The notes beneath the pieces are model-generated. The model was not told the DNA's origin, made no database searches, and saw only the letters and a program-made list of their open reading frames with translations. Below, one piece after another: positions 1-64,000 of a stretch of DNA of 64,000 nucleotides. Positions within the stretch are counted from its first letter, which is position 1. Every line of letters starts with the position of its first letter. The translations under genes were made by a program, and so were the position numbers. Source of the stretch: Deltaproteobacteria bacterium (GTDB taxonomy: Bacteria; Myxococcota; B64-G9); assembly GCA_019314375.1 (NCBI GenBank), contig JAFCZJ010000003.1, positions 1-64,000 on the forward strand, given 5' to 3'.

Positions 1-1
1 C

Positions 2-2740
2 GAGAGTTGTGACGCCATCGACAACGACTGCGACGGCGAGATCGACGAAGGCCTGACCGATCCCCTCAACAGCGACTGCAAACTGGCCGGCCTCTGCGCC
101 GTCGAGGGCGCTCGCGTTGCATCCATCTGCTCCGCCGGGGCCTGGATTTGCGATTATTCAGCCGTGCCCGGCTACGAGGGCCGCAACGAGCTGAGCTGCG
201 ACGGTCTGGACAACGACTGCGACGGCAACATCGACGAAGACTTCGAAAACAGCGATTCAGATAGCCTGGCCGACTGCGTGGACAACTGCGTGGCCGTGAC
301 CAACGAAGATCAGGCCGATGAAGACCTCGACGGTGCCGGCGACGCCTGCGACAACTGCCTGGGTCTGGCCAACACCGATCAACTCGACAGCGACATCGGG
401 TTCCAGAATTTCTATTTCGAAGCCAGAGACTACTCCGCCGATGCCGACTGCATTCTCCCGGAAGTCTGCATCACCCGAGCCGTCGAGGGGCCTCTCTACA
501 ACACCCAGTCCAGCCCAATCCTTTGGGCACGGGGTCTCTGCTTCCAGGAGACCGGCGAATACTCGTCTGACATCCGCGATGCCATGGACTGGCGCATGCG
601 CAATGTGGTCGGCGAGGATCTGTGCCTGTTGTTGACGGAGAGCGACACCTACTGGAATGTCCACTTCACCGCCTGGACCTCGGGCGAAGATGGCGGCGGC
701 TTTGCCTACTACCGGGACGGCCCGGATCCGGACGGCGTGGGTGACGTCTGTGACAATTGCCAGCGGGCCATCAACCCAGGACAGGAAGACGGAGACAGCG
801 ACGGCGCGGGCGACGCCTGCGACAACTGCATCGATCTGGCCAACCCGGATCAGGCCGACTTCAACCACGACCGGGAAGGCGACCTTTGCGACAATTCGGA
901 CGAAGACACATGGATGGATTACGAGGACAATTGTCCCGGCATGGACAACCAGGATCAGCTGAACGGCGACACGGACCCTCACGGAGATGTCTGCGACAAC
1001 TGCCCGACAGTGGACAACCCGGATCAGGTCGAGAGCGAATTCGACGGTCTGTTTACCTTTGTCAAGGAAGACTACAGCGATGAAGAAGATTGCCTGTACC
1101 CGGGTGTCTGCCTCAGGCGAAATGACAGTGGCGACGTCTACAACGACCTGTGGCTGGATATCGAGTGGGCCGGCGGAACCTGCGACGCCCTGACCACCCC
1201 ATGGGAGGAAAACCTTCGTAACCTCTATTACGGCAGCATGATCGACATGCCGGGTCGGGACACCTGCCTGCACATCATCGGAACCGATCTGTATCTGAAC
1301 GTCCATTGGGCGGCCTGGACCGGCCACCGAGATGGCGGCGGCTTTGCCTACGTGCGCCAGGACACCCCGGACGGCCTGGGTGACGCCTGCGACAATTGCC
1401 CCACCGCCAACAACCCGGACCAGAACGACTCGGACGAAGACACGCTAGGCGATGCTTGCGACAACTGTCCTTTCGACACCAATGCCGATCAGGCCGACGC
1501 CGACGGCGACGGCGTGGGCGACCTTTGCGATGAATGTGTCAACGACCCGGACAACGACGCAGACCACGACGGCATCTGCGGCGACTTAGACATTTGCCCC
1601 AACGCCTTCGACCCGGATCAGGACGATGTGGACATGGACGGAGTAGGCGACGCCTGTGACAACTGCCCGGAAGACGCCAACGCAGATCAGGCGGACAGCG
1701 AAGTGCCCAGCGACCTAAACTTCGTGAATCCCGACTACACTTACTTGGCCGACTGCATTTATCCCGACGTCTGCATCACCCGGGACTACTCGGGGCCGCT
1801 TTACAACACCGACGAAATTCTCGTGCTCTGGGCCCACGGCCGCTGCCAGTTCGAAGACACCGAGTATTACGAGGACATCCGCGACGCCATGGATTGGAAC
1901 ATGCGGGACGTGGTGGGTGAAGACTTGTGCATGTGGATTCCCGTTTACGAGACCTTCTTGGACGTCCACTTCAACTCCTGGACCTCCGACGACGGCGGCG
2001 GCTTCGCCTACACCCGCACCAAGGGCGCCGACGGCGTGGGCGATGTCTGCGACAACTGCCCGGACGTCTCCAACGCCGACCAAACCGACAACGACGGCGA
2101 CGGCGTGGGGGACGCCTGCGACGACTCCGACGGCGACGGCCTCATCGACATCATGGACAACTGCCCCACAGTGGCCAACCTTCTCCAGAACGACATGGAC
2201 AACGACGGTGTGGGCGACTTCTGCGACAACTGCGCCACCTATGCCAACAGCGATCAGAATGACGACGATCTCAGCTGGGTGGAATTTACCCACCCTTCAA
2301 ATTCCGCCGACGAAGACTGCATCGAGCCGGGCGCGGTCTGCCTGTGGCGGGATGTCTCCGGCCAAGTCATCAACACCCAGTCCAGCACCCTGGAAGCGGC
2401 CTGCGGTCACTGCGGCAACGAGATCTCGGCCTACATCCCCGGCGTGGCAGACCTGAAGGATGTTTGCCTAGACGGCAACATGCGCAACATCGTCGGCCGC
2501 ACCACCTGCCTGCACATCATCGAATCGGACAGCTACTGGAATATCACCTGGTCCTGGCATCAGTCGGGCGGCGGCGGCGGCTTCGCCTACACCCGCTTCC
2601 AAACCGACGGCGGCGACGTCTGCGATAACTGCTACCAGGATTTCAACCCCTTGCAATTGGATACGAACGGCGACTGTCCAGCCATGCCCTTCGAGCCTGA
2701 AGGCCCACCAGCTTGCGGCGACGCCTGCTTTAATCCCTGA
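2..2740 (+). CDS. Thrombospondin type 3 / MopE-type calcium-repeat surface protein (5'-truncated)
   Basis: The frame is open from base 2, so the gene begins before the window; the first internal ATG (164) is not a credible start because MopE-type motifs ([20 protein letters not shown]) are already present on both sides of it. The rest is a run of thrombospondin type 3 repeats of the form DxDxDGxGDxCDNC. Between them lie four copies of a ~100-residue module, each ending in a GGGFAYxR motif. TSP3 and MopE repeats are known to bind Ca2+ or other metals and are common in secreted or surface proteins of deltaproteobacteria. A surface or secreted role is inferred. Cysteines are regularly spaced, which suggests disulfides outside the cell. 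No C-terminal sorting tag is obvious; the protein ends in a short Cys-containing tail. A strong hairpin terminator follows 31 bases downstream. Confidence 0.85.
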
Positions 2741-2770
2741 TCCGACACCAACACACACCGAATCAATCAC

Positions 2771-2810
2771 GCCCCGGAGGACGAAAGTCCTCCGGGGCGT
2801 TTGACTTTTC
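2771..2810 (+). terminator. Rho-independent-type terminator
   Basis: A perfect 12-bp GC-rich stem (GCCCCGGAGGAC pairing with GTCCTCCGGGGC) with a GAAA loop spans 2771-2798 and is followed by a T-rich tail. It separates the TSP3 gene from the next lipoprotein gene. Confidence 0.8.
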
Positions 2811-2851
2811 CGATCGGGATAGGGCAAGTACTGTACGCAAGGGAGGAATCC

Positions 2852-3430
2852 ATGAGACTGCCACTGCTTTCATTCTTGTTTGTTTTGTTGATCTGGCCAA
2901 GCGCTTGCGATCGGCCCGCCACCAAGGGCCAGCCCGTCGTCACTCCGGCCACGGAGCAAAATTCCGTACAAAACGAAAACCCACAGCCCAGGCCGACCGA
3001 TCCGGTGGACCGGGTCCAGGATCCTGGCCAGCGCATGGTGTTGATTGTGCACGAGGCCATGAAGAGGGCCGACCGCAACCCCAAGCATTGCGGCGCGGCA
3101 TGGGAAGACATGGAAGCCTATTTGAATTCACGGCAAGACGATCTGCACCAGGCCGTGGTCGCCGTCATCAGGCAGGTCAGGGAAAACCCATCGCAAGGCA
3201 GCGATCAGATGAAGAAGGTAATGAATTTGGCCAAGGAGCTCTTTGGCAACGAAAACCCCCTTGGGGGCTTTGAGAAGCGCTGCCCAAAGGAAAAAAAGAA
3301 ACTGCAGGCTTGGCTGAACAAAGTCACACAAAAAGCCGTACAGGAAGGAACCCAGGCAGCCAAACACAATCTGAATCAGCCTTCTGACCCAAACCCCGGC
3401 ACGAAGCACTCCGTCAAAAAGAATCCTTGA
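2852..3430 (+). CDS. Small putative lipoprotein of unknown function
   Basis: The start is taken at 2852 because GGGAGG lies just upstream and the product then opens with a lipoprotein signal peptide (MRLPLLSFLFVLLIWPSAC, lipobox ending in Cys). An upstream in-frame ATG at 2801 sits in the terminator tail and is rejected. The mature part (about 170 aa) has a Pro/Gln/Thr-rich linker and then a charged helical region with several Lys and two Cys. I recognise no family. It is probably a membrane-anchored periplasmic protein. Its 3' end overlaps the convergent gene by 17 bases. Confidence 0.7.
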   Translation: MRLPLLSFLFVLLIWPSACDRPATKGQPVVTPATEQNSVQNENPQPRPTDPVDRVQDPGQRMVLIVHEAMKRADRNPKHCGAAWEDMEAYLNSRQDDLHQAVVAVIRQVRENPSQGSDQMKKVMNLAKELFGNENPLGGFEKRCPKEKKKLQAWLNKVTQKAVQEGTQAAKHNLNQPSDPNPGTKHSVKKNP

Positions 3431-5819
3431 TCGGGACAAAAACCGGCGCGCCCACACCGAAAACCTTACGGTGCACGACGTCTACTCGCTCTATCAAATC
3501 ATCATCCCCAAATTCAGCAAGCCGCTCGGCGGCCGCCGCCCCGTGGATCCGCGGAGAAAAGTCGACCGCCAATTCCGGCAGCAGGATTTGCTCCAAGATA
3601 AAATCGCGCGCCCGACCATGTATCCCCATCGACCCCATGGGCCTCAAGGCCGAATCCAGCATCAGGGCCAGGCGCAATCGGGCATAGGCCGGGCTGCTTC
3701 GAAGCTCTCCCAGGTAGGCACCGACCTCGGCCGTGACGCCACGCACGGCGTCTTCGGAAAATCCGTCCAAGCGCGTCCAGAGCAGGGTGGAGGGCTCGGG
3801 CTCCAGTCCCATCCAACGATGGTGCAACTCGTGGCGGGTCAAGCCCTCGCGAAGCAGGTCCAAACCCGGCCCGGACTCCACCCCGAGGTCGGCGGCCCCT
3901 TCCGGACGTCCCGCGATCCAGCCCTTGAGGGCCTCTTCGGCAAGGACCCCATCCTGCGCCATCAAATTCCGCAAACGCCCGCCCAAAACCTGCTCCAATC
4001 GATCGGAAAAAACAGTGACGTAGGTTTCCTCATGCTCCGTCATACCCAGATAATTCTCCACAATGTTAAGCCGGTCGACCCGGCTCAATTCCAACACCGC
4101 AAAAACTTGCTGACTGGAGGCATGCTGATAGCGCCGACAAGCCAGGATGCGATAGACCAGGACATAGAACATGTCCGGCCCTTCAGACTGGGCCCGCACC
4201 CGACTGCTGACGAAAAACGGCACGTTATGCGCCCTGAGCAAATGGTTGAGATCGTCTCTGGCTCGCCGAATGCGCCTGATCCGGCTGCGTCCCTTGTGTC
4301 CCAGGCGCAGCAGCTCCTGCATGCGGGTATCGAGGCCCGGCAACGAGGTCCGGAACTCACGCAGTCGCAGCTTGAGCTCCTTGAAGCGGGGCAAGCGCTC
4401 GATGGCCATGCCCGGATTGCGGGACATATCCATGACCACCTCGGGAAACTGTTCGGTGAACAAGTGATGCAAAGGCTTGGCGGGTTCTTCCAGAATCCAT
4501 GGCATGCCAAGCTCCGACCTGTGGGCCATGCCCCAGGTCAGGCCGAGGAGGGTGACCACCAGGAACACCAACAAGAGACTCAAACGATGCCCAATTGCCC
4601 AGGGCGGCCAGGCTGGAGGCTTGTCGCTTTCATCCACTTCCATGGAATTCGGACCATTCCGCTCTTCGCGCCACCGTCGCTCTAAGAGAATCATGACGCG
4701 AGACAAATCTGCCGCCCCAGCCTCCGGCAAGCCGCTGGCTGCTGAACGCCAAAGCGCCAGGCGGCGACGCAACCAAATCCGCAGCAGAGGATTGAGCCGT
4801 TCCATGGACCGCTGCAGGCTATCCGTCGCATCCGGTGCCGACAGGCTGGCCGCCAGCATGTCGTCAAAGCGGGTCAGGCGACCGAAGAGCCAAGGGATCT
4901 CGAACCACAGGGCACGCAGCAGCGCCGCCACGCTCAAAGCCAGGCCCCCTGTCAAGGCGAACAACAGGGCGGCCGAGCGAAGGTGCACCAGGGTATAGGC
5001 CGGCAAGAAAGGCAGGTTGCGCAGCCCCACCACCAGGCACAGGCAGGGCAAGTAAACGATCAAAAAACCAGCCAAGGGACCACCGCGTCCCTTGGCCGGT
5101 CGGAACAGGTGCCACATAGCCACCAAGGCAAAGGCCAAAGGCCCCAAGGAGAGAATATGACCCGCAAGCAAGGCCAGGGCGGACAGCTCCTCCAGTTTGG
5201 CCAGCAGGATACCGATGTCGCCCAACAACTCGAGCAGCGGCATCGTTCCTCTGTATGGCAACAGGTAAAACGCGATCACCGCGACCACCCCCAGCGCCGT
5301 CAACACGCGGGCGGCCGGCCAGGGGTCGCTCAGACTGGGCCGACCCTCCATGGGCTCGATGAGTCCCCGGCCCCCAAGACGCAGACCGGCGGCCAACAAG
5401 GCCTGGCCGGACACCAGCAGCCAAAGGGACCTGGAGAACAAAGGAGGCAGGCCATCGCTCAGGTTTTCAAATACGCCCAAAGGATGTGGCACCAGACGAG
5501 ACCAGGCAGACAACAAGCAACCCAACCCGATCACGACAAGCAGGCTCAAGCTCAAGGCCACCTTCTGAGGCCGGCACCTCACCAAGCCAAAAGCCAACAA
5601 GGCTGCAAACATTGGCGCCAGAAGGGCCAGCCCATCCACCAGACCAGAGTCAACCAGTCCCTGCCAGGGCCAAACCGCATCCAATCCATCGAACTCAAAG
5701 GGCAAGATGGCGGCCAGAAGCAACAACCATCGGGCCGATCGCACGAAGCCTTCCAAACTTTGATGCTCTTGATCCATTAGGCCTCGAATCCTAGGGCGGC
5801 TCGGCCAAAACAGCAACAT
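3414..5819 (-). CDS. Multi-pass membrane protein with C-terminal HExxH (putative membrane metallopeptidase-like)
   Basis: The protein is 801 aa. The N-terminal half carries about eight hydrophobic segments, and one more lies near residue 410 (LSLLLVFLVVTLLGLTWGMA). The C-terminal ~380 residues look soluble and include HELHH at about 663-667 and, about 31 residues on, AEVGAYLGEL. An HExxH followed by a conserved Glu is the zinc-site layout of gluzincin peptidases, but I cannot name a family, and the domain could be a non-peptidase zincin fold. The start at 5819 has a GGTGGGG sequence upstream; an alternative start at 5777 (MDQEHQSLEG) has GAGG upstream and would remove 14 residues. The gene is divergent from the MopE lipoprotein gene, with under 80 bp between them, so promoters must be close together. 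Confidence 0.72.
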   Translation of the reverse strand: MLLFWPSRPRIRGLMDQEHQSLEGFVRSARWLLLLAAILPFEFDGLDAVWPWQGLVDSGLVDGLALLAPMFAALLAFGLVRCRPQKVALSLSLLVVIGLGCLLSAWSRLVPHPLGVFENLSDGLPPLFSRSLWLLVSGQALLAAGLRLGGRGLIEPMEGRPSLSDPWPAARVLTALGVVAVIAFYLLPYRGTMPLLELLGDIGILLAKLEELSALALLAGHILSLGPLAFALVAMWHLFRPAKGRGGPLAGFLIVYLPCLCLVVGLRNLPFLPAYTLVHLRSAALLFALTGGLALSVAALLRALWFEIPWLFGRLTRFDDMLAASLSAPDATDSLQRSMERLNPLLRIWLRRRLALWRSAASGLPEAGAADLSRVMILLERRWREERNGPNSMEVDESDKPPAWPPWAIGHRLSLLLVFLVVTLLGLTWGMAHRSELGMPWILEEPAKPLHHLFTEQFPEVVMDMSRNPGMAIERLPRFKELKLRLREFRTSLPGLDTRMQELLRLGHKGRSRIRRIRRARDDLNHLLRAHNVPFFVSSRVRAQSEGPDMFYVLVYRILACRRYQHASSQQVFAVLELSRVDRLNIVENYLGMTEHEETYVTVFSDRLEQVLGGRLRNLMAQDGVLAEEALKGWIAGRPEGAADLGVESGPGLDLLREGLTRHELHHRWMGLEPEPSTLLWTRLDGFSEDAVRGVTAEVGAYLGELRSSPAYARLRLALMLDSALRPMGSMGIHGRARDFILEQILLPELAVDFSPRIHGAAAAERLAEFGDDDLIERVDVVHRKVFGVGAPVFVPIKDSF

Positions 5820-5896
5820 AACACCCCACCCTTTTTTTCTGTTTTGGGCTAGTATGTCGAAAAGTTATCTACTTGTTTTCCCTGGGAGGAATTGTG

Positions 5897-8800
5897 ATGC
5901 ATAAATCTCTTGCCTTATCCGCCATCCTGGCCTTGTTGCTTTGGGGCTGCTCTGATGACGTAGCGAACAACATCTGCCTCGACGAAGACGGTGACGGCTA
6001 CGGCGTGGGTGCCGCCTGCCAGGGCTCCGACTGCGATGACAGCAACCCCGACTGCAACGAGGGTGACTGCTGCCCGAGCGTCGACTGTGTCGACGAAGAC
6101 AACGACGGTTACGGCGAAGGTGCCGACTGCGAGGGCCCGGACTGCAACGACAGCAACCCCGATTGCCACGAAGGCGCGTGTTGTACCGCCATCGACTGCG
6201 TCGACGAAGACAACGACGGTTACGGCGAAGGCACCGATTGCGACGGCCCGGACTGCAACGACGGCAACCCCGATTGCCACGAGGGCGCCTGCTGCACCGC
6301 CATCGACTGCGTCGACGAAGACAACGACGGCTACGGTGAAGGCACCGACTGCGACGGCCCTGACTGCAACGACGGCAACCCCGATTGCCACGAGGGCGCC
6401 TGCTGCACCGCCATCGACTGCATCGACGAAGACAACGACGGCTACGGTGAAGGCACAGACTGCACGGGCACCGACTGCAACGATGCCGATGTGGACAACT
6501 GGACATCCTGCGACACATGCCTGGATAATGATGGCGACGGACACTTTGCGGGCTGCGATGCATACACCGGCATCGACGGCCCCGACTGCGACGACGCAGA
6601 CGAAAACAACTGGGCATCTTGCGACACCTGCCTGGATGCCGACGGCGATGGACACTATGCGGGCTGCGATGCTTACACCAGCATCGACGGCCCCGACTGC
6701 GACGACGCAGACGAAAACAACTGGGCATCTTGCGACACCTGCTTAGATGCCGATGGCGACGGACATTACGTGGGCTGCGACGCCTACACCGATATTGACG
6801 GCCCCGACTGCGACGACGCCGACGAGAGCAACTGGGCATCTTGCGACACCTGCCTGGATGCCGACGGCGATGGACACTATGCGGGCTGCGATGCATACAC
6901 CAGCATCGACGGCCCCGACTGCGACGACGCCGACGAGAACAACTGGGCATCTTGCGACACCTGCCTGGATGGCGACGGCGACGGACACTTTGCGGGCTGC
7001 GATGCTTACACCAGCATCGACGGCCCCGACTGCGACGATTTCGACGAGAACAACTGGATCTCTTGCAGCGACTGCGTCGACTCAGACGGCGACAGCGCCT
7101 ATGTAGCCTGCGATGCCTACACCAGCATCGACGGTCCCGACTGCGACGATTTCGATGACACCTCTTATCCCGGTGCCACCGAGGTCTGCGACGGCAACGA
7201 CAACGACTGCTCGGGCAGCGTGGATGCCAGCGAGACGGACGACGACGGCGACCACTACGTGGAATGCAACGGCTGGGATGACACGCAGCACGACGATACG
7301 GCCGTCACGGCCGGCGGCGACTGCGACGACAGCACGGATCTAGCCTACCCGGGCAACGATCCGGAAATCTGCGGTGACGGCATCGACAACAACTGCGACG
7401 GCATGACCGATCTGGAAGACAGCGCCACCTGCCCGACCATCCTCGTCACGATTTGGAACAATGGAGATCCTGAAGAGGCCAGACACGGCAGGACCATCAT
7501 GGTGTCGGCAGGCATCTCGCCTCCGGACCCCAACGGGACAGAACCCTGGGCCTGGATCCGGGACTGGCAAGTCGTCGATGCCCAGCCCTCCCCCCAATGC
7601 GCCATCGCCGACGTAGTCATGGTCAACTCTGGCGGGGGGGACGACAACACCTTCCAGCGCTTCACCATGCCCGACGACATCAGCAAATTGGACTGCATCT
7701 ATACGGTGGAGATATCCGTCAACGGCTACGCCACAGCCACCCACCGCCTGCAAGTAGTCAACCATGCCCCCGTCATCACCGATGTACTGGGCGCTACCTT
7801 CGACGGGTCGATCTGGCGTATGAACGTGCCCGTCGGTGTACAACTCACCATGCAGGTTCTGGCCGCCGAGCAGGATGGTGACACCCCCCTGCACTTCGAC
7901 TGGAGCGGAGCCGATGTGGATCAACTCCAATGCGCCGCCGGGGCTGGCTGTGACAGCTCCGACGCCAGCTTTCCCTACCAATCTATCGAAGACTGGGTCT
8001 TCCCCTCAATCTATCGGGCAAGCCCATACCAACTGACGGTCAGCGTATACGACGACTTCGATTCGAGCGATGTGACCACGGCCGACATCGAGGTCACGGT
8101 GGAAAACTGCGTCTGGGTAGAAGCCGGCGGCGGCGACGGGGTCGGAACCCTGGCCGCTCCCAGAAACACCATCGCGGGGGCCTTGCTTCAGGCCGCTTTC
8201 GCCCCAGGCACCAATGTCTGCATCATCGGTGCCGGCACCTTCACTGAAGACATCAGACTACCTGCATCCCCCAACGCCCCCGATCTCCTCGGTGGCTTTG
8301 ATACCAGCGGAATTTTTTCTACGGATCGACCCATCATCCAAGTGGCCGACACGGCGGGCCTTCAATTCGAGACCGACGGCGCCAATCGCCTCTACCATCT
8401 GCAGATCGAGCAAGGCACCGATGACGGCGCAACGGTTTCCATCGTGGACGCATCGCCTGCGCTGGATGACTGCATTATCATGATTCCAGACGGGTCCACC
8501 CCCAGGGGCGTGATCATTCGCGCCTCCGATGGTCAACAGGCGCAGCCCATCCTCAATGGCTGTGCGATCATTCGCAACTGGAACGATCCGGACATCGATT
8601 CAGCCACAGGCCTTGCCGTGCTCCGAGGCGGCACAGGGATCGCGGCACCAACCCTGCTCGACAGCTCCGTAACCGTCTACAACTGCACCGGCACCTGCCG
8701 AGCCGTCCACGTCAACGCAGGCACCAGCGCCAACATCCTGAACAACGACAACATCCAGGCTGGCTCCGATAATGGCCAGGCCATCGGCATCGACGTCACG

Positions 8801-10267
8801 GGCTCTTTCGGCCAGACAGCCTCCGCCTACATCGAAGGCAACAACCAGATCAACGCGGATTCAGATGGGACACGAAGCATTGCTGTAAACCTCTTTTTGA
8901 CCCAGGACGTGGTCATCCAAAACAACCGCTGGGTCGGTACGCCATGGATGAACGCGGGCCGCGAGTTCTCCGTGGGCATCGCCGACGGCGTCGTACTTCG
9001 GGACGGCAGCACCAGCCCGGGCCGCTCCGATGGCTTAATCATTCGTGGCAATGAAATGATCTCGGGCGGCGCAAACTGGTTCTGGACCGACTGCAGCGGC
9101 CTCGGTGACACCGGCGAGGGCGTGGATATCAGCGCTGGCATCCTGCTGGTGGGCAGCCGCAACGCCAGCATCGCGGACAACGGTCGACCCAATGACGAGT
9201 TTGCTGGCATCTTCGGCGGCTCCAGCACCGTCCACTGGGTGCCCGAGCGCCGCCGCTTGGCCCCCAGCTCCGTGGGCCTGTGGCTCATTGACACCCATGA
9301 CGTCACGGTCACCGATAATGAAATCCGCGCCGGCAGCTACAACATGTTCGAAGGTTGTCCCGATCCCAGCCGGCCCGACTTCTCACCCGAAATCCCGGTG
9401 GCCACGGCCTACCGGGACGGACTGCCCCCCAACGACGAGTATCTCTTCGGCCCGGCCCCCGGCGAATTGCCCTCCCACGGCACGGTCTTTGCGCGCAACG
9501 GCGCCTCCTGCGCCCTGCCGCCGGAAAACGGTGCCATGGGGGGCGGCATCGTGACCTGGTGCGCTGCGGCCGAACTCAACGTGCCAGAAAGCGACAGCGC
9601 CCCCTTCCTGGTCAACAACCACTTAGCGGCCACCAAGGGCAACATGCTCATCGCATTGTGGCAAAACGGTGGTGGCGGTGTTGTCGCCATCAACAACACC
9701 TTCGACAGCGATCTGATGCTGCAACCCTGGGACCCGCCACCCTTCCCCGACAGCATCCGCAAGTGGGCCGTGCTGGCCGAGGGCATTGCCCCCGACGGCC
9801 TGACCCTGATCAACAACATCTTCAACGTGCACAGAGACGATCCTTACGACATCGCCAGCGAGAGACTGGGGCTATACGAACGGGTCATTTCGTCTTCGGG
9901 GTCAGCGGACAGCAACATCATGATCCTCGACAGCAATCTGTTCTACATTGAGGGTGACGATCTCGGCGATCCCACAAACCCGGTTTATGCACGGATAGAC
10001 AGCGGGCTGGGCGTGGCGGAGTACGCGGCCGTGGACATCAACGCCATCGTCGGCATCAGCAGCATTTTTGGCAACTTCGTGGACCTGCCAGGCCTGAGCA
10101 CGGTGACAAAGGACTGGGCCAAATCCACGGTGCGCTTGCAGGCCGGTTCGGCGGCCATCGATTCGGGCAGCACGGCCGCTGAGGTCCCTTTCGACGACAT
10201 CGACCGAGAGCGGCGTCCGGACCCATCAGGCGGCGTGGATATCGGCCACGATGAGTACTATCCCTGA
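5897..10267 (+). CDS. Large lipoprotein: tandem MopE metal-binding repeats plus right-handed beta-helix
   Basis: The start at 5897 follows GGGAGG and gives a lipoprotein signal (MHKSLALSAILALLLWGC). Residues ~25-420 are Asp/Cys-rich tandem repeats of about 37 aa, in two families: one built on DEDNDGYGEGTDC, the other on DGDGHYAGCDAYTSIDGPDC. Two MopE-type motifs follow (CDGNDNDCSGSVD and CGDGIDNNCDGMTD). A middle Ig-like region (about residues 520-750) leads to a beta-helix with many NxI/NN turns and IRGN/ITDNEI-type rungs. The C-terminus, with IDSGSTAAEVPFDDIDRERR and VDIGHDEY, matches the 'choice-of-anchor Q' ending seen in beta-helix surface proteins. Known MopE repeats bind metal; a cell-surface, metal-binding adhesin or polysaccharide-binding role is inferred. 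A hairpin follows the stop codon. Confidence 0.88.
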   Translation: MHKSLALSAILALLLWGCSDDVANNICLDEDGDGYGVGAACQGSDCDDSNPDCNEGDCCPSVDCVDEDNDGYGEGADCEGPDCNDSNPDCHEGACCTAIDCVDEDNDGYGEGTDCDGPDCNDGNPDCHEGACCTAIDCVDEDNDGYGEGTDCDGPDCNDGNPDCHEGACCTAIDCIDEDNDGYGEGTDCTGTDCNDADVDNWTSCDTCLDNDGDGHFAGCDAYTGIDGPDCDDADENNWASCDTCLDADGDGHYAGCDAYTSIDGPDCDDADENNWASCDTCLDADGDGHYVGCDAYTDIDGPDCDDADESNWASCDTCLDADGDGHYAGCDAYTSIDGPDCDDADENNWASCDTCLDGDGDGHFAGCDAYTSIDGPDCDDFDENNWISCSDCVDSDGDSAYVACDAYTSIDGPDCDDFDDTSYPGATEVCDGNDNDCSGSVDASETDDDGDHYVECNGWDDTQHDDTAVTAGGDCDDSTDLAYPGNDPEICGDGIDNNCDGMTDLEDSATCPTILVTIWNNGDPEEARHGRTIMVSAGISPPDPNGTEPWAWIRDWQVVDAQPSPQCAIADVVMVNSGGGDDNTFQRFTMPDDISKLDCIYTVEISVNGYATATHRLQVVNHAPVITDVLGATFDGSIWRMNVPVGVQLTMQVLAAEQDGDTPLHFDWSGADVDQLQCAAGAGCDSSDASFPYQSIEDWVFPSIYRASPYQLTVSVYDDFDSSDVTTADIEVTVENCVWVEAGGGDGVGTLAAPRNTIAGALLQAAFAPGTNVCIIGAGTFTEDIRLPASPNAPDLLGGFDTSGIFSTDRPIIQVADTAGLQFETDGANRLYHLQIEQGTDDGATVSIVDASPALDDCIIMIPDGSTPRGVIIRASDGQQAQPILNGCAIIRNWNDPDIDSATGLAVLRGGTGIAAPTLLDSSVTVYNCTGTCRAVHVNAGTSANILNNDNIQAGSDNGQAIGIDVTGSFGQTASAYIEGNNQINADSDGTRSIAVNLFLTQDVVIQNNRWVGTPWMNAGREFSVGIADGVVLRDGSTSPGRSDGLIIRGNEMISGGANWFWTDCSGLGDTGEGVDISAGILLVGSRNASIADNGRPNDEFAGIFGGSSTVHWVPERRRLAPSSVGLWLIDTHDVTVTDNEIRAGSYNMFEGCPDPSRPDFSPEIPVATAYRDGLPPNDEYLFGPAPGELPSHGTVFARNGASCALPPENGAMGGGIVTWCAAAELNVPESDSAPFLVNNHLAATKGNMLIALWQNGGGGVVAINNTFDSDLMLQPWDPPPFPDSIRKWAVLAEGIAPDGLTLINNIFNVHRDDPYDIASERLGLYERVISSSGSADSNIMILDSNLFYIEGDDLGDPTNPVYARIDSGLGVAEYAAVDINAIVGISSIFGNFVDLPGLSTVTKDWAKSTVRLQAGSAAIDSGSTAAEVPFDDIDRERRPDPSGGVDIGHDEYYP
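6090..7160 (+). repeat. In-frame tandem repeats (~111 bp units) encoding MopE-type metal-binding modules
   Basis: About four near-identical units encode a 37-residue module with DNDGYGEG and CNDGNPDCHEG, followed by about six units of a second 37-residue module with DGDGHYAGCDAYTSIDGPDC. Adjacent units are nearly identical at the DNA level, including synonymous positions, which points to recent unit duplication or gene conversion. Confidence 0.85.
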
Positions 10268-10297
10268 GGCACCACCCTATTCTCGTGGTGCTTGACA
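10267..10297 (+). terminator. Possible terminator hairpin after the MopE gene
   Basis: An inverted repeat AGGCACCAC/GTGGTGCTT (10267-10293) overlaps the stop codon region and is followed by a loose T-rich stretch. It also overlaps a TTGACA hexamer (10292-10297) that could be the -35 box of the next gene. The termination call is weak because the T tract is poor. Confidence 0.4.
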
Positions 10298-10326
10298 TTA
10301 TTTCCTGCTGAGGTCAGATTTTCAAC

Positions 10327-11400
10327 ATGCCCAAGAAGCCACGACGCAAATCTGACAAGCAGGACTCACCCCTCGACACCGCACCGAGGCGAAACCTTGG
10401 CATGGTGACCAAGGAGTGCCTGCGACTGAGCCAGGAGATGCGAAAGGGTCATCTGCTCGAACACGCCCTGCAGGTGGTCACCCACGCCGCGGTCAAGATG
10501 ACCCGCTCGCATCAGGCGACCCTGAGGCTCTTGGACGACAGCGGCAAGCGACTCTTGAAGAGCGCCCGCACGGGCCCCAGCGTGCACCGCCGAGGCAGTT
10601 CTCCCTTTGGCCTGGGCGAAGGCTTCATCGGCTGGGTGGTGGTGCACCAAAAGCCGTCCATCATCAACCGGGTCAAGTCGGATCCCCGGTTTGTGATGCG
10701 GGCCGGCCAAAAGTGGACCCCAAGCGCCATCATGGCCGTCCCCCTCATGGCGGACCGACACTGCATCGGCGTGCTCAGCGTATCCCGTCGCAACAATCGA
10801 GTTTTCACGGAACAGGATTTGGACTTGCTACAGTTGGTGGCCGAGCTGTCCTCACCCTATCTGGAGATCGCCCGGCTGAAGCAACTCAACGAATCCGATC
10901 CGCTGACCCTCTTGCACAATCGTCGCCATTTACAACAACGCCTGCCTCAAGAGGTCAAACGAGCGCGGCGATCAAACAAACCCTTGAGCGTGACCATGGC
11001 CGATCTGGATCACTTCAAGCTGGTCAACGACACCCACGGACACGACGTGGGGGATGAAGTGCTTTGCGATTTGGCCGAACGCTTAAACAACGCCTGTCGC
11101 ACGTCGGACGTGATCACCCGATGGGGAGGAGAAGAGTTCTTCATCATCTTGCCAGACACCTCCGTGCGGCAGGCTACGGCGGTGTCCGAGCGCATCCGCA
11201 AAGCCGTGGCCGATGTTCCTTTTCAGACCTCCGCCGGCAAACTCTGGCTCAGCATCAGCCTGGGGGTAGCCGGCCTGCAGCCTGACGATGACGATTGCAG
11301 CCTTGAGCGCCGTGCCGATCAGGCCCTCTACAAGGCCAAGCGTAACGGGCGCAATCTGGTGGCGACCAACCCCACGGAAGGTCAAGGCGGAAACATCTGA
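10327..11400 (+). CDS. GAF-GGDEF diguanylate cyclase
   Basis: The enzyme would make cyclic di-GMP from two GTP in the cytoplasm. A GAF domain spans about residues 35-185 (GEGFIGWVVVHQKPSIINRV is typical). A GGDEF domain follows, with the signature GGEEF at 267-271 (RWGGEEFFIILPD) and the metal-binding DLDHFKLVND motif. An RTSD sequence lies just before GGEEF, in the position of the inhibitory I-site (RxxD), so product inhibition is likely. There are no membrane segments. A GAGG lies rather far upstream of the ATG, so translation initiation may be weak. The next gene downstream encodes a c-di-GMP phosphodiesterase-type HD-GYP protein, so synthesis and breakdown genes are side by side. Confidence 0.95.
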   Translation: MPKKPRRKSDKQDSPLDTAPRRNLGMVTKECLRLSQEMRKGHLLEHALQVVTHAAVKMTRSHQATLRLLDDSGKRLLKSARTGPSVHRRGSSPFGLGEGFIGWVVVHQKPSIINRVKSDPRFVMRAGQKWTPSAIMAVPLMADRHCIGVLSVSRRNNRVFTEQDLDLLQLVAELSSPYLEIARLKQLNESDPLTLLHNRRHLQQRLPQEVKRARRSNKPLSVTMADLDHFKLVNDTHGHDVGDEVLCDLAERLNNACRTSDVITRWGGEEFFIILPDTSVRQATAVSERIRKAVADVPFQTSAGKLWLSISLGVAGLQPDDDDCSLERRADQALYKAKRNGRNLVATNPTEGQGGNI

Positions 11401-11405
11401 GATTG

Positions 11406-11434
11406 TTGACCTATTCACCCTGCCATGCTATGCC
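11406..11434 (+). promoter_or_regulatory. Sigma-70-type promoter before the receiver/HD-GYP gene
   Basis: TTGACC (11406-11411) and TATGCC (11429-11434) are separated by 17 bp, in the short gap between the cyclase stop and the next start. The -35 match is good and the -10 match moderate. Confidence 0.5.
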
Positions 11435-11460
11435 CACGTGAGAAACAATAGGCGGCAAAC

Positions 11461-12981
<1,521 letters not shown>

Positions 12982-12993
<12 letters not shown>

Positions 12994-13269
12994 GTCAACC
13001 ATCCCCACAGCCATCTCATAAATCAGACGCCGGCGTACAAAGCGTCGGCATAGCTCCAGCGCCTGCGCGTCGCTACGCAGCCAGGGCCGACGGGTTTCCA
13101 CTTCCAACCGGGCCAACTCCACCACTTCATCGATGGCATCTGGGTCCAAGCGGAAGACGGGACCACCATCCGGCTCTTCTAAGGCGAAGGCCTCAATGCC
13201 TTCAGCCTCCAAGACCTGACTCACCATATGGCGGGCGACAAAGAGAGGCGCGAGGTTGATCAGGTTCAA
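12982..13269 (-). CDS. Small protein, possibly DUF2007-like
   Basis: The frame could start at a TTG at 13281, but GGAGG sits between that codon and a second TTG at 13269 at ideal spacing, so 13269 is preferred (MNLINLAPLFVARHMVSQ, 95 aa). The sequence pattern 'Ala/Val..LEAEGIEAFALEE..' resembles the putative signal-transducing DUF2007 fold, but the match is by eye and weak. The protein is soluble and charged and has no motifs. It is convergent with the HD-GYP gene and overlaps its end by 12 bases. The remaining ~185 bp upstream to the kinase gene holds no other gene. Confidence 0.5.
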
Positions 13270-13454
13270 AGAAACCTCCAAGCCCTGACCAGAGGGGCTC
13301 AGTCAAACGTTCAAGACGATGCGAAACATAACACGGGATTCTCAACCCGTCCAATTTTCAGCCGCCCGCGGCGAAAGCCCCCGCCCACCCCAATTTTCCG
13401 CTCACCCGACGCACAATTCTCGCCTTTACCTCACACCCATAGTATCCTGCGGAG

Positions 13455-15098
13455 GTGGAGAATCTGCCTCGAAAATTCGGACGTTATGAGCTCATCGAGC
13501 TTATCGCCACGGGAGGCATGGCCCAAATCTACCTGGCCCGCCTGATCCCCAGCGTGGGTGATGGTGCGGTCATGGGCCTGGGCTCCCCCGCCAAAGAGCT
13601 GGTCATCAAGCGTGTCCTGCCCCACTTGATCCAAAACAGAGACTTCATCGATATGTTCTTCGATGAAGCCAACATCACGCTGCCCTTGAATCACGGGAAC
13701 ATCGTGCAAGTCTTCGAATTCGGCCAGGTCGGTCAAGACTATTTCCTGGCCATGGAGTATGTGCGCGGTCGCAACCTGGAAACGGTGCTGACCCACCTGC
13801 AAGAACAAGAGCAAGAGATGCCCCTGGAAGTGGCCTTGTTCATCGGGGCGGAGGTAGCCAAGGGCCTGGACTATGCCCATCGCTTCCGCGATCCCCAGGA
13901 TGAACACGCAGGCATCATTCACCGGGATGTCAGCCCACAAAATGTACTGGTGGGTTACCAGGGCGAAATCAAGCTGACCGACTTCGGCATCGCCAAGGCC
14001 CGCAGCCGAATCCGCCAGACCGCCCAGGGCATCATCCGTGGCAAGGCCTGCTACCTGTCGCCGGAACAAGCCGAGAGCCTCGAATTGGATCCGCGCTCGG
14101 ACCAATTCAGCCTGGGCACGGTACTCTATGAAATGCTCACTGGCCGCCGTCCATTCGAGCATGAGTCGGAAATCGGCACCCTGGAGCAGGTGCGAGCCGC
14201 CCAGGTCGAAGCCCCTTCCCGCATACGAGCCCAGATCCCGAGCGAGGTGGACAAAGCCGTGCTCAGGGCCCTGAGTCGCGATCCCGATCGCCGCTTTCCG
14301 GACTGTGCCGCCCTGGGCCTGGTCTTAAGCCGAGCCCTGCAGAACCACGACCCGGCTTTCTCCTCCGGCCGCCTGGCGGACTGGATGAGGGAGATGTTCG
14401 CCGATCAAATCAGCCAGGAAGTGGCCCAGCGCACCACCAAGGAGCGCCTACTGGAGCAACTGCGCAAGCAGGGCGCCCAGGTGGGTTCACATCTGACCAC
14501 CAGCGAACTCCTGCAGATGGGCACCGTCACAATCGGCACAGACCCCCAGGCTACGATCCCGGGCAAGCCACGCAGGATCTGGCCTTGGATAAGTTTGCTC
14601 TTTCTATTTCTGGCCGGTGGCATCGCTGGCTGGATGGCCTGGGGTGAGCGCCTGTTGAACCCTTCGGGCTCAGATGCTGGCACCACGATCGATGCCGGCC
14701 TGGTGGAGGTGCAGGATGCCCGCAACGCCGACGTCGAGTCCGTCGGGGACCAGCTAGTCGATGCAGGGCTGGTCGATGCAGGGCCAAAATCCCAGAATGC
14801 ACAGGAGGATGCAGGATCTGACTCAAAAAACAGTGCGGATCGCAGCCCCAAGCCAGCGGATCAGGCCAAACCGCCGCCCGTCCGCATGGGCACGCTACGA
14901 CTCAACTCCAGCCCCTGGGCCTATGTGGAAATCGACGGAAAACGAATGGACAAAGAAACCCCCATTTTCGGCCTCAAAGTGCGTGCCGGAAGACACCGTT
15001 TGCGATTTTTTAATCCAGAGCTTAAAATTGAAAAAATAGTGACCATCACGGTCCGGGCAGGACAAACGGAGACCGTGAGCGTCAAGCTAAAACCCTAG
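13455..15098 (+). CDS. Hanks-type Ser/Thr protein kinase with C-terminal PEGA domain
   Basis: The kinase domain spans residues ~8-290, with the glycine loop (IATGGMAQIYLA), the catalytic loop HRDVSPQN (H156, D158), DFG (TDFGIAKA) and an APE-equivalent region. A single transmembrane segment lies near 377-397 (ISLLFLFLAGGIAGWMAWG). It is followed by an Asp/Ala/Gly-rich extracytoplasmic linker and a PEGA domain at the C-terminus (GTLRLNSSPWAYVEIDGK). PEGA domains often bind the cell wall, so an envelope sensor kinase is plausible. GTG 13455 is the only usable start, because a TAG lies in frame at 13440; no spaced Shine-Dalgarno exists, and a TAGTAT box 10 nt upstream suggests a leaderless message. 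A structured repeat element begins inside the stop codon. Confidence 0.94.
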   Translation: MENLPRKFGRYELIELIATGGMAQIYLARLIPSVGDGAVMGLGSPAKELVIKRVLPHLIQNRDFIDMFFDEANITLPLNHGNIVQVFEFGQVGQDYFLAMEYVRGRNLETVLTHLQEQEQEMPLEVALFIGAEVAKGLDYAHRFRDPQDEHAGIIHRDVSPQNVLVGYQGEIKLTDFGIAKARSRIRQTAQGIIRGKACYLSPEQAESLELDPRSDQFSLGTVLYEMLTGRRPFEHESEIGTLEQVRAAQVEAPSRIRAQIPSEVDKAVLRALSRDPDRRFPDCAALGLVLSRALQNHDPAFSSGRLADWMREMFADQISQEVAQRTTKERLLEQLRKQGAQVGSHLTTSELLQMGTVTIGTDPQATIPGKPRRIWPWISLLFLFLAGGIAGWMAWGERLLNPSGSDAGTTIDAGLVEVQDARNADVESVGDQLVDAGLVDAGPKSQNAQEDAGSDSKNSADRSPKPADQAKPPPVRMGTLRLNSSPWAYVEIDGKRMDKETPIFGLKVRAGRHRLRFFNPELKIEKIVTITVRAGQTETVSVKLKP

Positions 15099-15199
15099 TG
15101 TTTCTGGAAAAGGCAAGATCTTGTCAATTGAGTCAAATTTGCAAGCAGATGCCACCAAAGTAGAAACACTTGTGCCGTGTCGCGAAGCGCCACGGTGCT
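15097..15199 (+). repeat. Structured intergenic element, copy 1 (9-bp stem, 56-nt interior, REP-like hairpin)
   Basis: The element begins with the last two bases of the kinase stop codon TAG. Arm AGTGTTTCT (15097-15105) pairs perfectly with AGAAACACT (15162-15170), enclosing 56 nt. A hairpin follows at 15172-15198, with CCGTG/CACGG and CGC-GAA-GCG pairs around a single mismatch. The second copy at 33594-33729 has the same spacing and a compensated stem. It may be a 3'-UTR RNA, a REP/MITE-like repeat, or both. Confidence 0.75.
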
Positions 15200-15228
15200 G
15201 ATTCGTTTTCTCTGATATGGGAGTACCC

Positions 15229-16635
15229 ATGAAACGGATGTGGTGGACAACAACCTTGGCAGCAGCGCTTTTCGCCCTGAGCGCTTGCAGCGACGCGACC
15301 AACAACAACGACGCGGGCGATGGCGACGCGGGCGACGGTGAAGAGCTGGAAGGCTGTCCATTGGTCCAATCCTTGTGGAATGAGGTTTGGGAGGTGGAGA
15401 TCGAGGAAAGCGGCCTGGAAGGTCGCACCCCCCAGACCAACCTGATGGACGTTTGGGGCAGCTCAGCCGACAATATCTACGCGGTGGGCAACTTCGGGAC
15501 CATCCTGCATTACGACGGCACCCGATGGACGCCCATGGAATCGGGCACCGAAAAAGATCTGGAAGGTGTTTGGGGTTTTGTGCGCAAGGACAGCGAAACC
15601 GGTGAAATTACCCGAGAGGAAGTCTTTGCCGTCGGATCCGACGGCACCATTCTGCGCTACGATGGGACGAGTTGGCAAAGCCAACTGGTCACCAGCGATC
15701 CGGATGAAGACAACCCGGACCCGCAGCCGGTCACCGAGAACTTCCACGACATCTGGGGAACCCCTGCCCCTGGAGATGATCCGGCCACCCAACATCCCTA
15801 TTTGGTCGCCGTGGGCGGCAACGGCGTCATCGTACGCTTTGACCCCCTGACCATGCAGTTCATTGAATTGCGCAGAGAGGAACAGAGTGAATACCTGGTC
15901 CGGGATGAAAACGGCAACGTGATCTACGACGGGGAAGTACCCCGCACCGCTTTCCGCACCATCTTTGTGCGTTTCACCACGGAACGACTGGGTGCGGTCT
16001 ACGGATCGGGAGACACTTTCGTGGCCGTTGGCAACAACGCCACCATTCTGGAAAACACCCATAGCCCCCAACCCGCCAACTGGGAAAACGAAGACGACTG
16101 GACCCCGCCAGCTGGATACTCAACCGCCATCTTCGACGACAACCTGCCCCACTTTGCCGGCGTCTGGGGCGAAGGCATAAACAACCTGTATATCGTTGGC
16201 CTGGACGGAATCTATCTCAACAAGCGGGGCGCGACGTACAACCTTTGCGAAAAACTGGATGACAACCCCAACGCCACCTACTCCTGCCTTGAGCCGCCCA
16301 ATTTCATCCGCAATTTCTGGGCGTTTTCCCAGAGTCACTGCGATGAAGTGCCCGATGGAGGCACCCAGGAGGAAGCAGGATCCTCATCCTGGGGTTTCTT
16401 CATCGGCTGGAACGGAGCACTGCACACGCTCAGCCAGGGTCACTTCTGCAACATCGAGGAATTCGTCACCGACCGACGACTGGAAGGCATCTGGGGCACC
16501 CGACCCCGCTCGACAGCGGAAAGGACCATCGACGGCGGCACCGGCGATGAAATGTACGAATGCGATCCCATCGAGGTGGTCATCACCGGCGTGGACGGCA
16601 CCATCATCCGCTTACGCAATCGCGAAGGGCGGTAG
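15229..16635 (+). CDS. Lipoprotein with WGSS/YAVG beta-propeller-like repeats
   Basis: The start at 15229 follows GGGAG and gives the lipoprotein signal MKRMWWTTTLAAALFALSAC; an in-frame ATG at 15217 is too far upstream of a proper signal. After an Asp/Gly-rich linker there are repeated blades with the pattern DVWGSSADNIYAVGNFGTIL, also EVFAVGSDGTIL, YLVAVGGNGVIV, NLYIVGLDGIYL and VVITGVDGTIIRL. This repeat type is common in myxobacterial outer-membrane or secreted lipoproteins and probably folds as a beta-propeller. Ligand and function are unknown. The structured repeat element lies directly upstream and could influence its expression. Confidence 0.85.
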   Translation: MKRMWWTTTLAAALFALSACSDATNNNDAGDGDAGDGEELEGCPLVQSLWNEVWEVEIEESGLEGRTPQTNLMDVWGSSADNIYAVGNFGTILHYDGTRWTPMESGTEKDLEGVWGFVRKDSETGEITREEVFAVGSDGTILRYDGTSWQSQLVTSDPDEDNPDPQPVTENFHDIWGTPAPGDDPATQHPYLVAVGGNGVIVRFDPLTMQFIELRREEQSEYLVRDENGNVIYDGEVPRTAFRTIFVRFTTERLGAVYGSGDTFVAVGNNATILENTHSPQPANWENEDDWTPPAGYSTAIFDDNLPHFAGVWGEGINNLYIVGLDGIYLNKRGATYNLCEKLDDNPNATYSCLEPPNFIRNFWAFSQSHCDEVPDGGTQEEAGSSSWGFFIGWNGALHTLSQGHFCNIEEFVTDRRLEGIWGTRPRSTAERTIDGGTGDEMYECDPIEVVITGVDGTIIRLRNREGR

Positions 16636-16648
16636 TCGAGGCAGCGCC

Positions 16649-18235
16649 TCAGGGGTTATATATCTCGTAATCCAAACCGGGCATATCGCCTAAACCACTA
16701 CCACCACCGAGAATCAGCACCATGCCGTTAGGCATCAAGGTAGCGCTGTGCCCGGCCCTGGCCCGTTTGAGCGAGGGTCGGCTCCTAGAACTGCCATCCT
16801 TCGCTGGATTGATGACCTCAGCCGAGCGGTAGGCTGCCGGACTCAGTCCCGGGTAGAATCCACCGGTCACCAGCACTAAGCCCTCAGGGCCCGAAAAGCC
16901 CTCAGCGCCCTCAGGCAACAGAGTTGCGCGATGCGCCCAACGGGGGCTGCGCATCTCAAAATCGGTTGCGATCACCTCATCGCTCGAACAAGCCACCCGG
17001 TCGCAGCTGGCGGTGGCTTCGACATCCAGACCCTCGGCGGCAACCACACCACCGCAAATCAACACGTGTTTTCCATCCGCCAACAACGTGGCCGTGGCCT
17101 CGGCTCGAGGCATAGTCAAAGGATTGCGAGCCTGCACGCTGGCCACCCCGTGATCGACAATCACCCGCTCGATCCTATCGCTGGGGCTGCGCACGACAGT
17201 TCCTTCTCCGTCCGTACCGAAGGCCTCCCAGCCTCCCATCACGAGCACAGCACCACCACAAGCCACCGCCATCGCACCAACTCGCGGCACCGCCAACTGG
17301 CCCACTTCGGCCACCGATCCCTGTTCCGCGTCGATGAGTTCGACGCTGTCGAGCAATTCACCGGTACGCCCCAGGCCGCCGGCCACCAACAGTAGATGGG
17401 GATTCTCTTCAAGCGCAGTCATCGCGTGACGACTCCGCGGCGTATTCAACGCCAGGGCCGCCTGGAACCTCATCGTGCTCGAAGCATAGCTTTCGATGGA
17501 CAAGTCCGCATCAGAAGCCATCGGTTCTCCACCCACCACCAACACAACCGACAAACTTGGCAGCGCGACCATCTGATGGTGGGCCCGCCCCGAAGCCAAA
17601 CACAGCCTGGCGGAACAACCATCACCAGGATCGTCTAGCAGAAAAGCTCCGGCCGAAGGGTCGAAGCGTTCCGCCAAACGCAAACCCTGACCTGGCGACA
17701 GGCGTAGCAGGTAGTCGGCGGCGTCCATTTCTTCCACACCACCGCTCACCAGCACCAGACCATCTTCGAGTACGGTCGCCTGATGAAAAGCTCGAGAGCT
17801 ACGCATGGAAATACGATAACGCTCTTGCCAATCCGGATACTTGGAAGAAGTTACGTTGGGCGGCTCCGAACTGGTGCCCACCTGGCTGGTGAAAACAAAA
17901 ACAGAGTTGGAGCCCTCTTGAACTTCGAAGGGCAATGTCACTCCTCGTGAAACCGTACGGAAATTCCCCAAACCCTCAATCACGACACGCACCGTCTCGC
18001 CCACCGGCACCGCATCTACGCGCAAGACTTCGCCAAGGGCCACTTCGGCCTCACGGGGGCCGGAACCCAAGCCTTCCACGCGAACTCGAATCCGATCGAC
18101 TTGATCAGGATCGAAGGGCTTTTCGCCCTCCACCGCGGAATAAACCGTACGGATCTCAAGCGTGCCAACATCCCACTGGCAACCAACAACCAGCAACCAA
18201 AAAATAAAAATCGAGCTATGGCCGAACTTGAACAT
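16649..18235 (-). CDS. Kelch-repeat lipoprotein
   Basis: The start at 18235 (ATG) is preferred: GAGG lies nine bases upstream, and the product then begins MFKFGHSSIFIFWLLVVGC, a lipoprotein signal. GTG 18250 and ATG 18244 are possible in the same frame. The mature protein begins with a domain containing RIRVRVEGLG, then about six kelch-type blades (for example RHAMTALEENPHLLLVAGG, GAMAVACGGAVLVMGGWEAF, HSATLMPNGMVLILGGG). Kelch repeats fold as a beta-propeller; here the partner is unknown and an outer-membrane location is inferred. The gene overlaps the end of the upstream gene by about 20 bases, so the two are probably translated together. Confidence 0.85.
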   Translation of the reverse strand: MFKFGHSSIFIFWLLVVGCQWDVGTLEIRTVYSAVEGEKPFDPDQVDRIRVRVEGLGSGPREAEVALGEVLRVDAVPVGETVRVVIEGLGNFRTVSRGVTLPFEVQEGSNSVFVFTSQVGTSSEPPNVTSSKYPDWQERYRISMRSSRAFHQATVLEDGLVLVSGGVEEMDAADYLLRLSPGQGLRLAERFDPSAGAFLLDDPGDGCSARLCLASGRAHHQMVALPSLSVVLVVGGEPMASDADLSIESYASSTMRFQAALALNTPRSRHAMTALEENPHLLLVAGGLGRTGELLDSVELIDAEQGSVAEVGQLAVPRVGAMAVACGGAVLVMGGWEAFGTDGEGTVVRSPSDRIERVIVDHGVASVQARNPLTMPRAEATATLLADGKHVLICGGVVAAEGLDVEATASCDRVACSSDEVIATDFEMRSPRWAHRATLLPEGAEGFSGPEGLVLVTGGFYPGLSPAAYRSAEVINPAKDGSSRSRPSLKRARAGHSATLMPNGMVLILGGGSGLGDMPGLDYEIYNP

Positions 18236-19346
18236 CAACCACATCCTCACGAAAAACAGTCAGGGGCAAGGCAATGGCCGTTCCCACCACCAGCGCGGCA
18301 GCTGGCCAGATCCACCAGTGCTTGGTGTACCAAGCCTCACCGTCGTCACCCACCTTGGGCCCCGTCGTCAAGCCATCGAGCCAGACGGGACCTGCGTCAG
18401 AACCGCTCAAGACACCACCATCCGGTCGTGATGACGAAATCGCCCCGCCGTCTGCGGCATCTTCATCATCTCCAGCTCCATCGACACCTTCACCCGCGTC
18501 CGGCGCAGCCACAAGCGAACCCGCATCGATTGATTCCACCACGCAAAGCCCCAAGAGCTTAACCAAGCTCTCTTGCAGTCGCCGTGCCTGTTCCCGACCC
18601 ACTTGCTCTGCTTGGGCTTCGACAAGAAATCCGCTCTCCACCGCAACGAATTGGCCTTGTTTGGCATCGAAAAGACTCAAGCGGAAGAACGAACGTTGGC
18701 CCATACGCTCCACCCAGGCCACGATCATCGCATCCAGCTTGCTGGCGCGACAAAGCCTGTCGATCTCCACCGGCTGTGGCACACCCGGCCTCAATGGACC
18801 CAAAGCAATGCGGGCCTCGGCAAAAACCTGCCGTACGCTGGGGCCGTAGTAACCTTTGGCCAACTCCAGGCCAGGGGCCAGGGCCAAGGCACGCATGAAG
18901 GCCTTGCGCGCATCCAGGGCACGGCCCAGTTGGTGCTGAGCCACGCCCGTCGCCAACAAGACTTCCGCCAAGCGTACCGGCTCGTAATAACGAATGTAGC
19001 CAACCTCCAACCTGCGCAAGGCCTGCCGGTATTCAACAAGCGCCTCTTCCATCTTCAAGCCAAGCTGCAACTCACGGCCACGACGCAGCAGACGACCCAC
19101 TTCATCCATCAAGCCGGCCTCCTGGTCCTTTTCCCTCAACTGCAGGCGCCAGGCGGCTGTCTCAATAAGCTCAATCGGCAAATCCTGCCATACCAGACGG
19201 GCCTGTTCCCAGGCTGTGCCGAAATGGCTGGGTCCACGAGATTCCACCGCCAGTAGGCCCACGCGGGGCTTGGCTGGCCCCTCCGCAGCCAAGGCCGAAG
19301 TTGGCCAAGCCAGCAGGGCCAATAATATCAAAAGTCCACGGTACAT
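18216..19346 (-). CDS. Envelope protein with signal peptide, helical repeat region and C-terminal membrane anchor
   Basis: The product is 376 aa. A signal peptide (MYRGLLILLALLAWPTSALA) is followed by a helical, TPR-like stretch (residues ~85-175, with EALVEYRQALRRLE and ALDARKAFMRALALAPGLEL). A globular region then leads to an Asp/Ala/Gly-rich linker and a C-terminal transmembrane segment (WIWPAAALVVGTAIALPLTV). This architecture, with 'WYTKHWWIWP' before the last membrane helix, is typical of many myxobacterial envelope proteins of unknown role. It is the first gene of a two-gene unit with the kelch lipoprotein, and the stop lies inside the next gene's start region. Confidence 0.78.
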   Translation of the reverse strand: MYRGLLILLALLAWPTSALAAEGPAKPRVGLLAVESRGPSHFGTAWEQARLVWQDLPIELIETAAWRLQLREKDQEAGLMDEVGRLLRRGRELQLGLKMEEALVEYRQALRRLEVGYIRYYEPVRLAEVLLATGVAQHQLGRALDARKAFMRALALAPGLELAKGYYGPSVRQVFAEARIALGPLRPGVPQPVEIDRLCRASKLDAMIVAWVERMGQRSFFRLSLFDAKQGQFVAVESGFLVEAQAEQVGREQARRLQESLVKLLGLCVVESIDAGSLVAAPDAGEGVDGAGDDEDAADGGAISSSRPDGGVLSGSDAGPVWLDGLTTGPKVGDDGEAWYTKHWWIWPAAALVVGTAIALPLTVFREDVVDVQVRP

Positions 19347-19410
19347 TGGGGCGAAGTGTATGCCCCTCGTCGAAGCCTGTCAATTTGAGGTAAAGTACTA
19401 AACGAAGACG

Positions 19411-22400
19411 CTACAGTCCCTCGAAGACCCGATGGAGCAAGGACATAAAGTGACGAAGTTGCTTCTTTTGGAAGGCCTGGGCATCTGTTGCAGGCGCGAG
19501 AGGCGAACTCAGAGCTTGGCTCTGCGTGGCCAGCGGCCCATCGGCCCAGTCCGGGGTGGGGTGTGGTGCGTCATAGCCGCCCCCGTCCACGTCGATGAAA
19601 ATGGGATTGGCCACGGCATAAGGATACACGCGAAAGACCCGAGGAATACCCGCCAGATCGATGCCCATAGAAGCCATCAAGGGGACGCTGTTGAAAGAAC
19701 GAGACAGGATGTCGCCGATCTGCAGCTTCAAGTAGGGGTGCTCGGAATAGATCGGGCTCATGTCTCGACCATGCAAGCCCATGGCGATGACCACGTACCA
19801 GCTGTCTTCTTCAGGCACGGGCTCCTCGACGGTGACGTCCAGGTTGACCACCGAGCGATTGGGCAGGCGCAGGCCGGAGACGTCCGCAGGGCTGTCCGAA
19901 TCCAGCTCATCGCCGGACCCGGTAAAAACATGCACCAGACGGCCTGAGCGATAGACCTCGACCCGGTCCACGTCGAACCAGCCCGGTGACTGCACCCGAA
20001 TACGCAAAGGGATGCTGCTCATGTCCGGCGTCGGCTCCAGCGTATCGCCAATGCCCGCATTGCCCAACCAGGCCTCGATAAAGGGACCGTATGAGGCCAC
20101 AAGCTTTCCTGCCTTGATGGAGCGCGCCACGTCCAGACGATCAATGCCCTTGGCCCGTTCTACATCCGAACGGATGAAATTGCGAGGCAGGCCACCTTCA
20201 GTCTGGGTGAAAAGCTTATGCGAATCCGAGTTGCCCATGCCGGCTCGTACCACGCCGTAGTCGATAAGCCGGAACCACTCGTCCACCATGCCTTCAAAGG
20301 ACGTGCAGGGCTCGCCATAGGCCGTCCATCCCGGATCGCAACGGCCATCACTACAGACCGCTCCGCCGCAGTCGGCGTCGGTGGCGCAGGGTTGGATGCA
20401 AAGCATCTCGGTCATCTCGCAGACTTGTCCATCGTCACAGTCGGCATCGCTGACGCAAAAGGGCTTCAGGTTGCATTCGGCCGAACCGTCGGCCTCCCAG
20501 TGGGCGTCCTGTTCAGCCGGCGTACGCTCAAGGATATCCTTGACGAACTGCAGGTCCAAATTCACCAGTTGCTGCTCGATCACATCCGGGTCCAGGTCCA
20601 GGCGGGCCTGGTCCTGGATGATGGATCGGGCCTGGTTGTAGTCACGAATTTCCCCGGCCGATGGCGTGCGAATCATTTCAAAACGCTTGGAGTTGAAAAG
20701 CTCCAAGGCGTCAAAGTTGCCGGAGAACTGCTCCGGCGCGGCCAGGGGGTTCTCCTTGCTCGGGAAGGTCTCAAAGAGGCTTCCTTTGATCTCGGAGGGG
20801 TTGTAGTGATTCATGCCGAACTGATCAAAATAGCCAAAAAAGCTATCGCGCGGGTGAGCCACAACCACCACGGTCTCTTCCGGGCCAAACTCGCCAAGCT
20901 GCCTGAGCTCTTGCATCAACTGCTCGGGCGGCTTGCCGGTCCAATCTACGGCGCCCTGTTCGCGCAATCGCTCGCCACCTTCGAACTCCTTGTATGCAAG
21001 CGGGAAGGCCAACCAATGACCCAATTCTACGGTGGTCAACTCCAATCCTACCTGGGTGGTCAACCACTTCTCCAAACCCAGTTCCCGTACATAGGGCGAC
21101 AGATCGGTGATGTAGTCATGATCTGACGTAGACAACATATCCACGCCCTCGCCGGCGAAGCACATCACCCGGTCCCTGTGCTTGACCACCGCGTCATAAG
21201 AATTCTGCCCGTGCACATGGAAATCACCAGAGATCCAGCCCTCCGTGTCCACCACCTGGGCGATGCGGAAGGTCGCCTCCTCGGTGTGACCGCTTAGCAA
21301 CTGGACCTGCTGTTTGTCCACGCTGTACTCAAAACCACGACTGGCCCAAACGTCATAGACGCCAGGCACCAACTCCACCTCACCCACTCCATCCGCCGTA
21401 TAGCTGTAGCGGGCCACACCCGCTTTATATGACCCCTCGGCCAAGGCCGCTTGACGCTTGAATTGGGCTTGGCATACACAGTGACCGGCATGACATGTCT
21501 CCATCAAATCGCAATCATCGTCAGAGCCACAGCCCTCCGCGGTCTCGCAGCGCATGGCTGAAAGATTGCAAAGTTTGCCATCGGGGCAGTTGTCCACCAG
21601 ACAGCGTCTCACGCCCTCCGGAGCCTGCGCGCAGTGGCCCTCGACGCAGTCTTCGTCCGCGTCGCAGATGTCCTCAAAACGGCCCGAACAGTTGGGCAGG
21701 CACTGGCCCACGGTCAACTTGGCGGGCACCCGCTGGTTGTTGGCGTCTCTAATCTCGAAACGCAGTTTTGCCGGCGGCATCAGCCGCAAGATGGCCTTGG
21801 CGTGACCTTGCTCCAGCACCGAGACCTCCACCACTCGACTGGCGGGTCGGTAGATGCGGTTGGCCAAGAGATAATACCTTCCAGGTGGCACCCAACCGTC
21901 GAAGCGCCCCTCTTCAGGGGCATCCGCCGCCTTATCCGTGCGCAGGTGACTGATGGAGCCATCGAAGTGACGGACCTCAAGACATTGGGCCACGAAGCCA
22001 TCGGGGCCGGCGGTGTAAGGCTCGCCCGGATCTCCGCTTCGATGACAATCGGCCATGCTCTCGGGTACTGGGTAAACAAATACGTCCGCCTGACCTACGG
22101 GCTTTCCGTTCTTGCCGTCGATGACTCGGCCGCTCAGACGACCCAGTGCTTCGCCTCGCAGGTGATAAATAGATTCCGCGGCCGAAGCCACATCACCCTC
22201 CCCGACAGCGAAGACCCGCTCAAAGACGAAAGAACGCACATGGGAGCAGTCCAGCACTTGCCGACACTGCTCGGCGGTGCCCATGCAGGGACCGCTAAAG
22301 CAATATGCCCCATGCGTGAAACCAGCGGTCACCGAGCCGGACAAGATGGGCAGCAGGTACTTTCCGCCCGGATCCTTGGATCCGATGGCATAGGAAACAT

Positions 22401-23427
22401 TTTGTCCCACCCCGGCCAGGTAATCGGCGGCCACCGGGTTGTTCAGTGGGTCCTGGCCCGTCGCGAATTTGACTCGGATGTCCTTGTAGACGTCAAAGCC
22501 GATGCCCGGGGCGAAAAGATTCAGGCGGTCACCAAAAAACAAGAAGTCTCCGCCGGCGATGCCAGGCAAAAGGTTGGGCATCTCGGTCGGAAAATTGGCG
22601 CTGCCGAGCAAGAGGCCGAACAAGGCGAGGGGCCCCTCCATGGGCGGCAGATCCATCACATCGCCGTCCGGATACCGCACCGCCCCATTCGGCAAAGCCT
22701 CGGTCAGCATGGTACGAATCCGCACGTAGTTCACGCCGGGCTCCAAGATAAAATCGGAACGCACCCGGAACGTGGCCTTAACGTTAGCGATGGAGATCAG
22801 ACCCAAGGCATCCAAGTAATTGCCCGACATGCCCTCCACGCGAATGATGGCGGCGCGTTCGCTGGGCGCTTCCGGGCCAGCCTTTGTGGAATCGTCAGGA
22901 TCAAGGTAGTCGGCGTTGACCGGATCGCTCAAATCGATCTGGCCTTCGTTGGTGGTGCACTCCCGCCTGCCCTTACACACCATGCAGGGCCGAGATCCAT
23001 CACAAAGCAAACGCACAGAGGCCCTGATGCCCTGGCTGGGCACCTGGCAGAAGGAGTCATGCTTGGTGGCGTCGTCCTGGCAAATCGCCGGAATGGACAG
23101 GTTGCCTACGGCAAAAAGCTCGGTGAATTGATCCATGCCGCGCCCGGCCCTGAAACGAGGCTGTGATCGGTTCAAGTCGGCGTCGATCAAACTGCCGCCG
23201 AAGACGCCCGGGCCCACGCTGTTACCTCGTTTGGGCAACGCGATGCGTATCCGATCATTTTCCAGCACGAAATCGCCCACGTCGGCTATGGCCGACTCGC
23301 CACCGATGATCTGCGACCGGTCGACGATAGGGTAAGCTCGTGCGTACGGCTCAAAATCATTGCATCCGGCGGAACAGAAGGCCGTCAAAGCCAGGCCCAA
23401 CACCGGCATCAGGATCTTTCTCATCAT
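19411..23427 (-). CDS. Giant PHP-domain lipoprotein (CehA/McbA-like metallohydrolase) with Cys-rich inserts
   Basis: The product is 1338 aa with a lipoprotein signal (ILMPVLGLALTAFCSAGC); the two adjacent ATGs (23427 and 23424) both have GGGAG upstream. The N-terminal ~600 residues are beta-rich. Cys-rich EB/WAP-like inserts follow at ~620-690 (CDLMETCHAGHCVC) and near 1050-1090 (CDDGQVCEMTEMLC, CGGAVCSDGRC). The PHP-type metal site is seen in WISGDFHVHGQNSYDA and MLSTSDHDYITD, with further His in VAHPRDSFFGYF and GMGNSDSHK. PHP domains are metal-dependent phosphoesterases or hydrolases; the substrate here is unknown and the location is probably outer membrane. A porin gene follows 25 bases upstream on the same strand. 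Confidence 0.85.
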   Translation of the reverse strand: MMRKILMPVLGLALTAFCSAGCNDFEPYARAYPIVDRSQIIGGESAIADVGDFVLENDRIRIALPKRGNSVGPGVFGGSLIDADLNRSQPRFRAGRGMDQFTELFAVGNLSIPAICQDDATKHDSFCQVPSQGIRASVRLLCDGSRPCMVCKGRRECTTNEGQIDLSDPVNADYLDPDDSTKAGPEAPSERAAIIRVEGMSGNYLDALGLISIANVKATFRVRSDFILEPGVNYVRIRTMLTEALPNGAVRYPDGDVMDLPPMEGPLALFGLLLGSANFPTEMPNLLPGIAGGDFLFFGDRLNLFAPGIGFDVYKDIRVKFATGQDPLNNPVAADYLAGVGQNVSYAIGSKDPGGKYLLPILSGSVTAGFTHGAYCFSGPCMGTAEQCRQVLDCSHVRSFVFERVFAVGEGDVASAAESIYHLRGEALGRLSGRVIDGKNGKPVGQADVFVYPVPESMADCHRSGDPGEPYTAGPDGFVAQCLEVRHFDGSISHLRTDKAADAPEEGRFDGWVPPGRYYLLANRIYRPASRVVEVSVLEQGHAKAILRLMPPAKLRFEIRDANNQRVPAKLTVGQCLPNCSGRFEDICDADEDCVEGHCAQAPEGVRRCLVDNCPDGKLCNLSAMRCETAEGCGSDDDCDLMETCHAGHCVCQAQFKRQAALAEGSYKAGVARYSYTADGVGEVELVPGVYDVWASRGFEYSVDKQQVQLLSGHTEEATFRIAQVVDTEGWISGDFHVHGQNSYDAVVKHRDRVMCFAGEGVDMLSTSDHDYITDLSPYVRELGLEKWLTTQVGLELTTVELGHWLAFPLAYKEFEGGERLREQGAVDWTGKPPEQLMQELRQLGEFGPEETVVVVAHPRDSFFGYFDQFGMNHYNPSEIKGSLFETFPSKENPLAAPEQFSGNFDALELFNSKRFEMIRTPSAGEIRDYNQARSIIQDQARLDLDPDVIEQQLVNLDLQFVKDILERTPAEQDAHWEADGSAECNLKPFCVSDADCDDGQVCEMTEMLCIQPCATDADCGGAVCSDGRCDPGWTAYGEPCTSFEGMVDEWFRLIDYGVVRAGMGNSDSHKLFTQTEGGLPRNFIRSDVERAKGIDRLDVARSIKAGKLVASYGPFIEAWLGNAGIGDTLEPTPDMSSIPLRIRVQSPGWFDVDRVEVYRSGRLVHVFTGSGDELDSDSPADVSGLRLPNRSVVNLDVTVEEPVPEEDSWYVVIAMGLHGRDMSPIYSEHPYLKLQIGDILSRSFNSVPLMASMGIDLAGIPRVFRVYPYAVANPIFIDVDGGGYDAPHPTPDWADGPLATQSQALSSPLAPATDAQAFQKKQLRHFMSLLHRVFEGL

Positions 23428-23451
23428 CGCTGCTCCCAGCGCATCATGGGT

Positions 23452-24687
23452 CTAAAACTTGACCTGCAACATGGCGGCAAGCATGTCGTTTGACAGGTCC
23501 GCGCCGTGCATCTCCTCACGCATCATGTAGTTGAGCATGAGCTTGACCTGATCTTCCCAAAAGTAGGCATTAACGCCGGCGGTCATCTCCCACTGGTCGC
23601 CCTCGTCATCGATGTGCACTTGATCGTCCATCATGGCAAAGCGCACGGCCACTTCCAGATCCAGGAAATCGAAAGGCAGCATGTAACCGGCCTGGGCATA
23701 CATACCCCAGCGCTCCACCTCATCCAGTTCGCTCGCCACGTCCTCGGGACGCTCGTTGGGGATGCCCTTGGCCCAGAGGGCCTCGGCGTGGAAGCTCAGG
23801 CCATTCCATTTCAACGACAAGTCCGCGCCGGCACCCCGGTACTCAGCCGCCGCCTCGTGGTTCAAGTATCCGTTGATGGCCACGCGCCAGCGGAAATCCC
23901 CGCGCGCCAAATCAGCCTCGCTCTTGCCCATGTCGCCTTGACCCGCCCCCAGGCGCACCAGATAAAGCATGCCGTCATTCAAATCCCCCTTGGAGAAGCC
24001 CGGGGAACCGTTGTAGACACCCGCCTCATAGAAAAACAAGCTAAGCTTGCCACCCATCGACATCCCCACCTGATGATCCAAGTCCAGCATGTGAGTGTCC
24101 GTGGCCCGCTCCTGGTTAACCCACATGGGCCGCTCTAAAAACTGCATGGCACCTGAAGATTGAATCAAAGCCCGAGAAAACCCCGGCTTGCCCGCGCCCA
24201 CGCGCACCCAGCCCCACTCATAAGGCCGCCAGGTGATGTTGGCATCGTTCAGGGAGTTGCCACCGTTGTCCTCATCAATGAGATCCAACTCCAGCTCAAA
24301 CTCCCAATTCTTCATAATCTGACCGCCCACACCGAGGCGGGCCCGGCGAATACGGAAGCCATCCTGGCTGAGCACATCACCATTGGACGTACGAGCGTCC
24401 TCGCCTACCATCCCCATCATGGCGGCCACCTGCCCGTGGGCGGAAAATTCAAACTCACCGTGACGAAACATGGGATCAGGCAACAGGCGCTTGGATTCAA
24501 CCGCGCCGGTGGTGGCCGGCGGCAACACGACCCCCGCAGGCTTCCAATTGACCGGCGGCGGCGCGGTATCGGCGGATTCCTTCGCCTCCTCTTCCTTCGC
24601 CTCTTCCTCGGCGGCCAAGACAGGCGCGACAAAGGTCACCATCCCAAGCATCACAAACCAAAAGGAAAACAAACGATTCCGCAACAT
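23452..24687 (-). CDS. Outer-membrane porin of the phosphate-selective O/P type
   Basis: The start at 24687 follows GGAGG and opens with a signal peptide (MLRNRLFSFWFVMLGMVTFVAPVLA); a longer frame to 24864 lacks a signal at its N-terminus and is rejected. An acidic Pro/Glu/Ala linker is followed by a barrel region with RIRRARLGVGGQIMKNWEFE and ELDLIDEDN, then alternating beta strands, ending in aromatic/hydrophobic Phe (AAMLQVKF), the usual outer-membrane barrel ending. The family resembles the Pfam porin O/P group (OprP/OprO); phosphate or pyrophosphate specificity is only inferred. It is the upstream partner of the PHP lipoprotein gene, 25 bases away. Confidence 0.82.
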   Translation of the reverse strand: MLRNRLFSFWFVMLGMVTFVAPVLAAEEEAKEEEAKESADTAPPPVNWKPAGVVLPPATTGAVESKRLLPDPMFRHGEFEFSAHGQVAAMMGMVGEDARTSNGDVLSQDGFRIRRARLGVGGQIMKNWEFELELDLIDEDNGGNSLNDANITWRPYEWGWVRVGAGKPGFSRALIQSSGAMQFLERPMWVNQERATDTHMLDLDHQVGMSMGGKLSLFFYEAGVYNGSPGFSKGDLNDGMLYLVRLGAGQGDMGKSEADLARGDFRWRVAINGYLNHEAAAEYRGAGADLSLKWNGLSFHAEALWAKGIPNERPEDVASELDEVERWGMYAQAGYMLPFDFLDLEVAVRFAMMDDQVHIDDEGDQWEMTAGVNAYFWEDQVKLMLNYMMREEMHGADLSNDMLAAMLQVKF

Positions 24688-24732
24688 CGCAAATTCCTCC
24701 AAAAACACATTATCGGTCAATTGGCATGGTAT

Positions 24733-24770
24733 GCCTCTATCTATTCCCGCACAAGGGCTTTCCCCTTCCG
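24733..24770 (-). promoter_or_regulatory. Shared upstream element A (before the porin gene)
   Basis: This stretch aligns with 25616-25652, with about 30 of 38 columns identical, including the core TTGTGCGGGA read on the minus strand. Both copies lie upstream of minus-strand genes. TTGTGC could serve as a -35 box, with TACCAT 17 bp on for the porin. The function is unproven. Confidence 0.45.
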
Positions 24771-24841
24771 CCGATTGCAGGCACAGACCCTCATTCTGCC
24801 TGGGGGGTGCCGCTCGAAACCCTCTCACCCTCTCTTGTCGC

Positions 24842-25540
24842 TCAGTCTTCGATGCCATCCTCATCGTCTTCTAAATCGTCGTCTTCGTATTCCCCGTCTT
24901 CATAGCCATCGTAGTCGTCATCCCCGTCATCATCATATTCCAAGAGAAACTTCATATCCTTCAGACTGGGGATCTCCTTTTTGATCCGCTCGACCACCTC
25001 GCCGGTAAGATCCTCGGCGCTAAAATCCGGATCGAGCAGGCTCTTGCCCGGACCTTCCACCCAAACCACCTTGATGGTCTTTTTGTCCACCACTTCCAGC
25101 AGGGCGTAGTTCAAAACCGCCCATTCCCCCGGATCGCTCTTTCCGATCTCGTCCACAAAGCGGCGTTTCTCTGTGAGGAACTCACCGCAGATGCGCCTGA
25201 TCTCATTCTTCACCTCTTCGGAAATATCGACCTCGGACCCCTCTCCGACCGAGATTGGCAGGTCTACCAACCAGGCCAAGGCGGCTCGGGCCCGGTCCAG
25301 CGCCTGCTTTGCCAGCACCGGCGTGTCCGTCCCGCTCAGGAAAAAACCGGGACCATAGATGTACTTCACCTGGATTTCTCCGTCTGCCCCCAGGCTGACC
25401 CGGGCTTCCTTGAACACGCTGAACTGCTCCACGGTGGCGTCGGCGGGAACATTGGGGCCGCCGATGAAATGGTTCCTCGAGACCAAATCCTGCTCCAAGA
25501 ACTGCGACAGTTGGCTGAGTTGTTCTTCAGAAATCGTCAT
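24842..25540 (-). CDS. Acidic protein of unknown function
   Basis: The start at 25540 is set by GGAGGG just upstream (MTISEEQLSQLSQFLEQDL); a longer frame to 25636 would begin in non-coding-like sequence containing the shared upstream element. The 232-aa product has no signal peptide or membrane segment. The body is mixed alpha/beta and ends in a striking tail of about 30 Asp/Glu residues with Tyr and Gly (DDDGDDDYDGYEDGEYEDDD). Such tails can bind cations or basic partners. No family is recognised. Confidence 0.75.
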   Translation of the reverse strand: MTISEEQLSQLSQFLEQDLVSRNHFIGGPNVPADATVEQFSVFKEARVSLGADGEIQVKYIYGPGFFLSGTDTPVLAKQALDRARAALAWLVDLPISVGEGSEVDISEEVKNEIRRICGEFLTEKRRFVDEIGKSDPGEWAVLNYALLEVVDKKTIKVVWVEGPGKSLLDPDFSAEDLTGEVVERIKKEIPSLKDMKFLLEYDDDGDDDYDGYEDGEYEDDDLEDDEDGIED

Positions 25541-25615
25541 TTCATCCCTCCATTGCGATCCAAATTTGTTCGACAGATAACATTTCCTCACGAATTCTCC
25601 AACGGATTCGCCCCA

Positions 25616-25652
25616 GCCTCTTCCACTCCCGCACAAGAGGTTTTCCCCTACG
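25616..25652 (-). promoter_or_regulatory. Shared upstream element B (before the acidic protein gene)
   Basis: This is the second copy of the ~38-bp element found before the porin gene (24733-24770), lying between the stop of the coiled-coil/TPR gene and the start of the acidic protein gene. It keeps GGGGAAA, TTGTGCGGGA and AGAGGC on the minus strand. Confidence 0.45.
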
Positions 25653-25678
25653 AGGCAACCCGCTAAAGCCTTGTTCTT

Positions 25679-27424
25679 CTATTTGCAACCCGCCAGGATC
25701 TTCTTGAGGGCCGGGACTTCCCTGGAGTTGGCTGGAAGCCTCTTCAGGTATTGCCGGTATGCATTACAGGCATTCTTTTCCTGCCTGAGCTGGGCGTAGG
25801 AGATGCCCAGACCGCGGTAGGCCATGACCAAGGAAGGGTCGGCTTTCAGGGCCTTGCGAAATTCACTGACCGCGCCCGGGAAGTTCCTCGACCGGACCAG
25901 GAGTTTGCCCTTGTTGAAATGATTTCTCCCCGCGGCCTTGTTCACTTTGGAGGCCTTTCCCGAGGAGGGCTTCTTCGCAACCGAGGGCTTCTTCGCAACC
26001 GAGGGCTTCTTCGCAACCGAGGGCTTCTTCGCAACCGGGGGCTTCTTCGCAACCGGGGGCTTCTTCGCAACCGGGGGCTTCTTCGCAACCGGGGGCTTCT
26101 TCTCAATCGGGGGCGTCTCTTCAATCGGAGGCGTCTCTTCAATCGGAGGCGTCTCTTCAATCGGAGGCGTCTTGTCCGGCGTTTCATCGGGCCCAGCGAC
26201 CGCCGGTTTGTCGATTCCAGGATCCGGGGCCGGCGTGGCCGGTCCGGAGGGCTGCTCGGGCCCAGAAGGCGACAAGGCCTCATCGCCTCCATCCGGTCCG
26301 AACCAAAGCGGGAAGAAGTGCAGGGCCCCGACAACGATCAAGGCCATCGCGGCCAGGCCGACTATGATGCCGCCCCACTTTCCGGCACCGCCACCGACCT
26401 TCTCGGCTGGCCTCGGCGGCCCGGTAGGCCTTATCTGCCTCTTCTTGGACTCTTCTTTGCCGGGCGCTCCCGGAAAATTGGCCGGTCTCGGACGGCCTTC
26501 GCCCCTGTCCCGCGGTCGTTCAACCGGCGAGACCACCGAAAACGTATCGTCGTCGTCGGGCTTGACCTGCTCGGGCGCGGCCTGCTCGGGCGCGGCCTGC
26601 TCGGGCGCGGCCTGCTCGGGCGCGGCCTGCTCGGGCGCGGCCTGCTCGGGCGCGGCCTGCTCGGGCGCGACGATCCCGACGCTCGTCGGATCCGGCGCGG
26701 CTGCCGGCGCAGCAGTTGCTGTTAGTGCTGCGGAATCGACTTCGCGCAGCTTTTGGAGCTGCGCGACGACCACGTCCCGTTCCTGAGAAACGATGTGCAG
26801 CTCGTTCTTCATCCGATCAAGCTCCGCCTCCAGGCTGCCGATCTTCCGCTGGCTGGACTGCGGGTCGCTGCTGTTGCTTTCGAGATCGCCCTCCTCGATC
26901 TTCTGATCGGAGGCGGTCTTCGGCTTGTTTGCTTCATCTTTCGTCCGCTCCAGCTCTCCCTCAAGTTCAGACACGCGGGTTTTAAGCGATTCCGCCTCCA
27001 ATGCGATCGAGTCGCTGGCTTCACACATATCCACAAGCGTCCGCTGATGCTTTTCATTCTGTTCTTTGACCTGATCGAGTTGCCCTTTCAATTCATCGCG
27101 CTCTGCTTCGAGGTCGCCACGCGAACTCTCTCCCTGTGCGTTACCTGCCTTGACCTGCTCGAGCTCCTCCATCAGCTCGCTCACTTTGGCCTGGCTGGCT
27201 ATGAGTTCCTTGTCCTTTTCTACAGCTTGTTCGGACAAGCCCTCGCCTCGCCCCGAGAGGACTTTTTCGAGGCCGGCGATCTCCTCTGTCATCTTGGCGA
27301 TCTTTCGGTCAGAGGACTCCTTGGCCGCCTTGAGATCCCACTCGAACTCTCCCCTCTCCTCCGCCATCTGCTGCTTATACTCTTCGACTTGTTTTCTAAG
27401 CTTCCCGATTTCGGCTTCGCTCAT
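25679..27424 (-). CDS. Coiled-coil / membrane-anchored / TPR protein with low-complexity repeats
   Basis: The start at 27424 ([19 protein letters not shown]) is preferred over an ATG four codons upstream, because GGGGTG precedes it; a TATAAT-like box lies about 30 bases upstream on the minus strand. Residues ~1-215 form a long coiled coil. Next come seven APEQA repeats, a basic region and a transmembrane segment near 350 ([22 protein letters not shown]). IEETPP and VAKKP repeats follow, then a C-terminal TPR-like domain ([27 protein letters not shown]). With one membrane helix, the coiled coil would be cytoplasmic and the TPR domain periplasmic. The Pro/Lys stretch could span the periplasm, as in TonB-like linkers. 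The function is unknown; a scaffold is plausible. Confidence 0.78.
25968..26175 (-). repeat. 18-bp in-frame minisatellite (VAKKP and IEETPP units)
   Basis: On the plus strand the unit is CTTCTTCGCAACCGAGGG or a one-base variant, repeated about seven times. It then grades into four units of the type TCTCTTCAATCGGAGGCG. Repeats are exact or nearly so, typical of slippage-prone minisatellites, and lie inside the coding frame. Confidence 0.85.
26565..26669 (-). repeat. 15-bp in-frame minisatellite (seven APEQA units)
   Basis: Seven consecutive copies of a 15-bp unit (GCCTGCTCGGGCGCG on the plus strand; the first differs by one base) encode APEQA repeats. Copy number is likely to vary between strains without breaking the frame. 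Confidence 0.88.
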
Positions 27425-27533
27425 GGGACACCCCATTTTAGCTGCATTTTTTGATTATACATGACAGCAGCGCAAAAAACCCATTTTCCTACCTCCGGTG
27501 TGATGCTTGAATCTTCTATCAAGTCAAGGATTC

Positions 27534-27563
27534 TTGCTGCTGTCGCCGCCTCGATGATATTAT
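27534..27563 (+). promoter_or_regulatory. Possible promoter of hflX
   Basis: TTGCTG (27534-27539) and TATTAT (27558-27563) are 18 bp apart, in an unusually A/T-rich stretch about 40 bp before the proposed hflX start. It is a moderate match to sigma-70. Confidence 0.4.
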
Positions 27564-27602
27564 ATTTTATTCAGGCTCACTATCCTTACGGAGGACAAAG
27601 CC

Positions 27603-29270
27603 ATTCGCGACTTGTTCGGCAACACGCAGGGCCTCAAGGCCAACCAGATCAAACGCATTCAGAAGCTCGCCCAGCGTCGCGTGCGACCCTGGCAGCTGGT
27701 CAGCCCCGAGCTGGCCCGCAGCATCTGCGAACTGTCGGTGGATATCGGCCGTCAGATCGGTCTGCTCATCGACCGGCGAGGCCGGGTTGAATGGACGATT
27801 GTCGGCAACGATCAGCGCATGTATCTGCCCGACATCGGCCGGCTGCGCGGTGCCAAAACCCACTTTCGCGGCCTGCGTCTGGTGCATGCCCACCTCCGGG
27901 GCGAGGCCCTGAGTCGAGATGACCTGTCTGATTTGTCCTTGCTGAGACTCGACTACGTGGTTGCCGTCCTGGCCGGAGCCGACGGCCTGCCCGGTCGTGT
28001 GCATACGGCGCACCTCTTGCCGGGCGAAACCGGAGAGAGCCCGTGGCGCTTAGAGGACTTCGCAAGCCCCCATTCGCTGGATTTCGATTTCATAGAAACC
28101 ATCACCGAGCTGGAAGCCGAGTTTGCCCGCAAGGTGGAACGAGCCGGCGAGGTGGGCGATGAAACCGAACGGGCGATGCTTGTGGATGTGGCCCGCGAGG
28201 CCACCAAAGGCGAAGACAACCTGGCCGAAATGCAAGAGCTGGCCCGCACGGCGGGCATCGCCGTGGTGGGCACCAGCCTGCAAATCAGGCCCAAGGTAGA
28301 CCCTCACTACCTCATCGGAAAGGGCAAAATCGAAGAGGTGGTGCTCGAGTCACTGCAGAAAGGGGTCGACTTGATCGTCTTTGGCCGCGACCTGGCCCCG
28401 GCTCAAGCAAGGGCCATCGCAGACGTCACCGAGCTCAGGGTCATCGATCGCACACAGCTCATTTTGGACATCTTCGCCAAGCGGGCCATGTCCGCGGACG
28501 GCAAGCTACAGGTCGAACTCGCCCAGCTCAAATACCGCATGCCGCGTCTGACCCGTGAAGACGGCGGCCTGAGCCGACTGGTGGGCGGTATTGGCGGAAT
28601 CGGCCCCGGCGAAACCAAGCTGGAGATCAATCGGCGCAGGGCGCGAGATCGCGTCACGCGGCTGGAGCGCGAGATCGACAAATTGTCCCGCCGCCGGGGT
28701 GTGCGCCGAGCCCAGCGTCAGCGCAATCGCTTGCCCATCGTGGCCCTGGTAGGCTACACCAACGCGGGCAAATCAACTCTGCTCAACCAGCTTACCAACT
28801 CGAAAGTCTTCGTCGAGGACAAACTCTTCGCCACCCTGGACCCCACGAGCCGCCGGCTGCGATTTCCACGAGATCGACAGGTCATCCTCATCGACACGGT
28901 GGGCTTCTTGCGGGATCTGCCCGCCGATCTGGCCAAGGCCTTTCGGGCCACCACGGAAGAATTGGCCCATGCAGATCTCTTGCTGCACGTGGTGGATGTA
29001 GCCGATCGCCACATGAACGATAAACGCGAGGCCGTGCTCAAAACCCTGGAGCAGCTGAATCTACTCAACATCCCGCGCCTGCTCGTCCTGAACAAGGCCG
29101 ACCGCCTGAAGGGCCAAAACGGCAAGGCCATCGCCCGACGAACCATGGGCATCCTGACCTCGGCCACCAAGCGCGAAGGATTCAAAGAACTGCTCCGCGA
29201 GACCGAGAACATCCTGTGGCAAAAAGGTGCCGCGGCAAAAAACGCCATTTTCTCCGACGATACCTATTGA
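27603..29270 (+). CDS. hflX: HflX ribosome-associated GTPase (probable AUU start)
   Basis: HflX splits stalled or hibernating ribosomes. The N-terminal part starts [19 protein letters not shown], and HflX signatures follow: [25 protein letters not shown], and [14 protein letters not shown]. The G domain has [14 protein letters not shown] (G1), [10 protein letters not shown] (G3) and LNKAD (G4). The first canonical start codon in frame, TTG 27612, lies 17 bases after the only Shine-Dalgarno (GGAGG, 27590-27594). ATT at 27603 lies exactly 8 bases after it and gives an N-terminus of the length seen in relatives (start, Arg-Asp-Leu-Phe-Gly-Asn-Thr). No ATG, GTG or TTG fits better, so an AUU start is inferred. 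The next gene begins four bases after the stop. Confidence 0.93.
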
Positions 29271-29274
29271 GCTT

Positions 29275-30819
29275 ATGACCAGAAGCGCCACCCGCCCCTG
29301 GATCATCCCCTTGGCCCTTTTCGGGTGGTCAGCCCTGGCTTTCCTGTGGCGCTTGACCCTCATGCTGTCATCGACCCACCCCCTGGGCACCGACGGATAC
29401 TTTTACGTCGTGCAAATCGAAGATCTGCTGGCCCTGGGACACCTGCACGTCGCCGATACAAGCTGGGTCTACCCCTGGCTTGCCGCCTGGAACCTGCTCC
29501 TGCCCAATACCGTGCTGGCCGTCAAAGTGGGCTCAGCAGCTCTCGCCGCAATCTGCGTACCGGCGGCTTGGTTCGCCGGACGGGGTCTGGGGCGATGGCT
29601 GGACATGCGTCTGCCCAACTTGCCAGGCGAGCAGGGCGCGGCATGGACCCTGGCCGCCTGGGCCGCGGCATCCCCCACCCTGACCCACTTGGCTGTGGAC
29701 TTCCCGAAGAACTTAGCGGCCCTGCCCTTTCTCCTTCTGGCGACGGGTACCGTCTTTCACCCTGACCTCCGCCCTCGGTTCCGCTGGCCGCTTCTGGCTT
29801 TCAGCCTGGTCATGGCCGCCGGTGCCCACCGCTTGGGCGCAGCCTTAATCCTTCTGGCCGCAGCAGGCGCGACCTTGACCTGGCTGCTCTCGCCAAAATC
29901 CCGGCGCATCAAGCTCGGGTTTTTGGTTTTGCTATTCGTGGGCAGCGCATTGTTTTTCACGGCCAGCTGGCTTCTTCCGGGCCTGCTGCACTTCGCGGAT
30001 CTGGAGCGACTCAACGGCGTCTTCGCCGCACCCACCGGCACTTGGCCGCCCTGGTGCTGGTTCGCCTTGAGACCCACTCACGGCCTGCAAGCGTTTGAAC
30101 TCATGCTGGCCTGGGGTGCCTTGACGCTTGCCGCCTTTAGCTTTGCTTTCCGTCCAGCGTCTCGGCCGGTCCTGTTGATATTGGGCTTGCCTTTGCTGGT
30201 CTGCGTTGCACCCATTTGGAAGCGTGAGGTCTTGGACCTGGGCTTTCGCCTGAGCTTGATGGCACCGCTGCTCTCGATCCCCTTGTTGCTGGCTGCCCTG
30301 CCGCCCATTCGCCTGCCCCGTCCAGCCTGCCTGCGTCCGGCCCTGCTGGCCGTGGCCGTCGCAGCCAGCGGCCTGAGCCTGACCGGCGCCGATCCCAATC
30401 AGGCCCCTCCCTACGCCCGCTACGAAAAACTCATTGAGGCCATCCCGCGACCGCTGCCTGCCTTGCTCATCGCCCACCAGGGCATCAACTTCCTCTACGA
30501 TCATCAAAGCGGGGCCGAGGCCATGGCATGGGCCCCTGAGCCCGAGTTGAGCCGTGCCGACATCGGACGCCTGGCTTGGGGTATCCGGGACGGAGAATGG
30601 CTGGAACTTCTGCCCGAAGGGCCCTATCCCGCACCCAAACGCCTGGATCAGGACTACGTCTACTTGCGGGAGGACGCCTGGGAGGCCTTCTTGGCTTCGG
30701 CCAAAAAAACCGCGAACGAAGATCTCTCGGAACGAATCCACAACATCAAAAACCCAAGCAGGCTGCGCCCGGCCTGGATGATGCGAAACCGGGGGAAGTC
30801 TATTTCAGAGGCACCATGA
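29275..30819 (+). CDS. Multi-pass membrane protein, GT-C glycosyltransferase-like
   Basis: The start at 29275 (MTRSATRPWIIPLALFGWS) lies four bases after the hflX stop, so it is probably translationally coupled. The protein is 514 aa with about ten hydrophobic segments. The first loop, after the first membrane helix, has GTDGYFYVVQIEDL, which resembles the acidic first loop of GT-C enzymes such as dolichyl-phosphate-type mannosyltransferases, though the match is by pattern only. The C-terminal ~120 residues are soluble (YARYEKLIEAIPRPLPALL onwards). A lipid-linked sugar transferase is plausible but not established. The end is convergent with the discoidin-like gene and overlaps it by 20 bases. 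Confidence 0.72.
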   Translation: MTRSATRPWIIPLALFGWSALAFLWRLTLMLSSTHPLGTDGYFYVVQIEDLLALGHLHVADTSWVYPWLAAWNLLLPNTVLAVKVGSAALAAICVPAAWFAGRGLGRWLDMRLPNLPGEQGAAWTLAAWAAASPTLTHLAVDFPKNLAALPFLLLATGTVFHPDLRPRFRWPLLAFSLVMAAGAHRLGAALILLAAAGATLTWLLSPKSRRIKLGFLVLLFVGSALFFTASWLLPGLLHFADLERLNGVFAAPTGTWPPWCWFALRPTHGLQAFELMLAWGALTLAAFSFAFRPASRPVLLILGLPLLVCVAPIWKREVLDLGFRLSLMAPLLSIPLLLAALPPIRLPRPACLRPALLAVAVAASGLSLTGADPNQAPPYARYEKLIEAIPRPLPALLIAHQGINFLYDHQSGAEAMAWAPEPELSRADIGRLAWGIRDGEWLELLPEGPYPAPKRLDQDYVYLREDAWEAFLASAKKTANEDLSERIHNIKNPSRLRPAWMMRNRGKSISEAP

Positions 30820-32305
30820 GATCGGTCATGGATCGCCCCTGTACGAAAATTGCGCCCTCGACCTTGAGCTGCTTGTAGATTGCATCTCGGCCCTCGCCCA
30901 TCGATTGCAAACAATCCACCCGATTGGCCGCGGGGCTCTTCTTCCATTTTCGCAGCAAGCCCGAAAACTCAGACCGACTCATTTTGGCCACCGGGCGCAA
31001 GTTCACTTTGCCGCCGCCGATGCGCACCGATTTCTTGCTTTGGTTGCCTGCGTAGGGATCCCACTCGGCGGAAGAACGATGCCGCCGACCGTATAGCTTG
31101 ATGGCCGCCGCGGTCACCGGCGCCCTGGTCGGCACCCAGGCTCCGTCAAAGACCTCCGTGCTTCGCTCGCCCGCATCCACCGCGTCCTTGTCATCGCCCA
31201 TGCTCTCATACCAGACAAAGGTGTGATTGCTCCGAAGCTTCAATCGCGCGTTGCGCCGATCCCCGCAGCGGCTGATCCAGACCCGGTTCACCAAGGAAGC
31301 CAAGGTCTTGCCGGCGATGGCTTGCTCAAGGACCTTCTGCCTCTCGGCCATGGCCGGGCTACGCACCGTCAAAGCCCCCTGCTCATCCCACAAACGAAGC
31401 TCGCTCAAAACCAGATCCGGGTAGCGCTTGCCGCGTACCGCTTTCCGTATGATGAGTTCGAAACGCTTGCCCTCAACCGCCTTGGGCAACCGCAGTTTCT
31501 GCGCACCCCGCCGGTCCTTGACCTTCAGGGGGATCTCCACACCCCCATCGACCTTCAAGCCCAGGGCCGTGGCCCGTGCATTCTTTCGAAAATGATCCTT
31601 GGATCGTTGGTAGCCGTTCCATAGCTCCAGGGCCTGAAGCTTAATGGGGGCCTCAAGCTCCAGGGTCACGGATTCACCGACGCCCAAACCCTTGGCGCCC
31701 TCCACCCAGCCGAAATCCGTTCGCCCATCAAACAGGTAAGCACTGTGATAGGCGTCCACCGGCGCCAGGGTAGAGGAGGCGCTCACCTTCCCGGCCACGG
31801 CGCGGGGAGGCAGAACCTTCAGCTCTTGCTCTCCTGAAAAAAATCGCACTTCACCCAAACAGGCCTTGCCATTGGCACCTTCAATGCGAATGAACAAAGA
31901 TCGCAACATGCGACGCCGTGTCGGCAATTTCACAAGGAAGACGTGATTCCCGCTGCGCTCAGGTGCCCACTGGATACCGTTCAGATAAGTAAGCAGGTAC
32001 AAGGTGCCCGCATCCGGACAGGCCTCGATCTGAATGCTGTCTAAGGAAGTCGGCTTCTCGAAACGAAACAAGACCCCCTCATCCATGGCCTGACCCACGG
32101 GGGCCCAGCCCGTCTTCGCATCCCCATCCAAAAGCCGCTCGGCCCCATCCCCGGAGGTGGCCACAAGACTCTGCAAACGCAAATCCGCCGCCCAAACAGA
32201 AACCGGCAAGCTCAGCACCAACACTGCGCAAAACGGCGCAGCATAAGAGGCCCTACAAAAAAGGGCCTCTAACACCACCAAGCACTTTCCAATATTCCTG
32301 CCCAT
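30800..32305 (-). CDS. Secreted protein with discoidin/NADase-type glycan-binding domain
   Basis: The start at 32305 follows GGAGG; an upstream in-frame codon at 32347 is inside the VanW gene and gives no signal peptide. The signal region is unusual, with a basic Cys-containing N-terminus before LVLSLPVSVWAAD. Residues ~30-150 form one F5/8-like jelly roll. A second domain at ~155-290 contains WVEGAKGLGVGESVTLELE and LWNGYQRSKDHFRKNARA, a pattern known from NADase-type glycan-binding (F5/8-like) domains. The C-terminal ~180 residues are Lys/Arg-rich and unassigned. A carbohydrate- or cell-wall-binding role is inferred. It lies 23 bases after the VanW gene on the same strand, so the two form an operon. 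Confidence 0.72.
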   Translation of the reverse strand: MGRNIGKCLVVLEALFCRASYAAPFCAVLVLSLPVSVWAADLRLQSLVATSGDGAERLLDGDAKTGWAPVGQAMDEGVLFRFEKPTSLDSIQIEACPDAGTLYLLTYLNGIQWAPERSGNHVFLVKLPTRRRMLRSLFIRIEGANGKACLGEVRFFSGEQELKVLPPRAVAGKVSASSTLAPVDAYHSAYLFDGRTDFGWVEGAKGLGVGESVTLELEAPIKLQALELWNGYQRSKDHFRKNARATALGLKVDGGVEIPLKVKDRRGAQKLRLPKAVEGKRFELIIRKAVRGKRYPDLVLSELRLWDEQGALTVRSPAMAERQKVLEQAIAGKTLASLVNRVWISRCGDRRNARLKLRSNHTFVWYESMGDDKDAVDAGERSTEVFDGAWVPTRAPVTAAAIKLYGRRHRSSAEWDPYAGNQSKKSVRIGGGKVNLRPVAKMSRSEFSGLLRKWKKSPAANRVDCLQSMGEGRDAIYKQLKVEGAIFVQGRSMTDLMVPLK

Positions 32306-32328
32306 GCCCAAAGTCCTCCTCTCAACTC

Positions 32329-33111
32329 TCAATAAAGTACCCGACATCGGTTGTGAGTAAGCAGATCTTCGCTTTCCCGACCGTCCGCGTATTCAACAAG
32401 ACGCCAAATGCGATTTTCCCGCATGCGCTGACCCTCTTCTTCAAAAAAACGATGATCCCGTTCAACGATCTTTACACGAAAACCCGGGTCCCGTTCACAG
32501 AGCACACGCCCGGACAAGGCCCCGTCGACCAAACGCAAACAAATCAGCACCGGCTGATCAAGCTTGTTTTCAAAACGCAGATCCCGATAGTTAAAAAAGA
32601 CAGTGGCACCACAACCAAAAGGCACGCTACGGGCCTTATCCGGGAAAAGATCCAAACCGTGGCGATGCCGTTCGACAATGCCCAGGTTGGCCTGAATCGC
32701 CATCTGGTACAGCATATTGGAAACCTGGCACAGTCCGCCGCCAGCGCCCTCGCTCTCCTGGCCCAGTCGCAACTCCAGACCCGGGCGAAATCCCCTCAAG
32801 CGACTGGGACGGCCCACCAGGTGGTGATAAGAAAAAATCTGACCAGGCCGAAGCAAAACGCCATCCAGCGCTTTCAAGGCCAAAGCAATATTTCGCTCCT
32901 TGCCTTGCTGCAAGCGACGAGGCAAGGCCCCCGGCACCCGCTCCAAAGGAGACGCGCCCCGAGCCAGTTCAAAAGAAAAATCCCCAGCCCGCCCCTTATC
33001 CTCAGCCAAACGATGCCGCCCAGGCCAATCCTCAAAGACGCGCAAAAGTCGATGACCCTCCACCCTCAAAGCAAAAGGCAATAGCCTGCCGATGCGACGA
33101 TGCCACTCCAT
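32329..33111 (-). CDS. VanW family protein
   Basis: The 260-aa product has the VanW core: FSYHHLVGRPSRLRGF, GAGGGLCQVSNMLYQMAIQA, and HGLDLFPDKARSVPFGCGA followed by FFNYRDLRFEN. VanW-like domains occur near vancomycin-resistance clusters and in many envelope proteins, but their biochemical role is unknown. There is no clear signal peptide; the N-terminus is MEWHRRIGRLLPFALRVEG. It is the upstream gene of a pair with the glycan-binding-like protein, and no van ligase genes are present, so glycopeptide resistance is not implied. Confidence 0.85.
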   Translation of the reverse strand: MEWHRRIGRLLPFALRVEGHRLLRVFEDWPGRHRLAEDKGRAGDFSFELARGASPLERVPGALPRRLQQGKERNIALALKALDGVLLRPGQIFSYHHLVGRPSRLRGFRPGLELRLGQESEGAGGGLCQVSNMLYQMAIQANLGIVERHRHGLDLFPDKARSVPFGCGATVFFNYRDLRFENKLDQPVLICLRLVDGALSGRVLCERDPGFRVKIVERDHRFFEEEGQRMRENRIWRLVEYADGRESEDLLTHNRCRVLY

Positions 33112-33180
33112 AAACCATGCATAACACGCCCTCGCAAAGCCGTCGACAGGGTCCGGTCAAAATGACGTGCCGGATGAGTT

Positions 33181-33209
33181 TTGAACAAGCACAGCTATTG
33201 AAGTATCAT
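33181..33209 (+). promoter_or_regulatory. Sigma-70-type promoter of the TerB gene
   Basis: TTGAAC (33181-33186) and TATCAT (33204-33209) are 17 bp apart and end 30 bp before the ATG. The same hexamer pair type (TTG...; TATCAT) drives the DUF1573 gene at 39340. Confidence 0.6.
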
Positions 33210-33238
33210 CAGCCCAATCGATAGAGAAAGGACCGCGC

Positions 33239-33595
33239 ATGGACATTCAGGATAAAATGGGCATCTGCAAGTTGGTGGCGCACGCCATCCTGGTCGACGG
33301 ACAATTGACTGACTCTGAGCGAGAGCTCTTGGACAAGCTGATGGAGCGATACGACCTGGATGAGGCGCAGAAGAAAGAGGTGCGCAACCGCAACATCGAC
33401 GAAGATCCCCTGGCCCTGGCTGGCGAAGTCTCCGCCGCCGGTCAAGAAGAACTGCTCAAGGAAGTGGCCAACGCCATTTGCGTGGACGGGGAGGCAATCG
33501 GAGCTGAGAAAAATTTAATCAGCTGCGTGGCTCGGGCCTTGGGTTTGGGCGAAGATGAAGCCCAGGCGACCTTTTTGCTTCTCACCAAGGTCTAG
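33239..33595 (+). CDS. TerB-like / DjlA N-terminal-like protein
   Basis: The 118-aa soluble all-helical protein has two internal repeats, each with an acidic turn: HAILVDGQLTDSERELLDKL and NAICVDGEAIGAEKNLISCV. This ADG/VDGxxxxxE pattern is the TerB/co-chaperone DjlA-like fold, which is often metal-binding and linked to stress, but its molecular role is unclear. AAAGGA precedes the ATG and a good promoter is present, so it is probably transcribed alone. No ter operon is around it. The stop codon TAG is the first part of the structured repeat element. Confidence 0.8.
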   Translation: MDIQDKMGICKLVAHAILVDGQLTDSERELLDKLMERYDLDEAQKKEVRNRNIDEDPLALAGEVSAAGQEELLKEVANAICVDGEAIGAEKNLISCVARALGLGEDEAQATFLLLTKV

Positions 33596-33729
33596 ATGTT
33601 CTTAAAGATGCGTAATCTTGTCACTTGAGTCAAAAACGAAAGAACATGCTCAAAAGGTAGAACATCTTGTGCCGTATCGCGAAGCGATACGGTGCTAGAT
33701 TGTGCCGTATCGCGAAGCGATACGGTGCT
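33594..33729 (+). repeat. Structured intergenic element, copy 2 (9-bp stem, 56-nt interior, two REP-like hairpins)
   Basis: The element begins in the TAG stop of the TerB gene. Arm AGATGTTCT (33594-33602) pairs with AGAACATCT (33659-33667) around an interior of exactly 56 nt, which shares ATCTTGTCA and TTGAGTCAAA with copy 1. Two hairpins follow at a 33-bp period (33669-33695 and 33702-33728), each with a perfect 9-bp CCGTATCGC/GCGATACGG stem and a GAA loop. The copy fills the gap between the convergent TerB and membrane-protein genes. Confidence 0.8.
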
Positions 33730-33739
33730 GAACTATCGA

Positions 33740-34141
33740 TTATGCGCTGACGGCCCCGGCCAGTTGGATGATGGGTGCCCATAGTCCCGCGACGTAAACA
33801 GCCAAGACCACCAAACCGAAGAAAAAGGCCGCCACCAGCAGCAGCCGACGCTGCATGACGCGCCCTCGCCCCAACAAACCCCAAAGACCCAGACTCAACA
33901 CCGCCAGTCCGCAAGTCAAAGGATAGGCCGGGTGCATGACCAGGCGGGTGAGCAGAGGCAGGCAGGTGTCACAGTTGCCGGTGAAATCCACGAACATGCT
34001 CTTGAAATTCAGGGTGGTGGTCCATGGAGCCAGAAACAAAGCCAGGCTTTCCAAAAAAACCAGACCGGTGGCAATCCAGTCCAAGGCGCTCAAGGCCTTG
34101 GTCGGCTTGGGCTGTATTCTTTGCTCTTTGTCCATGGGCAT
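33740..34141 (-). CDS. Small membrane protein of unknown function
   Basis: About 133 aa starting MPMDKEQRIQPKPTK (34141), or two codons later at 34135; a longer frame reaching 34273 runs inside the PilZ-FHA gene and is rejected. It has three to four hydrophobic segments (LDWIATGLVFLESLALFLAP, AYPLTCGLAVLSLGLWGLLG, LLLVAAFFFGLVVLAVYVAG). A CDTC motif lies in the first external loop (DFTGNCDTCLPLL). I recognise no family; the Cys pair may form a disulfide or bind a metal. It starts 23 bases after the PilZ-FHA stop and is probably the last gene of that operon. Confidence 0.68.
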   Translation of the reverse strand: MPMDKEQRIQPKPTKALSALDWIATGLVFLESLALFLAPWTTTLNFKSMFVDFTGNCDTCLPLLTRLVMHPAYPLTCGLAVLSLGLWGLLGRGRVMQRRLLLVAAFFFGLVVLAVYVAGLWAPIIQLAGAVSA

Positions 34142-34163
34142 CAGTCCAAAAGGAAGCCAGGAA

Positions 34164-34925
34164 TCATACGGCTCGGGTAACCAAATACTGCACTTGCACC
34201 ATGCCAATCTTAAACTGCATCCCGTCTTTGAGCACCAATGATCGAATGGGCTTGCCGCGGAATTTGATGCCATTGGTGCTGGAGAGGTCCGTGATCACAT
34301 GGCGCCCGTTCTGCAAATAAATGTGGGCGTGGCGCCGTGATACGGTGGGGTCTTCAATGACAAGGTCGGCGGACTTGGCGTCCCGCCCCACCACCTTGTC
34401 GGCGGAACGCAGGCGAAACTCGTGGCCCGCGAACTCGCCTTGCAGAATAAGGATGCCCTCGCGCACTTTCATAACCGGCTCGGGTTTGGGCTTGGGCTGT
34501 CGCCCCTTGAATGGCGAGACGACGATGTGGGTCGGCGCTTCGAAGAGGGTCAAGTGCTGCTCAAGCATATCGCTGGCCGCATTCGAGAGATCCAAAAACC
34601 GAACCCGCGTACCCCGACCGCTGTCATCCGTGCCCACCACCTCGCCCAGGACCCGTACCGCTCCGCGCTGACCGGCCAAGCGCAGGTTCATGGCCACTTG
34701 CGAGCCCAGACGGAACGGAATGGGCGCGTGAAAACCCACGCCCCCCAGACCGATGTTGGCCGTACGTCGATAGGTGCGCTTTCCTCGGGTCTCCACCTCC
34801 ACCATGATTTCAGCAGCCACCCGCTGAAACTCTCGCCGGTCTTCGTTGCGACGCTCATCTTCTCTGCTTTCGGCGTCGACCTCGTTGTTGCGCTTTCGTC
34901 GAGTTTTTCTGCGTCTCTCCGTCAT
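34164..34925 (-). CDS. PilZ-FHA fusion protein
   Basis: The N-terminus is extremely basic (MTERRRKTRRKRNN). A PilZ domain follows at ~30-125, with RREFQRVAAEIMVEV and NIGLGGVGFHAP, corresponding to the RxxxR and (D/N)xSxxG c-di-GMP-binding motifs (the second slightly altered). An FHA domain occupies ~155-250, with RDAKSADLVIEDPTVSRRHA and SSTNGIKFRGKPI; FHA domains bind phosphothreonine. The protein thus could join c-di-GMP signalling to Ser/Thr kinase signalling, both of which are encoded in this window. It is in the minus-strand cluster after gpsA and before the small membrane protein, 32 bases from gpsA. Confidence 0.9.
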   Translation of the reverse strand: MTERRRKTRRKRNNEVDAESREDERRNEDRREFQRVAAEIMVEVETRGKRTYRRTANIGLGGVGFHAPIPFRLGSQVAMNLRLAGQRGAVRVLGEVVGTDDSGRGTRVRFLDLSNAASDMLEQHLTLFEAPTHIVVSPFKGRQPKPKPEPVMKVREGILILQGEFAGHEFRLRSADKVVGRDAKSADLVIEDPTVSRRHAHIYLQNGRHVITDLSSTNGIKFRGKPIRSLVLKDGMQFKIGMVQVQYLVTRAV

Positions 34926-34956
34926 GCCAAGCCTCCCGGCTGCAAGCCCTTCGCAC

Positions 34957-35967
34957 TCATGGATGAAGTTCCTTTTTTAGACTGCGGCCCATCAAGTTGT
35001 GCACCACCGAGGCAGCAGGCAGATCCTCATATAGCATACGATAGACCTGATCGGCGATGGGCATATCCACGTCTTCTCGACGAGCCAACGCATGAACACT
35101 GCGAGCGGTTTTCACGCCCTCGGCCACCTGACGCATCTCTCCCAGGATTTCGGCCAGGTTCCGCCCCTGGCCCAATTTCTGACCCACCTGCCGATTGCGG
35201 CTCAAGCCCCCGGTGCATGTCAGCACCAAATCGCCCATGCCGCTCAGGCCCGCCAGGGTCAGTGGATTGGCACCCAGCTTGACCGCCAAGCGAGTCATCT
35301 CAGCCAAACCCCGAGTAATCAAGGCCGCGGCGGTGTTGTAGCCGAAACCCAGGCCGTCGGCCGTCCCGGCCGCGATCGCCATCACGTTTTTCAGCGCACC
35401 GCCCAGCTCCACCCCCACCACGTCGGTTGAGGTATAAACGCGGAAAAACGGGCCGGAAAGCTGTTGCTGTACCTGCTCAGCCACCCGTTCAAAACGGGCC
35501 GCCACACTGACCGCCGTTGGGTGCCCCAAGCCCACCTCGCGAGCAAAGCTAGGCCCGGACAAAAAGGCCAGCATGGGATGATAAACGATGGGCAAGACAT
35601 CTTCCAAGACCTCGCACATGGTCATCAAGCTGTCATTTTCCACGCCCTTGCTAGCGCTGACGATGGGCACACCCCGGGGAAGGTGGGCCGCCCCTTGCAC
35701 GACGACCTGGCGCATCACATGGGAAGGCACGACCAACAGAACCAATTCGGCACCCTCAAGGCCTTCGGCCAAGGATGAGGTAGCCTTCAGGGTCTCGGGC
35801 AACTTAATCTCAGGCAAATAGGTTCGGTTTTCGTGATGGAGATTAATCTCTTCGCTCACTTCTGGCTCGAAAGCCCAAAGAATCACCTCATGGCCTTGCC
35901 GGGCCAAGTGCAAAGCCAAGGCAGTACCCCACGCGCCCGCGCCAATCACCGCCACCCGTGTCGCCAT
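34957..35967 (-). CDS. gpsA: Glycerol-3-phosphate dehydrogenase [NAD(P)+] (copy 1)
   Basis: The enzyme reduces dihydroxyacetone phosphate to sn-glycerol-3-phosphate for phospholipid synthesis. The N-terminal Rossmann motif is VAVIGAGAWGTALALHLA; other signatures are LSGPSFAREV, GVELGGALKNVMAIAAG and LAGLSGMGDLVLTCTGGLSRNR. The start at 35967 (MATRVAVIGAGAWG) matches family length. A GTG at 35991, overlapping the stop of the AAA gene and preceded by GAGGAG, is a credible alternative with eight extra residues. A second gpsA lies at 45292. Its place after a GspE/PilB-type ATPase and an AAA ATPase is unusual. Confidence 0.95.
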   Translation of the reverse strand: MATRVAVIGAGAWGTALALHLARQGHEVILWAFEPEVSEEINLHHENRTYLPEIKLPETLKATSSLAEGLEGAELVLLVVPSHVMRQVVVQGAAHLPRGVPIVSASKGVENDSLMTMCEVLEDVLPIVYHPMLAFLSGPSFAREVGLGHPTAVSVAARFERVAEQVQQQLSGPFFRVYTSTDVVGVELGGALKNVMAIAAGTADGLGFGYNTAAALITRGLAEMTRLAVKLGANPLTLAGLSGMGDLVLTCTGGLSRNRQVGQKLGQGRNLAEILGEMRQVAEGVKTARSVHALARREDVDMPIADQVYRMLYEDLPAASVVHNLMGRSLKKELHP

Positions 35968-35993
35968 CTGATCTTCTGCCCGTGCGGCCACCG

Positions 35994-37451
35994 TCACTCC
36001 TCGTCGAAGAGATCCACCAAGCTGGAGTCCAGGCTGGCGGGACGCGCCCTGTCCTTGGCCCAATCCCGCAGAGCTTTGATCTTCTCTTCATAGGTATTGT
36101 AGAGAGGTACGATTTTCTCCAGCTCGCGCTGGATGTCTTCCTGGGTCAAATCTCGATTCTGCTCGAAGGCCCGAAATAACCCAGCCAAAACCCCTTGCTC
36201 CAACTCCGCGCCTGAAAAATGCTCAGCCTGCTCGGCCAGGCTGGCCGGATCAAATCCGTCGGTCTTCTTCGCCCGGCGCTCCAAATGGATGCGCAGGATA
36301 TTCTCGCGCTCGTGCACATTGGGCAGGTCCACAAAAAACACCTCGTCAAATCGGCCCTTTCTCAAAAGCTCAGGAGGCAATGCATGCACTTCATTGGCCG
36401 TGGCCACGACAAAAACCGGGGCTTTCTTCTCTTGCAACCAAGTAATGAAGGAACCAAAAACGCGAGAGGATCCGTCACCACCGTCCGCCTTGACCGCGGA
36501 GAAACCCTTCTCGATCTCGTCAACCCACAACACCACCGGAGCCAAAGACTCAGACACCCGCATGGCGTGCCGAATGGAAGCCTCGGGAGATGGCGTACCG
36601 AAAGCCGCGGCTAAGTCAAGCCGAACCAAAGGAAGACGCCAAGTGCCCGCCACCGCTTTCGCGGTCAAGCTTTTTCCGCAACCCTGCACGCCGATGAGCA
36701 GCAAACCCTTGGGCGCCGGCAACCCTGCACGACTGGCCTCGGCGCCGAAACCCTTGGCCCGGGAATGCAACCAACGCTTCAGCTCATCCAGGCCACCCAC
36801 CACATCCAGACTCTCCTCCAGGTCGAAAAAATCCAGCACCTGACTTTTGCGAAGGGCCTTCCTTTTCTCCTCGATCACCAGGGTAATGTTGTCGAGTTTG
36901 AACCCCCCACCTTTGCGCAGGGCCTTGGTAAACACCCGCCGCGCCTCGTTATCGGTCAGGCCCCTGGCCGCCCGGATCATGTTGTCAACAAAATCTTCCG
37001 GGAACAGAACCTGCTCTTCGACGCAGATTTGGCGAAACCGGGCGTCCAACTCCTCAGCAGAAGGCAGCGGCAAATCGAGCACGGCGAACTCTTTCTCCAG
37101 CTCCGATGGCATTTCCAAAACCGGGGCCACCACCACCAGCATGTGCTGGTTGCGGCTACAGGAGACCAAGACATCGCGGAGACGACGTACGACCTTGGGG
37201 TCGGCCAAATGCACGTGGAAATCAAGCAAAGCTGTAGCCCCGGCCGGGGCCTTCGACAATTCGTCGAGCAACGCCAAGGGGTCTTCGGTCTGGCCGCCAG
37301 CCGTCTGGCTCCAGGCTCGACTTGGACGACCCAAATCAGCCATGGCCTCTTCGAGCAACCGCTGCGCCCGATCTTCTTCATGGGTCAGTAAATAGACCAG
37401 GGAATAGCCGGATGAAGCCAACAAAGACAGTTCTTCGGCTACAGGATGCAT
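35994..37451 (-). CDS. AAA ATPase of the Ycf46 type
   Basis: The 485-aa protein has a divergent N-terminal P-loop-less domain (~1-200, with LLDFHVHLADPKVVRRLRDV) and a C-terminal AAA domain. The AAA part has GLDELKRWL, Walker A GVQGCGKS, Walker B VVLWVDEIEKGF, sensor ATANEV and the arginine-finger region RKGRFDEVFFVD. This layout is that of Ycf46-like AAA ATPases of cyanobacteria and deltaproteobacteria, whose role is poorly defined. It lies 42 bases after the GspE/PilB-type gene and its stop touches the gpsA start region, so the three are probably one transcript. Confidence 0.9.
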   Translation of the reverse strand: MHPVAEELSLLASSGYSLVYLLTHEEDRAQRLLEEAMADLGRPSRAWSQTAGGQTEDPLALLDELSKAPAGATALLDFHVHLADPKVVRRLRDVLVSCSRNQHMLVVVAPVLEMPSELEKEFAVLDLPLPSAEELDARFRQICVEEQVLFPEDFVDNMIRAARGLTDNEARRVFTKALRKGGGFKLDNITLVIEEKRKALRKSQVLDFFDLEESLDVVGGLDELKRWLHSRAKGFGAEASRAGLPAPKGLLLIGVQGCGKSLTAKAVAGTWRLPLVRLDLAAAFGTPSPEASIRHAMRVSESLAPVVLWVDEIEKGFSAVKADGGDGSSRVFGSFITWLQEKKAPVFVVATANEVHALPPELLRKGRFDEVFFVDLPNVHERENILRIHLERRAKKTDGFDPASLAEQAEHFSGAELEQGVLAGLFRAFEQNRDLTQEDIQRELEKIVPLYNTYEEKIKALRDWAKDRARPASLDSSLVDLFDEE

Positions 37452-37493
37452 ACCAATCCCTCCGCCACCCAGGTTCTCAGAACATTTACTCCA

Positions 37494-39290
37494 CTACTCC
37501 ACGGTCACGCGCAAAATCTCATCGAAGGTGGTCAAGCCCTGAGCCAATTTCTTGATGGCCGCCTCACGCAGGGTCATCATGCCGTCGAGCCGGGCTACCT
37601 TCATGATCTCCTTGGTGTCTTCCCGAGCGTTGATCATCTTGACGATCTTGCTGCTGATCGGCATGACCTCATAGATGGCCGTCCGGCCGAAGTAGCCTGT
37701 ACCGCGGCAGGCCGGGCAACCTTCCCCATAATAAACCGGCAGCTTGCGCTGACCTTCCTCGGGCATCTTCATACCCAAAACATTAATCTGGTCCGTGGTC
37801 AGAAAGGTTTTCTTGCGGCAGTGCTGGCAGATAAGCCTAAGCAAGCGCTGGGCCACCACCCCGGTCAGGGTCGAAGAAAGGAGGAAAGGTTCCACCTCCA
37901 AATCCAGCATGCGACCCATCGCGGAGCCTGAGTCATTGGTGTGCAGAGTGGCCAGGACAAGGTGACCGGTCAAAGCGGCCTGCACCGCATTGGAGGCCGT
38001 CTCCGCGTCGCGCACCTCTCCCACCATGATGATATCTGGATCCTGACGCAAAATGGAGCGCAGGGCCGAGGCGAAGGTGATGCCGATGTTGGTCCGCACC
38101 GAAACCTGGTTGAAGTCTTCGACCACCATTTCGATGGGATCCTCGATGGAGACAATGTTCACTTCCGGGCTGGCCCGGTATTTCAGTGAAGAGTACAAGG
38201 TGGTGGTCTTGCCGCTGCCCGTGGGCCCGGTCACCAACACCAGGCCATTGGTACGCGAGATGAAGGATTCCCAAAGGTTGTAATCCCTGGTGAAAAATCC
38301 CAACTCGCTGAGATCCTGCATCAACACCGTGGGATCAAAAATCCGGATGACAATCTTCTCGCCGAATGCCACAGGCATGGAAGAGACACGAAGCTCGGTT
38401 TCCATCTCCCCTTTGCCGGTCTTAATGCGCCCGGCCTGGGGTCTTCGCTTCTCTGCGATATCCATGCGGGCCAGCATCTTGATGCGGGAAATCACTGCCG
38501 CATGCACCACCTTGGGCAGGCTGGTGACGTTGTGCATGATGCCATCGATGCGCACCCGAAAAAGGCTCTGGTCCCGCTTGGGTTCAATATGAATATCCGA
38601 AGCCCGCTGATCAAAAGCGTAATGGAGCATGTACTCCACGGCGTTGACCACATGCTTGTCGTTGGCCTCTAAGTCCTGCACGGACTTGAGCTGGACCAAC
38701 TGCTCCAGGTTGCCGATGTCGTGACCGGCTTCCATGGTCAGAGCAGCCGCCTTGACTGAAGACCGGAAGCCATAAAGCTCTGTGATGATGCGCTGGATAT
38801 CCTTCTTCGCCGAGACCACGGGCTGGATCTCAAAACCGGTCACCCGGCGAAGATTCTCCAAAAGCTCCACATCAAAGGGGTCGGCCACCGCCACACTAAG
38901 CTTGGAGCCCTCCTTGCCCAACACCAAAACCGAGTGCCGCCGGGCAAAAGGCCGGGACATAACCGTGGTGATAAGCTTCATGTCGAGCTGCAAAGGATCG
39001 ATCTTTTTGTAGTCGAGCTTCGCCTCTTCGGCCAGAAGCTTGGCGATTCGGTCCTCATCCAAGACCGCGTTCTTCTCACCTTGTATCTTCAGGTCAAAAG
39101 AAGCCAGGAGCTCAGCCCCCGAGATGCTAACCCGCTGCCTGCCGCTGCGCCCGATGTTGGCGTCATGCAGCAAGCGCTGGCGCTTGGAACTCTCCTTGAC
39201 CAGCGCGCTTTTTAGCTGATCTTCGGTCAACAAACCGCGCTCCACCAGCACCTGGCCTAGTGTGCGCATATCTCTCGGGCCGTTATTCAT
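37494..39290 (-). CDS. GspE/PilB-family secretion or pilus-assembly ATPase
   Basis: The 598-aa protein has the MshEN-like N-terminal domain (LGQVLVERGLLTEDQL, often c-di-GMP-binding in this family) and the hexameric ATPase core. Visible motifs are Walker A GPTGSGKTTTLYSSL, the Asp box IEDPIE, Walker B DPDIIMVGEVRDAETA, the His box GHLVLATLHTND, and a tetracysteine zinc site (CQHC and CPAC). It powers a type IV pilus or type II secretion pseudopilus, but no pilin or inner-membrane platform gene is nearby. The ATG at 39290 has no good Shine-Dalgarno; ATG 39269 (MRTLGQVLVERG), behind GAGAG, may be the true start. A TTGACT box upstream on the minus strand may be its promoter. Confidence 0.93.
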   Translation of the reverse strand: MNNGPRDMRTLGQVLVERGLLTEDQLKSALVKESSKRQRLLHDANIGRSGRQRVSISGAELLASFDLKIQGEKNAVLDEDRIAKLLAEEAKLDYKKIDPLQLDMKLITTVMSRPFARRHSVLVLGKEGSKLSVAVADPFDVELLENLRRVTGFEIQPVVSAKKDIQRIITELYGFRSSVKAAALTMEAGHDIGNLEQLVQLKSVQDLEANDKHVVNAVEYMLHYAFDQRASDIHIEPKRDQSLFRVRIDGIMHNVTSLPKVVHAAVISRIKMLARMDIAEKRRPQAGRIKTGKGEMETELRVSSMPVAFGEKIVIRIFDPTVLMQDLSELGFFTRDYNLWESFISRTNGLVLVTGPTGSGKTTTLYSSLKYRASPEVNIVSIEDPIEMVVEDFNQVSVRTNIGITFASALRSILRQDPDIIMVGEVRDAETASNAVQAALTGHLVLATLHTNDSGSAMGRMLDLEVEPFLLSSTLTGVVAQRLLRLICQHCRKKTFLTTDQINVLGMKMPEEGQRKLPVYYGEGCPACRGTGYFGRTAIYEVMPISSKIVKMINAREDTKEIMKVARLDGMMTLREAAIKKLAQGLTTFDEILRVTVE

Positions 39291-39339
39291 GGTGACGATC
39301 TTTGTATCATGCGGGCAAGAAACGAGTCAACGCGAGCGC

Positions 39340-39368
39340 TTGCAACACAGACACCCTTCGTCTATCAT
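39340..39368 (+). promoter_or_regulatory. Sigma-70-type promoter of the DUF1573 selenoprotein gene
   Basis: TTGCAA (39340-39345) and TATCAT (39363-39368) are separated by exactly 17 bp and lie about 66 bp before the start codon, leaving a 5' leader of about 58 nt. Confidence 0.6.
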
Positions 39369-39391
39369 CCCGGCTTGAACAACATTAGCTA

Positions 39392-39410
39392 GAGTTCCCA
39401 GAGGGAACTC
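39392..39410 (+). promoter_or_regulatory. Hairpin or operator in the 5' leader of the DUF1573 gene
   Basis: GAGTTCCC and GGGAACTC form a perfect 8-bp inverted repeat around AGA, between the promoter and the Shine-Dalgarno. It could be an operator or an RNA hairpin in the leader. Confidence 0.45.
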
Positions 39411-39434
39411 CAGCCACCAACCACGGAGGACCGC

Positions 39435-40700
39435 ATGAGACGTAGCCCCATGACAGGCCTGTTGATGCTGGGCCTGCTGACCTTCATCGGCGCCGGCCTG
39501 ATCGGATGTCCCGAGCAGCCGACCGGTCAGGCAGACTCAAGCAGCGTCAACGCTGACCCAGGCACCGACACCACGGCGGCGGCACCAGTGATCACTTGCG
39601 CCGAAGCCAAACATGACTTCGGCACCGTGCCTCAGGGCCAAGAAGTCAAACATGTCTTCACTGTGAAAAACACCGGCAAAGGCGTGCTGAAGATCATACG
39701 CGCCAAAGGTGGCTGAGGCTGCACCGCCGCCGTTGTTTCGGCGAGCGAACTTCCCCCGGGCGGGGAAGGAAAAATTGAAGTCAAAGTATTCACCCGTGGT
39801 CGTCAAGGCAAACTGTCGAAGAGCATTAACGTCGAGTCCAATGATCCCAAGACCCCACGCCTGAAACTGACCATCAGCGGCCAGGTCGAGGTGGTGGTTG
39901 GGTTCGCCAAATCTCGAATGGACTTCCGCGCCGTGAGCAAGGGATCCAGCAACGAAGCCATCATCAAGCTGACAGGCAAACAGCTTGCGAAACTCAAATT
40001 GTCCGAGATTTCCTCCACTCATCCCGACGTACTCAAAGCCGTGGAAATCAAAACCGAGGATGGGGCCAAGGCCCTAAAGGTGACCTTCAAGGCGGGGGAC
40101 AAGGTCGAGTTTTTCCGGGCCAAGATCACGGCCAAGACCAACATCCCGAAGGTGCCCTCATTAACCCTGGCGGTCTCAGCCCGGGTCAGTGAGGACATCA
40201 ACGCCATGCCTACCTCCTTGTGGTTCACCGAGGCCGGCGCAAAAAACAACAAACGCCCTGGCATGAAAAGCAGCACTCGGCCCAGGACCTTCAGCGTGAC
40301 TTCCTTGAGCAAGCAGGCCTTCAAAATCACCAAGGTCGAGGATCCGACAGGTGCCGTGGAGGCCAAGGCCAGCTCCACCGCCAAGGGCTGGGTTGTGCGG
40401 GCCACCATGAAGAAGCAACCAGAAAAGAAAATGGGCAAGCTGATCGTCCACACGGACAGCAAGAAGCAGCCGACCCTTGAAATCAGCTATCGCATTCGCT
40501 CGATGGGCCCAACCCGCGGTCGTATTCCAAACCGCATATTGCCTGGAATGCGTAAACCCAGGCCAGGCAAATCGGGTTTTCGAATCGACTCCAAACGTCC
40601 AGGCCGAATCCCAATGAAAGCCAAACCACGAGGCCCGGGCAAGGGCCTGCGCATCAAGCCGGTTGCCCCGATAAAGGTCCAACAGAAACCGGCTAGTTAG
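39435..40700 (+). CDS. DUF1573-family lipoprotein; probable selenoprotein with in-frame UGA (Sec94)
   Basis: The start follows GGAGG and yields a lipoprotein signal (MTGLLMLGLLTFIGAGLIGC). The first 93 codons end at TGA 39714-39716, but the same frame continues without a stop to 40700, for 421 aa. Before the TGA is the DUF1573 pattern HDFGTVPQGQEVKHVFTVKN and GVLKIIRAKGG. Directly after it come GCTAAVVSASELPPGGEGKI, GRQGKLSKSI and NDPKTPRLKLTISG. The family hallmark is CGCT; the first Cys codon is here TGA, so the motif reads Sec-Gly-Cys-Thr. Two further Ig/DUF1573-like domains (~150-345) and a basic Pro-rich tail follow. A hairpin sits 9 nt after the UGA, and a tRNA-Sec gene is 2.8 kb away. 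A nonsense mutation or sequencing error is the alternative, but exact replacement of the motif cysteine argues against it. The role of DUF1573 is unknown; it is periplasmic and membrane-anchored here. Confidence 0.85.
39725..39747 (+). promoter_or_regulatory. Candidate bacterial SECIS hairpin
   Basis: CGC (39725-39727) and CGCCG (39728-39732) pair with CGGCG (39739-39743) and GCG (39745-39747), with a bulged A at 39744 and the loop TTGTTT. The loop starts 17 nt after the UGA (16 intervening bases), within the spacing known for bacterial SECIS elements. A second stable hairpin (CTTCCCC/GGGGAAG, 39750-39768) follows. Confidence 0.55.
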
Positions 40701-40747
40701 TAGCGCTCAGCAGAACCAATCCCGCACCAGCATTCCCCTAAGCAAAC

Positions 40748-40776
40748 TTGCGAAACGACAATTTCCCGACTAAAAT
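40748..40776 (+). promoter_or_regulatory. Sigma-70-type promoter of the DUF47-Pit operon
   Basis: TTGCGA (40748-40753) and TAAAAT (40771-40776) are 17 bp apart, about 40 bp before the DUF47 start. I see no convincing Pho box. Confidence 0.55.
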
Positions 40777-40814
40777 CAAATTTTCGTCTCGTCTATTTAA
40801 ACTGGGAGCCGTTT

Positions 40815-41462
40815 ATGGGTTTGTTCTGGAAGAAACAAGAAAAGATCGAAGAAATGATGACTCAGTATTTCAATCGCTGTGACAAGTGCTTCGAAATGCT
40901 CGAAAAGGCCTACAGCGTCTACATGGAAATGGGTCAAGGCGAGGCATTTGAAGCGGCCGTGGTGGCCGCATCCAAGGTCGAAAGCTCGGCGGACGATCTG
41001 CGCAGAGACATCGAGTATACGCTCTACGGCAAAGCCCTGTTGCCCGAATCCCGTGGTGACATCCTGGGGCTTTTAGAAACCTTCGACACCCTGCCCAACA
41101 TGGCCGAGACCATCCTTTACAGCCTGCGCTGCCAGCGCATCAAGATCCCCAACGAATTGCAGACCGATTTCCAAAAACTTGTCGATGTCAACCTTCAGGC
41201 TTACTACCTGGTTCGCAAGGCCGTGGACAACCTGATGAACAACCCCAGGGTCACCCTGCATTCGACCAAAGACGTCGACATGAAAGAGAGCGAGTCGGAC
41301 AACCTGGAGCGTGACATCATCTGCAAAATTTTCAGCTCGGAGATGGACATGGGCACCAAGATTCTCTTCAAGGATCTGGCCCTGCTCATCGGAGAAATCT
41401 CGGACCGGGCCGAGAAAGTGGCCGACCGCATCGGCATCGTGGCCATCAAGCGGCAAATATAA
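40815..41462 (+). CDS. DUF47 (PhoU-like) phosphate transport regulator
   Basis: The 215-aa, all-helical protein (MGLFWKKQEKIEEMMTQYFN) matches the DUF47/TIGR00153 family, which resembles PhoU and is normally encoded next to Pit-type phosphate transporters. Typical features are the repeated amphipathic helices with acidic patches (SSADDLRRDIEYTLYGKALLPESRGDI and the C-terminal IGEISDRAEKVADRIGIVAIKRQI). It probably regulates or couples to the transporter encoded 18 bases downstream. GGGAG precedes the ATG. It is cytoplasmic. Confidence 0.93.
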   Translation: MGLFWKKQEKIEEMMTQYFNRCDKCFEMLEKAYSVYMEMGQGEAFEAAVVAASKVESSADDLRRDIEYTLYGKALLPESRGDILGLLETFDTLPNMAETILYSLRCQRIKIPNELQTDFQKLVDVNLQAYYLVRKAVDNLMNNPRVTLHSTKDVDMKESESDNLERDIICKIFSSEMDMGTKILFKDLALLIGEISDRAEKVADRIGIVAIKRQI

Positions 41463-41480
41463 CTTCGAGGAAATCTATCC

Positions 41481-42419
41481 ATGTGGCAAGTCGTGTCAGG
41501 CGTATTTCTTGGCTGGTCGCTGGGCTCGAACGACGCATCCAACGTCTTCGGCACGGCCGTGGCCTCCCGTATGATTAGTTTTTGGACCGCGGCAATCCTT
41601 TGCTCCGTCTTCGTGGTCTTGGGCGCGATTCTCGGTGGCCAGGAAGGCATCGAGACCTACCGCAAGCTTAGCCCCATGGTGCCCAACATGGCCTTCGTGG
41701 TGGCCTTGGCTGCCGGACTCACCGTCACCCTCATGTCATTCATGAGCCTACCCGTGTCCACCAGCCAGGCCGTGGTGGGTGCCCTGGTGGTCATCGGCCT
41801 CTTGCAGCAAAACTTGGACACATCCAGCCTGGTCAAAGTCGTGCTCTGCTGGGTGGGCACCCCCATCGGCGCGGCCCTCATGACCATCGTGCTCTATTTC
41901 ACGGTGGGCAAGCTCCTCAACTTTCTTTTCCCATCCCTCTTCATGTGGGATCGGGGCCTACGCGTGGCGTTGATGATCGCCGGTTCATATGGGGCTTACG
42001 CTCTCGGTGCCAACAACGTGGCCAACGTGACCGGCCCCTTCGTCGGCCCCGACGGACTGACGCCCTTCATGGCCACCTTGATAGGATCGCTGGCCATCGC
42101 CTTCGGGGTCATCACCTACTCGCGCAAGGTCATGATAACTGTCGGCAAGAACCTGGTGCGCTTAGACGCCTTCACGGCCTTCATCGCCATCTTGGCCGAG
42201 GCGGCCACCGTGCACATCTACGCCATGGTGGGCGTCCCCGTGTCCACCAGTCAGGCCATTGTTGGCGCGGTCTTAGGCGTGGGCCTGATCAAGGGGGCCC
42301 AAACCATCAACACCAAAACCCTGTGGCGCATTCTCTTCGGCTGGATAGGCACCCCGGTCATCGCCGGCGGCGTGGCCTTTTTGCTCTATCAGGCTTTCGT
42401 TCTGACCAAGCTGGTATAA
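41481..42419 (+). CDS. Inorganic phosphate transporter, Pit family
   Basis: The 312-aa membrane protein has the two Pit/PHO4 signature repeats: GWSLGSNDASNVFGTAVAS near the N-terminus and GAYALGANNVANVTGPFVG near residue 175, plus the paired 'PVSTSQAVVGAL' and 'PVSTSQAIVGAV' motifs. Pit transporters move metal-phosphate with protons or Na+ at low affinity. GAGG precedes the ATG. It forms an operon with the DUF47 gene. Its stop lies one base from the end of the convergent GDPD gene. Confidence 0.95.
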   Translation: MWQVVSGVFLGWSLGSNDASNVFGTAVASRMISFWTAAILCSVFVVLGAILGGQEGIETYRKLSPMVPNMAFVVALAAGLTVTLMSFMSLPVSTSQAVVGALVVIGLLQQNLDTSSLVKVVLCWVGTPIGAALMTIVLYFTVGKLLNFLFPSLFMWDRGLRVALMIAGSYGAYALGANNVANVTGPFVGPDGLTPFMATLIGSLAIAFGVITYSRKVMITVGKNLVRLDAFTAFIAILAEAATVHIYAMVGVPVSTSQAIVGAVLGVGLIKGAQTINTKTLWRILFGWIGTPVIAGGVAFLLYQAFVLTKLV

Positions 42420-42420
42420 C

Positions 42421-43392
42421 TCACCAACCGAAACCGTCGGGATACAAATACGACGAGTAAAGACGACCAAATTCGGCGCCCAAGCCCAAGGCACCCTCGG
42501 CCAGGATGTCGTCCAGGGTCTGCCAAGCTTGATCGAAATACTGCTGTTTTTGAGCCTCATCTCCGGTGGAGGCAGCAGCAGCAAGCCAGACGTCTACCGA
42601 AGTGAAGGTGTCTAAGTACAATCGGATGTCGTGCGCTTCCAAAACAACCACCACTTCGGCGATGGGAATCGGATCGCCGTGTATCCAGCGAAAATCCAGT
42701 ACATCGTGATGCCCTTCGATGATGCCTTGGAAGTCTTCAGGCGAGGAAGCCCTTCCCATGACCACGCCATCAGGGAGCACCGCCCGATAGGCATGTAGCG
42801 CATCCAGGCTGGAGTCAAAAAACAGCACTCGCTCACTCACACCCAAGTCTCTCACCAACTCGGCCAAGCGGCCGGCGTCTCCGTCCTTGAAATCCACCAT
42901 GATGGTGATCCACGAAGTAGCCAGAAGCAGTTGCTCCAGGGTGGGCGGATGACAGCGCGCGGGCTGAGAATCCGGATCAGGCAGACAACGATCATCGGCG
43001 ATGACAAGTTGGGAAAACTCGGCCAGGCTCAAAACGCCGACATCAACCCGGCCGGGAAAACGCGTCTCCCCATCGGTGGTGCGAACGACGTCCTCATCAT
43101 GCATGATGACAATGTGACCATCGGCGGTCTCACGGGTGTCGATCTCCACCATGGGCAAACCGAGCGCCTCACATTCGAGCACCCCCGCTATCGTGTTTTC
43201 CGGCTCTGAGCCACAGAGCCCCCGGTGGGCAGAGACCATGGGCAACGGGCATTTGGGATCGGCCAAACAAGAGGCAGGGGTCCAGTCCGGCCCGCCCGCG
43301 TCCACGCCACCATCCGTACCCGCATCGGTCTCAGCGAGCTCGCCTCCACAAGCAGAAAGCAACAAAAGCAAAAAAGAAACAGACCAACGCAT
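42421..43392 (-). CDS. Glycerophosphodiester phosphodiesterase lipoprotein
   Basis: The start at 43392 is set by GGAGG seven bases upstream (the in-frame GTG at 43398 is too close). The lipoprotein signal MRWSVSFLLLLLSAC is followed by an Asp/Gly/Ala linker. The GDPD catalytic core is SAHRGLCGSEPENT (His-Arg-Gly and Glu), VEIDTRETADGHIVIMHDE and TIMVDFKDGD, with intact catalytic His, Glu and Asp residues. It would hydrolyse glycerophosphodiesters to glycerol-3-phosphate and an alcohol in the periplasm. It may supply phosphate-containing products alongside the convergent Pit gene, but this link is an inference. Confidence 0.92.
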   Translation of the reverse strand: MRWSVSFLLLLLSACGGELAETDAGTDGGVDAGGPDWTPASCLADPKCPLPMVSAHRGLCGSEPENTIAGVLECEALGLPMVEIDTRETADGHIVIMHDEDVVRTTDGETRFPGRVDVGVLSLAEFSQLVIADDRCLPDPDSQPARCHPPTLEQLLLATSWITIMVDFKDGDAGRLAELVRDLGVSERVLFFDSSLDALHAYRAVLPDGVVMGRASSPEDFQGIIEGHHDVLDFRWIHGDPIPIAEVVVVLEAHDIRLYLDTFTSVDVWLAAAASTGDEAQKQQYFDQAWQTLDDILAEGALGLGAEFGRLYSSYLYPDGFGW

Positions 43393-43425
43393 CTTCACAC
43401 CTCCAATATCTCCACTTTGCCACGA

Positions 43426-43454
43426 TTGACATCGGGGACAAAGGACCCTACCTT
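43426..43454 (+). promoter_or_regulatory. Sigma-70 promoter of tRNA-Sec
   Basis: TTGACA (43426-43431) and TACCTT (43449-43454) are 17 bp apart, which places the start of transcription at about the first base of the tRNA (43462). Confidence 0.65.
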
Positions 43455-43461
43455 ACTAGAT

Positions 43462-43559
43462 GGAAGTGCCTAGGTCACTGGTGGGCCTCCCGGGCTTCAA
43501 ACCCGGTGTGACGTGTGAGAAGCGCGTCAGGTGGGTTCGATTCCCATGCACTTCCGCCA
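43462..43559 (+). tRNA. selC: tRNA-Sec (anticodon TCA)
   Basis: The 98-nt gene has an 8-bp acceptor stem (GGAAGTGC with GCACTTCC), discriminator G and encoded CCA. The anticodon arm is CCGGG-CTTCAAA-CCCGG, so the anticodon is TCA, reading UGA. There is a long variable arm (TGACG/CGTCA stem) and a normal T arm with TTCGATT. The 8-bp acceptor and long extra arm are the hallmarks of bacterial selenocysteine tRNA. Sec synthesis genes (selA, selB, selD) are not in the window. Confidence 0.97.
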
Positions 43560-43569
43560 AAGCAACCCA

Positions 43570-43603
43570 GACCCGATCCACAATCAGGATCGGGTCTTTT
43601 TTT
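43570..43603 (+). terminator. Rho-independent terminator of tRNA-Sec
   Basis: GACCCGATCC pairs with GGATCGGGTC around a 7-nt loop and is followed by seven T residues. It lies 11 bases after the tRNA CCA. Confidence 0.92.
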
Positions 43604-43609
43604 GTCTAC

Positions 43610-43678
43610 AAGGGGGACGTTGTTGCGTTATTCTCATTATTCTTCGAATAATGAGAATAACGCAACAACGTCCCCCTT
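43610..43678 (+). repeat. Perfect long inverted repeat (33-bp arms, 3-nt loop)
   Basis: Bases 43610-43642 and 43646-43678 are perfectly complementary (outer end AAGGGGGACG, inner end ATTATTC around TTC). It is too long and perfect for a normal terminator and has no T tract on either strand. It lies between the tRNA-Sec terminator and the acyltransferase start. Part of the 3' arm (CCCC) could pair instead with GGGG at 43680-43683. No transposase or target-site duplication is seen. Confidence 0.9.
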
Positions 43679-43709
43679 CGGGGCTATTCATCTAATGAGG
43701 GGTCTCAGC

Positions 43710-45281
43710 GTGAGAGCGGAAGACAAACAGCGAGTTTTGGCCGAGGTAACTCAACGGGTCTTGGATAATTGGAGCGAAGATCCGGAACAAGCCATCTTCG
43801 ACACCATCTACCATGAGCGGCAGCGGCTGGAGAAAGAGCGAAACCAAAAGCTCCGCAAATCCTGGTCGGGGTTTTACGACGGCGTAGCCAAAGAAGCCCT
43901 CAAGGCCGACACGGTCCGGCAACGAGAATTGCTGCGCGCCATCATCCGGCGATTCGCCGATGAGGTGGTGGGCCACTTCGATCCCAAGGTCTATCAACTG
44001 GCCACTCGGGTACTGCCGCCGGCCCTGAACTTGATGTTCAATGCCATGAGCCCCTTGAAGCTATTGCAGGCCCTGCCCAACGGCCTGACCCGCTTGGACA
44101 ATCAGCTCATTGTGACCGGTGAGACCGAAGTCCTGAAGAAAGTCGCAAAGCTCGGCACCACCGTACTGGTCCCCACCCATTCAAGCAACTTGGACAGCAT
44201 CCTGGTGGGCTTTGGCCTGCATCGCCTGGGTCTACCCCCCTATGTTTACGGAGCCGGCCTCAATCTTTTCGCGAACAAGCTGATGGGTTTCTTCATGCAC
44301 AACCTGGGCGCCTACAAGGTCGATCGACGCAAGCAAGCGCCGATTTACAAAAACGTCCTGAAAACCTATGCCGGCCACAGCATGGAAATGGGTTACCACA
44401 ACCTTTTCTTCCCTGGGGGCACACGCTCACGCTCCGGTTCGGTAGAGCAAAAACTCAAACTGGGCCTCTTGGGCATGGCCGGAAACGCCTACATCCACAA
44501 CCTGCGGGCCAAAATCGAAAAACCCGATATTTTCGTGGTGCCCTGCACCATCAACTACCAGCTCGTATTGGAAGCCGAGACCCTCATCAGCGATCACCTC
44601 AAAGACGTAGGCAAAAGCCGCTACATCATCGAAGACGACGAGTTCTCCCGGCCCAAACGCATCTTGGACTTCGTCGACCGCATGTTCTCCATGCACTCCA
44701 CCATCCACATAGTCATTTCCCGGCCCATGGATGTCTTCGGCAATCCGGTGGACGACGAGGGCCGCTCAATCGACGCCCGGGGCCGGACGGTGGATCGTGA
44801 GCGTTACATACAAAACGCAGCCGGCCTGCCCGACCTTGAACCCCAACGGGATCAGGAATACACGAAAGAACTGTCTACGGCCGTGGCCCACGCCTACAAG
44901 CGCGACACCATGTTCAAACCCATTCATCTGGTCAGCCGGACGGTCTTTTCGCTCCTCAAAGAACTCAACCCGGACATGGATCTCTACCGTCTGTTGCGCA
45001 CCGGCGGCGAGCATGATCATGTGCCCCTGACCCAGGTTTACCACCGCCTGGAGCGAAGCATCGACCAGATGGCTCGAGCAAAAAGCGCAGGACGACTCTG
45101 GCTGGATCCGGTCCTGGCCGCGGGCGATCCGGTGGAGATTATGAGCCACGCATTAAAGCACCTCTCCACTTACCATCACCACCCCGCCCTTGTACGACGC
45201 GGCGATAGGCTCTTTCATGAAGATCGCAACCTGCTGCTCTTCTACCAAAACCGCTTCGCCGGTCACGACGTAGCGGTCTGA
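43710..45281 (+). CDS. PlsB-like glycerol-3-phosphate acyltransferase
   Basis: The start is taken as GTG 43710 (reading VRAEDKQRVLAEVTQRV), because GAGGGG lies seven bases upstream; ATG 43695 has no Shine-Dalgarno and would start close to the inverted repeat. The ~523-aa protein has the acyltransferase block I HSSNLDS (HX4D), block II-like GAYKVDRRK, block III FPGGTRSRSG and the later VVPCTINYQLVLEAE motif. These are typical of PlsB/DHAPAT-type enzymes that acylate glycerol-3-phosphate at the membrane. The following genes are gpsA (10 bases on) and a phosphatase-like gene, a coherent glycerolipid operon. Confidence 0.88.
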   Translation: MRAEDKQRVLAEVTQRVLDNWSEDPEQAIFDTIYHERQRLEKERNQKLRKSWSGFYDGVAKEALKADTVRQRELLRAIIRRFADEVVGHFDPKVYQLATRVLPPALNLMFNAMSPLKLLQALPNGLTRLDNQLIVTGETEVLKKVAKLGTTVLVPTHSSNLDSILVGFGLHRLGLPPYVYGAGLNLFANKLMGFFMHNLGAYKVDRRKQAPIYKNVLKTYAGHSMEMGYHNLFFPGGTRSRSGSVEQKLKLGLLGMAGNAYIHNLRAKIEKPDIFVVPCTINYQLVLEAETLISDHLKDVGKSRYIIEDDEFSRPKRILDFVDRMFSMHSTIHIVISRPMDVFGNPVDDEGRSIDARGRTVDRERYIQNAAGLPDLEPQRDQEYTKELSTAVAHAYKRDTMFKPIHLVSRTVFSLLKELNPDMDLYRLLRTGGEHDHVPLTQVYHRLERSIDQMARAKSAGRLWLDPVLAAGDPVEIMSHALKHLSTYHHHPALVRRGDRLFHEDRNLLLFYQNRFAGHDVAV

Positions 45282-45291
45282 GGAACCCATC

Positions 45292-46317
45292 ATGTCAACG
45301 ATGGAAAAACTGGAAGTTCTGGTCATCGGAGGAGGCAGCTTCGGCACGGCGCTGGCCACCATATTGGCCAACAACAAACGCCGAGTCGCCATGTGGGTGC
45401 GCCGCCAGGAGCAGGCCGACGAGATCAACCAACAGCACAGCAACGAGCGCTATTTACCTGAGCACAAGCTGCCCGAGAGCCTGAGCGCCATCACCGATCT
45501 ACCTCTGGGCGTTCGGAGCACCCCCATCATTCTCATGAGTGTGCCCTCCAAAGCGTTCCGTCAGGTGGCAAGGCAGATAGGCGACCATTTGACCGGGGAA
45601 CAAATCATTGTGCACACCACCAAAGGCATCGAAGTAGACAGTTTTAAACGCATGAGCCAAGTGCTCAAGGAAGAAACCTGCGCGCTGAAAATCGGCGTTT
45701 TGAGCGGGCCGAACCTGGCCCGAGAGTTGATGGCCGGGCATCCGGCCGGTGCCCTGGTGGCCTCCCGCTACGCTCAGGTCACTCATGCCGCCCAGGAACT
45801 CTTTACGGGCAGCCGACTTCGGGTCTACACCGGCCAGGATGTGGTGGGCACCGAGTTCGGTGGCGCCTTCAAAAACATCATCGCCCTGGCCGCCGGCGTG
45901 GCCAACGGTCTGGGTTTCGGCGACAACACCAAGGCCCTGCTCATCACTCGAGGGCTCTCTGAGATGGCGCGTTTCGGGGTGGCGGTCGGCGCGGACGTCT
46001 TCACCTTCGGCGGCCTGGCCGGCATCGGCGATCTCATGGCCACCTGCGCTTCGCCGCTAAGCCGCAATCATCAGGTGGGCTCTCGCCTGGCAAAAGGAGA
46101 GAGCTTGGATGACATCATTCAAAGTATGAACCAGGTTTCCGAGGGCGTACCCACCACCAAGGCGGTTTGGCTCCGGGCCCAGACTCTGGGACTGAATCTA
46201 CCCATCGTCAAAGCAGTCTACGGCATGCTTTATGAAAATGTGTCACCCAAAGCCGCGGTAGCCCAACTCATGGAGCTGGGGCTGTCTTCCGAGCTTGCGG
46301 CCCTGCGTTACCAATAG
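45292..46317 (+). CDS. gpsA: Glycerol-3-phosphate dehydrogenase [NAD(P)+] (copy 2)
   Basis: It is the second GpsA paralogue in the window. The Rossmann motif is VLVIGGGSFGTALATILA; further signatures are LSGPNLARELMAGHP, GTEFGGAFKNIIALAAGVANG and LAGIGDLMATCASPLSRNHQVG. Its position between a G3P acyltransferase and an App1-like phosphatase suggests that it feeds sn-glycerol-3-phosphate directly into that pathway. It differs from copy 1 at many positions, so the two are diverged paralogues, not a recent duplication. The start at 45292 has no strong Shine-Dalgarno; coupling to the upstream stop 10 bases away may help. Confidence 0.95.
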   Translation: MSTMEKLEVLVIGGGSFGTALATILANNKRRVAMWVRRQEQADEINQQHSNERYLPEHKLPESLSAITDLPLGVRSTPIILMSVPSKAFRQVARQIGDHLTGEQIIVHTTKGIEVDSFKRMSQVLKEETCALKIGVLSGPNLARELMAGHPAGALVASRYAQVTHAAQELFTGSRLRVYTGQDVVGTEFGGAFKNIIALAAGVANGLGFGDNTKALLITRGLSEMARFGVAVGADVFTFGGLAGIGDLMATCASPLSRNHQVGSRLAKGESLDDIIQSMNQVSEGVPTTKAVWLRAQTLGLNLPIVKAVYGMLYENVSPKAAVAQLMELGLSSELAALRYQ

Positions 46318-46329
46318 GGATCCACGGTC

Positions 46330-47232
46330 ATGAAAACAAAAAAGTACCCCCTGAGCATCGAAGACCAACGAGAGATCGCCCCCGATTACACAGGTCCGGT
46401 CTTCGTCTGGGACATCGACAAAACCTACCTATCCACCCGATTCTCTTCCCTGGGTGGCCTGGGCCGTATCCCCATTGAGTTCGCCGTGGACAAACAGGCC
46501 ATCTTCGGCATGCCCTCGGTGTTGAGAGGCCTGCGCCGTGGCCCTGGTGCTGAATTCGCTTGCTCACCCCTGTACTTCATCTCCGCAAGCCCGCCGCAAC
46601 TTCGCAAAGTGGTCACCAGAAAAATGCTGCTGGACGGGGTGGAATGGGACGGCATCATTTTCAAGGACTGGTTGGGCACCCTGATGCAGCTTCGGCCCGG
46701 ACGATTAAAGGATCAGTTGGGCTTCAAGCTTTCTGCCCTGCTGACCGGCCGCCAAAGTCGGCCCCTCGCCACCGAGTATCTCTTCGGCGACGACGTGGAA
46801 AAAGATGCCGAGGCCTTCGCCCTGTATGCGCAGGTCATGGCCGGCGAATTGGGCGCAGGCGAATTGGAGCAACGACTGGTGCAAGCCGGTGTTCCCACCG
46901 ACGACCGCAAGGGCATTCAGAATCTCATCTCGGCGCTGCCGGCCAATCGCGGCCAGGTGGGTCACATCTATATCCACCTGGAGACAAATCACGATCCGCT
47001 TGACTTCGCCGAGCTGGGTCCACGGGTGGTGCCGGTCAAGGGTGCCTGTCAAATGGCCTTGGCCTTGTACGCCGAGGGTCTTCTGGGGGCTTCAGCCGTC
47101 AGCTCGGCCTGCCGGGCGGTCAAACAGAAAAAAGGTTATCGCTACGGCAATGTGGATGAAATGTTGGCCGACGCCCAAAAACGAGGCCTCATCAACGAAG
47201 AGAAAACCAAAGAACTGGAGTTGCCCGATTGA
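46330..47232 (+). CDS. App1-like phosphatidate phosphatase domain protein
   Basis: The 300-aa protein has the HAD-type nucleophile motif DIDKT (FVWDIDKTYLST), followed by YFISASPPQLRKVV and LLDGVEWDGIIFKDWLG, and later GDDVEKDAEAFALYAQV. This is the pattern of the App1/DUF2183 phosphatidate-phosphatase domain. In yeast App1 removes phosphate from phosphatidic acid; activity here is inferred. The gene is 12 bases after gpsA copy 2. Together with the acyltransferase it could take glycerol-3-phosphate through lysophosphatidate to diacylglycerol, or regulate that flux. AGGGA lies upstream of the ATG. Confidence 0.82.
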   Translation: MKTKKYPLSIEDQREIAPDYTGPVFVWDIDKTYLSTRFSSLGGLGRIPIEFAVDKQAIFGMPSVLRGLRRGPGAEFACSPLYFISASPPQLRKVVTRKMLLDGVEWDGIIFKDWLGTLMQLRPGRLKDQLGFKLSALLTGRQSRPLATEYLFGDDVEKDAEAFALYAQVMAGELGAGELEQRLVQAGVPTDDRKGIQNLISALPANRGQVGHIYIHLETNHDPLDFAELGPRVVPVKGACQMALALYAEGLLGASAVSSACRAVKQKKGYRYGNVDEMLADAQKRGLINEEKTKELELPD

Positions 47233-47238
47233 TGGGCA

Positions 47239-48513
47239 TCAATCCATTCCATCCATCACCAACTCAGCCTTCTCTGGCACATCATCCGAACCTTGAGCCT
47301 TCAAGTGCTCGGCCTCGACTTTTTCGAAATACTCCATGCAGCGCCGCACGTATTTTCGCTTTTCGGAATAGGGCCCAGGGAAAAAGGACCGCTTGAAGCC
47401 ATAGACCAAAATGTTCTTCAGGGCGCTTCTGTCCAGACCAAAGCCGCTGACCGCCTTGTGCAACTCGTCGGTCACCGTGGTGTTGGATACGGTACGGTTG
47501 TCGGTACAGATGCAAACGGACAAGCGATGGCGCATCATCTCGCCAAAGGGATGGGTGCTGATGTCCCGATAGGCCGGGCTGGTCTGCTGATTGGAAGTCA
47601 GGCAGACCTCCAAGGTAATGCGCCGGTCAGCGATAAAACGAGCCAAGTCCGCCACGTAGTCGGCCGGGTCCTGGATGGCCGGATCCTGAATGGCCGATGG
47701 GTTTAATAGAGAAGTGCCGTGGCCGATGCGCTCGGCGTGCAACTCGGTGATGGCCTGATAGATGCTCTCGGGCCCATAGGCCTCGCCCGCGTGTACGGTC
47801 TTGCGCAAAAAGTGACGTTGGGCCGTCAGGTAGGCCTCCCGGTGGTGGATGGGCGGATAGCCCTTCTCCGGTCCGGCCAGGTCCACCCCGACCACCGACA
47901 GACCCGCATCGTCCCGGGCCTTGACCGAAGCCTGCACCAGCTCGAGGGTGGCCAGACCCGTGACTCGGTCCATATCCGTGTACTGATGGGCAGACAAAAA
48001 GGTCTTGAAAAATGCAGAACTCTCCTTGTTGAAGAAACGCATGGCGCAGGAGATGATGCCGTATTCGAAAGGCGGCTCGTCGCCGTTCGCCACCTCGGAT
48101 CGTGCATTGAACTCCTTCTTGGCCCGCTCCAGCCCATCGTTGACCGCCTTGATCACGGCGATGGTGTCAAAATCCCCGTGGGCGTGAAGTTGGGGCGCGA
48201 AACGCACCTCGATGTATCGCACGCCCTCGTTCTGGTTATCCAGGGCCAGTTCATAAGCCACGCGAGCCAACTGCTCCGGGGTTTGCATAACCGGCACGGT
48301 GCAAGCAAAGCCCCTGAGATACTCTTCCAGACTGGCATACTGATCCTTGAAGACCAGCTCCCGTAGTCCTTCTTCCGTATAGCTGGGCAGCTCGAAATCA
48401 GATGATTTAGCCAGTTCGATGAGGGTGGGAATACGAATGGAGCCATCCAAATGCAAGTGCAGATCGCTTTTGGGCAGCTTACGAAGAAGTTCTTTTGTGA
48501 TGTGCATTTTCAT
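47239..48513 (-). CDS. add: Adenosine deaminase family protein
   Basis: The 424-aa protein has the metal and substrate motifs of adenosine/AMP deaminases: DLHLHLDGSIRIPTL near the N-terminus, VRYIEVRFAPQLHAHGD, VHAGEAYGPESIYQAI, ERIGHGTSLL, and the later CICTDNRTVSN. The longer-than-usual length (E. coli Add is ~333 aa) comes from a C-terminal extension and internal loops, so the substrate could be adenosine or a related nucleoside. The start may be the first or second Met (MKMHITKELL); no clear Shine-Dalgarno is seen. It is convergent with the App1-like gene and follows the carbamoyltransferase terminator. Confidence 0.87.
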   Translation of the reverse strand: MKMHITKELLRKLPKSDLHLHLDGSIRIPTLIELAKSSDFELPSYTEEGLRELVFKDQYASLEEYLRGFACTVPVMQTPEQLARVAYELALDNQNEGVRYIEVRFAPQLHAHGDFDTIAVIKAVNDGLERAKKEFNARSEVANGDEPPFEYGIISCAMRFFNKESSAFFKTFLSAHQYTDMDRVTGLATLELVQASVKARDDAGLSVVGVDLAGPEKGYPPIHHREAYLTAQRHFLRKTVHAGEAYGPESIYQAITELHAERIGHGTSLLNPSAIQDPAIQDPADYVADLARFIADRRITLEVCLTSNQQTSPAYRDISTHPFGEMMRHRLSVCICTDNRTVSNTTVTDELHKAVSGFGLDRSALKNILVYGFKRSFFPGPYSEKRKYVRRCMEYFEKVEAEHLKAQGSDDVPEKAELVMDGMD

Positions 48514-48561
48514 AAGTGCATGTTAATACTACTCAAGCCGCTTTGTGCAAGATTTTGACGC

Positions 48562-48595
48562 CAGAAAAAACCGGCCCCGAACAATCCGGGGCCGG
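48562..48595 (-). terminator. Rho-independent terminator after the carbamoyltransferase gene
   Basis: On the minus strand CCGGCCCCG and CGGGGCCGG form a 9-bp stem (48571-48595) around a 7-nt loop and are followed by a T tract (AAAAAA on the plus strand at 48565-48570). Confidence 0.85.
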
Positions 48596-48624
48596 CCACA
48601 GTTCTGCTTGAGTACAAAAAATGC

Positions 48625-49668
48625 TTATTTCATGATCAAAGACATGACTGCTTTTTGGGCGTGCAGGCGATTTTCCGCCTCGTCGAAGGCCGCCGACTGG
48701 GGTCCGTCGAGGACCTCGTCGGTCACTTCGAAACCACGATCCGCGGGCAGGCAGTGCATGTAGATGGCCTGCTTGTCGGCCATCTCCATATGCTCCTTGT
48801 CGCAAATCCAGTCCTTGTGACCATCAAAAATTTCCTGGGTCTTCTTGGGATCTGATTGACCCACCGGCTCCATGAACAGAGGGGTTGCACACCAGGCCTT
48901 GGGGTAGACCACGTGGGCACCCTTGAGACCGTCTTCGAAATCGTTGGTGACGCGGAAGGAACCGCCGGCGTCGCCGGACATCTGCTCGCAAGCACCCAAA
49001 ACCTCAGGATCCAGATCCATGCCCTTGGGGTGAGCCAAGGTCACTTCCATGCCCATCTTGGCCGCCGCGATGATGGCACTCTGGGGCACGGCGCGAGGCT
49101 TATGCACGCTGGGCGAGTATGCCCAGGACATGGTGAACTTGGTGCCCTTGAAGGTGCCCATCTTCTCCTTGACCGTCATCAGATCGGCCATGGCCTGGCA
49201 AGGGTGGTACTTGTCGCATTCCATGTTGATGACAGGAATGTGGGACCACTTGGCGAAGTCCTTGATGATCTCATGGGCCTCACCGTATTCCCAGTCGACC
49301 GGATCGCCGTAGCAACGAATCGCGATGGCCTCGCCCATGCGGGCCAGGGTGCGGGACACGTCGGAAATACGCTCGGTGGAGTAGGCCACCTCGTGACCCT
49401 TCCTGGCGGGTTTGTAAATCTTCGAAGGATCCAAAAAGTGAGCATGGCCACCCATTTGGGTCATGCCGGCTTCGAAGCTATTTCTGGTGCGAAGGCTCTG
49501 GTTGTAAAAGATCATAAAAAGCGTCTTGTCTTCCAACAGGTGATGCTTTTCACCCAGGGCGCGCTTGCGCTTCAGTTCAAAGGCCACGTCCAAAATGGTC
49601 TCGACCTCTTCCTTGGTGTAGTCCAACAGGGTCAGAAAATCTCGTCCTCGGAAAGTTTCCGTCTTCAT
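48625..49668 (-). CDS. Ornithine-carbamoyltransferase-family enzyme (YgeW/acetylornithine-type candidate)
   Basis: The start at 49668 is set by AAGGAG seven bases upstream (MKTETFRGRDFLTLLDYTKEE). The family motifs are SLRTRNSFEAGMTQMGG (carbamoyl phosphate site), HPCQAMADLMT and MHCLPADRGFEV, ending FDEAENRLHAQKAVMSLI. The second half contains SWAYSPSVHKPRAVPQS, which is reminiscent of knotted YgeW-like or acetylornithine carbamoyltransferases more than classic ArgF. The substrate is therefore open: ornithine, N-acetyl- or N-succinylornithine, or an unknown purine-derived amine. No other arginine genes are nearby. A strong terminator follows. Confidence 0.85.
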   Translation of the reverse strand: MKTETFRGRDFLTLLDYTKEEVETILDVAFELKRKRALGEKHHLLEDKTLFMIFYNQSLRTRNSFEAGMTQMGGHAHFLDPSKIYKPARKGHEVAYSTERISDVSRTLARMGEAIAIRCYGDPVDWEYGEAHEIIKDFAKWSHIPVINMECDKYHPCQAMADLMTVKEKMGTFKGTKFTMSWAYSPSVHKPRAVPQSAIIAAAKMGMEVTLAHPKGMDLDPEVLGACEQMSGDAGGSFRVTNDFEDGLKGAHVVYPKAWCATPLFMEPVGQSDPKKTQEIFDGHKDWICDKEHMEMADKQAIYMHCLPADRGFEVTDEVLDGPQSAAFDEAENRLHAQKAVMSLIMK

Positions 49669-49817
49669 CGTCCGGCTCCTTGGTTGTGATAGGGCGGTCA
49701 AAAGCCCGCATATTTCGTGCGCTTGACGGGTCCATGGCATGGGATGCCCGGGCGAACCGCCAGCGACAGTCGGATAGAACTACGCTTCCATCCGCCCGAT
49801 GTCAATATTCTTTTGAC

Positions 49818-51122
49818 TTATGCAGCCTTCTTGGGAGGCTTGGCGATGGCCATGATCACGGCACCGAGGACGCAGGCACCCGCGGCGATAAAGAAGGGCA
49901 TCATCCAGGCCGATGCGTCGGTGGCACCGACCGCGGCGTCTTTGAAGTAACCGGCGATCTGGGGTCCGGCGATGCCGGCCACGCCGTAAGCCAAAAAGAC
50001 CCAGCCGTAGTTCAGGCCCACGCTTTTGTTGCCGAAAAAGTCAGCCGTGGCGGCCGGGAAAAGGGCGAAGTTGCCGCCGAAGTTGAAGCCGATGATCGAA
50101 GCGCCCACGATCAGGCCGATCTCGAAAGAGCCGACGAAGTAAAAGGCCGCCATGGCGACGCCCTGGAACAGGCACATGGCCACCAGGGCCGCCTTGCGCC
50201 CAATTTTGTCGGAGGCGGCACCCCAAAGAATGCGGCCCAGGCCGTTCAAAATAGCGTAAAAGGCCATGGCCGTACCAGCCACCGCGCCGGCTTCCGTGGC
50301 CGTCAGGCCGGAGCCGAACATCAATGCGTCGATGCCGTAAAGCTTGATGCAGTAGATGACCATCAGGCCGGCCAGGCCGGAGAAAATGAAGGTCAGCCAC
50401 AGCATATAAAACTGCGGAGTTTTGAGCATCTCGGCGGAGGTGAACTCCACGGCGCCCGTGGCTTTGGTGGTTTCCGAAGGGGCGGGGGGCTCCCAGCCCG
50501 CTGGCTTGTAACCCTCGGGGGGGTTGACCATGACCAGTCCGCCCAAAAACACCATCAAGAAGAAAATGCCGCCGTAAAGCACGAAGGTGGCCTGCACAGG
50601 CGGCAAGCCGAAGAGATCCAAGCTGGTGACCAGGCTGAACCAGGAACCGCCGGCCTTGACCCAGATGGTGGCACCGAAACCAAAACCGGCCACCGCCAGG
50701 CCCGTGATCAGGCCCTTCATGTCGGGGAACCATTTAACCAAAACGGCGATGGGCACAACGTAGGCCAGGCCGATGCCCGCGCCGCCGATGACGCCGATAA
50801 GCACGAACTGGGCCCAGAAAGACGAACCCAAGAAACCGGCCAGGATGTATCCGACGCCCAAAACCACGCCGCCGATGATGGCCACCGGCCTGGGCCCAAC
50901 CTTGGCCTGCCAGCGTCCAGCCAAAACCATGACCACGGCGAAGGTCGCCAAACCAATGGAGAAAACCCAGGCCGTCTCACCAGCCGAAAACTTGTATAAA
51001 CCACCCGGATCCGTCAGCACCTTGGTGAAAACGCTCCAGGCATAGATAGCGCCCAAAGCCAACTGGATCAAAATAGCCCCCACCACGGTGATCCACCGGT
51101 TCATGACCTTTTGTTCCGACAT
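49818..51122 (-). CDS. MFS transporter, OFA (oxalate/formate antiporter) type, copy 1
   Basis: The start at 51122 follows GGGAG (MSEQKVMNRWITVVGAILIQLALGAIYAWSVF). The 434-aa protein has 12 predicted membrane segments and the OFA N-terminal signature ILIQLALGAIYAWSVFT, plus [31 protein letters not shown]. Members exchange oxalate, formate or other small carboxylates; the substrate is not shown by sequence. A paralogue with the same signature is encoded at 51677-52936, with a YjbQ gene between them on the other strand. Confidence 0.9.
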   Translation of the reverse strand: MSEQKVMNRWITVVGAILIQLALGAIYAWSVFTKVLTDPGGLYKFSAGETAWVFSIGLATFAVVMVLAGRWQAKVGPRPVAIIGGVVLGVGYILAGFLGSSFWAQFVLIGVIGGAGIGLAYVVPIAVLVKWFPDMKGLITGLAVAGFGFGATIWVKAGGSWFSLVTSLDLFGLPPVQATFVLYGGIFFLMVFLGGLVMVNPPEGYKPAGWEPPAPSETTKATGAVEFTSAEMLKTPQFYMLWLTFIFSGLAGLMVIYCIKLYGIDALMFGSGLTATEAGAVAGTAMAFYAILNGLGRILWGAASDKIGRKAALVAMCLFQGVAMAAFYFVGSFEIGLIVGASIIGFNFGGNFALFPAATADFFGNKSVGLNYGWVFLAYGVAGIAGPQIAGYFKDAAVGATDASAWMMPFFIAAGACVLGAVIMAIAKPPKKAA

Positions 51123-51273
51123 AGAAAAACTCCCTTGCTTGACGTTCGTGTCAATTGGATGGCCGTCGTTTATCACAGGGTCCGGAGTGGGTCAAGAGCA
51201 CGCAGGCTTGAGCGTCGCCGAGAGACCATGCTAAGCCTTGAACATAAAACCGCCATCGAATTGGAGTGTTCCC

Positions 51274-51690
51274 ATGAAATCCAAGACTGAATATCTGACC
51301 TTTAATGTCCCCGCCCGCATGGACTTCGTACACATCACCTCGGATGTGGAAAAAGTGGTGTCCGAGAGCGGTGTACAAGAAGGCCTGTGCCTGGTCAACG
51401 CCATGCACATCACGGCTTCCGTCTTCATCAACGACAACGAATCAGGCCTGCACGCAGACTACAAACGCTGGCTCGAAAAACTGGCACCACAAGATCCCTC
51501 CCTTTACCAACACAACCAGACCGGAGAAGACAATGGCGACGCCCACCACAAACGGCAAATCATGGGCCGCGAGGTGGTGGTGGCCATCACCGAGGGGCGT
51601 TTGGACTTAGGCCCCTGGGAACGAATCTTCTACGGCGAATTCGACGGCCGCCGTCCCAAGCGGCTTTTGATCAAGGTCATCGGCGAGTAA
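51274..51690 (+). CDS. YjbQ family protein (UPF0047)
   Basis: The start at 51274 follows GGAG at seven-base spacing ([20 protein letters not shown]). The 138-aa protein has the family motifs [23 protein letters not shown] and [37 protein letters not shown], close to full length for the family. YjbQ proteins have been linked to secondary thiamine-phosphate synthase activity; the physiological role is not clear. It is divergent from the first OFA transporter and overlaps the end of the second by 14 bases on the opposite strand. Confidence 0.93.
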
Positions 51691-52936
51691 GCGGCCTCAA
51701 ACCGAAGGCCAGGATAAGGAAAGCAAGCAGGCAAAGGCCCGCGGACACGACAAAGGCACCCAGCCAGGCCGAGACCCCTTGATCAGCCCCAAAATCCTTG
51801 AACAATCCTGCCATCAGGGGACCGGCCACCCCACCGACTCCATAGGCCAGGTTGAGGAAAGGATAGTTCTCCGCGAAGCGCTCTTGGCCAAACAATTCGC
51901 CCGCCGCCACGGGAAATAGCGCGAAGTTGCCACCGAAGTTAAAGCCTGCCCAGCCCAGCAAGAGGGTGAAGAAAAAAAGATCGCCACCCGCAAAATAAAT
52001 AGCCAGCATCAGCCCCGCCTGGGAGCCGGTCATCACCAAAGCGGCCGGTCTCCATCCCAGCCGGTCGGCCACCAGGCCCCAAAGGATGCGACCGAAGCCG
52101 TTGGCCAAAACGAAAGCCAAAGCAAATGCGCCGGAAGCCGCCAAGGATGCGGCTTCCATGTCGGGAAAAGCACCGGAGGCCAGCAACACGTCGCGGCCGA
52201 AAAGCTTGTTGACGCCGATGAGCATGAGTCCGGCCATGGCCGAAAACAAATAGGAAAACCAAAGGGCGTAAAAGGCCGGCCGACGCAGCATGGCCCAAGG
52301 TCCCAACCCCGGATCTACGGTCCGGCTTGCCGAAAACGAAATCTTTCGGCCCTTGTCCGGATAGACCAAGACCAGACTGCCCAGAAGCATCATGCCGAGA
52401 AACAAAACCCCGAAAATCCGGAAGGTGCCCAGGACCCCGTGGGACTCCAGGAGGCCGCCCCACTCCTCGGCAAGCTTAATCCATCCAAGCGCGCCCAGAC
52501 CAAAACCCGACACGGCCAAACCCGTGATCAATCCCTTGCGCTCCGGATACCAGCGCATGCCCACGGCGATCGGCATGACATAGACCAGCCCCATGCCCGC
52601 CCCGCCCAAAAGACCGATGCATAGAAACTGACCCCAAAAACTCTGGCCGAAGACGCTGGCCAACAAAAAAGCCGCAGCAAAAAGCAGAGCACCGGCCATG
52701 GCCACCAGTCGCGGGCCGAATCGTTTTTGCAAACGCCCGGCCACCAATTGCACCAAGGCATTGGTCACCAGCAAAGCACCGAAAATCCATTGAGTCTGGG
52801 CCGCCGTGAATCCGAAATCGTCCTTGAGTCGACCCGTGAAAACGCTCCACGAATAAACCGCCCCAAGAGCCAATTGCACCAGCACACAGCCGGGGATGAC
52901 CAACCATCGGTGTTTTTCCAACAGCTCCCGCGTCAT
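51677..52936 (-). CDS. MFS transporter, OFA type, copy 2
   Basis: The 419-aa protein ([21 protein letters not shown]) has 12 predicted membrane segments and the same OFA N-terminal signature as copy 1 ([20 protein letters not shown]) and [29 protein letters not shown] precedes the ATG. The two copies are clearly homologous but diverged throughout, so they probably carry different substrates or respond to different conditions. It is divergent from the PDZ/thioredoxin-like lipoprotein, with 62 bp between the starts. Confidence 0.9.
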
Positions 52937-52998
52937 GCTTCCACCTTCCCGTTCTTCGAAGTTGACACGAATCCGGCCCAGCGTGATAGGAAGAAATC

Positions 52999-53958
52999 AT
53001 GAACCCACATAGATACCAAACGAAGGACTTCCGCGGTCTCACCCTGACCGGCTTGCTGCTCTTGTCCCTGACCCTCTGTGCCTGTCCGAGCGAAAAAGAA
53101 GAAACGCCCCGGGACATGCCCAAGCCCGACTCGAATCAAGAGCCCGCAACCGCCCGCGATTCCATCACGGCCGTGCCCACGGGCACTAAGCCTGCGACCA
53201 AGGGCCCCATGCTCAACATGGATATGGACGAGCTGCGGCTTGTCCTGGTGCGACCAGGCGGTCCGGCGGCAAAGGCCGGCTTCAAATCCGGCGACAGGCT
53301 CCTGGCTGCCGACGGCAAGGACTTTGGCGGCGAAGACGATTTGGTCAAAGCCTTAATCAAGGCAGGCAAGCAAAAGATCTTTTTCGAAGTGCGTCGCGGC
53401 AAAAGCATCGAGACATTGCCCATGGATCAGAACCCCCCGGGATGGCTCATGCTCTCCGGCGACAGCTTCAAGGGCTTCTTGGTCAGCCGGGTCAGCAACC
53501 CGGCCAAACCCAAGCGCCGTGACGAGGGTGAGTCGGCCATGGCCATGAACTTGCCCGGCTATGCCCAAGAAACGATTCAGATCCTGGAAAAACCCACCAA
53601 GCCCACCGGGATCCTTTTTTGGGGCACCTTCGCCGAAAACGGGGACAAGATGCTTGCCGCCTTTGCACAGGCCTGCAAGGCCGCAGGCGAAGGCACGGAC
53701 TGCATGCTGGTGGACACCATGGAACTCTTCACCGCCGTGCGGAAAACCAAGGATTTTTCAGCAGAGCTTGCCCGCATACACCAAAACATCTGGCCCGGCC
53801 CCATGGCTGTGGATCTCTTCATGGAAGCCGATCGCCACTATGGCATCGCCAAGCTGCCCACCCTGATTCGCATCGGCATCGATGGAAAAATCAACTTGCG
53901 AATCGACGGCCCCCAGACTGACTACACTCAGGCCTACGGCGTCCTCGCCAAGCCATAA
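52999..53958 (+). CDS. Lipoprotein with PDZ domain and cysteine-less thioredoxin-like domain
   Basis: The lipoprotein signal is TLTGLLLLSLTLCAC with AGGAAG upstream. A Pro/Thr-rich linker is followed by a PDZ domain at ~70-140 (LVRPGGPAAKAGFKSGDRLL). The C-terminal ~115 residues (~200-319) resemble a thioredoxin fold: TGILFWGTFAENGDKMLAAFAQA sits where the active-site helix would be, but with no Cys, and KLPTLIRIGIDGKI holds the cis-Pro. The redox CXXC is absent, so a binding or chaperone role is more likely than redox catalysis. It faces the periplasm or outer membrane. It is divergent from the second OFA transporter. Confidence 0.78.
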   Translation: MNPHRYQTKDFRGLTLTGLLLLSLTLCACPSEKEETPRDMPKPDSNQEPATARDSITAVPTGTKPATKGPMLNMDMDELRLVLVRPGGPAAKAGFKSGDRLLAADGKDFGGEDDLVKALIKAGKQKIFFEVRRGKSIETLPMDQNPPGWLMLSGDSFKGFLVSRVSNPAKPKRRDEGESAMAMNLPGYAQETIQILEKPTKPTGILFWGTFAENGDKMLAAFAQACKAAGEGTDCMLVDTMELFTAVRKTKDFSAELARIHQNIWPGPMAVDLFMEADRHYGIAKLPTLIRIGIDGKINLRIDGPQTDYTQAYGVLAKP

Positions 53959-54029
53959 ATTCCGGACATCTGGTTCGTATTTAACGCAGACCCTCCAAGC
54001 AACTCCTGAAATATCAAGCAGATAGGTTC

Positions 54030-54045
54030 TGGCACAGGCCTTGCT
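54030..54045 (+). promoter_or_regulatory. Sigma-54 (RpoN) promoter, perfect consensus
   Basis: TGGCACAGGCCTTGCT matches TGGCAC-R-N4-TTGC-W exactly (-24 and -12 elements), and the start codon follows 38 bases after it. It would require an enhancer-binding protein, which is not encoded nearby. Confidence 0.8.
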
Positions 54046-54083
54046 AGATAAAAAGCCAAGTAAAAAAATGGCCGGGAGGGCCC

Positions 54084-55199
54084 ATGCAAATTCGATCGAC
54101 TTTGGCAGAAGTGGCGTCAGACCCATATTGGGCTCATGGCCCGGACGCGGGAGAGGCAATGGGGGCCCTGCACATCGGCCGCAAACTGAATGCTGAGCAA
54201 TTGACCGAATTATCCGTCATGCCTCGGGACAAACTGAACAAGAACCTGCGGCAACAACTGGCCAAAACACGGAAAGATTTGGACCCCGAGCAAATCCGGC
54301 GACGGGCCGACGTAATGCAACAAAGCCTGGAGGCCGCCATGTTGCTCCAACTTGACGCCAAAATGGGCCAGGCCGCATCCGAGGCCCTGCGTCAAGTGGC
54401 CGCCGACTTTCGACAACTTGGATCCAACAAAATTCCCTGCCTGGCGCGTCTTTTGGAGGCATCTCAGCTTGACGCCAAAAGCTTAGAGGCCGTGCTCGCC
54501 ACCTGGCTGGGTGATGAAGAGCTGGCAAACGGCTTAACGATTCGCCTCAAAAACAAACCCGAAAACCTCATCAAACAGTTGGGCGCGGGCCGACGGGCTG
54601 CGCTGCCCCAAAGCACCGTCTGCCTGCAAGAAATCATGACAGCGATGCACAAAACCGCCAATCAACTCGACATGTTGGCCAACCAGCTCGCCAAACCCTC
54701 GGCAGGCCAGGGCATGCAAACCTTGGACCTTTGCCCCGAGCTTGCAAAGGGATTGCTCGCAACCCAGCCCGCCGACAGCTGCCTGGCCCAGGCCCTGACC
54801 GAGCGACAGGCCGATCATCGACGCTATCGCTCCTACGATCACGGGTTAAAGCTGGCGGGCTCCTTGTTGCTGGACGTCGGGGCTGTATTCGGCGGCCCCC
54901 TGCTGGTCGGTGCCTCGGTGACTTACAACCTGGGCACAGCCGCCCATGGCGCGGAAAATACGATGCGATTGGGCCGCCTGCGCATGCTCGGTGCCTTGAG
55001 CGCAAAGAACCATGCCGAGCACTTGGGCCGTCTGCAAACGCAAAAAAATCGAGCCCTGGGCATGGCGGCCATCGATGTGCTTTCCACTGGCCTTCCGGGC
55101 AACGCATTGTTGAGCGAAGGAGGCGACACCATCAGTCGAATCGTAGCCGAGCCTCCATGGTCCAGGTCCGGCCAGCCGGGAGATAGTCCTGCACGATAA
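54084..55199 (+). CDS. Orphan protein under sigma-54 control
   Basis: The 371-aa protein (MQIRSTLAEVASDPYWAHGP) has no signal peptide. It is rich in Ala, Gln and Leu and largely helical, with coiled-coil-like stretches over residues ~30-140. A hydrophobic, Gly-rich region at ~260-300 (AGSLLLDVGAVFGGPLLVGA) could be a membrane hairpin. I find no family. AGGG lies upstream of the ATG. Its 3' end overlaps the convergent TonB-receptor gene by 68 bases, so mRNA pairing between the two is possible. The perfect sigma-54 promoter suggests regulated expression, for example in development, starvation or motility. Confidence 0.65.
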   Translation: MQIRSTLAEVASDPYWAHGPDAGEAMGALHIGRKLNAEQLTELSVMPRDKLNKNLRQQLAKTRKDLDPEQIRRRADVMQQSLEAAMLLQLDAKMGQAASEALRQVAADFRQLGSNKIPCLARLLEASQLDAKSLEAVLATWLGDEELANGLTIRLKNKPENLIKQLGAGRRAALPQSTVCLQEIMTAMHKTANQLDMLANQLAKPSAGQGMQTLDLCPELAKGLLATQPADSCLAQALTERQADHRRYRSYDHGLKLAGSLLLDVGAVFGGPLLVGASVTYNLGTAAHGAENTMRLGRLRMLGALSAKNHAEHLGRLQTQKNRALGMAAIDVLSTGLPGNALLSEGGDTISRIVAEPPWSRSGQPGDSPAR

Positions 55200-57207
55200 A
55201 ATACTCAGCCTCAAAGAGATTCCGCACCCCCACGGCAAAGGCCACATGCCAAGGACTTTGCCAAAGCAGCTTGGCGTCGGCGAGCCAATAGCCGTCCAGG
55301 CTGCGCCGGGGGATGTCGAGCAACTCGGCATCCAAAAAATCATCATAGTCCCGCTCACCCACGGCCTGCACCTTGAAGGTCAAACTGAGATCCCACCAGC
55401 CGAAAAGGGTCAGCGCGGCGGCCGTCTTCCATAGAGGCTGGTATAGCAAGCGACTGTCATCGGCTGAGTTGCGCGCATCCATGAAGGTGGCGCTTGCCCA
55501 GAAACGCAGATGAGAAAAGAGCAAGACCCTGGCCGACAATTCAGCACCCAGCACCCGGGAGCCGGCCAAATTCATGGCCGAGACCGGCAAGCTGCGATAG
55601 TCGAAGTCGATGGTGTCCGTGCCCTCGTTCCAGAAACCAACCAGCTCAAAACTCAAGCGCCCGTCGAGAAAGCTGCGCCGCCCACCAACCTCAAAGGCCC
55701 AGAGCACCTCCGGTGACAAATTGGGATTGCCCTGAAAATCCAGCCCAAAGCTGGTTTCGTAGCGAAGATAGAGTTCTCCGATGCTGGGCGCGCGGAAACC
55801 CCGGTTGGCGGCCATCCAAACCACGGTTTGCTTGTCGGGTCGCCAGGCCAATCGCAACTTGGGACTAAACGACAGATACTGCTGATGGGTCGAGTACCAG
55901 TAGGCATCCAGACGCAAGCCCCCGGTCAGTTCAAAACCCAGGCCCAGATTCAGCTGACTCTGCGCAAAAAGAGCAGCGTTGGCCAAATCGTAGCTGCCGA
56001 CACCCAACTCGTAAACGTCTCCAATGACCCGCTGGTACTCAATTTCAGCGCCGGCGATGTTGAAAAGCCGATCGAAAAGAAAAAACGAGGCCAAGGAACG
56101 CAGGCCCAAACGATCCGTGTCGTAGGCATTGGGGTTGGATCCGTCCGGATCTTCCACCTGGGCCGAGTAGCGAGTCCAGCTCAAATCCGTGTTCCAACGC
56201 AGACCGGCCCGGTCGTTGTAGGCATGGCCCAAACGCCCGCCCAAGGTGAGGCGCTCAAAACGCCGGGAGCGGCTTGGAAGCGAAGTCCCCTCAAATCCCG
56301 GATTGCCGCCGGCGCTGTGCATCAGGCTCAGGTCCGCCTCTACGCGGTGATAGCGATCCAGATCCAGATGCCCGACCAGGCGTGTGCCATGACGCTCGCT
56401 GTCTGAGTTATGACGGTATTCATCCTCACCAGCCGGCACCAGGCCATCATAGCGCTGCCACCAACCGCTCATGCGAAAGCCCCAGTCCTCGCCTCGGTTC
56501 GACAGGCTGCCGGCCAGACGCCGGCGATTGCCCTCGAGACCCGAAAAGCACTGCTCCATGAGCAAATCCGCCTGCCTTTGGGCGGGTCGCCCGAAAAGTT
56601 GCACCACCCCGCCTACGGCCGTTGAGCCGTAAAGCGCCGAGGCCGGCCCGCGCAAAATTTCCATGCGACTCAAGTCGAACAGCGGCAGCGCCGACCAGTC
56701 CACGCCGTGGGTATCGGGGTTATTGATGACGCGACCGTCCAGGAGCACCAGCACCCGATTGCCGAAACCCCCTGGTTTGAAATCGGAAGAACCCCGAATA
56801 CTCACGTTGCTGCCGTAGCCGCCCGGGCTCATGCGCTGAACGTCCACACCCGCCACACCATCCATGGCGTCGGTCACGTCCGCCGGATTGGAGTCCTCGA
56901 TACGCTGCGCGTCCACAACCCCCACGGCCGCGGCCGTGTCATCGGCATGCTGGGCCGAACGCTCAGCTGTAACCACAACCTTCACCGCATCCGGTGCGAT
57001 CACGTCCTCCTCGGCCCAAATGCGGTCTTTCCATTCGGACTTTTCTTCGGCTCCCTTCTCTTTTTCTTTTTCTCTTTCTTCTTCTGTTTCTGCCTCTGCC
57101 TGCTCACCCTCCCCGGCCTTGGCTGTCCGCAAGCCGAAGCAAAGGACAAAGCACGAAAGCAAAAGACAGGCGGCCAGGCCGCGACAAAATGGAAGGAAAG
57201 TCGGCAT
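55132..57207 (-). CDS. TonB-dependent outer-membrane receptor
   Basis: The start is ATG 57207, overlapping the stop of the upstream lipoprotein gene (TGATG). The product is ~691 aa: signal peptide (MPTFLPFCRGLAACLLLSC...), a Glu/Lys-rich linker, then a plug domain with VVVTAERSAQHADDTA, AVGVVDAQRI and VSIRGSSDFKPGGFGNRVLV, and a 22-strand barrel ending RTWTMEARLRFD. A TonB box is suggested by VKVVVTAE. It takes up a large ligand such as a metal-chelate or vitamin; the substrate is not predictable. It is co-transcribed with the preceding small lipoprotein. Confidence 0.93.
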   Translation of the reverse strand: MPTFLPFCRGLAACLLLSCFVLCFGLRTAKAGEGEQAEAETEEEREKEKEKGAEEKSEWKDRIWAEEDVIAPDAVKVVVTAERSAQHADDTAAAVGVVDAQRIEDSNPADVTDAMDGVAGVDVQRMSPGGYGSNVSIRGSSDFKPGGFGNRVLVLLDGRVINNPDTHGVDWSALPLFDLSRMEILRGPASALYGSTAVGGVVQLFGRPAQRQADLLMEQCFSGLEGNRRRLAGSLSNRGEDWGFRMSGWWQRYDGLVPAGEDEYRHNSDSERHGTRLVGHLDLDRYHRVEADLSLMHSAGGNPGFEGTSLPSRSRRFERLTLGGRLGHAYNDRAGLRWNTDLSWTRYSAQVEDPDGSNPNAYDTDRLGLRSLASFFLFDRLFNIAGAEIEYQRVIGDVYELGVGSYDLANAALFAQSQLNLGLGFELTGGLRLDAYWYSTHQQYLSFSPKLRLAWRPDKQTVVWMAANRGFRAPSIGELYLRYETSFGLDFQGNPNLSPEVLWAFEVGGRRSFLDGRLSFELVGFWNEGTDTIDFDYRSLPVSAMNLAGSRVLGAELSARVLLFSHLRFWASATFMDARNSADDSRLLYQPLWKTAAALTLFGWWDLSLTFKVQAVGERDYDDFLDAELLDIPRRSLDGYWLADAKLLWQSPWHVAFAVGVRNLFEAEYFIVQDYLPAGRTWTMEARLRFD

Positions 57208-57707
57208 CAATACTCGACGGCGAAGGCAGCGCGCATGTCCTCGGAGGCGCTGTAGAGCTCTATGGAGGGTAGTTCCAAGTCCAAAACATCAGGCTGCTCC
57301 ACGCTCAAAACGATGGGGCTAGCCCCCGACAAGTTATCCAGGCTGGTGCCGTAGACCATCACGGGCAGCATATGCTGGGACTGGTCCGGAGGTGCCGGGT
57401 CCTGCCAAGCCACCACCAGACCCTTGTATGTGCCAAAGGGCACGCCCGGATCCTCGATGGCGAAATCCACCAGGTCGCCCGAGGGCCGCTGCAGCACATG
57501 AAACGCTGCCGGCGGGCCGGGCACGAAGTCCGGATCCCAGGGATTCACCTCGAAGAGAGTAAGCAACATACTGCCCTCGGCGGGCCAGCCACCGCTGTGC
57601 CGGAAATAGCCGGTGATGTTGCCGGTGGTCCGAGCAACATCTGAACCGCAGGCAGCCAAAACCATGACCAGCCCTGCTGACGCCAAGCCAATCTTCATCG
57701 CGCCCAT
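57207..57707 (-). CDS. Small lipoprotein coupled to the TonB receptor
   Basis: The 166-aa product starts at 57707 behind GGAGG and has a lipoprotein signal (MKIGLASAGLVMVLAAC). The mature part has an Ig/carboxypeptidase-regulatory-like start (TTGNITGYFRHSGGWPAEGSMLLTLFEV) and several aromatic/Pro-rich turns. It is encoded directly before, and translationally coupled to, the TonB receptor, so it may assist ligand capture at the cell surface. It could be an analogue of SusD-like or periplasmic partner proteins, but I recognise no family. Confidence 0.75.
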   Translation of the reverse strand: MGAMKIGLASAGLVMVLAACGSDVARTTGNITGYFRHSGGWPAEGSMLLTLFEVNPWDPDFVPGPPAAFHVLQRPSGDLVDFAIEDPGVPFGTYKGLVVAWQDPAPPDQSQHMLPVMVYGTSLDNLSGASPIVLSVEQPDVLDLELPSIELYSASEDMRAAFAVEY

Positions 57708-57810
57708 GGCGCTTTCCTCCAGTGACCCCTGGGCTCCAATCTAACAACTCCATCAAGCCTTGGCAACGAGTCCGCTAGACGTCCATCACCCTGTCTGCTA
57801 AGTTTCTTCC

Positions 57811-58641
57811 ATGTTTGGACTCTTTCGATCCTGGCGCCGCCGTCGACTTGCAAAAAAACCAATGCCCGAGCATTGGCTCGCCATCCTGAAATCCAAAGTA
57901 CCCTTTTATCAGCACCTGGCCCCTGAGTACCTTGATCGCTTCCACGAACTGCTCAAGGTCTTCATCTGGGAGAAGTACTTCATCGGTGCCGGGGGCTTGG
58001 AGATAAGCGACGAGCATCGAGTGGTCATCGGTGCCTCGGCCGTACGGCTGATTTTGCACCTGGACCTGGGGTACTACGACCGCCTGACCGAAATCTTAGT
58101 CTATCCCTATGTTTACACCCACCCGGATGTGCAAGGGGCCATTTTTGGTGAGGCTCACACCTGGGGCACGGTGGTCCTGAGTTGGCCTGCCGTGGAGCAG
58201 GGCCTGGCCAACCCTTCCGACGGCCACGAGACCGCCGGCCATGAGTTCGCGCATGTCTTGGATCAAGCGGACGGCGTCTTCGACGGCACGCCGGAGCTAA
58301 GTGCCCGGGGAGATTACGATCCCTGGGCGCAAACCATGAGCAAGCACTACCTGCGCCTGCGCAAACGTCGACGACCCGAGCGAGACGTGATGCGCATGTA
58401 CGGTGCCACCAACGAGGCCGAGTTCTTTGCCGTGGCCACGGAAAGCTTCTTTGAAAAACCGCAGACGATGAAAGAAAAAACCCCGGATCTCTACGCCGAA
58501 ATGCAGGCCTTTTATGGCGGCGATCCGGCCAGCGCCATGCCTGAAGACGAAATCATGCCGGTCCGGCGGGTCTATCCCAACGATCCCTGCCCCTGCGGCA
58601 GCGGCAAGAAACACAAAAAATGCTGCGGCCGACGCGTCTGA
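57811..58641 (+). CDS. mtfA: MtfA-like zinc peptidase with SEC-C tail
   Basis: The 276-aa protein has the HExxH zinc motif (AGHEFAHVLDQADG, with the zinc His at ~144 and 148) and the downstream acidic residue region expected of the MtfA/M90 family. In E. coli MtfA links to glucose-PTS control through Mlc; whether this holds here is unknown. It ends in a SEC-C metal-binding motif (DPCPCGSGKKHKKCC), which is unusual for MtfA and may bind zinc. There is no clear Shine-Dalgarno. It is cytoplasmic. Confidence 0.9.
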   Translation: MFGLFRSWRRRRLAKKPMPEHWLAILKSKVPFYQHLAPEYLDRFHELLKVFIWEKYFIGAGGLEISDEHRVVIGASAVRLILHLDLGYYDRLTEILVYPYVYTHPDVQGAIFGEAHTWGTVVLSWPAVEQGLANPSDGHETAGHEFAHVLDQADGVFDGTPELSARGDYDPWAQTMSKHYLRLRKRRRPERDVMRMYGATNEAEFFAVATESFFEKPQTMKEKTPDLYAEMQAFYGGDPASAMPEDEIMPVRRVYPNDPCPCGSGKKHKKCCGRRV

Positions 58642-58701
58642 CACGTTGACCCTCCGTCCATCGCATGCTTCAATCCCCCCGAACCCAAAGGGGAGGAAGC
58701 C

Positions 58702-60672
58702 ATGCAAAGCAAAATCTCCATCATCGCCCTGTTGTCGCTCCTGTTTGCCTGGGCCGTCCCGAGCCGGGCCGCGGATCACAAACCCGGCGACAATCTGGTG
58801 GTCGAAGGATTACCACCGATACCGGCGGAATTGGTGGCCGAACTGGCCCGTTACCAGAACCTCCGCTCGGCTTCCTTCGCGGACTGGTTGCCGGGCCGAG
58901 GTGGCATGCTCATCCAGACACGTTTCGCCCAAACAAGCCAAATCCATCGGCTGCATCAAGCCGAGGGCATGCGCGAACAGCTGACTTTCTTTGACGAACG
59001 AGTGGCCTGGACCGCGGCCTGCCCGGCCAAGAACTGCGAGTTCTTGGTTTTTGGCATGGACACAGGTGGCACGGAAAAATATCAGCTCCACCGATTGGAT
59101 CTGACCACGGGTCGCCACAGCCAGCTCACGCCGGGCAAAGGCCGCAACATGGGCTCGGTCTTCGACCCCCAGGGCAAGCACTTGGCCTACTGCTCCACCC
59201 GACGTAACGCCAAAGATTTCGACCTTTACCTCATGGATCCGCGTAAGCCCGAAAGCGATCGTCTCTTGCTCGAGGTCAAGGGTCTCCACATGCCTTTGGT
59301 CTTTTCACCGGACGGCAAGAGCCTCCTGGTCCTGCACTACATATCGGCCAATTCCAGCCACCTCTATTTGGTGGATGTGCAAAGCGGCAAGACCACGGCT
59401 TTGGACCCCGCGGACGAAAAGGACGTGGCCTACAAAGACGCCAAGTTCTCCAAAGACGGCAAACGCATCTATTTCACCTCGGACCGCAAGTGGGAATTCG
59501 TGCGTCTGGGTTATGTGGACACGGCCTCGGCCGGCAAAGACTTCGAGCCCAAGTGGCTCACAAGCCAAATCAATTGGGACGTGGAGCACTTCGACCTGTC
59601 CTCGAACGGTCGCCTGGTGGCCTTCGTCACCAATGAAGACGGCATGAGCAAGTTGCACATGATCACGCCGGCGGGGAAGAAACAAAAAAAATCTCCGAAG
59701 CTGCCCTCGGGCGTCATCCGCGGCATCCAATTTCAGCGTGATGGACGCAAACTGGCCATCTCCCTCAGCGGCACCCAAACCCCAGGCGACGTCTTCGTTT
59801 ACGACCCCAAAAAAAAGAAAGTCCGCCGCTGGACCCACTCGGAAACCGGCGGTCTGGATCTTTCGATCTTTGCCGAGCCCGAACTCATCCACTTCCCCAC
59901 CTTTGACCAGGACGGAGAGGGCCCGCGCCAAATACCAGCCTTTGTCTACCTACCGCCCAAAGAACGCTTCAAGCCGCCCTACCCGGTCATGATCTCCATC
60001 CATGGTGGCCCGGAAGGACAAGCACGGCCACGTTTCTTGGGGCAAGCTCAATATCGCATCCAGGAGCTGGGTATCGCCCTGGTCATGCCCAACGTGCGCG
60101 GCTCGTCCGGCTACGGCAAGAACTACCTGACCCTGGACAACGGCAAAAAGCGGGAAAACTCGGTGCGCGACATCGGCGCGCTTTTGGATGCCATCGCCAA
60201 ACGCGAAGATTTAGACGAAAAACGAGTACTCGTTTCCGGCGGATCCTACGGTGGCTACATGAGCCTGGCCAGCCTGACCTACTACAGTGATCGCCTGCTG
60301 GGCGGCATCGACTACGTGGGCATTTCCAGTTTCGTCACCTTTCTGGAAAACACCAAGGCCTACAGGCAGGATCTGCGACGGGTCGAGTACGGCGATGAAC
60401 GAAACTCGGCCATGCGCATGTTCCTGGATATGATTTCGCCATTGAACAATGCTGAAAAAATCAAAGTGCCGCTCTTCGTCATCCAGGGTGCCAACGATCC
60501 ACGAGTGCCCGCCAGCGAGGCAGAGCAAATCGTGAAAAAATTACGCAGCAAGGGCGGCAAGGTTTGGTACCTTTTGGCCAAAGACGAGGGCCACGGCTTC
60601 GTCAAGAAGCGCAATAAGGACTTCGCCAACACGGCCGTCGTCATGTTCCTGAAAAAAATCCTACTCAAATAG
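58702..60672 (+). CDS. S9 family serine peptidase (prolyl-oligopeptidase type)
   Basis: The 656-aa protein has a signal peptide (MQSKISIIALLSLLFAWAVPSRA) behind GGAGG, so it is exported. The N-terminal ~390 residues form a WD/beta-propeller (for example LTPGKGRNMGSVFDPQGKHLAY). The C-terminal alpha/beta hydrolase domain has the nucleophile elbow GGSYGGYMS (Ser ~515), GANDPRVPASEAEQI with the catalytic Asp, and DEGHGF with the catalytic His. It should cleave short peptides, with dipeptidyl- or acylaminoacyl-peptidase-like specificity. Transketolase follows 17 bases on, suggesting an operon of convenience. Confidence 0.93.
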   Translation: MQSKISIIALLSLLFAWAVPSRAADHKPGDNLVVEGLPPIPAELVAELARYQNLRSASFADWLPGRGGMLIQTRFAQTSQIHRLHQAEGMREQLTFFDERVAWTAACPAKNCEFLVFGMDTGGTEKYQLHRLDLTTGRHSQLTPGKGRNMGSVFDPQGKHLAYCSTRRNAKDFDLYLMDPRKPESDRLLLEVKGLHMPLVFSPDGKSLLVLHYISANSSHLYLVDVQSGKTTALDPADEKDVAYKDAKFSKDGKRIYFTSDRKWEFVRLGYVDTASAGKDFEPKWLTSQINWDVEHFDLSSNGRLVAFVTNEDGMSKLHMITPAGKKQKKSPKLPSGVIRGIQFQRDGRKLAISLSGTQTPGDVFVYDPKKKKVRRWTHSETGGLDLSIFAEPELIHFPTFDQDGEGPRQIPAFVYLPPKERFKPPYPVMISIHGGPEGQARPRFLGQAQYRIQELGIALVMPNVRGSSGYGKNYLTLDNGKKRENSVRDIGALLDAIAKREDLDEKRVLVSGGSYGGYMSLASLTYYSDRLLGGIDYVGISSFVTFLENTKAYRQDLRRVEYGDERNSAMRMFLDMISPLNNAEKIKVPLFVIQGANDPRVPASEAEQIVKKLRSKGGKVWYLLAKDEGHGFVKKRNKDFANTAVVMFLKKILLK

Positions 60673-60689
60673 GCAGGAGAGAAAGCAAG

Positions 60690-62681
60690 ATGAGCAAGCA
60701 AACGATCGACATCGAACAACGCGCGGTTCACTGCATCCGCATGCTGGCGGCCGACGGCGTCGAGCAAGCCAACAGCGGCCATCCGGGCATGCCCATGGGC
60801 ATGGCCGACTGCGCCTACCTGCTATACCACAAGATGATGCGACACGATCCCGCACAACCCGACTGGCCGGGTCGGGATCGTTTCATCCTGTCGGCGGGTC
60901 ACGGATCCATGCTGCTTTATGCGATGCTGCACTTGAGCGGCTACGACCTGAGTCTGGATGACCTGAAAGCCTTTCGCCAATTGGACAGCCGCACCCCGGG
61001 TCATCCCGAACTGGGCCACACCCCGGGCGTCGAGACCACCACAGGCCCCCTGGGGCAGGGACTCGGTAATGCAGTGGGCCTGGCCTTGGCCAGCCGCATG
61101 TTGAACGCACGCCTGGAAGACGAAGGTTTCTCACCAGCCGACTTTCGCGTCTTCGGCATCGTCGGCGATGGAGATCTAATGGAGGGTTTGTCCTCCGAGG
61201 TCGCAAGCCTTGCAGGCCATTGGAAGTTGGGCAACTTGAACTTCATCTACGACGACAACCGCATCTCCATCGAGGGCTCCACCGAGTTGGCCTTCACCGA
61301 GAATGTGGTCAAGCGCTTCGAGGCCTATGGTTGGCAAGTGCTGGAAGTAGACGCCCACGATCGAAAGGCTGTTCTGGCCGCCCTGGAAAAAGCCGCCAAT
61401 GAAAACGATCGCCCAAGCCTGATCAAAGCCTCCAGCCACATTGGTTTCGGCAGCCCCCTCCGGCAGGACACGGCGGCAGCCCACGGAAGCCCACTGGGCC
61501 CTGATGAGTTGAAGGCAACAAAAGAGAACCTGGGCTGGCCCACCGAGCCTGCCTTCTTCATCCCCGACGAGGTGCAAGCCCATTTTGCTGAACGGGCCGA
61601 GTCATTAGGAAGCCTTCGCGCCGACTGGCAAGAAAAATACGAGGCTTGGCGCGAAAGGGCTCCGGAGAAGGCCCAGCTTTGGGACGCCATGCAGAGCAAA
61701 CCGCTTGCAAAGGAACTGCTCGGCCCGCTCATGGAAGCGGCAGGGCCTGACGCGGCCGCCACTCGGGCCCTTTCGGGCAAGGTCTTGCAGAAAGCCGCCG
61801 CCCTCTTGCCTGCCCTGGTGGGCGGCTCCGCCGATCTATCTCCTTCGAACAAAACCGAACTCAAAGACCTGCCGGCCGTGCAGGCGGGATCCTACGAAGG
61901 ACGCAATCTGCACTTTGGCGTAAGGGAACACGCCATGGGCTCCATCATGAACGGCATGATTTTAAGCGGCGGCCTCATCCCTTACGGCGGTACCTTCATG
62001 GTCTTCGCCGACTACATGCGCCCGGCGATGCGCCTGGCTGCTTTGATGAATTTGGGCTGCATTTACGTCCTCACCCACGACAGCATTTTCGTGGGAGAAG
62101 ACGGACCCACCCACCAGCCGGTGGAGCACTTGGCTTCTTTGCGCTGCATCCCCAACTTGGTGGTACTGCGACCGGCGGATCCGGCCGAGACGGCCGCCGC
62201 CTGGACCGTGGCTCTCTCCCGTCGAGACGGCCCCACGGCCCTGGTGCTGACCCGACAAAAACTGCCCGTCTTGAAGCGACCGGATGGGTTCAAACCCGAA
62301 GACCTGCTGGACGGCGCCTACACCCTCGTAGAAGAACAAAGCGAGCACAAGGCCGTGGTCGTGGCCACGGGCAGCGAGGTGGCACCCGCCGCCGCCGCCG
62401 CTCGCAAGCTGGGCATCCGGGCTTTGTCCATGCCCTCCCTGGAACTCTTTTTGGCTCAACCTGAAGCCAAACGGAAAGCCCTTTTGCCGCCCGACTGGAA
62501 AGTGGCCGTGGTGGAGACCAGCCGGGATCCTGGCTGGCACCGTCTCGCGGGTCCGGATGGTCTAATCATCGGCATGGAAGGCTTCGGTGCTTCGGCACCA
62601 GCATCGGAATTGGCGAAGCAATTCGGCTTCACAGATTCCGCCATCGAGCAGAAACTCGAAGATTGGCTAAAAAAAGAATAG
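60690..62681 (+). CDS. tkt: Transketolase
   Basis: The enzyme transfers two-carbon units in the pentose phosphate pathway, using thiamine diphosphate. The 663-aa protein has the expected motifs: NSGHPGMPMGMADCAYLLYH, the TPP-binding GDGDLMEGLSSEVASLAGH with IYDDN, and the pyrimidine-domain stretch GSADLSPSNKT ending with DSIFVGEDGPTHQPVEHLASLR. It is of normal family length. GGAG precedes the ATG. It ends 13 bases from the convergent SecD-like gene. Confidence 0.96.
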   Translation: MSKQTIDIEQRAVHCIRMLAADGVEQANSGHPGMPMGMADCAYLLYHKMMRHDPAQPDWPGRDRFILSAGHGSMLLYAMLHLSGYDLSLDDLKAFRQLDSRTPGHPELGHTPGVETTTGPLGQGLGNAVGLALASRMLNARLEDEGFSPADFRVFGIVGDGDLMEGLSSEVASLAGHWKLGNLNFIYDDNRISIEGSTELAFTENVVKRFEAYGWQVLEVDAHDRKAVLAALEKAANENDRPSLIKASSHIGFGSPLRQDTAAAHGSPLGPDELKATKENLGWPTEPAFFIPDEVQAHFAERAESLGSLRADWQEKYEAWRERAPEKAQLWDAMQSKPLAKELLGPLMEAAGPDAAATRALSGKVLQKAAALLPALVGGSADLSPSNKTELKDLPAVQAGSYEGRNLHFGVREHAMGSIMNGMILSGGLIPYGGTFMVFADYMRPAMRLAALMNLGCIYVLTHDSIFVGEDGPTHQPVEHLASLRCIPNLVVLRPADPAETAAAWTVALSRRDGPTALVLTRQKLPVLKRPDGFKPEDLLDGAYTLVEEQSEHKAVVVATGSEVAPAAAAARKLGIRALSMPSLELFLAQPEAKRKALLPPDWKVAVVETSRDPGWHRLAGPDGLIIGMEGFGASAPASELAKQFGFTDSAIEQKLEDWLKKE

Positions 62682-62693
62682 GGTCTTTGGTCC

Positions 62694-63617
62694 TTAGGAT
62701 CCGACCCGCTTGCTGACCACTTTTAAACGCCCAATCAAAGCCAAATTCCGCAAGGCCCCCGCCAACTGCTTGGCCTCCCGCTCGACTTGTTCGGGCTCGG
62801 CCAGGGCACTGGGCAAAAAATGAAGATCGCCTAAAGATCGCCGCTTCCAGATCACCGGCATGGCGCGCACCTGTCCATTGACCAATATCGCCACCGGCCG
62901 GTGCAAACTGATGTTGATGAGATCCTTGAAATCCGGAATGAAGGGCTTGGCGAGATTGGCCACCACGGACTGCACTTTGCCCTCTTCGTCCCGCTCGATG
63001 CGCACGTTGAAGAGCTTACAATTGCCGATGGGCGGCGGGTCGGGCACCAGATAGGCAATGGCGCCCTTGGCCCCGCGCATAAAAGCCAACCGCTTTTTCT
63101 CGGGGACTTTCACTTTTTCAATGAAAGCCTGCAAGGCGTCCTTGTCATCAGCGGCTACATAACTGATAGCAACCATCTTGTCGAAACGCTTGTCGCCGAA
63201 CTCGTCGACGCCCACCCGAAAACCGCCCTTGGCCGGCAACTTGTTTTTCAATTCAGCGAAATAGGCCTCTGCGGTCTCCACTGTTGAAATGTCCAGCTTG
63301 GGCACCTCGAACAGGAGTTTCTGCAGACGATCCAACCCGCTTTTATCTACACCAGGCAGGGTCAGAAGAATGCCCTTGTCGCCTTCGGCTTTGACCACGA
63401 CAGCCTGTCGTTCAAAAGCGTCCAGTCGTTCGCGAACCCGAGCCACAATGTCGGCCTGCTTGTCGGCGCCGGGGCGTGCCATTGTTAACAGCAAGCCCTC
63501 TGGGCCCGTCGAAAAAACCGTTTTCGCCTCATCCGTGCCTGTGCTCTTCTCCGCCGGACAGCCGGCCAAGCTCAAACAAGCCAACAAAACAGCGCAGGTG
63601 ATCGCAAGTCCCCTCAC
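62694..63617 (-). CDS. SecD-P1-like lipoprotein
   Basis: The 307-aa product opens with a lipoprotein signal (MRGLAITCAVLLACLSLAGC), and its start codon is GTG overlapping the upstream stop (GTGA). The core, RVRERLDAFERQAVVVKAEGD followed by GILLTLPGVDKSGLDRL, resembles the periplasmic P1 head of SecD/SecDF (repeat of a ferredoxin-like fold that binds unfolded proteins). Yet there is no membrane channel part, and the rest (~100-307) only loosely matches. It may be a soluble, membrane-anchored chaperone-like derivative of SecD. Cotranscribed with the downstream scramblase-like gene. Confidence 0.75.
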   Translation of the reverse strand: MRGLAITCAVLLACLSLAGCPAEKSTGTDEAKTVFSTGPEGLLLTMARPGADKQADIVARVRERLDAFERQAVVVKAEGDKGILLTLPGVDKSGLDRLQKLLFEVPKLDISTVETAEAYFAELKNKLPAKGGFRVGVDEFGDKRFDKMVAISYVAADDKDALQAFIEKVKVPEKKRLAFMRGAKGAIAYLVPDPPPIGNCKLFNVRIERDEEGKVQSVVANLAKPFIPDFKDLINISLHRPVAILVNGQVRAMPVIWKRRSLGDLHFLPSALAEPEQVEREAKQLAGALRNLALIGRLKVVSKRVGS

Positions 63618-64000
63618 CGGCCCTTCTCCTTCAAGACCATGTCGATACAGATGCCGGCGGCCAAGGCCAGCTTGCGCATATCCGCATCCCTTACGCTCGG
63701 CTCCCGGGTGATCACATAATTATCCGCCGAGGTGAAAAGCTCCTTGCCCAAGCCCGCCCACTTCTTTGTGACCTGGCCCAAAGGCTGCTCCTGGGCGTCC
63801 ACCATCTTGAAATCCCAACCCGACCAGTTGCCCTGCACCTGGCCGATCTCTTGACCTTCCATGTTCAACAACCAAAACTTGGGCTTCAAGGTGAAGATCT
63901 TTTGCTTAAACTGGCCGAGGGTGCGGCCGTCGGCGTCATCCAGGAAAACGTTGGAGCGGAAGAAGGAAAACTTGCGCCAGAGCGTCATGTAGACTTGGGC
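63614..64000 (-). CDS. Phospholipid-scramblase/LURP-like protein (5' end outside the window)
   Basis: The frame remains open to the window edge (AQVY precedes the first Met), so the gene is cut off; the ATG at 63988 is not necessarily the start. The visible ~128 residues have the beta-barrel strand pattern of scramblase/LURP-one-like domains: KFSFFRSNVFLDDADGRTLGQF, KFWLLNMEGQEIGQV and KKWAGLGKELFTSADNYVIT. Such proteins bind or move lipids in eukaryotes; in bacteria the role is unknown. It overlaps the SecD-like gene by four bases, suggesting a two-gene operon. Confidence 0.75.
   Translation of the reverse strand, partial: AQVYMTLWRKFSFFRSNVFLDDADGRTLGQFKQKIFTLKPKFWLLNMEGQEIGQVQGNWSGWDFKMVDAQEQPLGQVTKKWAGLGKELFTSADNYVITREPSVRDADMRKLALAAGICIDMVLKEKGR

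Follow-up and report, generated by a model that had tools for sequence, protein, structure and literature searches.

The question raised by this locus is whether an open reading frame interrupted by a single in-frame TGA encodes one continuous selenoprotein and, if it does, what kind of protein is made and how its UGA is decoded. We analysed a 64,000-nt stretch of DNA (hereafter the window) in which the first-pass annotation had proposed that a DUF1573 lipoprotein carries selenocysteine (Sec) in place of a conserved cysteine. Our analysis makes it highly likely that the gene at 39435–40700 encodes an exported, probably lipid-anchored selenoprotein of the OS_HP2/DUF1573 family, with its UGA decoded as Sec; its function would most likely be a redox role in the cell envelope. 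The features of the gene itself are as follows:

39435–40700, + strand: predicted selenoprotein gene, exported DUF1573/OS_HP2 family, a 421-residue product carrying Sec at position 94 (domain and profile matches; TGA kept in 10 genomes)
39425–39429, + strand: Shine-Dalgarno-like GGAGG, 5 nt 5' of the ATG (sequence reading)
39582–39926, + strand: DUF1573 domain stretch used for the alignments and the domain structure model
39714–39716, + strand: UGA codon putatively read as Sec, position 1 of a U-G-C motif (alignments)

The frame starts with the ATG at 39435, contains one in-frame TGA as codon 94, and stays open until the TAG that ends at 40700. The Pfam DUF1573 model (PF07610) matches residues 53–151, across the TGA (E 2.4e-27; 95.3 bits against a cut-off of 26.1), which together with reading of the sequence confirms the single frame described in the first-pass annotation. 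Within the CGCT motif it is the first Cys that the TGA replaces, and the protein reads GG-U-GCT where three Bacteroidota DUF1573 proteins read S-CGCT. Its N-terminus has a signal-like start followed by LIGC, which we take, by eye, to be a lipobox, and this agrees with the exported lipoprotein first suggested; the N-termini of its relatives, likewise judged by eye, resemble lipoprotein or ordinary signal peptides. Standard ORF calling cuts the protein at residue 93 and lists two frames, of 93 and 269 residues, in its place. When the window was roughly scanned for frames that a TGA interrupts and whose GC looks coding-like on either side, three candidates including the DUF1573 gene came up, and on reading the other two look like natural stops.

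Homologues were sought first among 146 relatives of the genome that holds the window, then across 195 genomes of its phylum. A single TGA stands at the aligned position in all nine family genomes examined and in one genome from another family (G023), which makes 10 of the 195 phylum genomes, the window's own included. All ten genes have U-G-C at one column, with the second Cys of the motif kept in every Sec form, and neither TAA nor TAG occurs in any of them as found. For seven relatives, one alignment crosses the TGA at 40–47% identity and extends at least as far as window residue 359, so that 265 or more residues beyond the TGA are covered; the contig of G004 ends soon past the TGA, and the match to G023 ends about 67 residues past it. 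Since the UGA is present in 9/9 family genomes, real Sec use is likelier than it would be from a few scattered metagenome sequences, and a thinly characterised predicted selenoprotein family appears here as a stable lineage-wide trait.

Cys occupies the column of the TGA in all six Cys forms aligned, of which three are paralogues and three are annotated Bacteroidota DUF1573 proteins (three of the eight plasmid records matched), so the TGA/Cys pairs that the first-pass annotation had proposed to look for do occur at the first Cys of CGCT, between the 10 TGA genomes on one side and Cys paralogues and homologues on the other. The three Bacteroidota examples share the domain and the motif position with the window protein (35–38% identity to the window domain) but have Cys for Sec, and their genes, of 378–408 nt, encode no counterpart to its long C-terminal portion. 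Cys paralogues share a genome with a Sec form in two cases (two, in tandem, in G001 and one in G005), and these natural Sec/Cys pairs offer a setting for comparing what Sec adds. At the G001 locus (L034, 8817–13010) three DUF1573 homologues stand in tandem, the first with Sec and the other two with Cys at the same position. One Cys paralogue reads C-G-S, keeping only the first Cys, and the Cys pair is therefore not universal. A scan of the genome collection gave one distant Cys relative (L033), and 27 pattern matches in viral contigs included no relative. As judged from the alignments, the distribution of Sec and Cys among homologues is the usual pattern, found here within single genomes.

Genes for decoding UGA as Sec are present in the window and in the genome from which it comes:

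43462–43559, + strand: tRNA-Sec gene, anticodon TCA (ARAGORN; Rfam RF01852, 76.9 bits)

The tRNA-Sec gene starts 2,762 nt past the end of the DUF1573 gene, which bears out the distance of about 2.8 kb given earlier. The window's own genome exceeds the cut-offs for selA (534.9 bits), selB (315.8 bits) and selD (374.9 bits). Across the family, selA passes its curated cut-off in 9/9 genomes (as it does in G023, and in 150/195 genomes of the phylum, including all ten with a Sec form), selB in 8/9 (G005, the exception, has lower-scoring matches only) and selD in 8/9 (the exception, G002, is 70% complete); in seven of the nine family genomes the selD match itself contains an in-frame TGA. In four genomes a tRNA-Sec gene follows the DUF1573 gene at a distance of roughly 172–4,217 nt (those of the window, L034, L038 and L039, with the distance in G001 measured from the alignment end). 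None was found downstream in G007 (18.0 kb searched), G008 (9.4 kb) or G023 (4.8 kb), and G002, G003 and G004 offered less than 2 kb or nothing downstream to search. The nearness of the two genes may be inherited from an ancestral arrangement or may point to co-regulation.

The conserved UGA, the machinery found in these genomes and the conserved RNA sequence past the UGA (described below) are the observed basis of the Sec reading and give it strong support, with decoding predicted to proceed through tRNA-Sec, SelA, SelB and SelD at UGA 39714. We looked for results that contradict it and found none, the TGA being kept in ten genomes and selA, selB and selD all being present in the window's own genome. 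Insertion by a non-Sec route (tryptophan, near-cognate read-through or Cys) or an assembly error, in favour of which we found nothing specific, is scarcely credible, given that the aligned residue is Cys in six Cys forms, that selA is found in all ten genomes, and that an error in one assembly does not explain a TGA carried by ten separate genomes. The alternative that the UGA is a real stop, ending a 93-residue exported peptide or marking a decayed gene with a remnant downstream frame, can draw on the split ORF listing and on UGA ending three of the seven neighbouring genes checked. It is nonetheless very improbable: the DUF1573 domain spans the codon, seven relatives align through it, every one of the 10 genes has UGA there and never TAA or TAG, and synonymous constraint is strong past the UGA, its excess peaking just beyond the codon, which we count on the side of the Sec reading. 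The ordinary use of TGA as a stop in those three neighbours also indicates that the general code is standard, and so, with the TGA recurring in ten genomes, we judged a real stop, a sequencing error and a changed general code all unlikely. The alignments and domain matches thus suggest that 39435–40700 very probably makes an exported protein with Sec where most relatives carry Cys.

Such a protein is not new in kind. The first-pass annotation had considered it a probable new selenoprotein, and this part of its reading did not hold, because the substitution is already known from papers and from a curated profile. A "DUF1573 domain-containing protein" with a UGC motif is catalogued as a selenoprotein in the relevant entries of two reviews (PMC9312934, PMC13188914); the 2022 review refers for it to Zhang and Gladyshev 2007, on the Olavius symbiont (PMC9312934), and in the 2026 review the DUF1573 entry carries the same citation number as the Olavius symbiont (PMC13188914). 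A table row in PMC2398784 reads "OS_HP2, pfam07610, UxC, 2, 2, 354". Each review gives one example accession, and the window's lineage is not named in those entries (PMC9312934, PMC13188914). With its UGA read as Cys, the window protein scores 106.2 bits against the curated cut-off of 100 for NCBIfam NF041425, "OS_HP2 family (seleno)protein"; when the stop was left in, as in our whole-genome search, one of the ten genes passed (G005, 101.1) and the window gene scored 97.1. OS_HP2 as described by NF041425 and the window protein are alike in domain, Sec position and U-G-C motif, and the window protein is a new member of the OS_HP2/DUF1573 selenoprotein family predicted in 2007, not a new family. 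DUF1573 does not appear in the available portions of the deep-Sep paper (PMC12013277), and a search for selenoprotein papers on Myxococc- or myxobacteria, made with guessed terms and thus carrying no weight as evidence, returned none. The remaining interest lies in the lineage-wide fixation of the UGA, in the Sec/Cys pairs within a genome, and in a fixed hairpin off the usual SECIS spacing.

What the protein does is a matter of its motif and fold. The Sec is predicted to sit in the U-G-C motif of an Ig-like (ASH/PapD-type) beta-sandwich outside the cytoplasm, where the Sec-Gly-Cys pair would most likely cycle between selenol/thiol and selenenylsulfide, reducing or exchanging oxidised thiols or peroxides in the envelope. 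A structure model of 358 residues was unusable (mean pLDDT 46.5). The model of the domain is an all-beta sandwich of modest confidence (mean pLDDT 67.7), whose fold matches are weak (none with E < 0.001) and include ASH/PapD-like and related proteins (NBR1, OCRL1, CEP192, HYDIN). Because models and matches are this poor, we draw no argument from residue distances. By sequence, the best solved relative of the profile is 2qsv (E 2e-7), which is without the CGC motif in the alignment.

The main rival to an envelope redox role is that the protein is a selenoprotein whose U-G-C binds a soft metal or a metalloid (mercury, copper or selenium itself, for instance) rather than acting as a redox catalyst. 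A CxC-type pair in an exported beta-sandwich fits soft-metal binding too, nine of the ten Sec forms carry another Cys, their third, immediately ahead of the first conserved strand, and the fold matches include, very weakly, a copper chaperone (rank 26, E 0.14). Against this stand the general weakness of the fold matches, the lack of any metal gene among the neighbours scanned, and the statement in PMC9312934 that the majority of predicted selenoproteins have thiol-based oxidoreductases as homologues. We therefore regard metal binding as unlikely, if a real contender, and redox chemistry by the Sec-Gly-Cys pair in the envelope as the probable function. Genomic context is equally silent on a redox partner, none being present among the neighbours scanned (a T2SSE ATPase, DUF47, a PHO4 phosphate transporter, GDPD, an acyltransferase and glycerol-3-phosphate dehydrogenases). 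We considered a redox operon and found it unsupported, the neighbours common to several relatives being genes of secretion and of phosphate and glycerolipid metabolism. On either side of the region, on opposite strands, stands an NAD-dependent glycerol-3-phosphate dehydrogenase gene (34957–36063 and 45292–46317), and similar pairs occur in L038 and L039.

The last part of the question is how the UGA would be marked for recoding. The signal for decoding is presumably an RNA structure within about 50 nt past the UGA, where two hairpins are predicted:

39725–39747, + strand: HP1, predicted hairpin, loop at 16 nt from the UGA, candidate SECIS at canonical spacing (folding; register varies in relatives)
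39751–39767, + strand: HP2, hairpin TTCCCC-CGGGC-GGGGAA with synonymous codons fixed, candidate SECIS or auxiliary recoding element (10/10 UGA genes)

The codons of HP2, CCC CCG GGN GGG GAA, are fixed in all ten UGA genes at 37–51 nt past the UGA (34–48 in one), and synonymous sites further downstream agree about as well as codon usage predicts. When the ten genes were compared, 8 of the 66 columns with at least eight identical degenerate residues used a single codon, against 1.03 expected from codon usage. Four of these are codons 13, 14, 16 and 17 past the UGA (CCC, CCG, GGG and GAA), for which the product of chance values is 2.4e-13 if independence is assumed and for codons chosen post hoc; the remaining four precede the UGA, at −19, −10, −5 and −4. 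Mean excess synonymous identity follows the same outline, at 0.37 for codons 12–19, 0.17 for codons 1–11, 0.03 for codons 20–60, 0.04 beyond these and 0.14 before the UGA (for G004, both of these comparisons used the codon usage of its own small locus, and the re-draw energies given below that of the G006 locus).

HP2 is paired in 98.3% of cells with almost no variation, and its support is therefore conservation rather than covariation. All ten UGA rows were flagged for it, and no other homologue row among those listed, which include five true Cys forms (two in G001 and one each in G005, G144 and L033); four more rows with Cys at the column were set aside as weak matches to repeats without the CxC motif. 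The 15-base motif of HP2 occurs at the DUF1573 gene in 9/9 family genomes and at two further places (in G002 and G001) that look unrelated, with no comparable frame seen. A longer pattern running from the UGA to HP2 matches eight of the nine family genomes and misses G007, which is one codon shorter; the HP2 loop begins 40 nt past the UGA in nine of ten genes and 37 nt past it in G007. Folding energies of HP2 lie below the mean of synonymous re-draws in all ten genes and reach p <=0.05 in two.

HP1 folds ahead of HP2 in each gene, in a register that is not uniform. With two chosen registers, 63.8% and 74.3% of its cells were paired; in the first count, made jointly for HP1 and HP2, a +3 slide outscored the structure itself on covariation (0.131 against 0.094), and in the second no slide beat the structure's score. 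HP1 energies fall below the mean of synonymous re-draws in 10/10 genes, with p <=0.05 in five. For the whole post-UGA region, p 0.05 is reached in three of ten genes, and G007 folds more weakly than its re-draws (z +1.09). A GT in the HP1 loop is conserved in nine of ten genes, but it lies inside a Val codon in nine of ten and so says little. We did not establish HP1 as a conserved, covarying SECIS, and RNAalifold draws another helix there that uses bases of the UGA itself.

The SECIS model set out in PMC13188914 specifies a loop of 3–9 nt, a stem of 4–16 bp, G at loop position 1 or 2, a spacing of 16–37 nt and an MFE of at most −7.5. The window's hairpins resemble it in lying directly 3' of the UGA, HP1 by its canonical spacing and HP2 by a small loop with G second, and both fold below −7.5 kcal/mol. 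As folded, however, neither satisfies every rule: HP1, at a spacing of 16, has G third in its loop, and HP2, at 40, falls outside 16–37. Relatives come closer in places, G002 having an HP1 with loop GGTC at a spacing of 17 and G007 an HP2 whose spacing of 37 is just within the model.

HP2 could serve as an off-spacing SECIS or as an auxiliary element, and SelB might bind either hairpin. We tentatively propose, with rather less than even confidence, that the DUF1573 Sec genes of this lineage carry a sequence-locked recoding element, CCCC-CGGGN-GGGG, whose loop begins 40 nt past the UGA (37 nt in one gene), behind a variable SECIS-like hairpin. If so, the published SECIS model would overlook such an element or score it wrongly, be it an off-spacing class or a UGA-decoding helper, and HP2 would be a concrete, testable hint at bacterial SECIS elements beyond the present model. 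Nothing like HP2 appears in the few papers on bacterial SECIS elements covered here, and it may already have been published elsewhere.

The competing explanation, that HP2 stands outside Sec insertion and that something else, such as ribosome pausing or protein folding, keeps its codons fixed, is a serious possibility that nevertheless stops short of being probable. In its favour are a loop at 40 nt in nine of ten genes (with G007, at 37, just inside 16–37), three pre-UGA codons that are invariant as well, and energies that fall to p <0.05 against synonymous re-draws in only 2/10 genes. It also fits the SelD genes, in which the hairpin loop lies 20 nt past the UGA (in the four loci folded, of seven with a TGA), so that the lineage uses normal SECIS spacing elsewhere. 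The restriction of HP2 to the ten UGA rows, with none of the other homologue rows listed flagged, and its fixation even in G023, from another family, argue instead for a part in recoding. We also asked whether HP2 is common to other selenoprotein genes and did not find it so, the four folded SelD hairpins being different. At these four loci (L067, L068, L070 and L071) the SelD Sec stands in a GAGU or AGU context and is followed by a similar hairpin of 8–9 pairs with a G-rich loop. Upstream of the DUF1573 UGA, at 39660–39713, GTG at −10, CGC at −5 and GCC at −4 are synonymously invariant in the 8–9 genes that share the residue, and a small hairpin immediately 5' of the UGA is possible.
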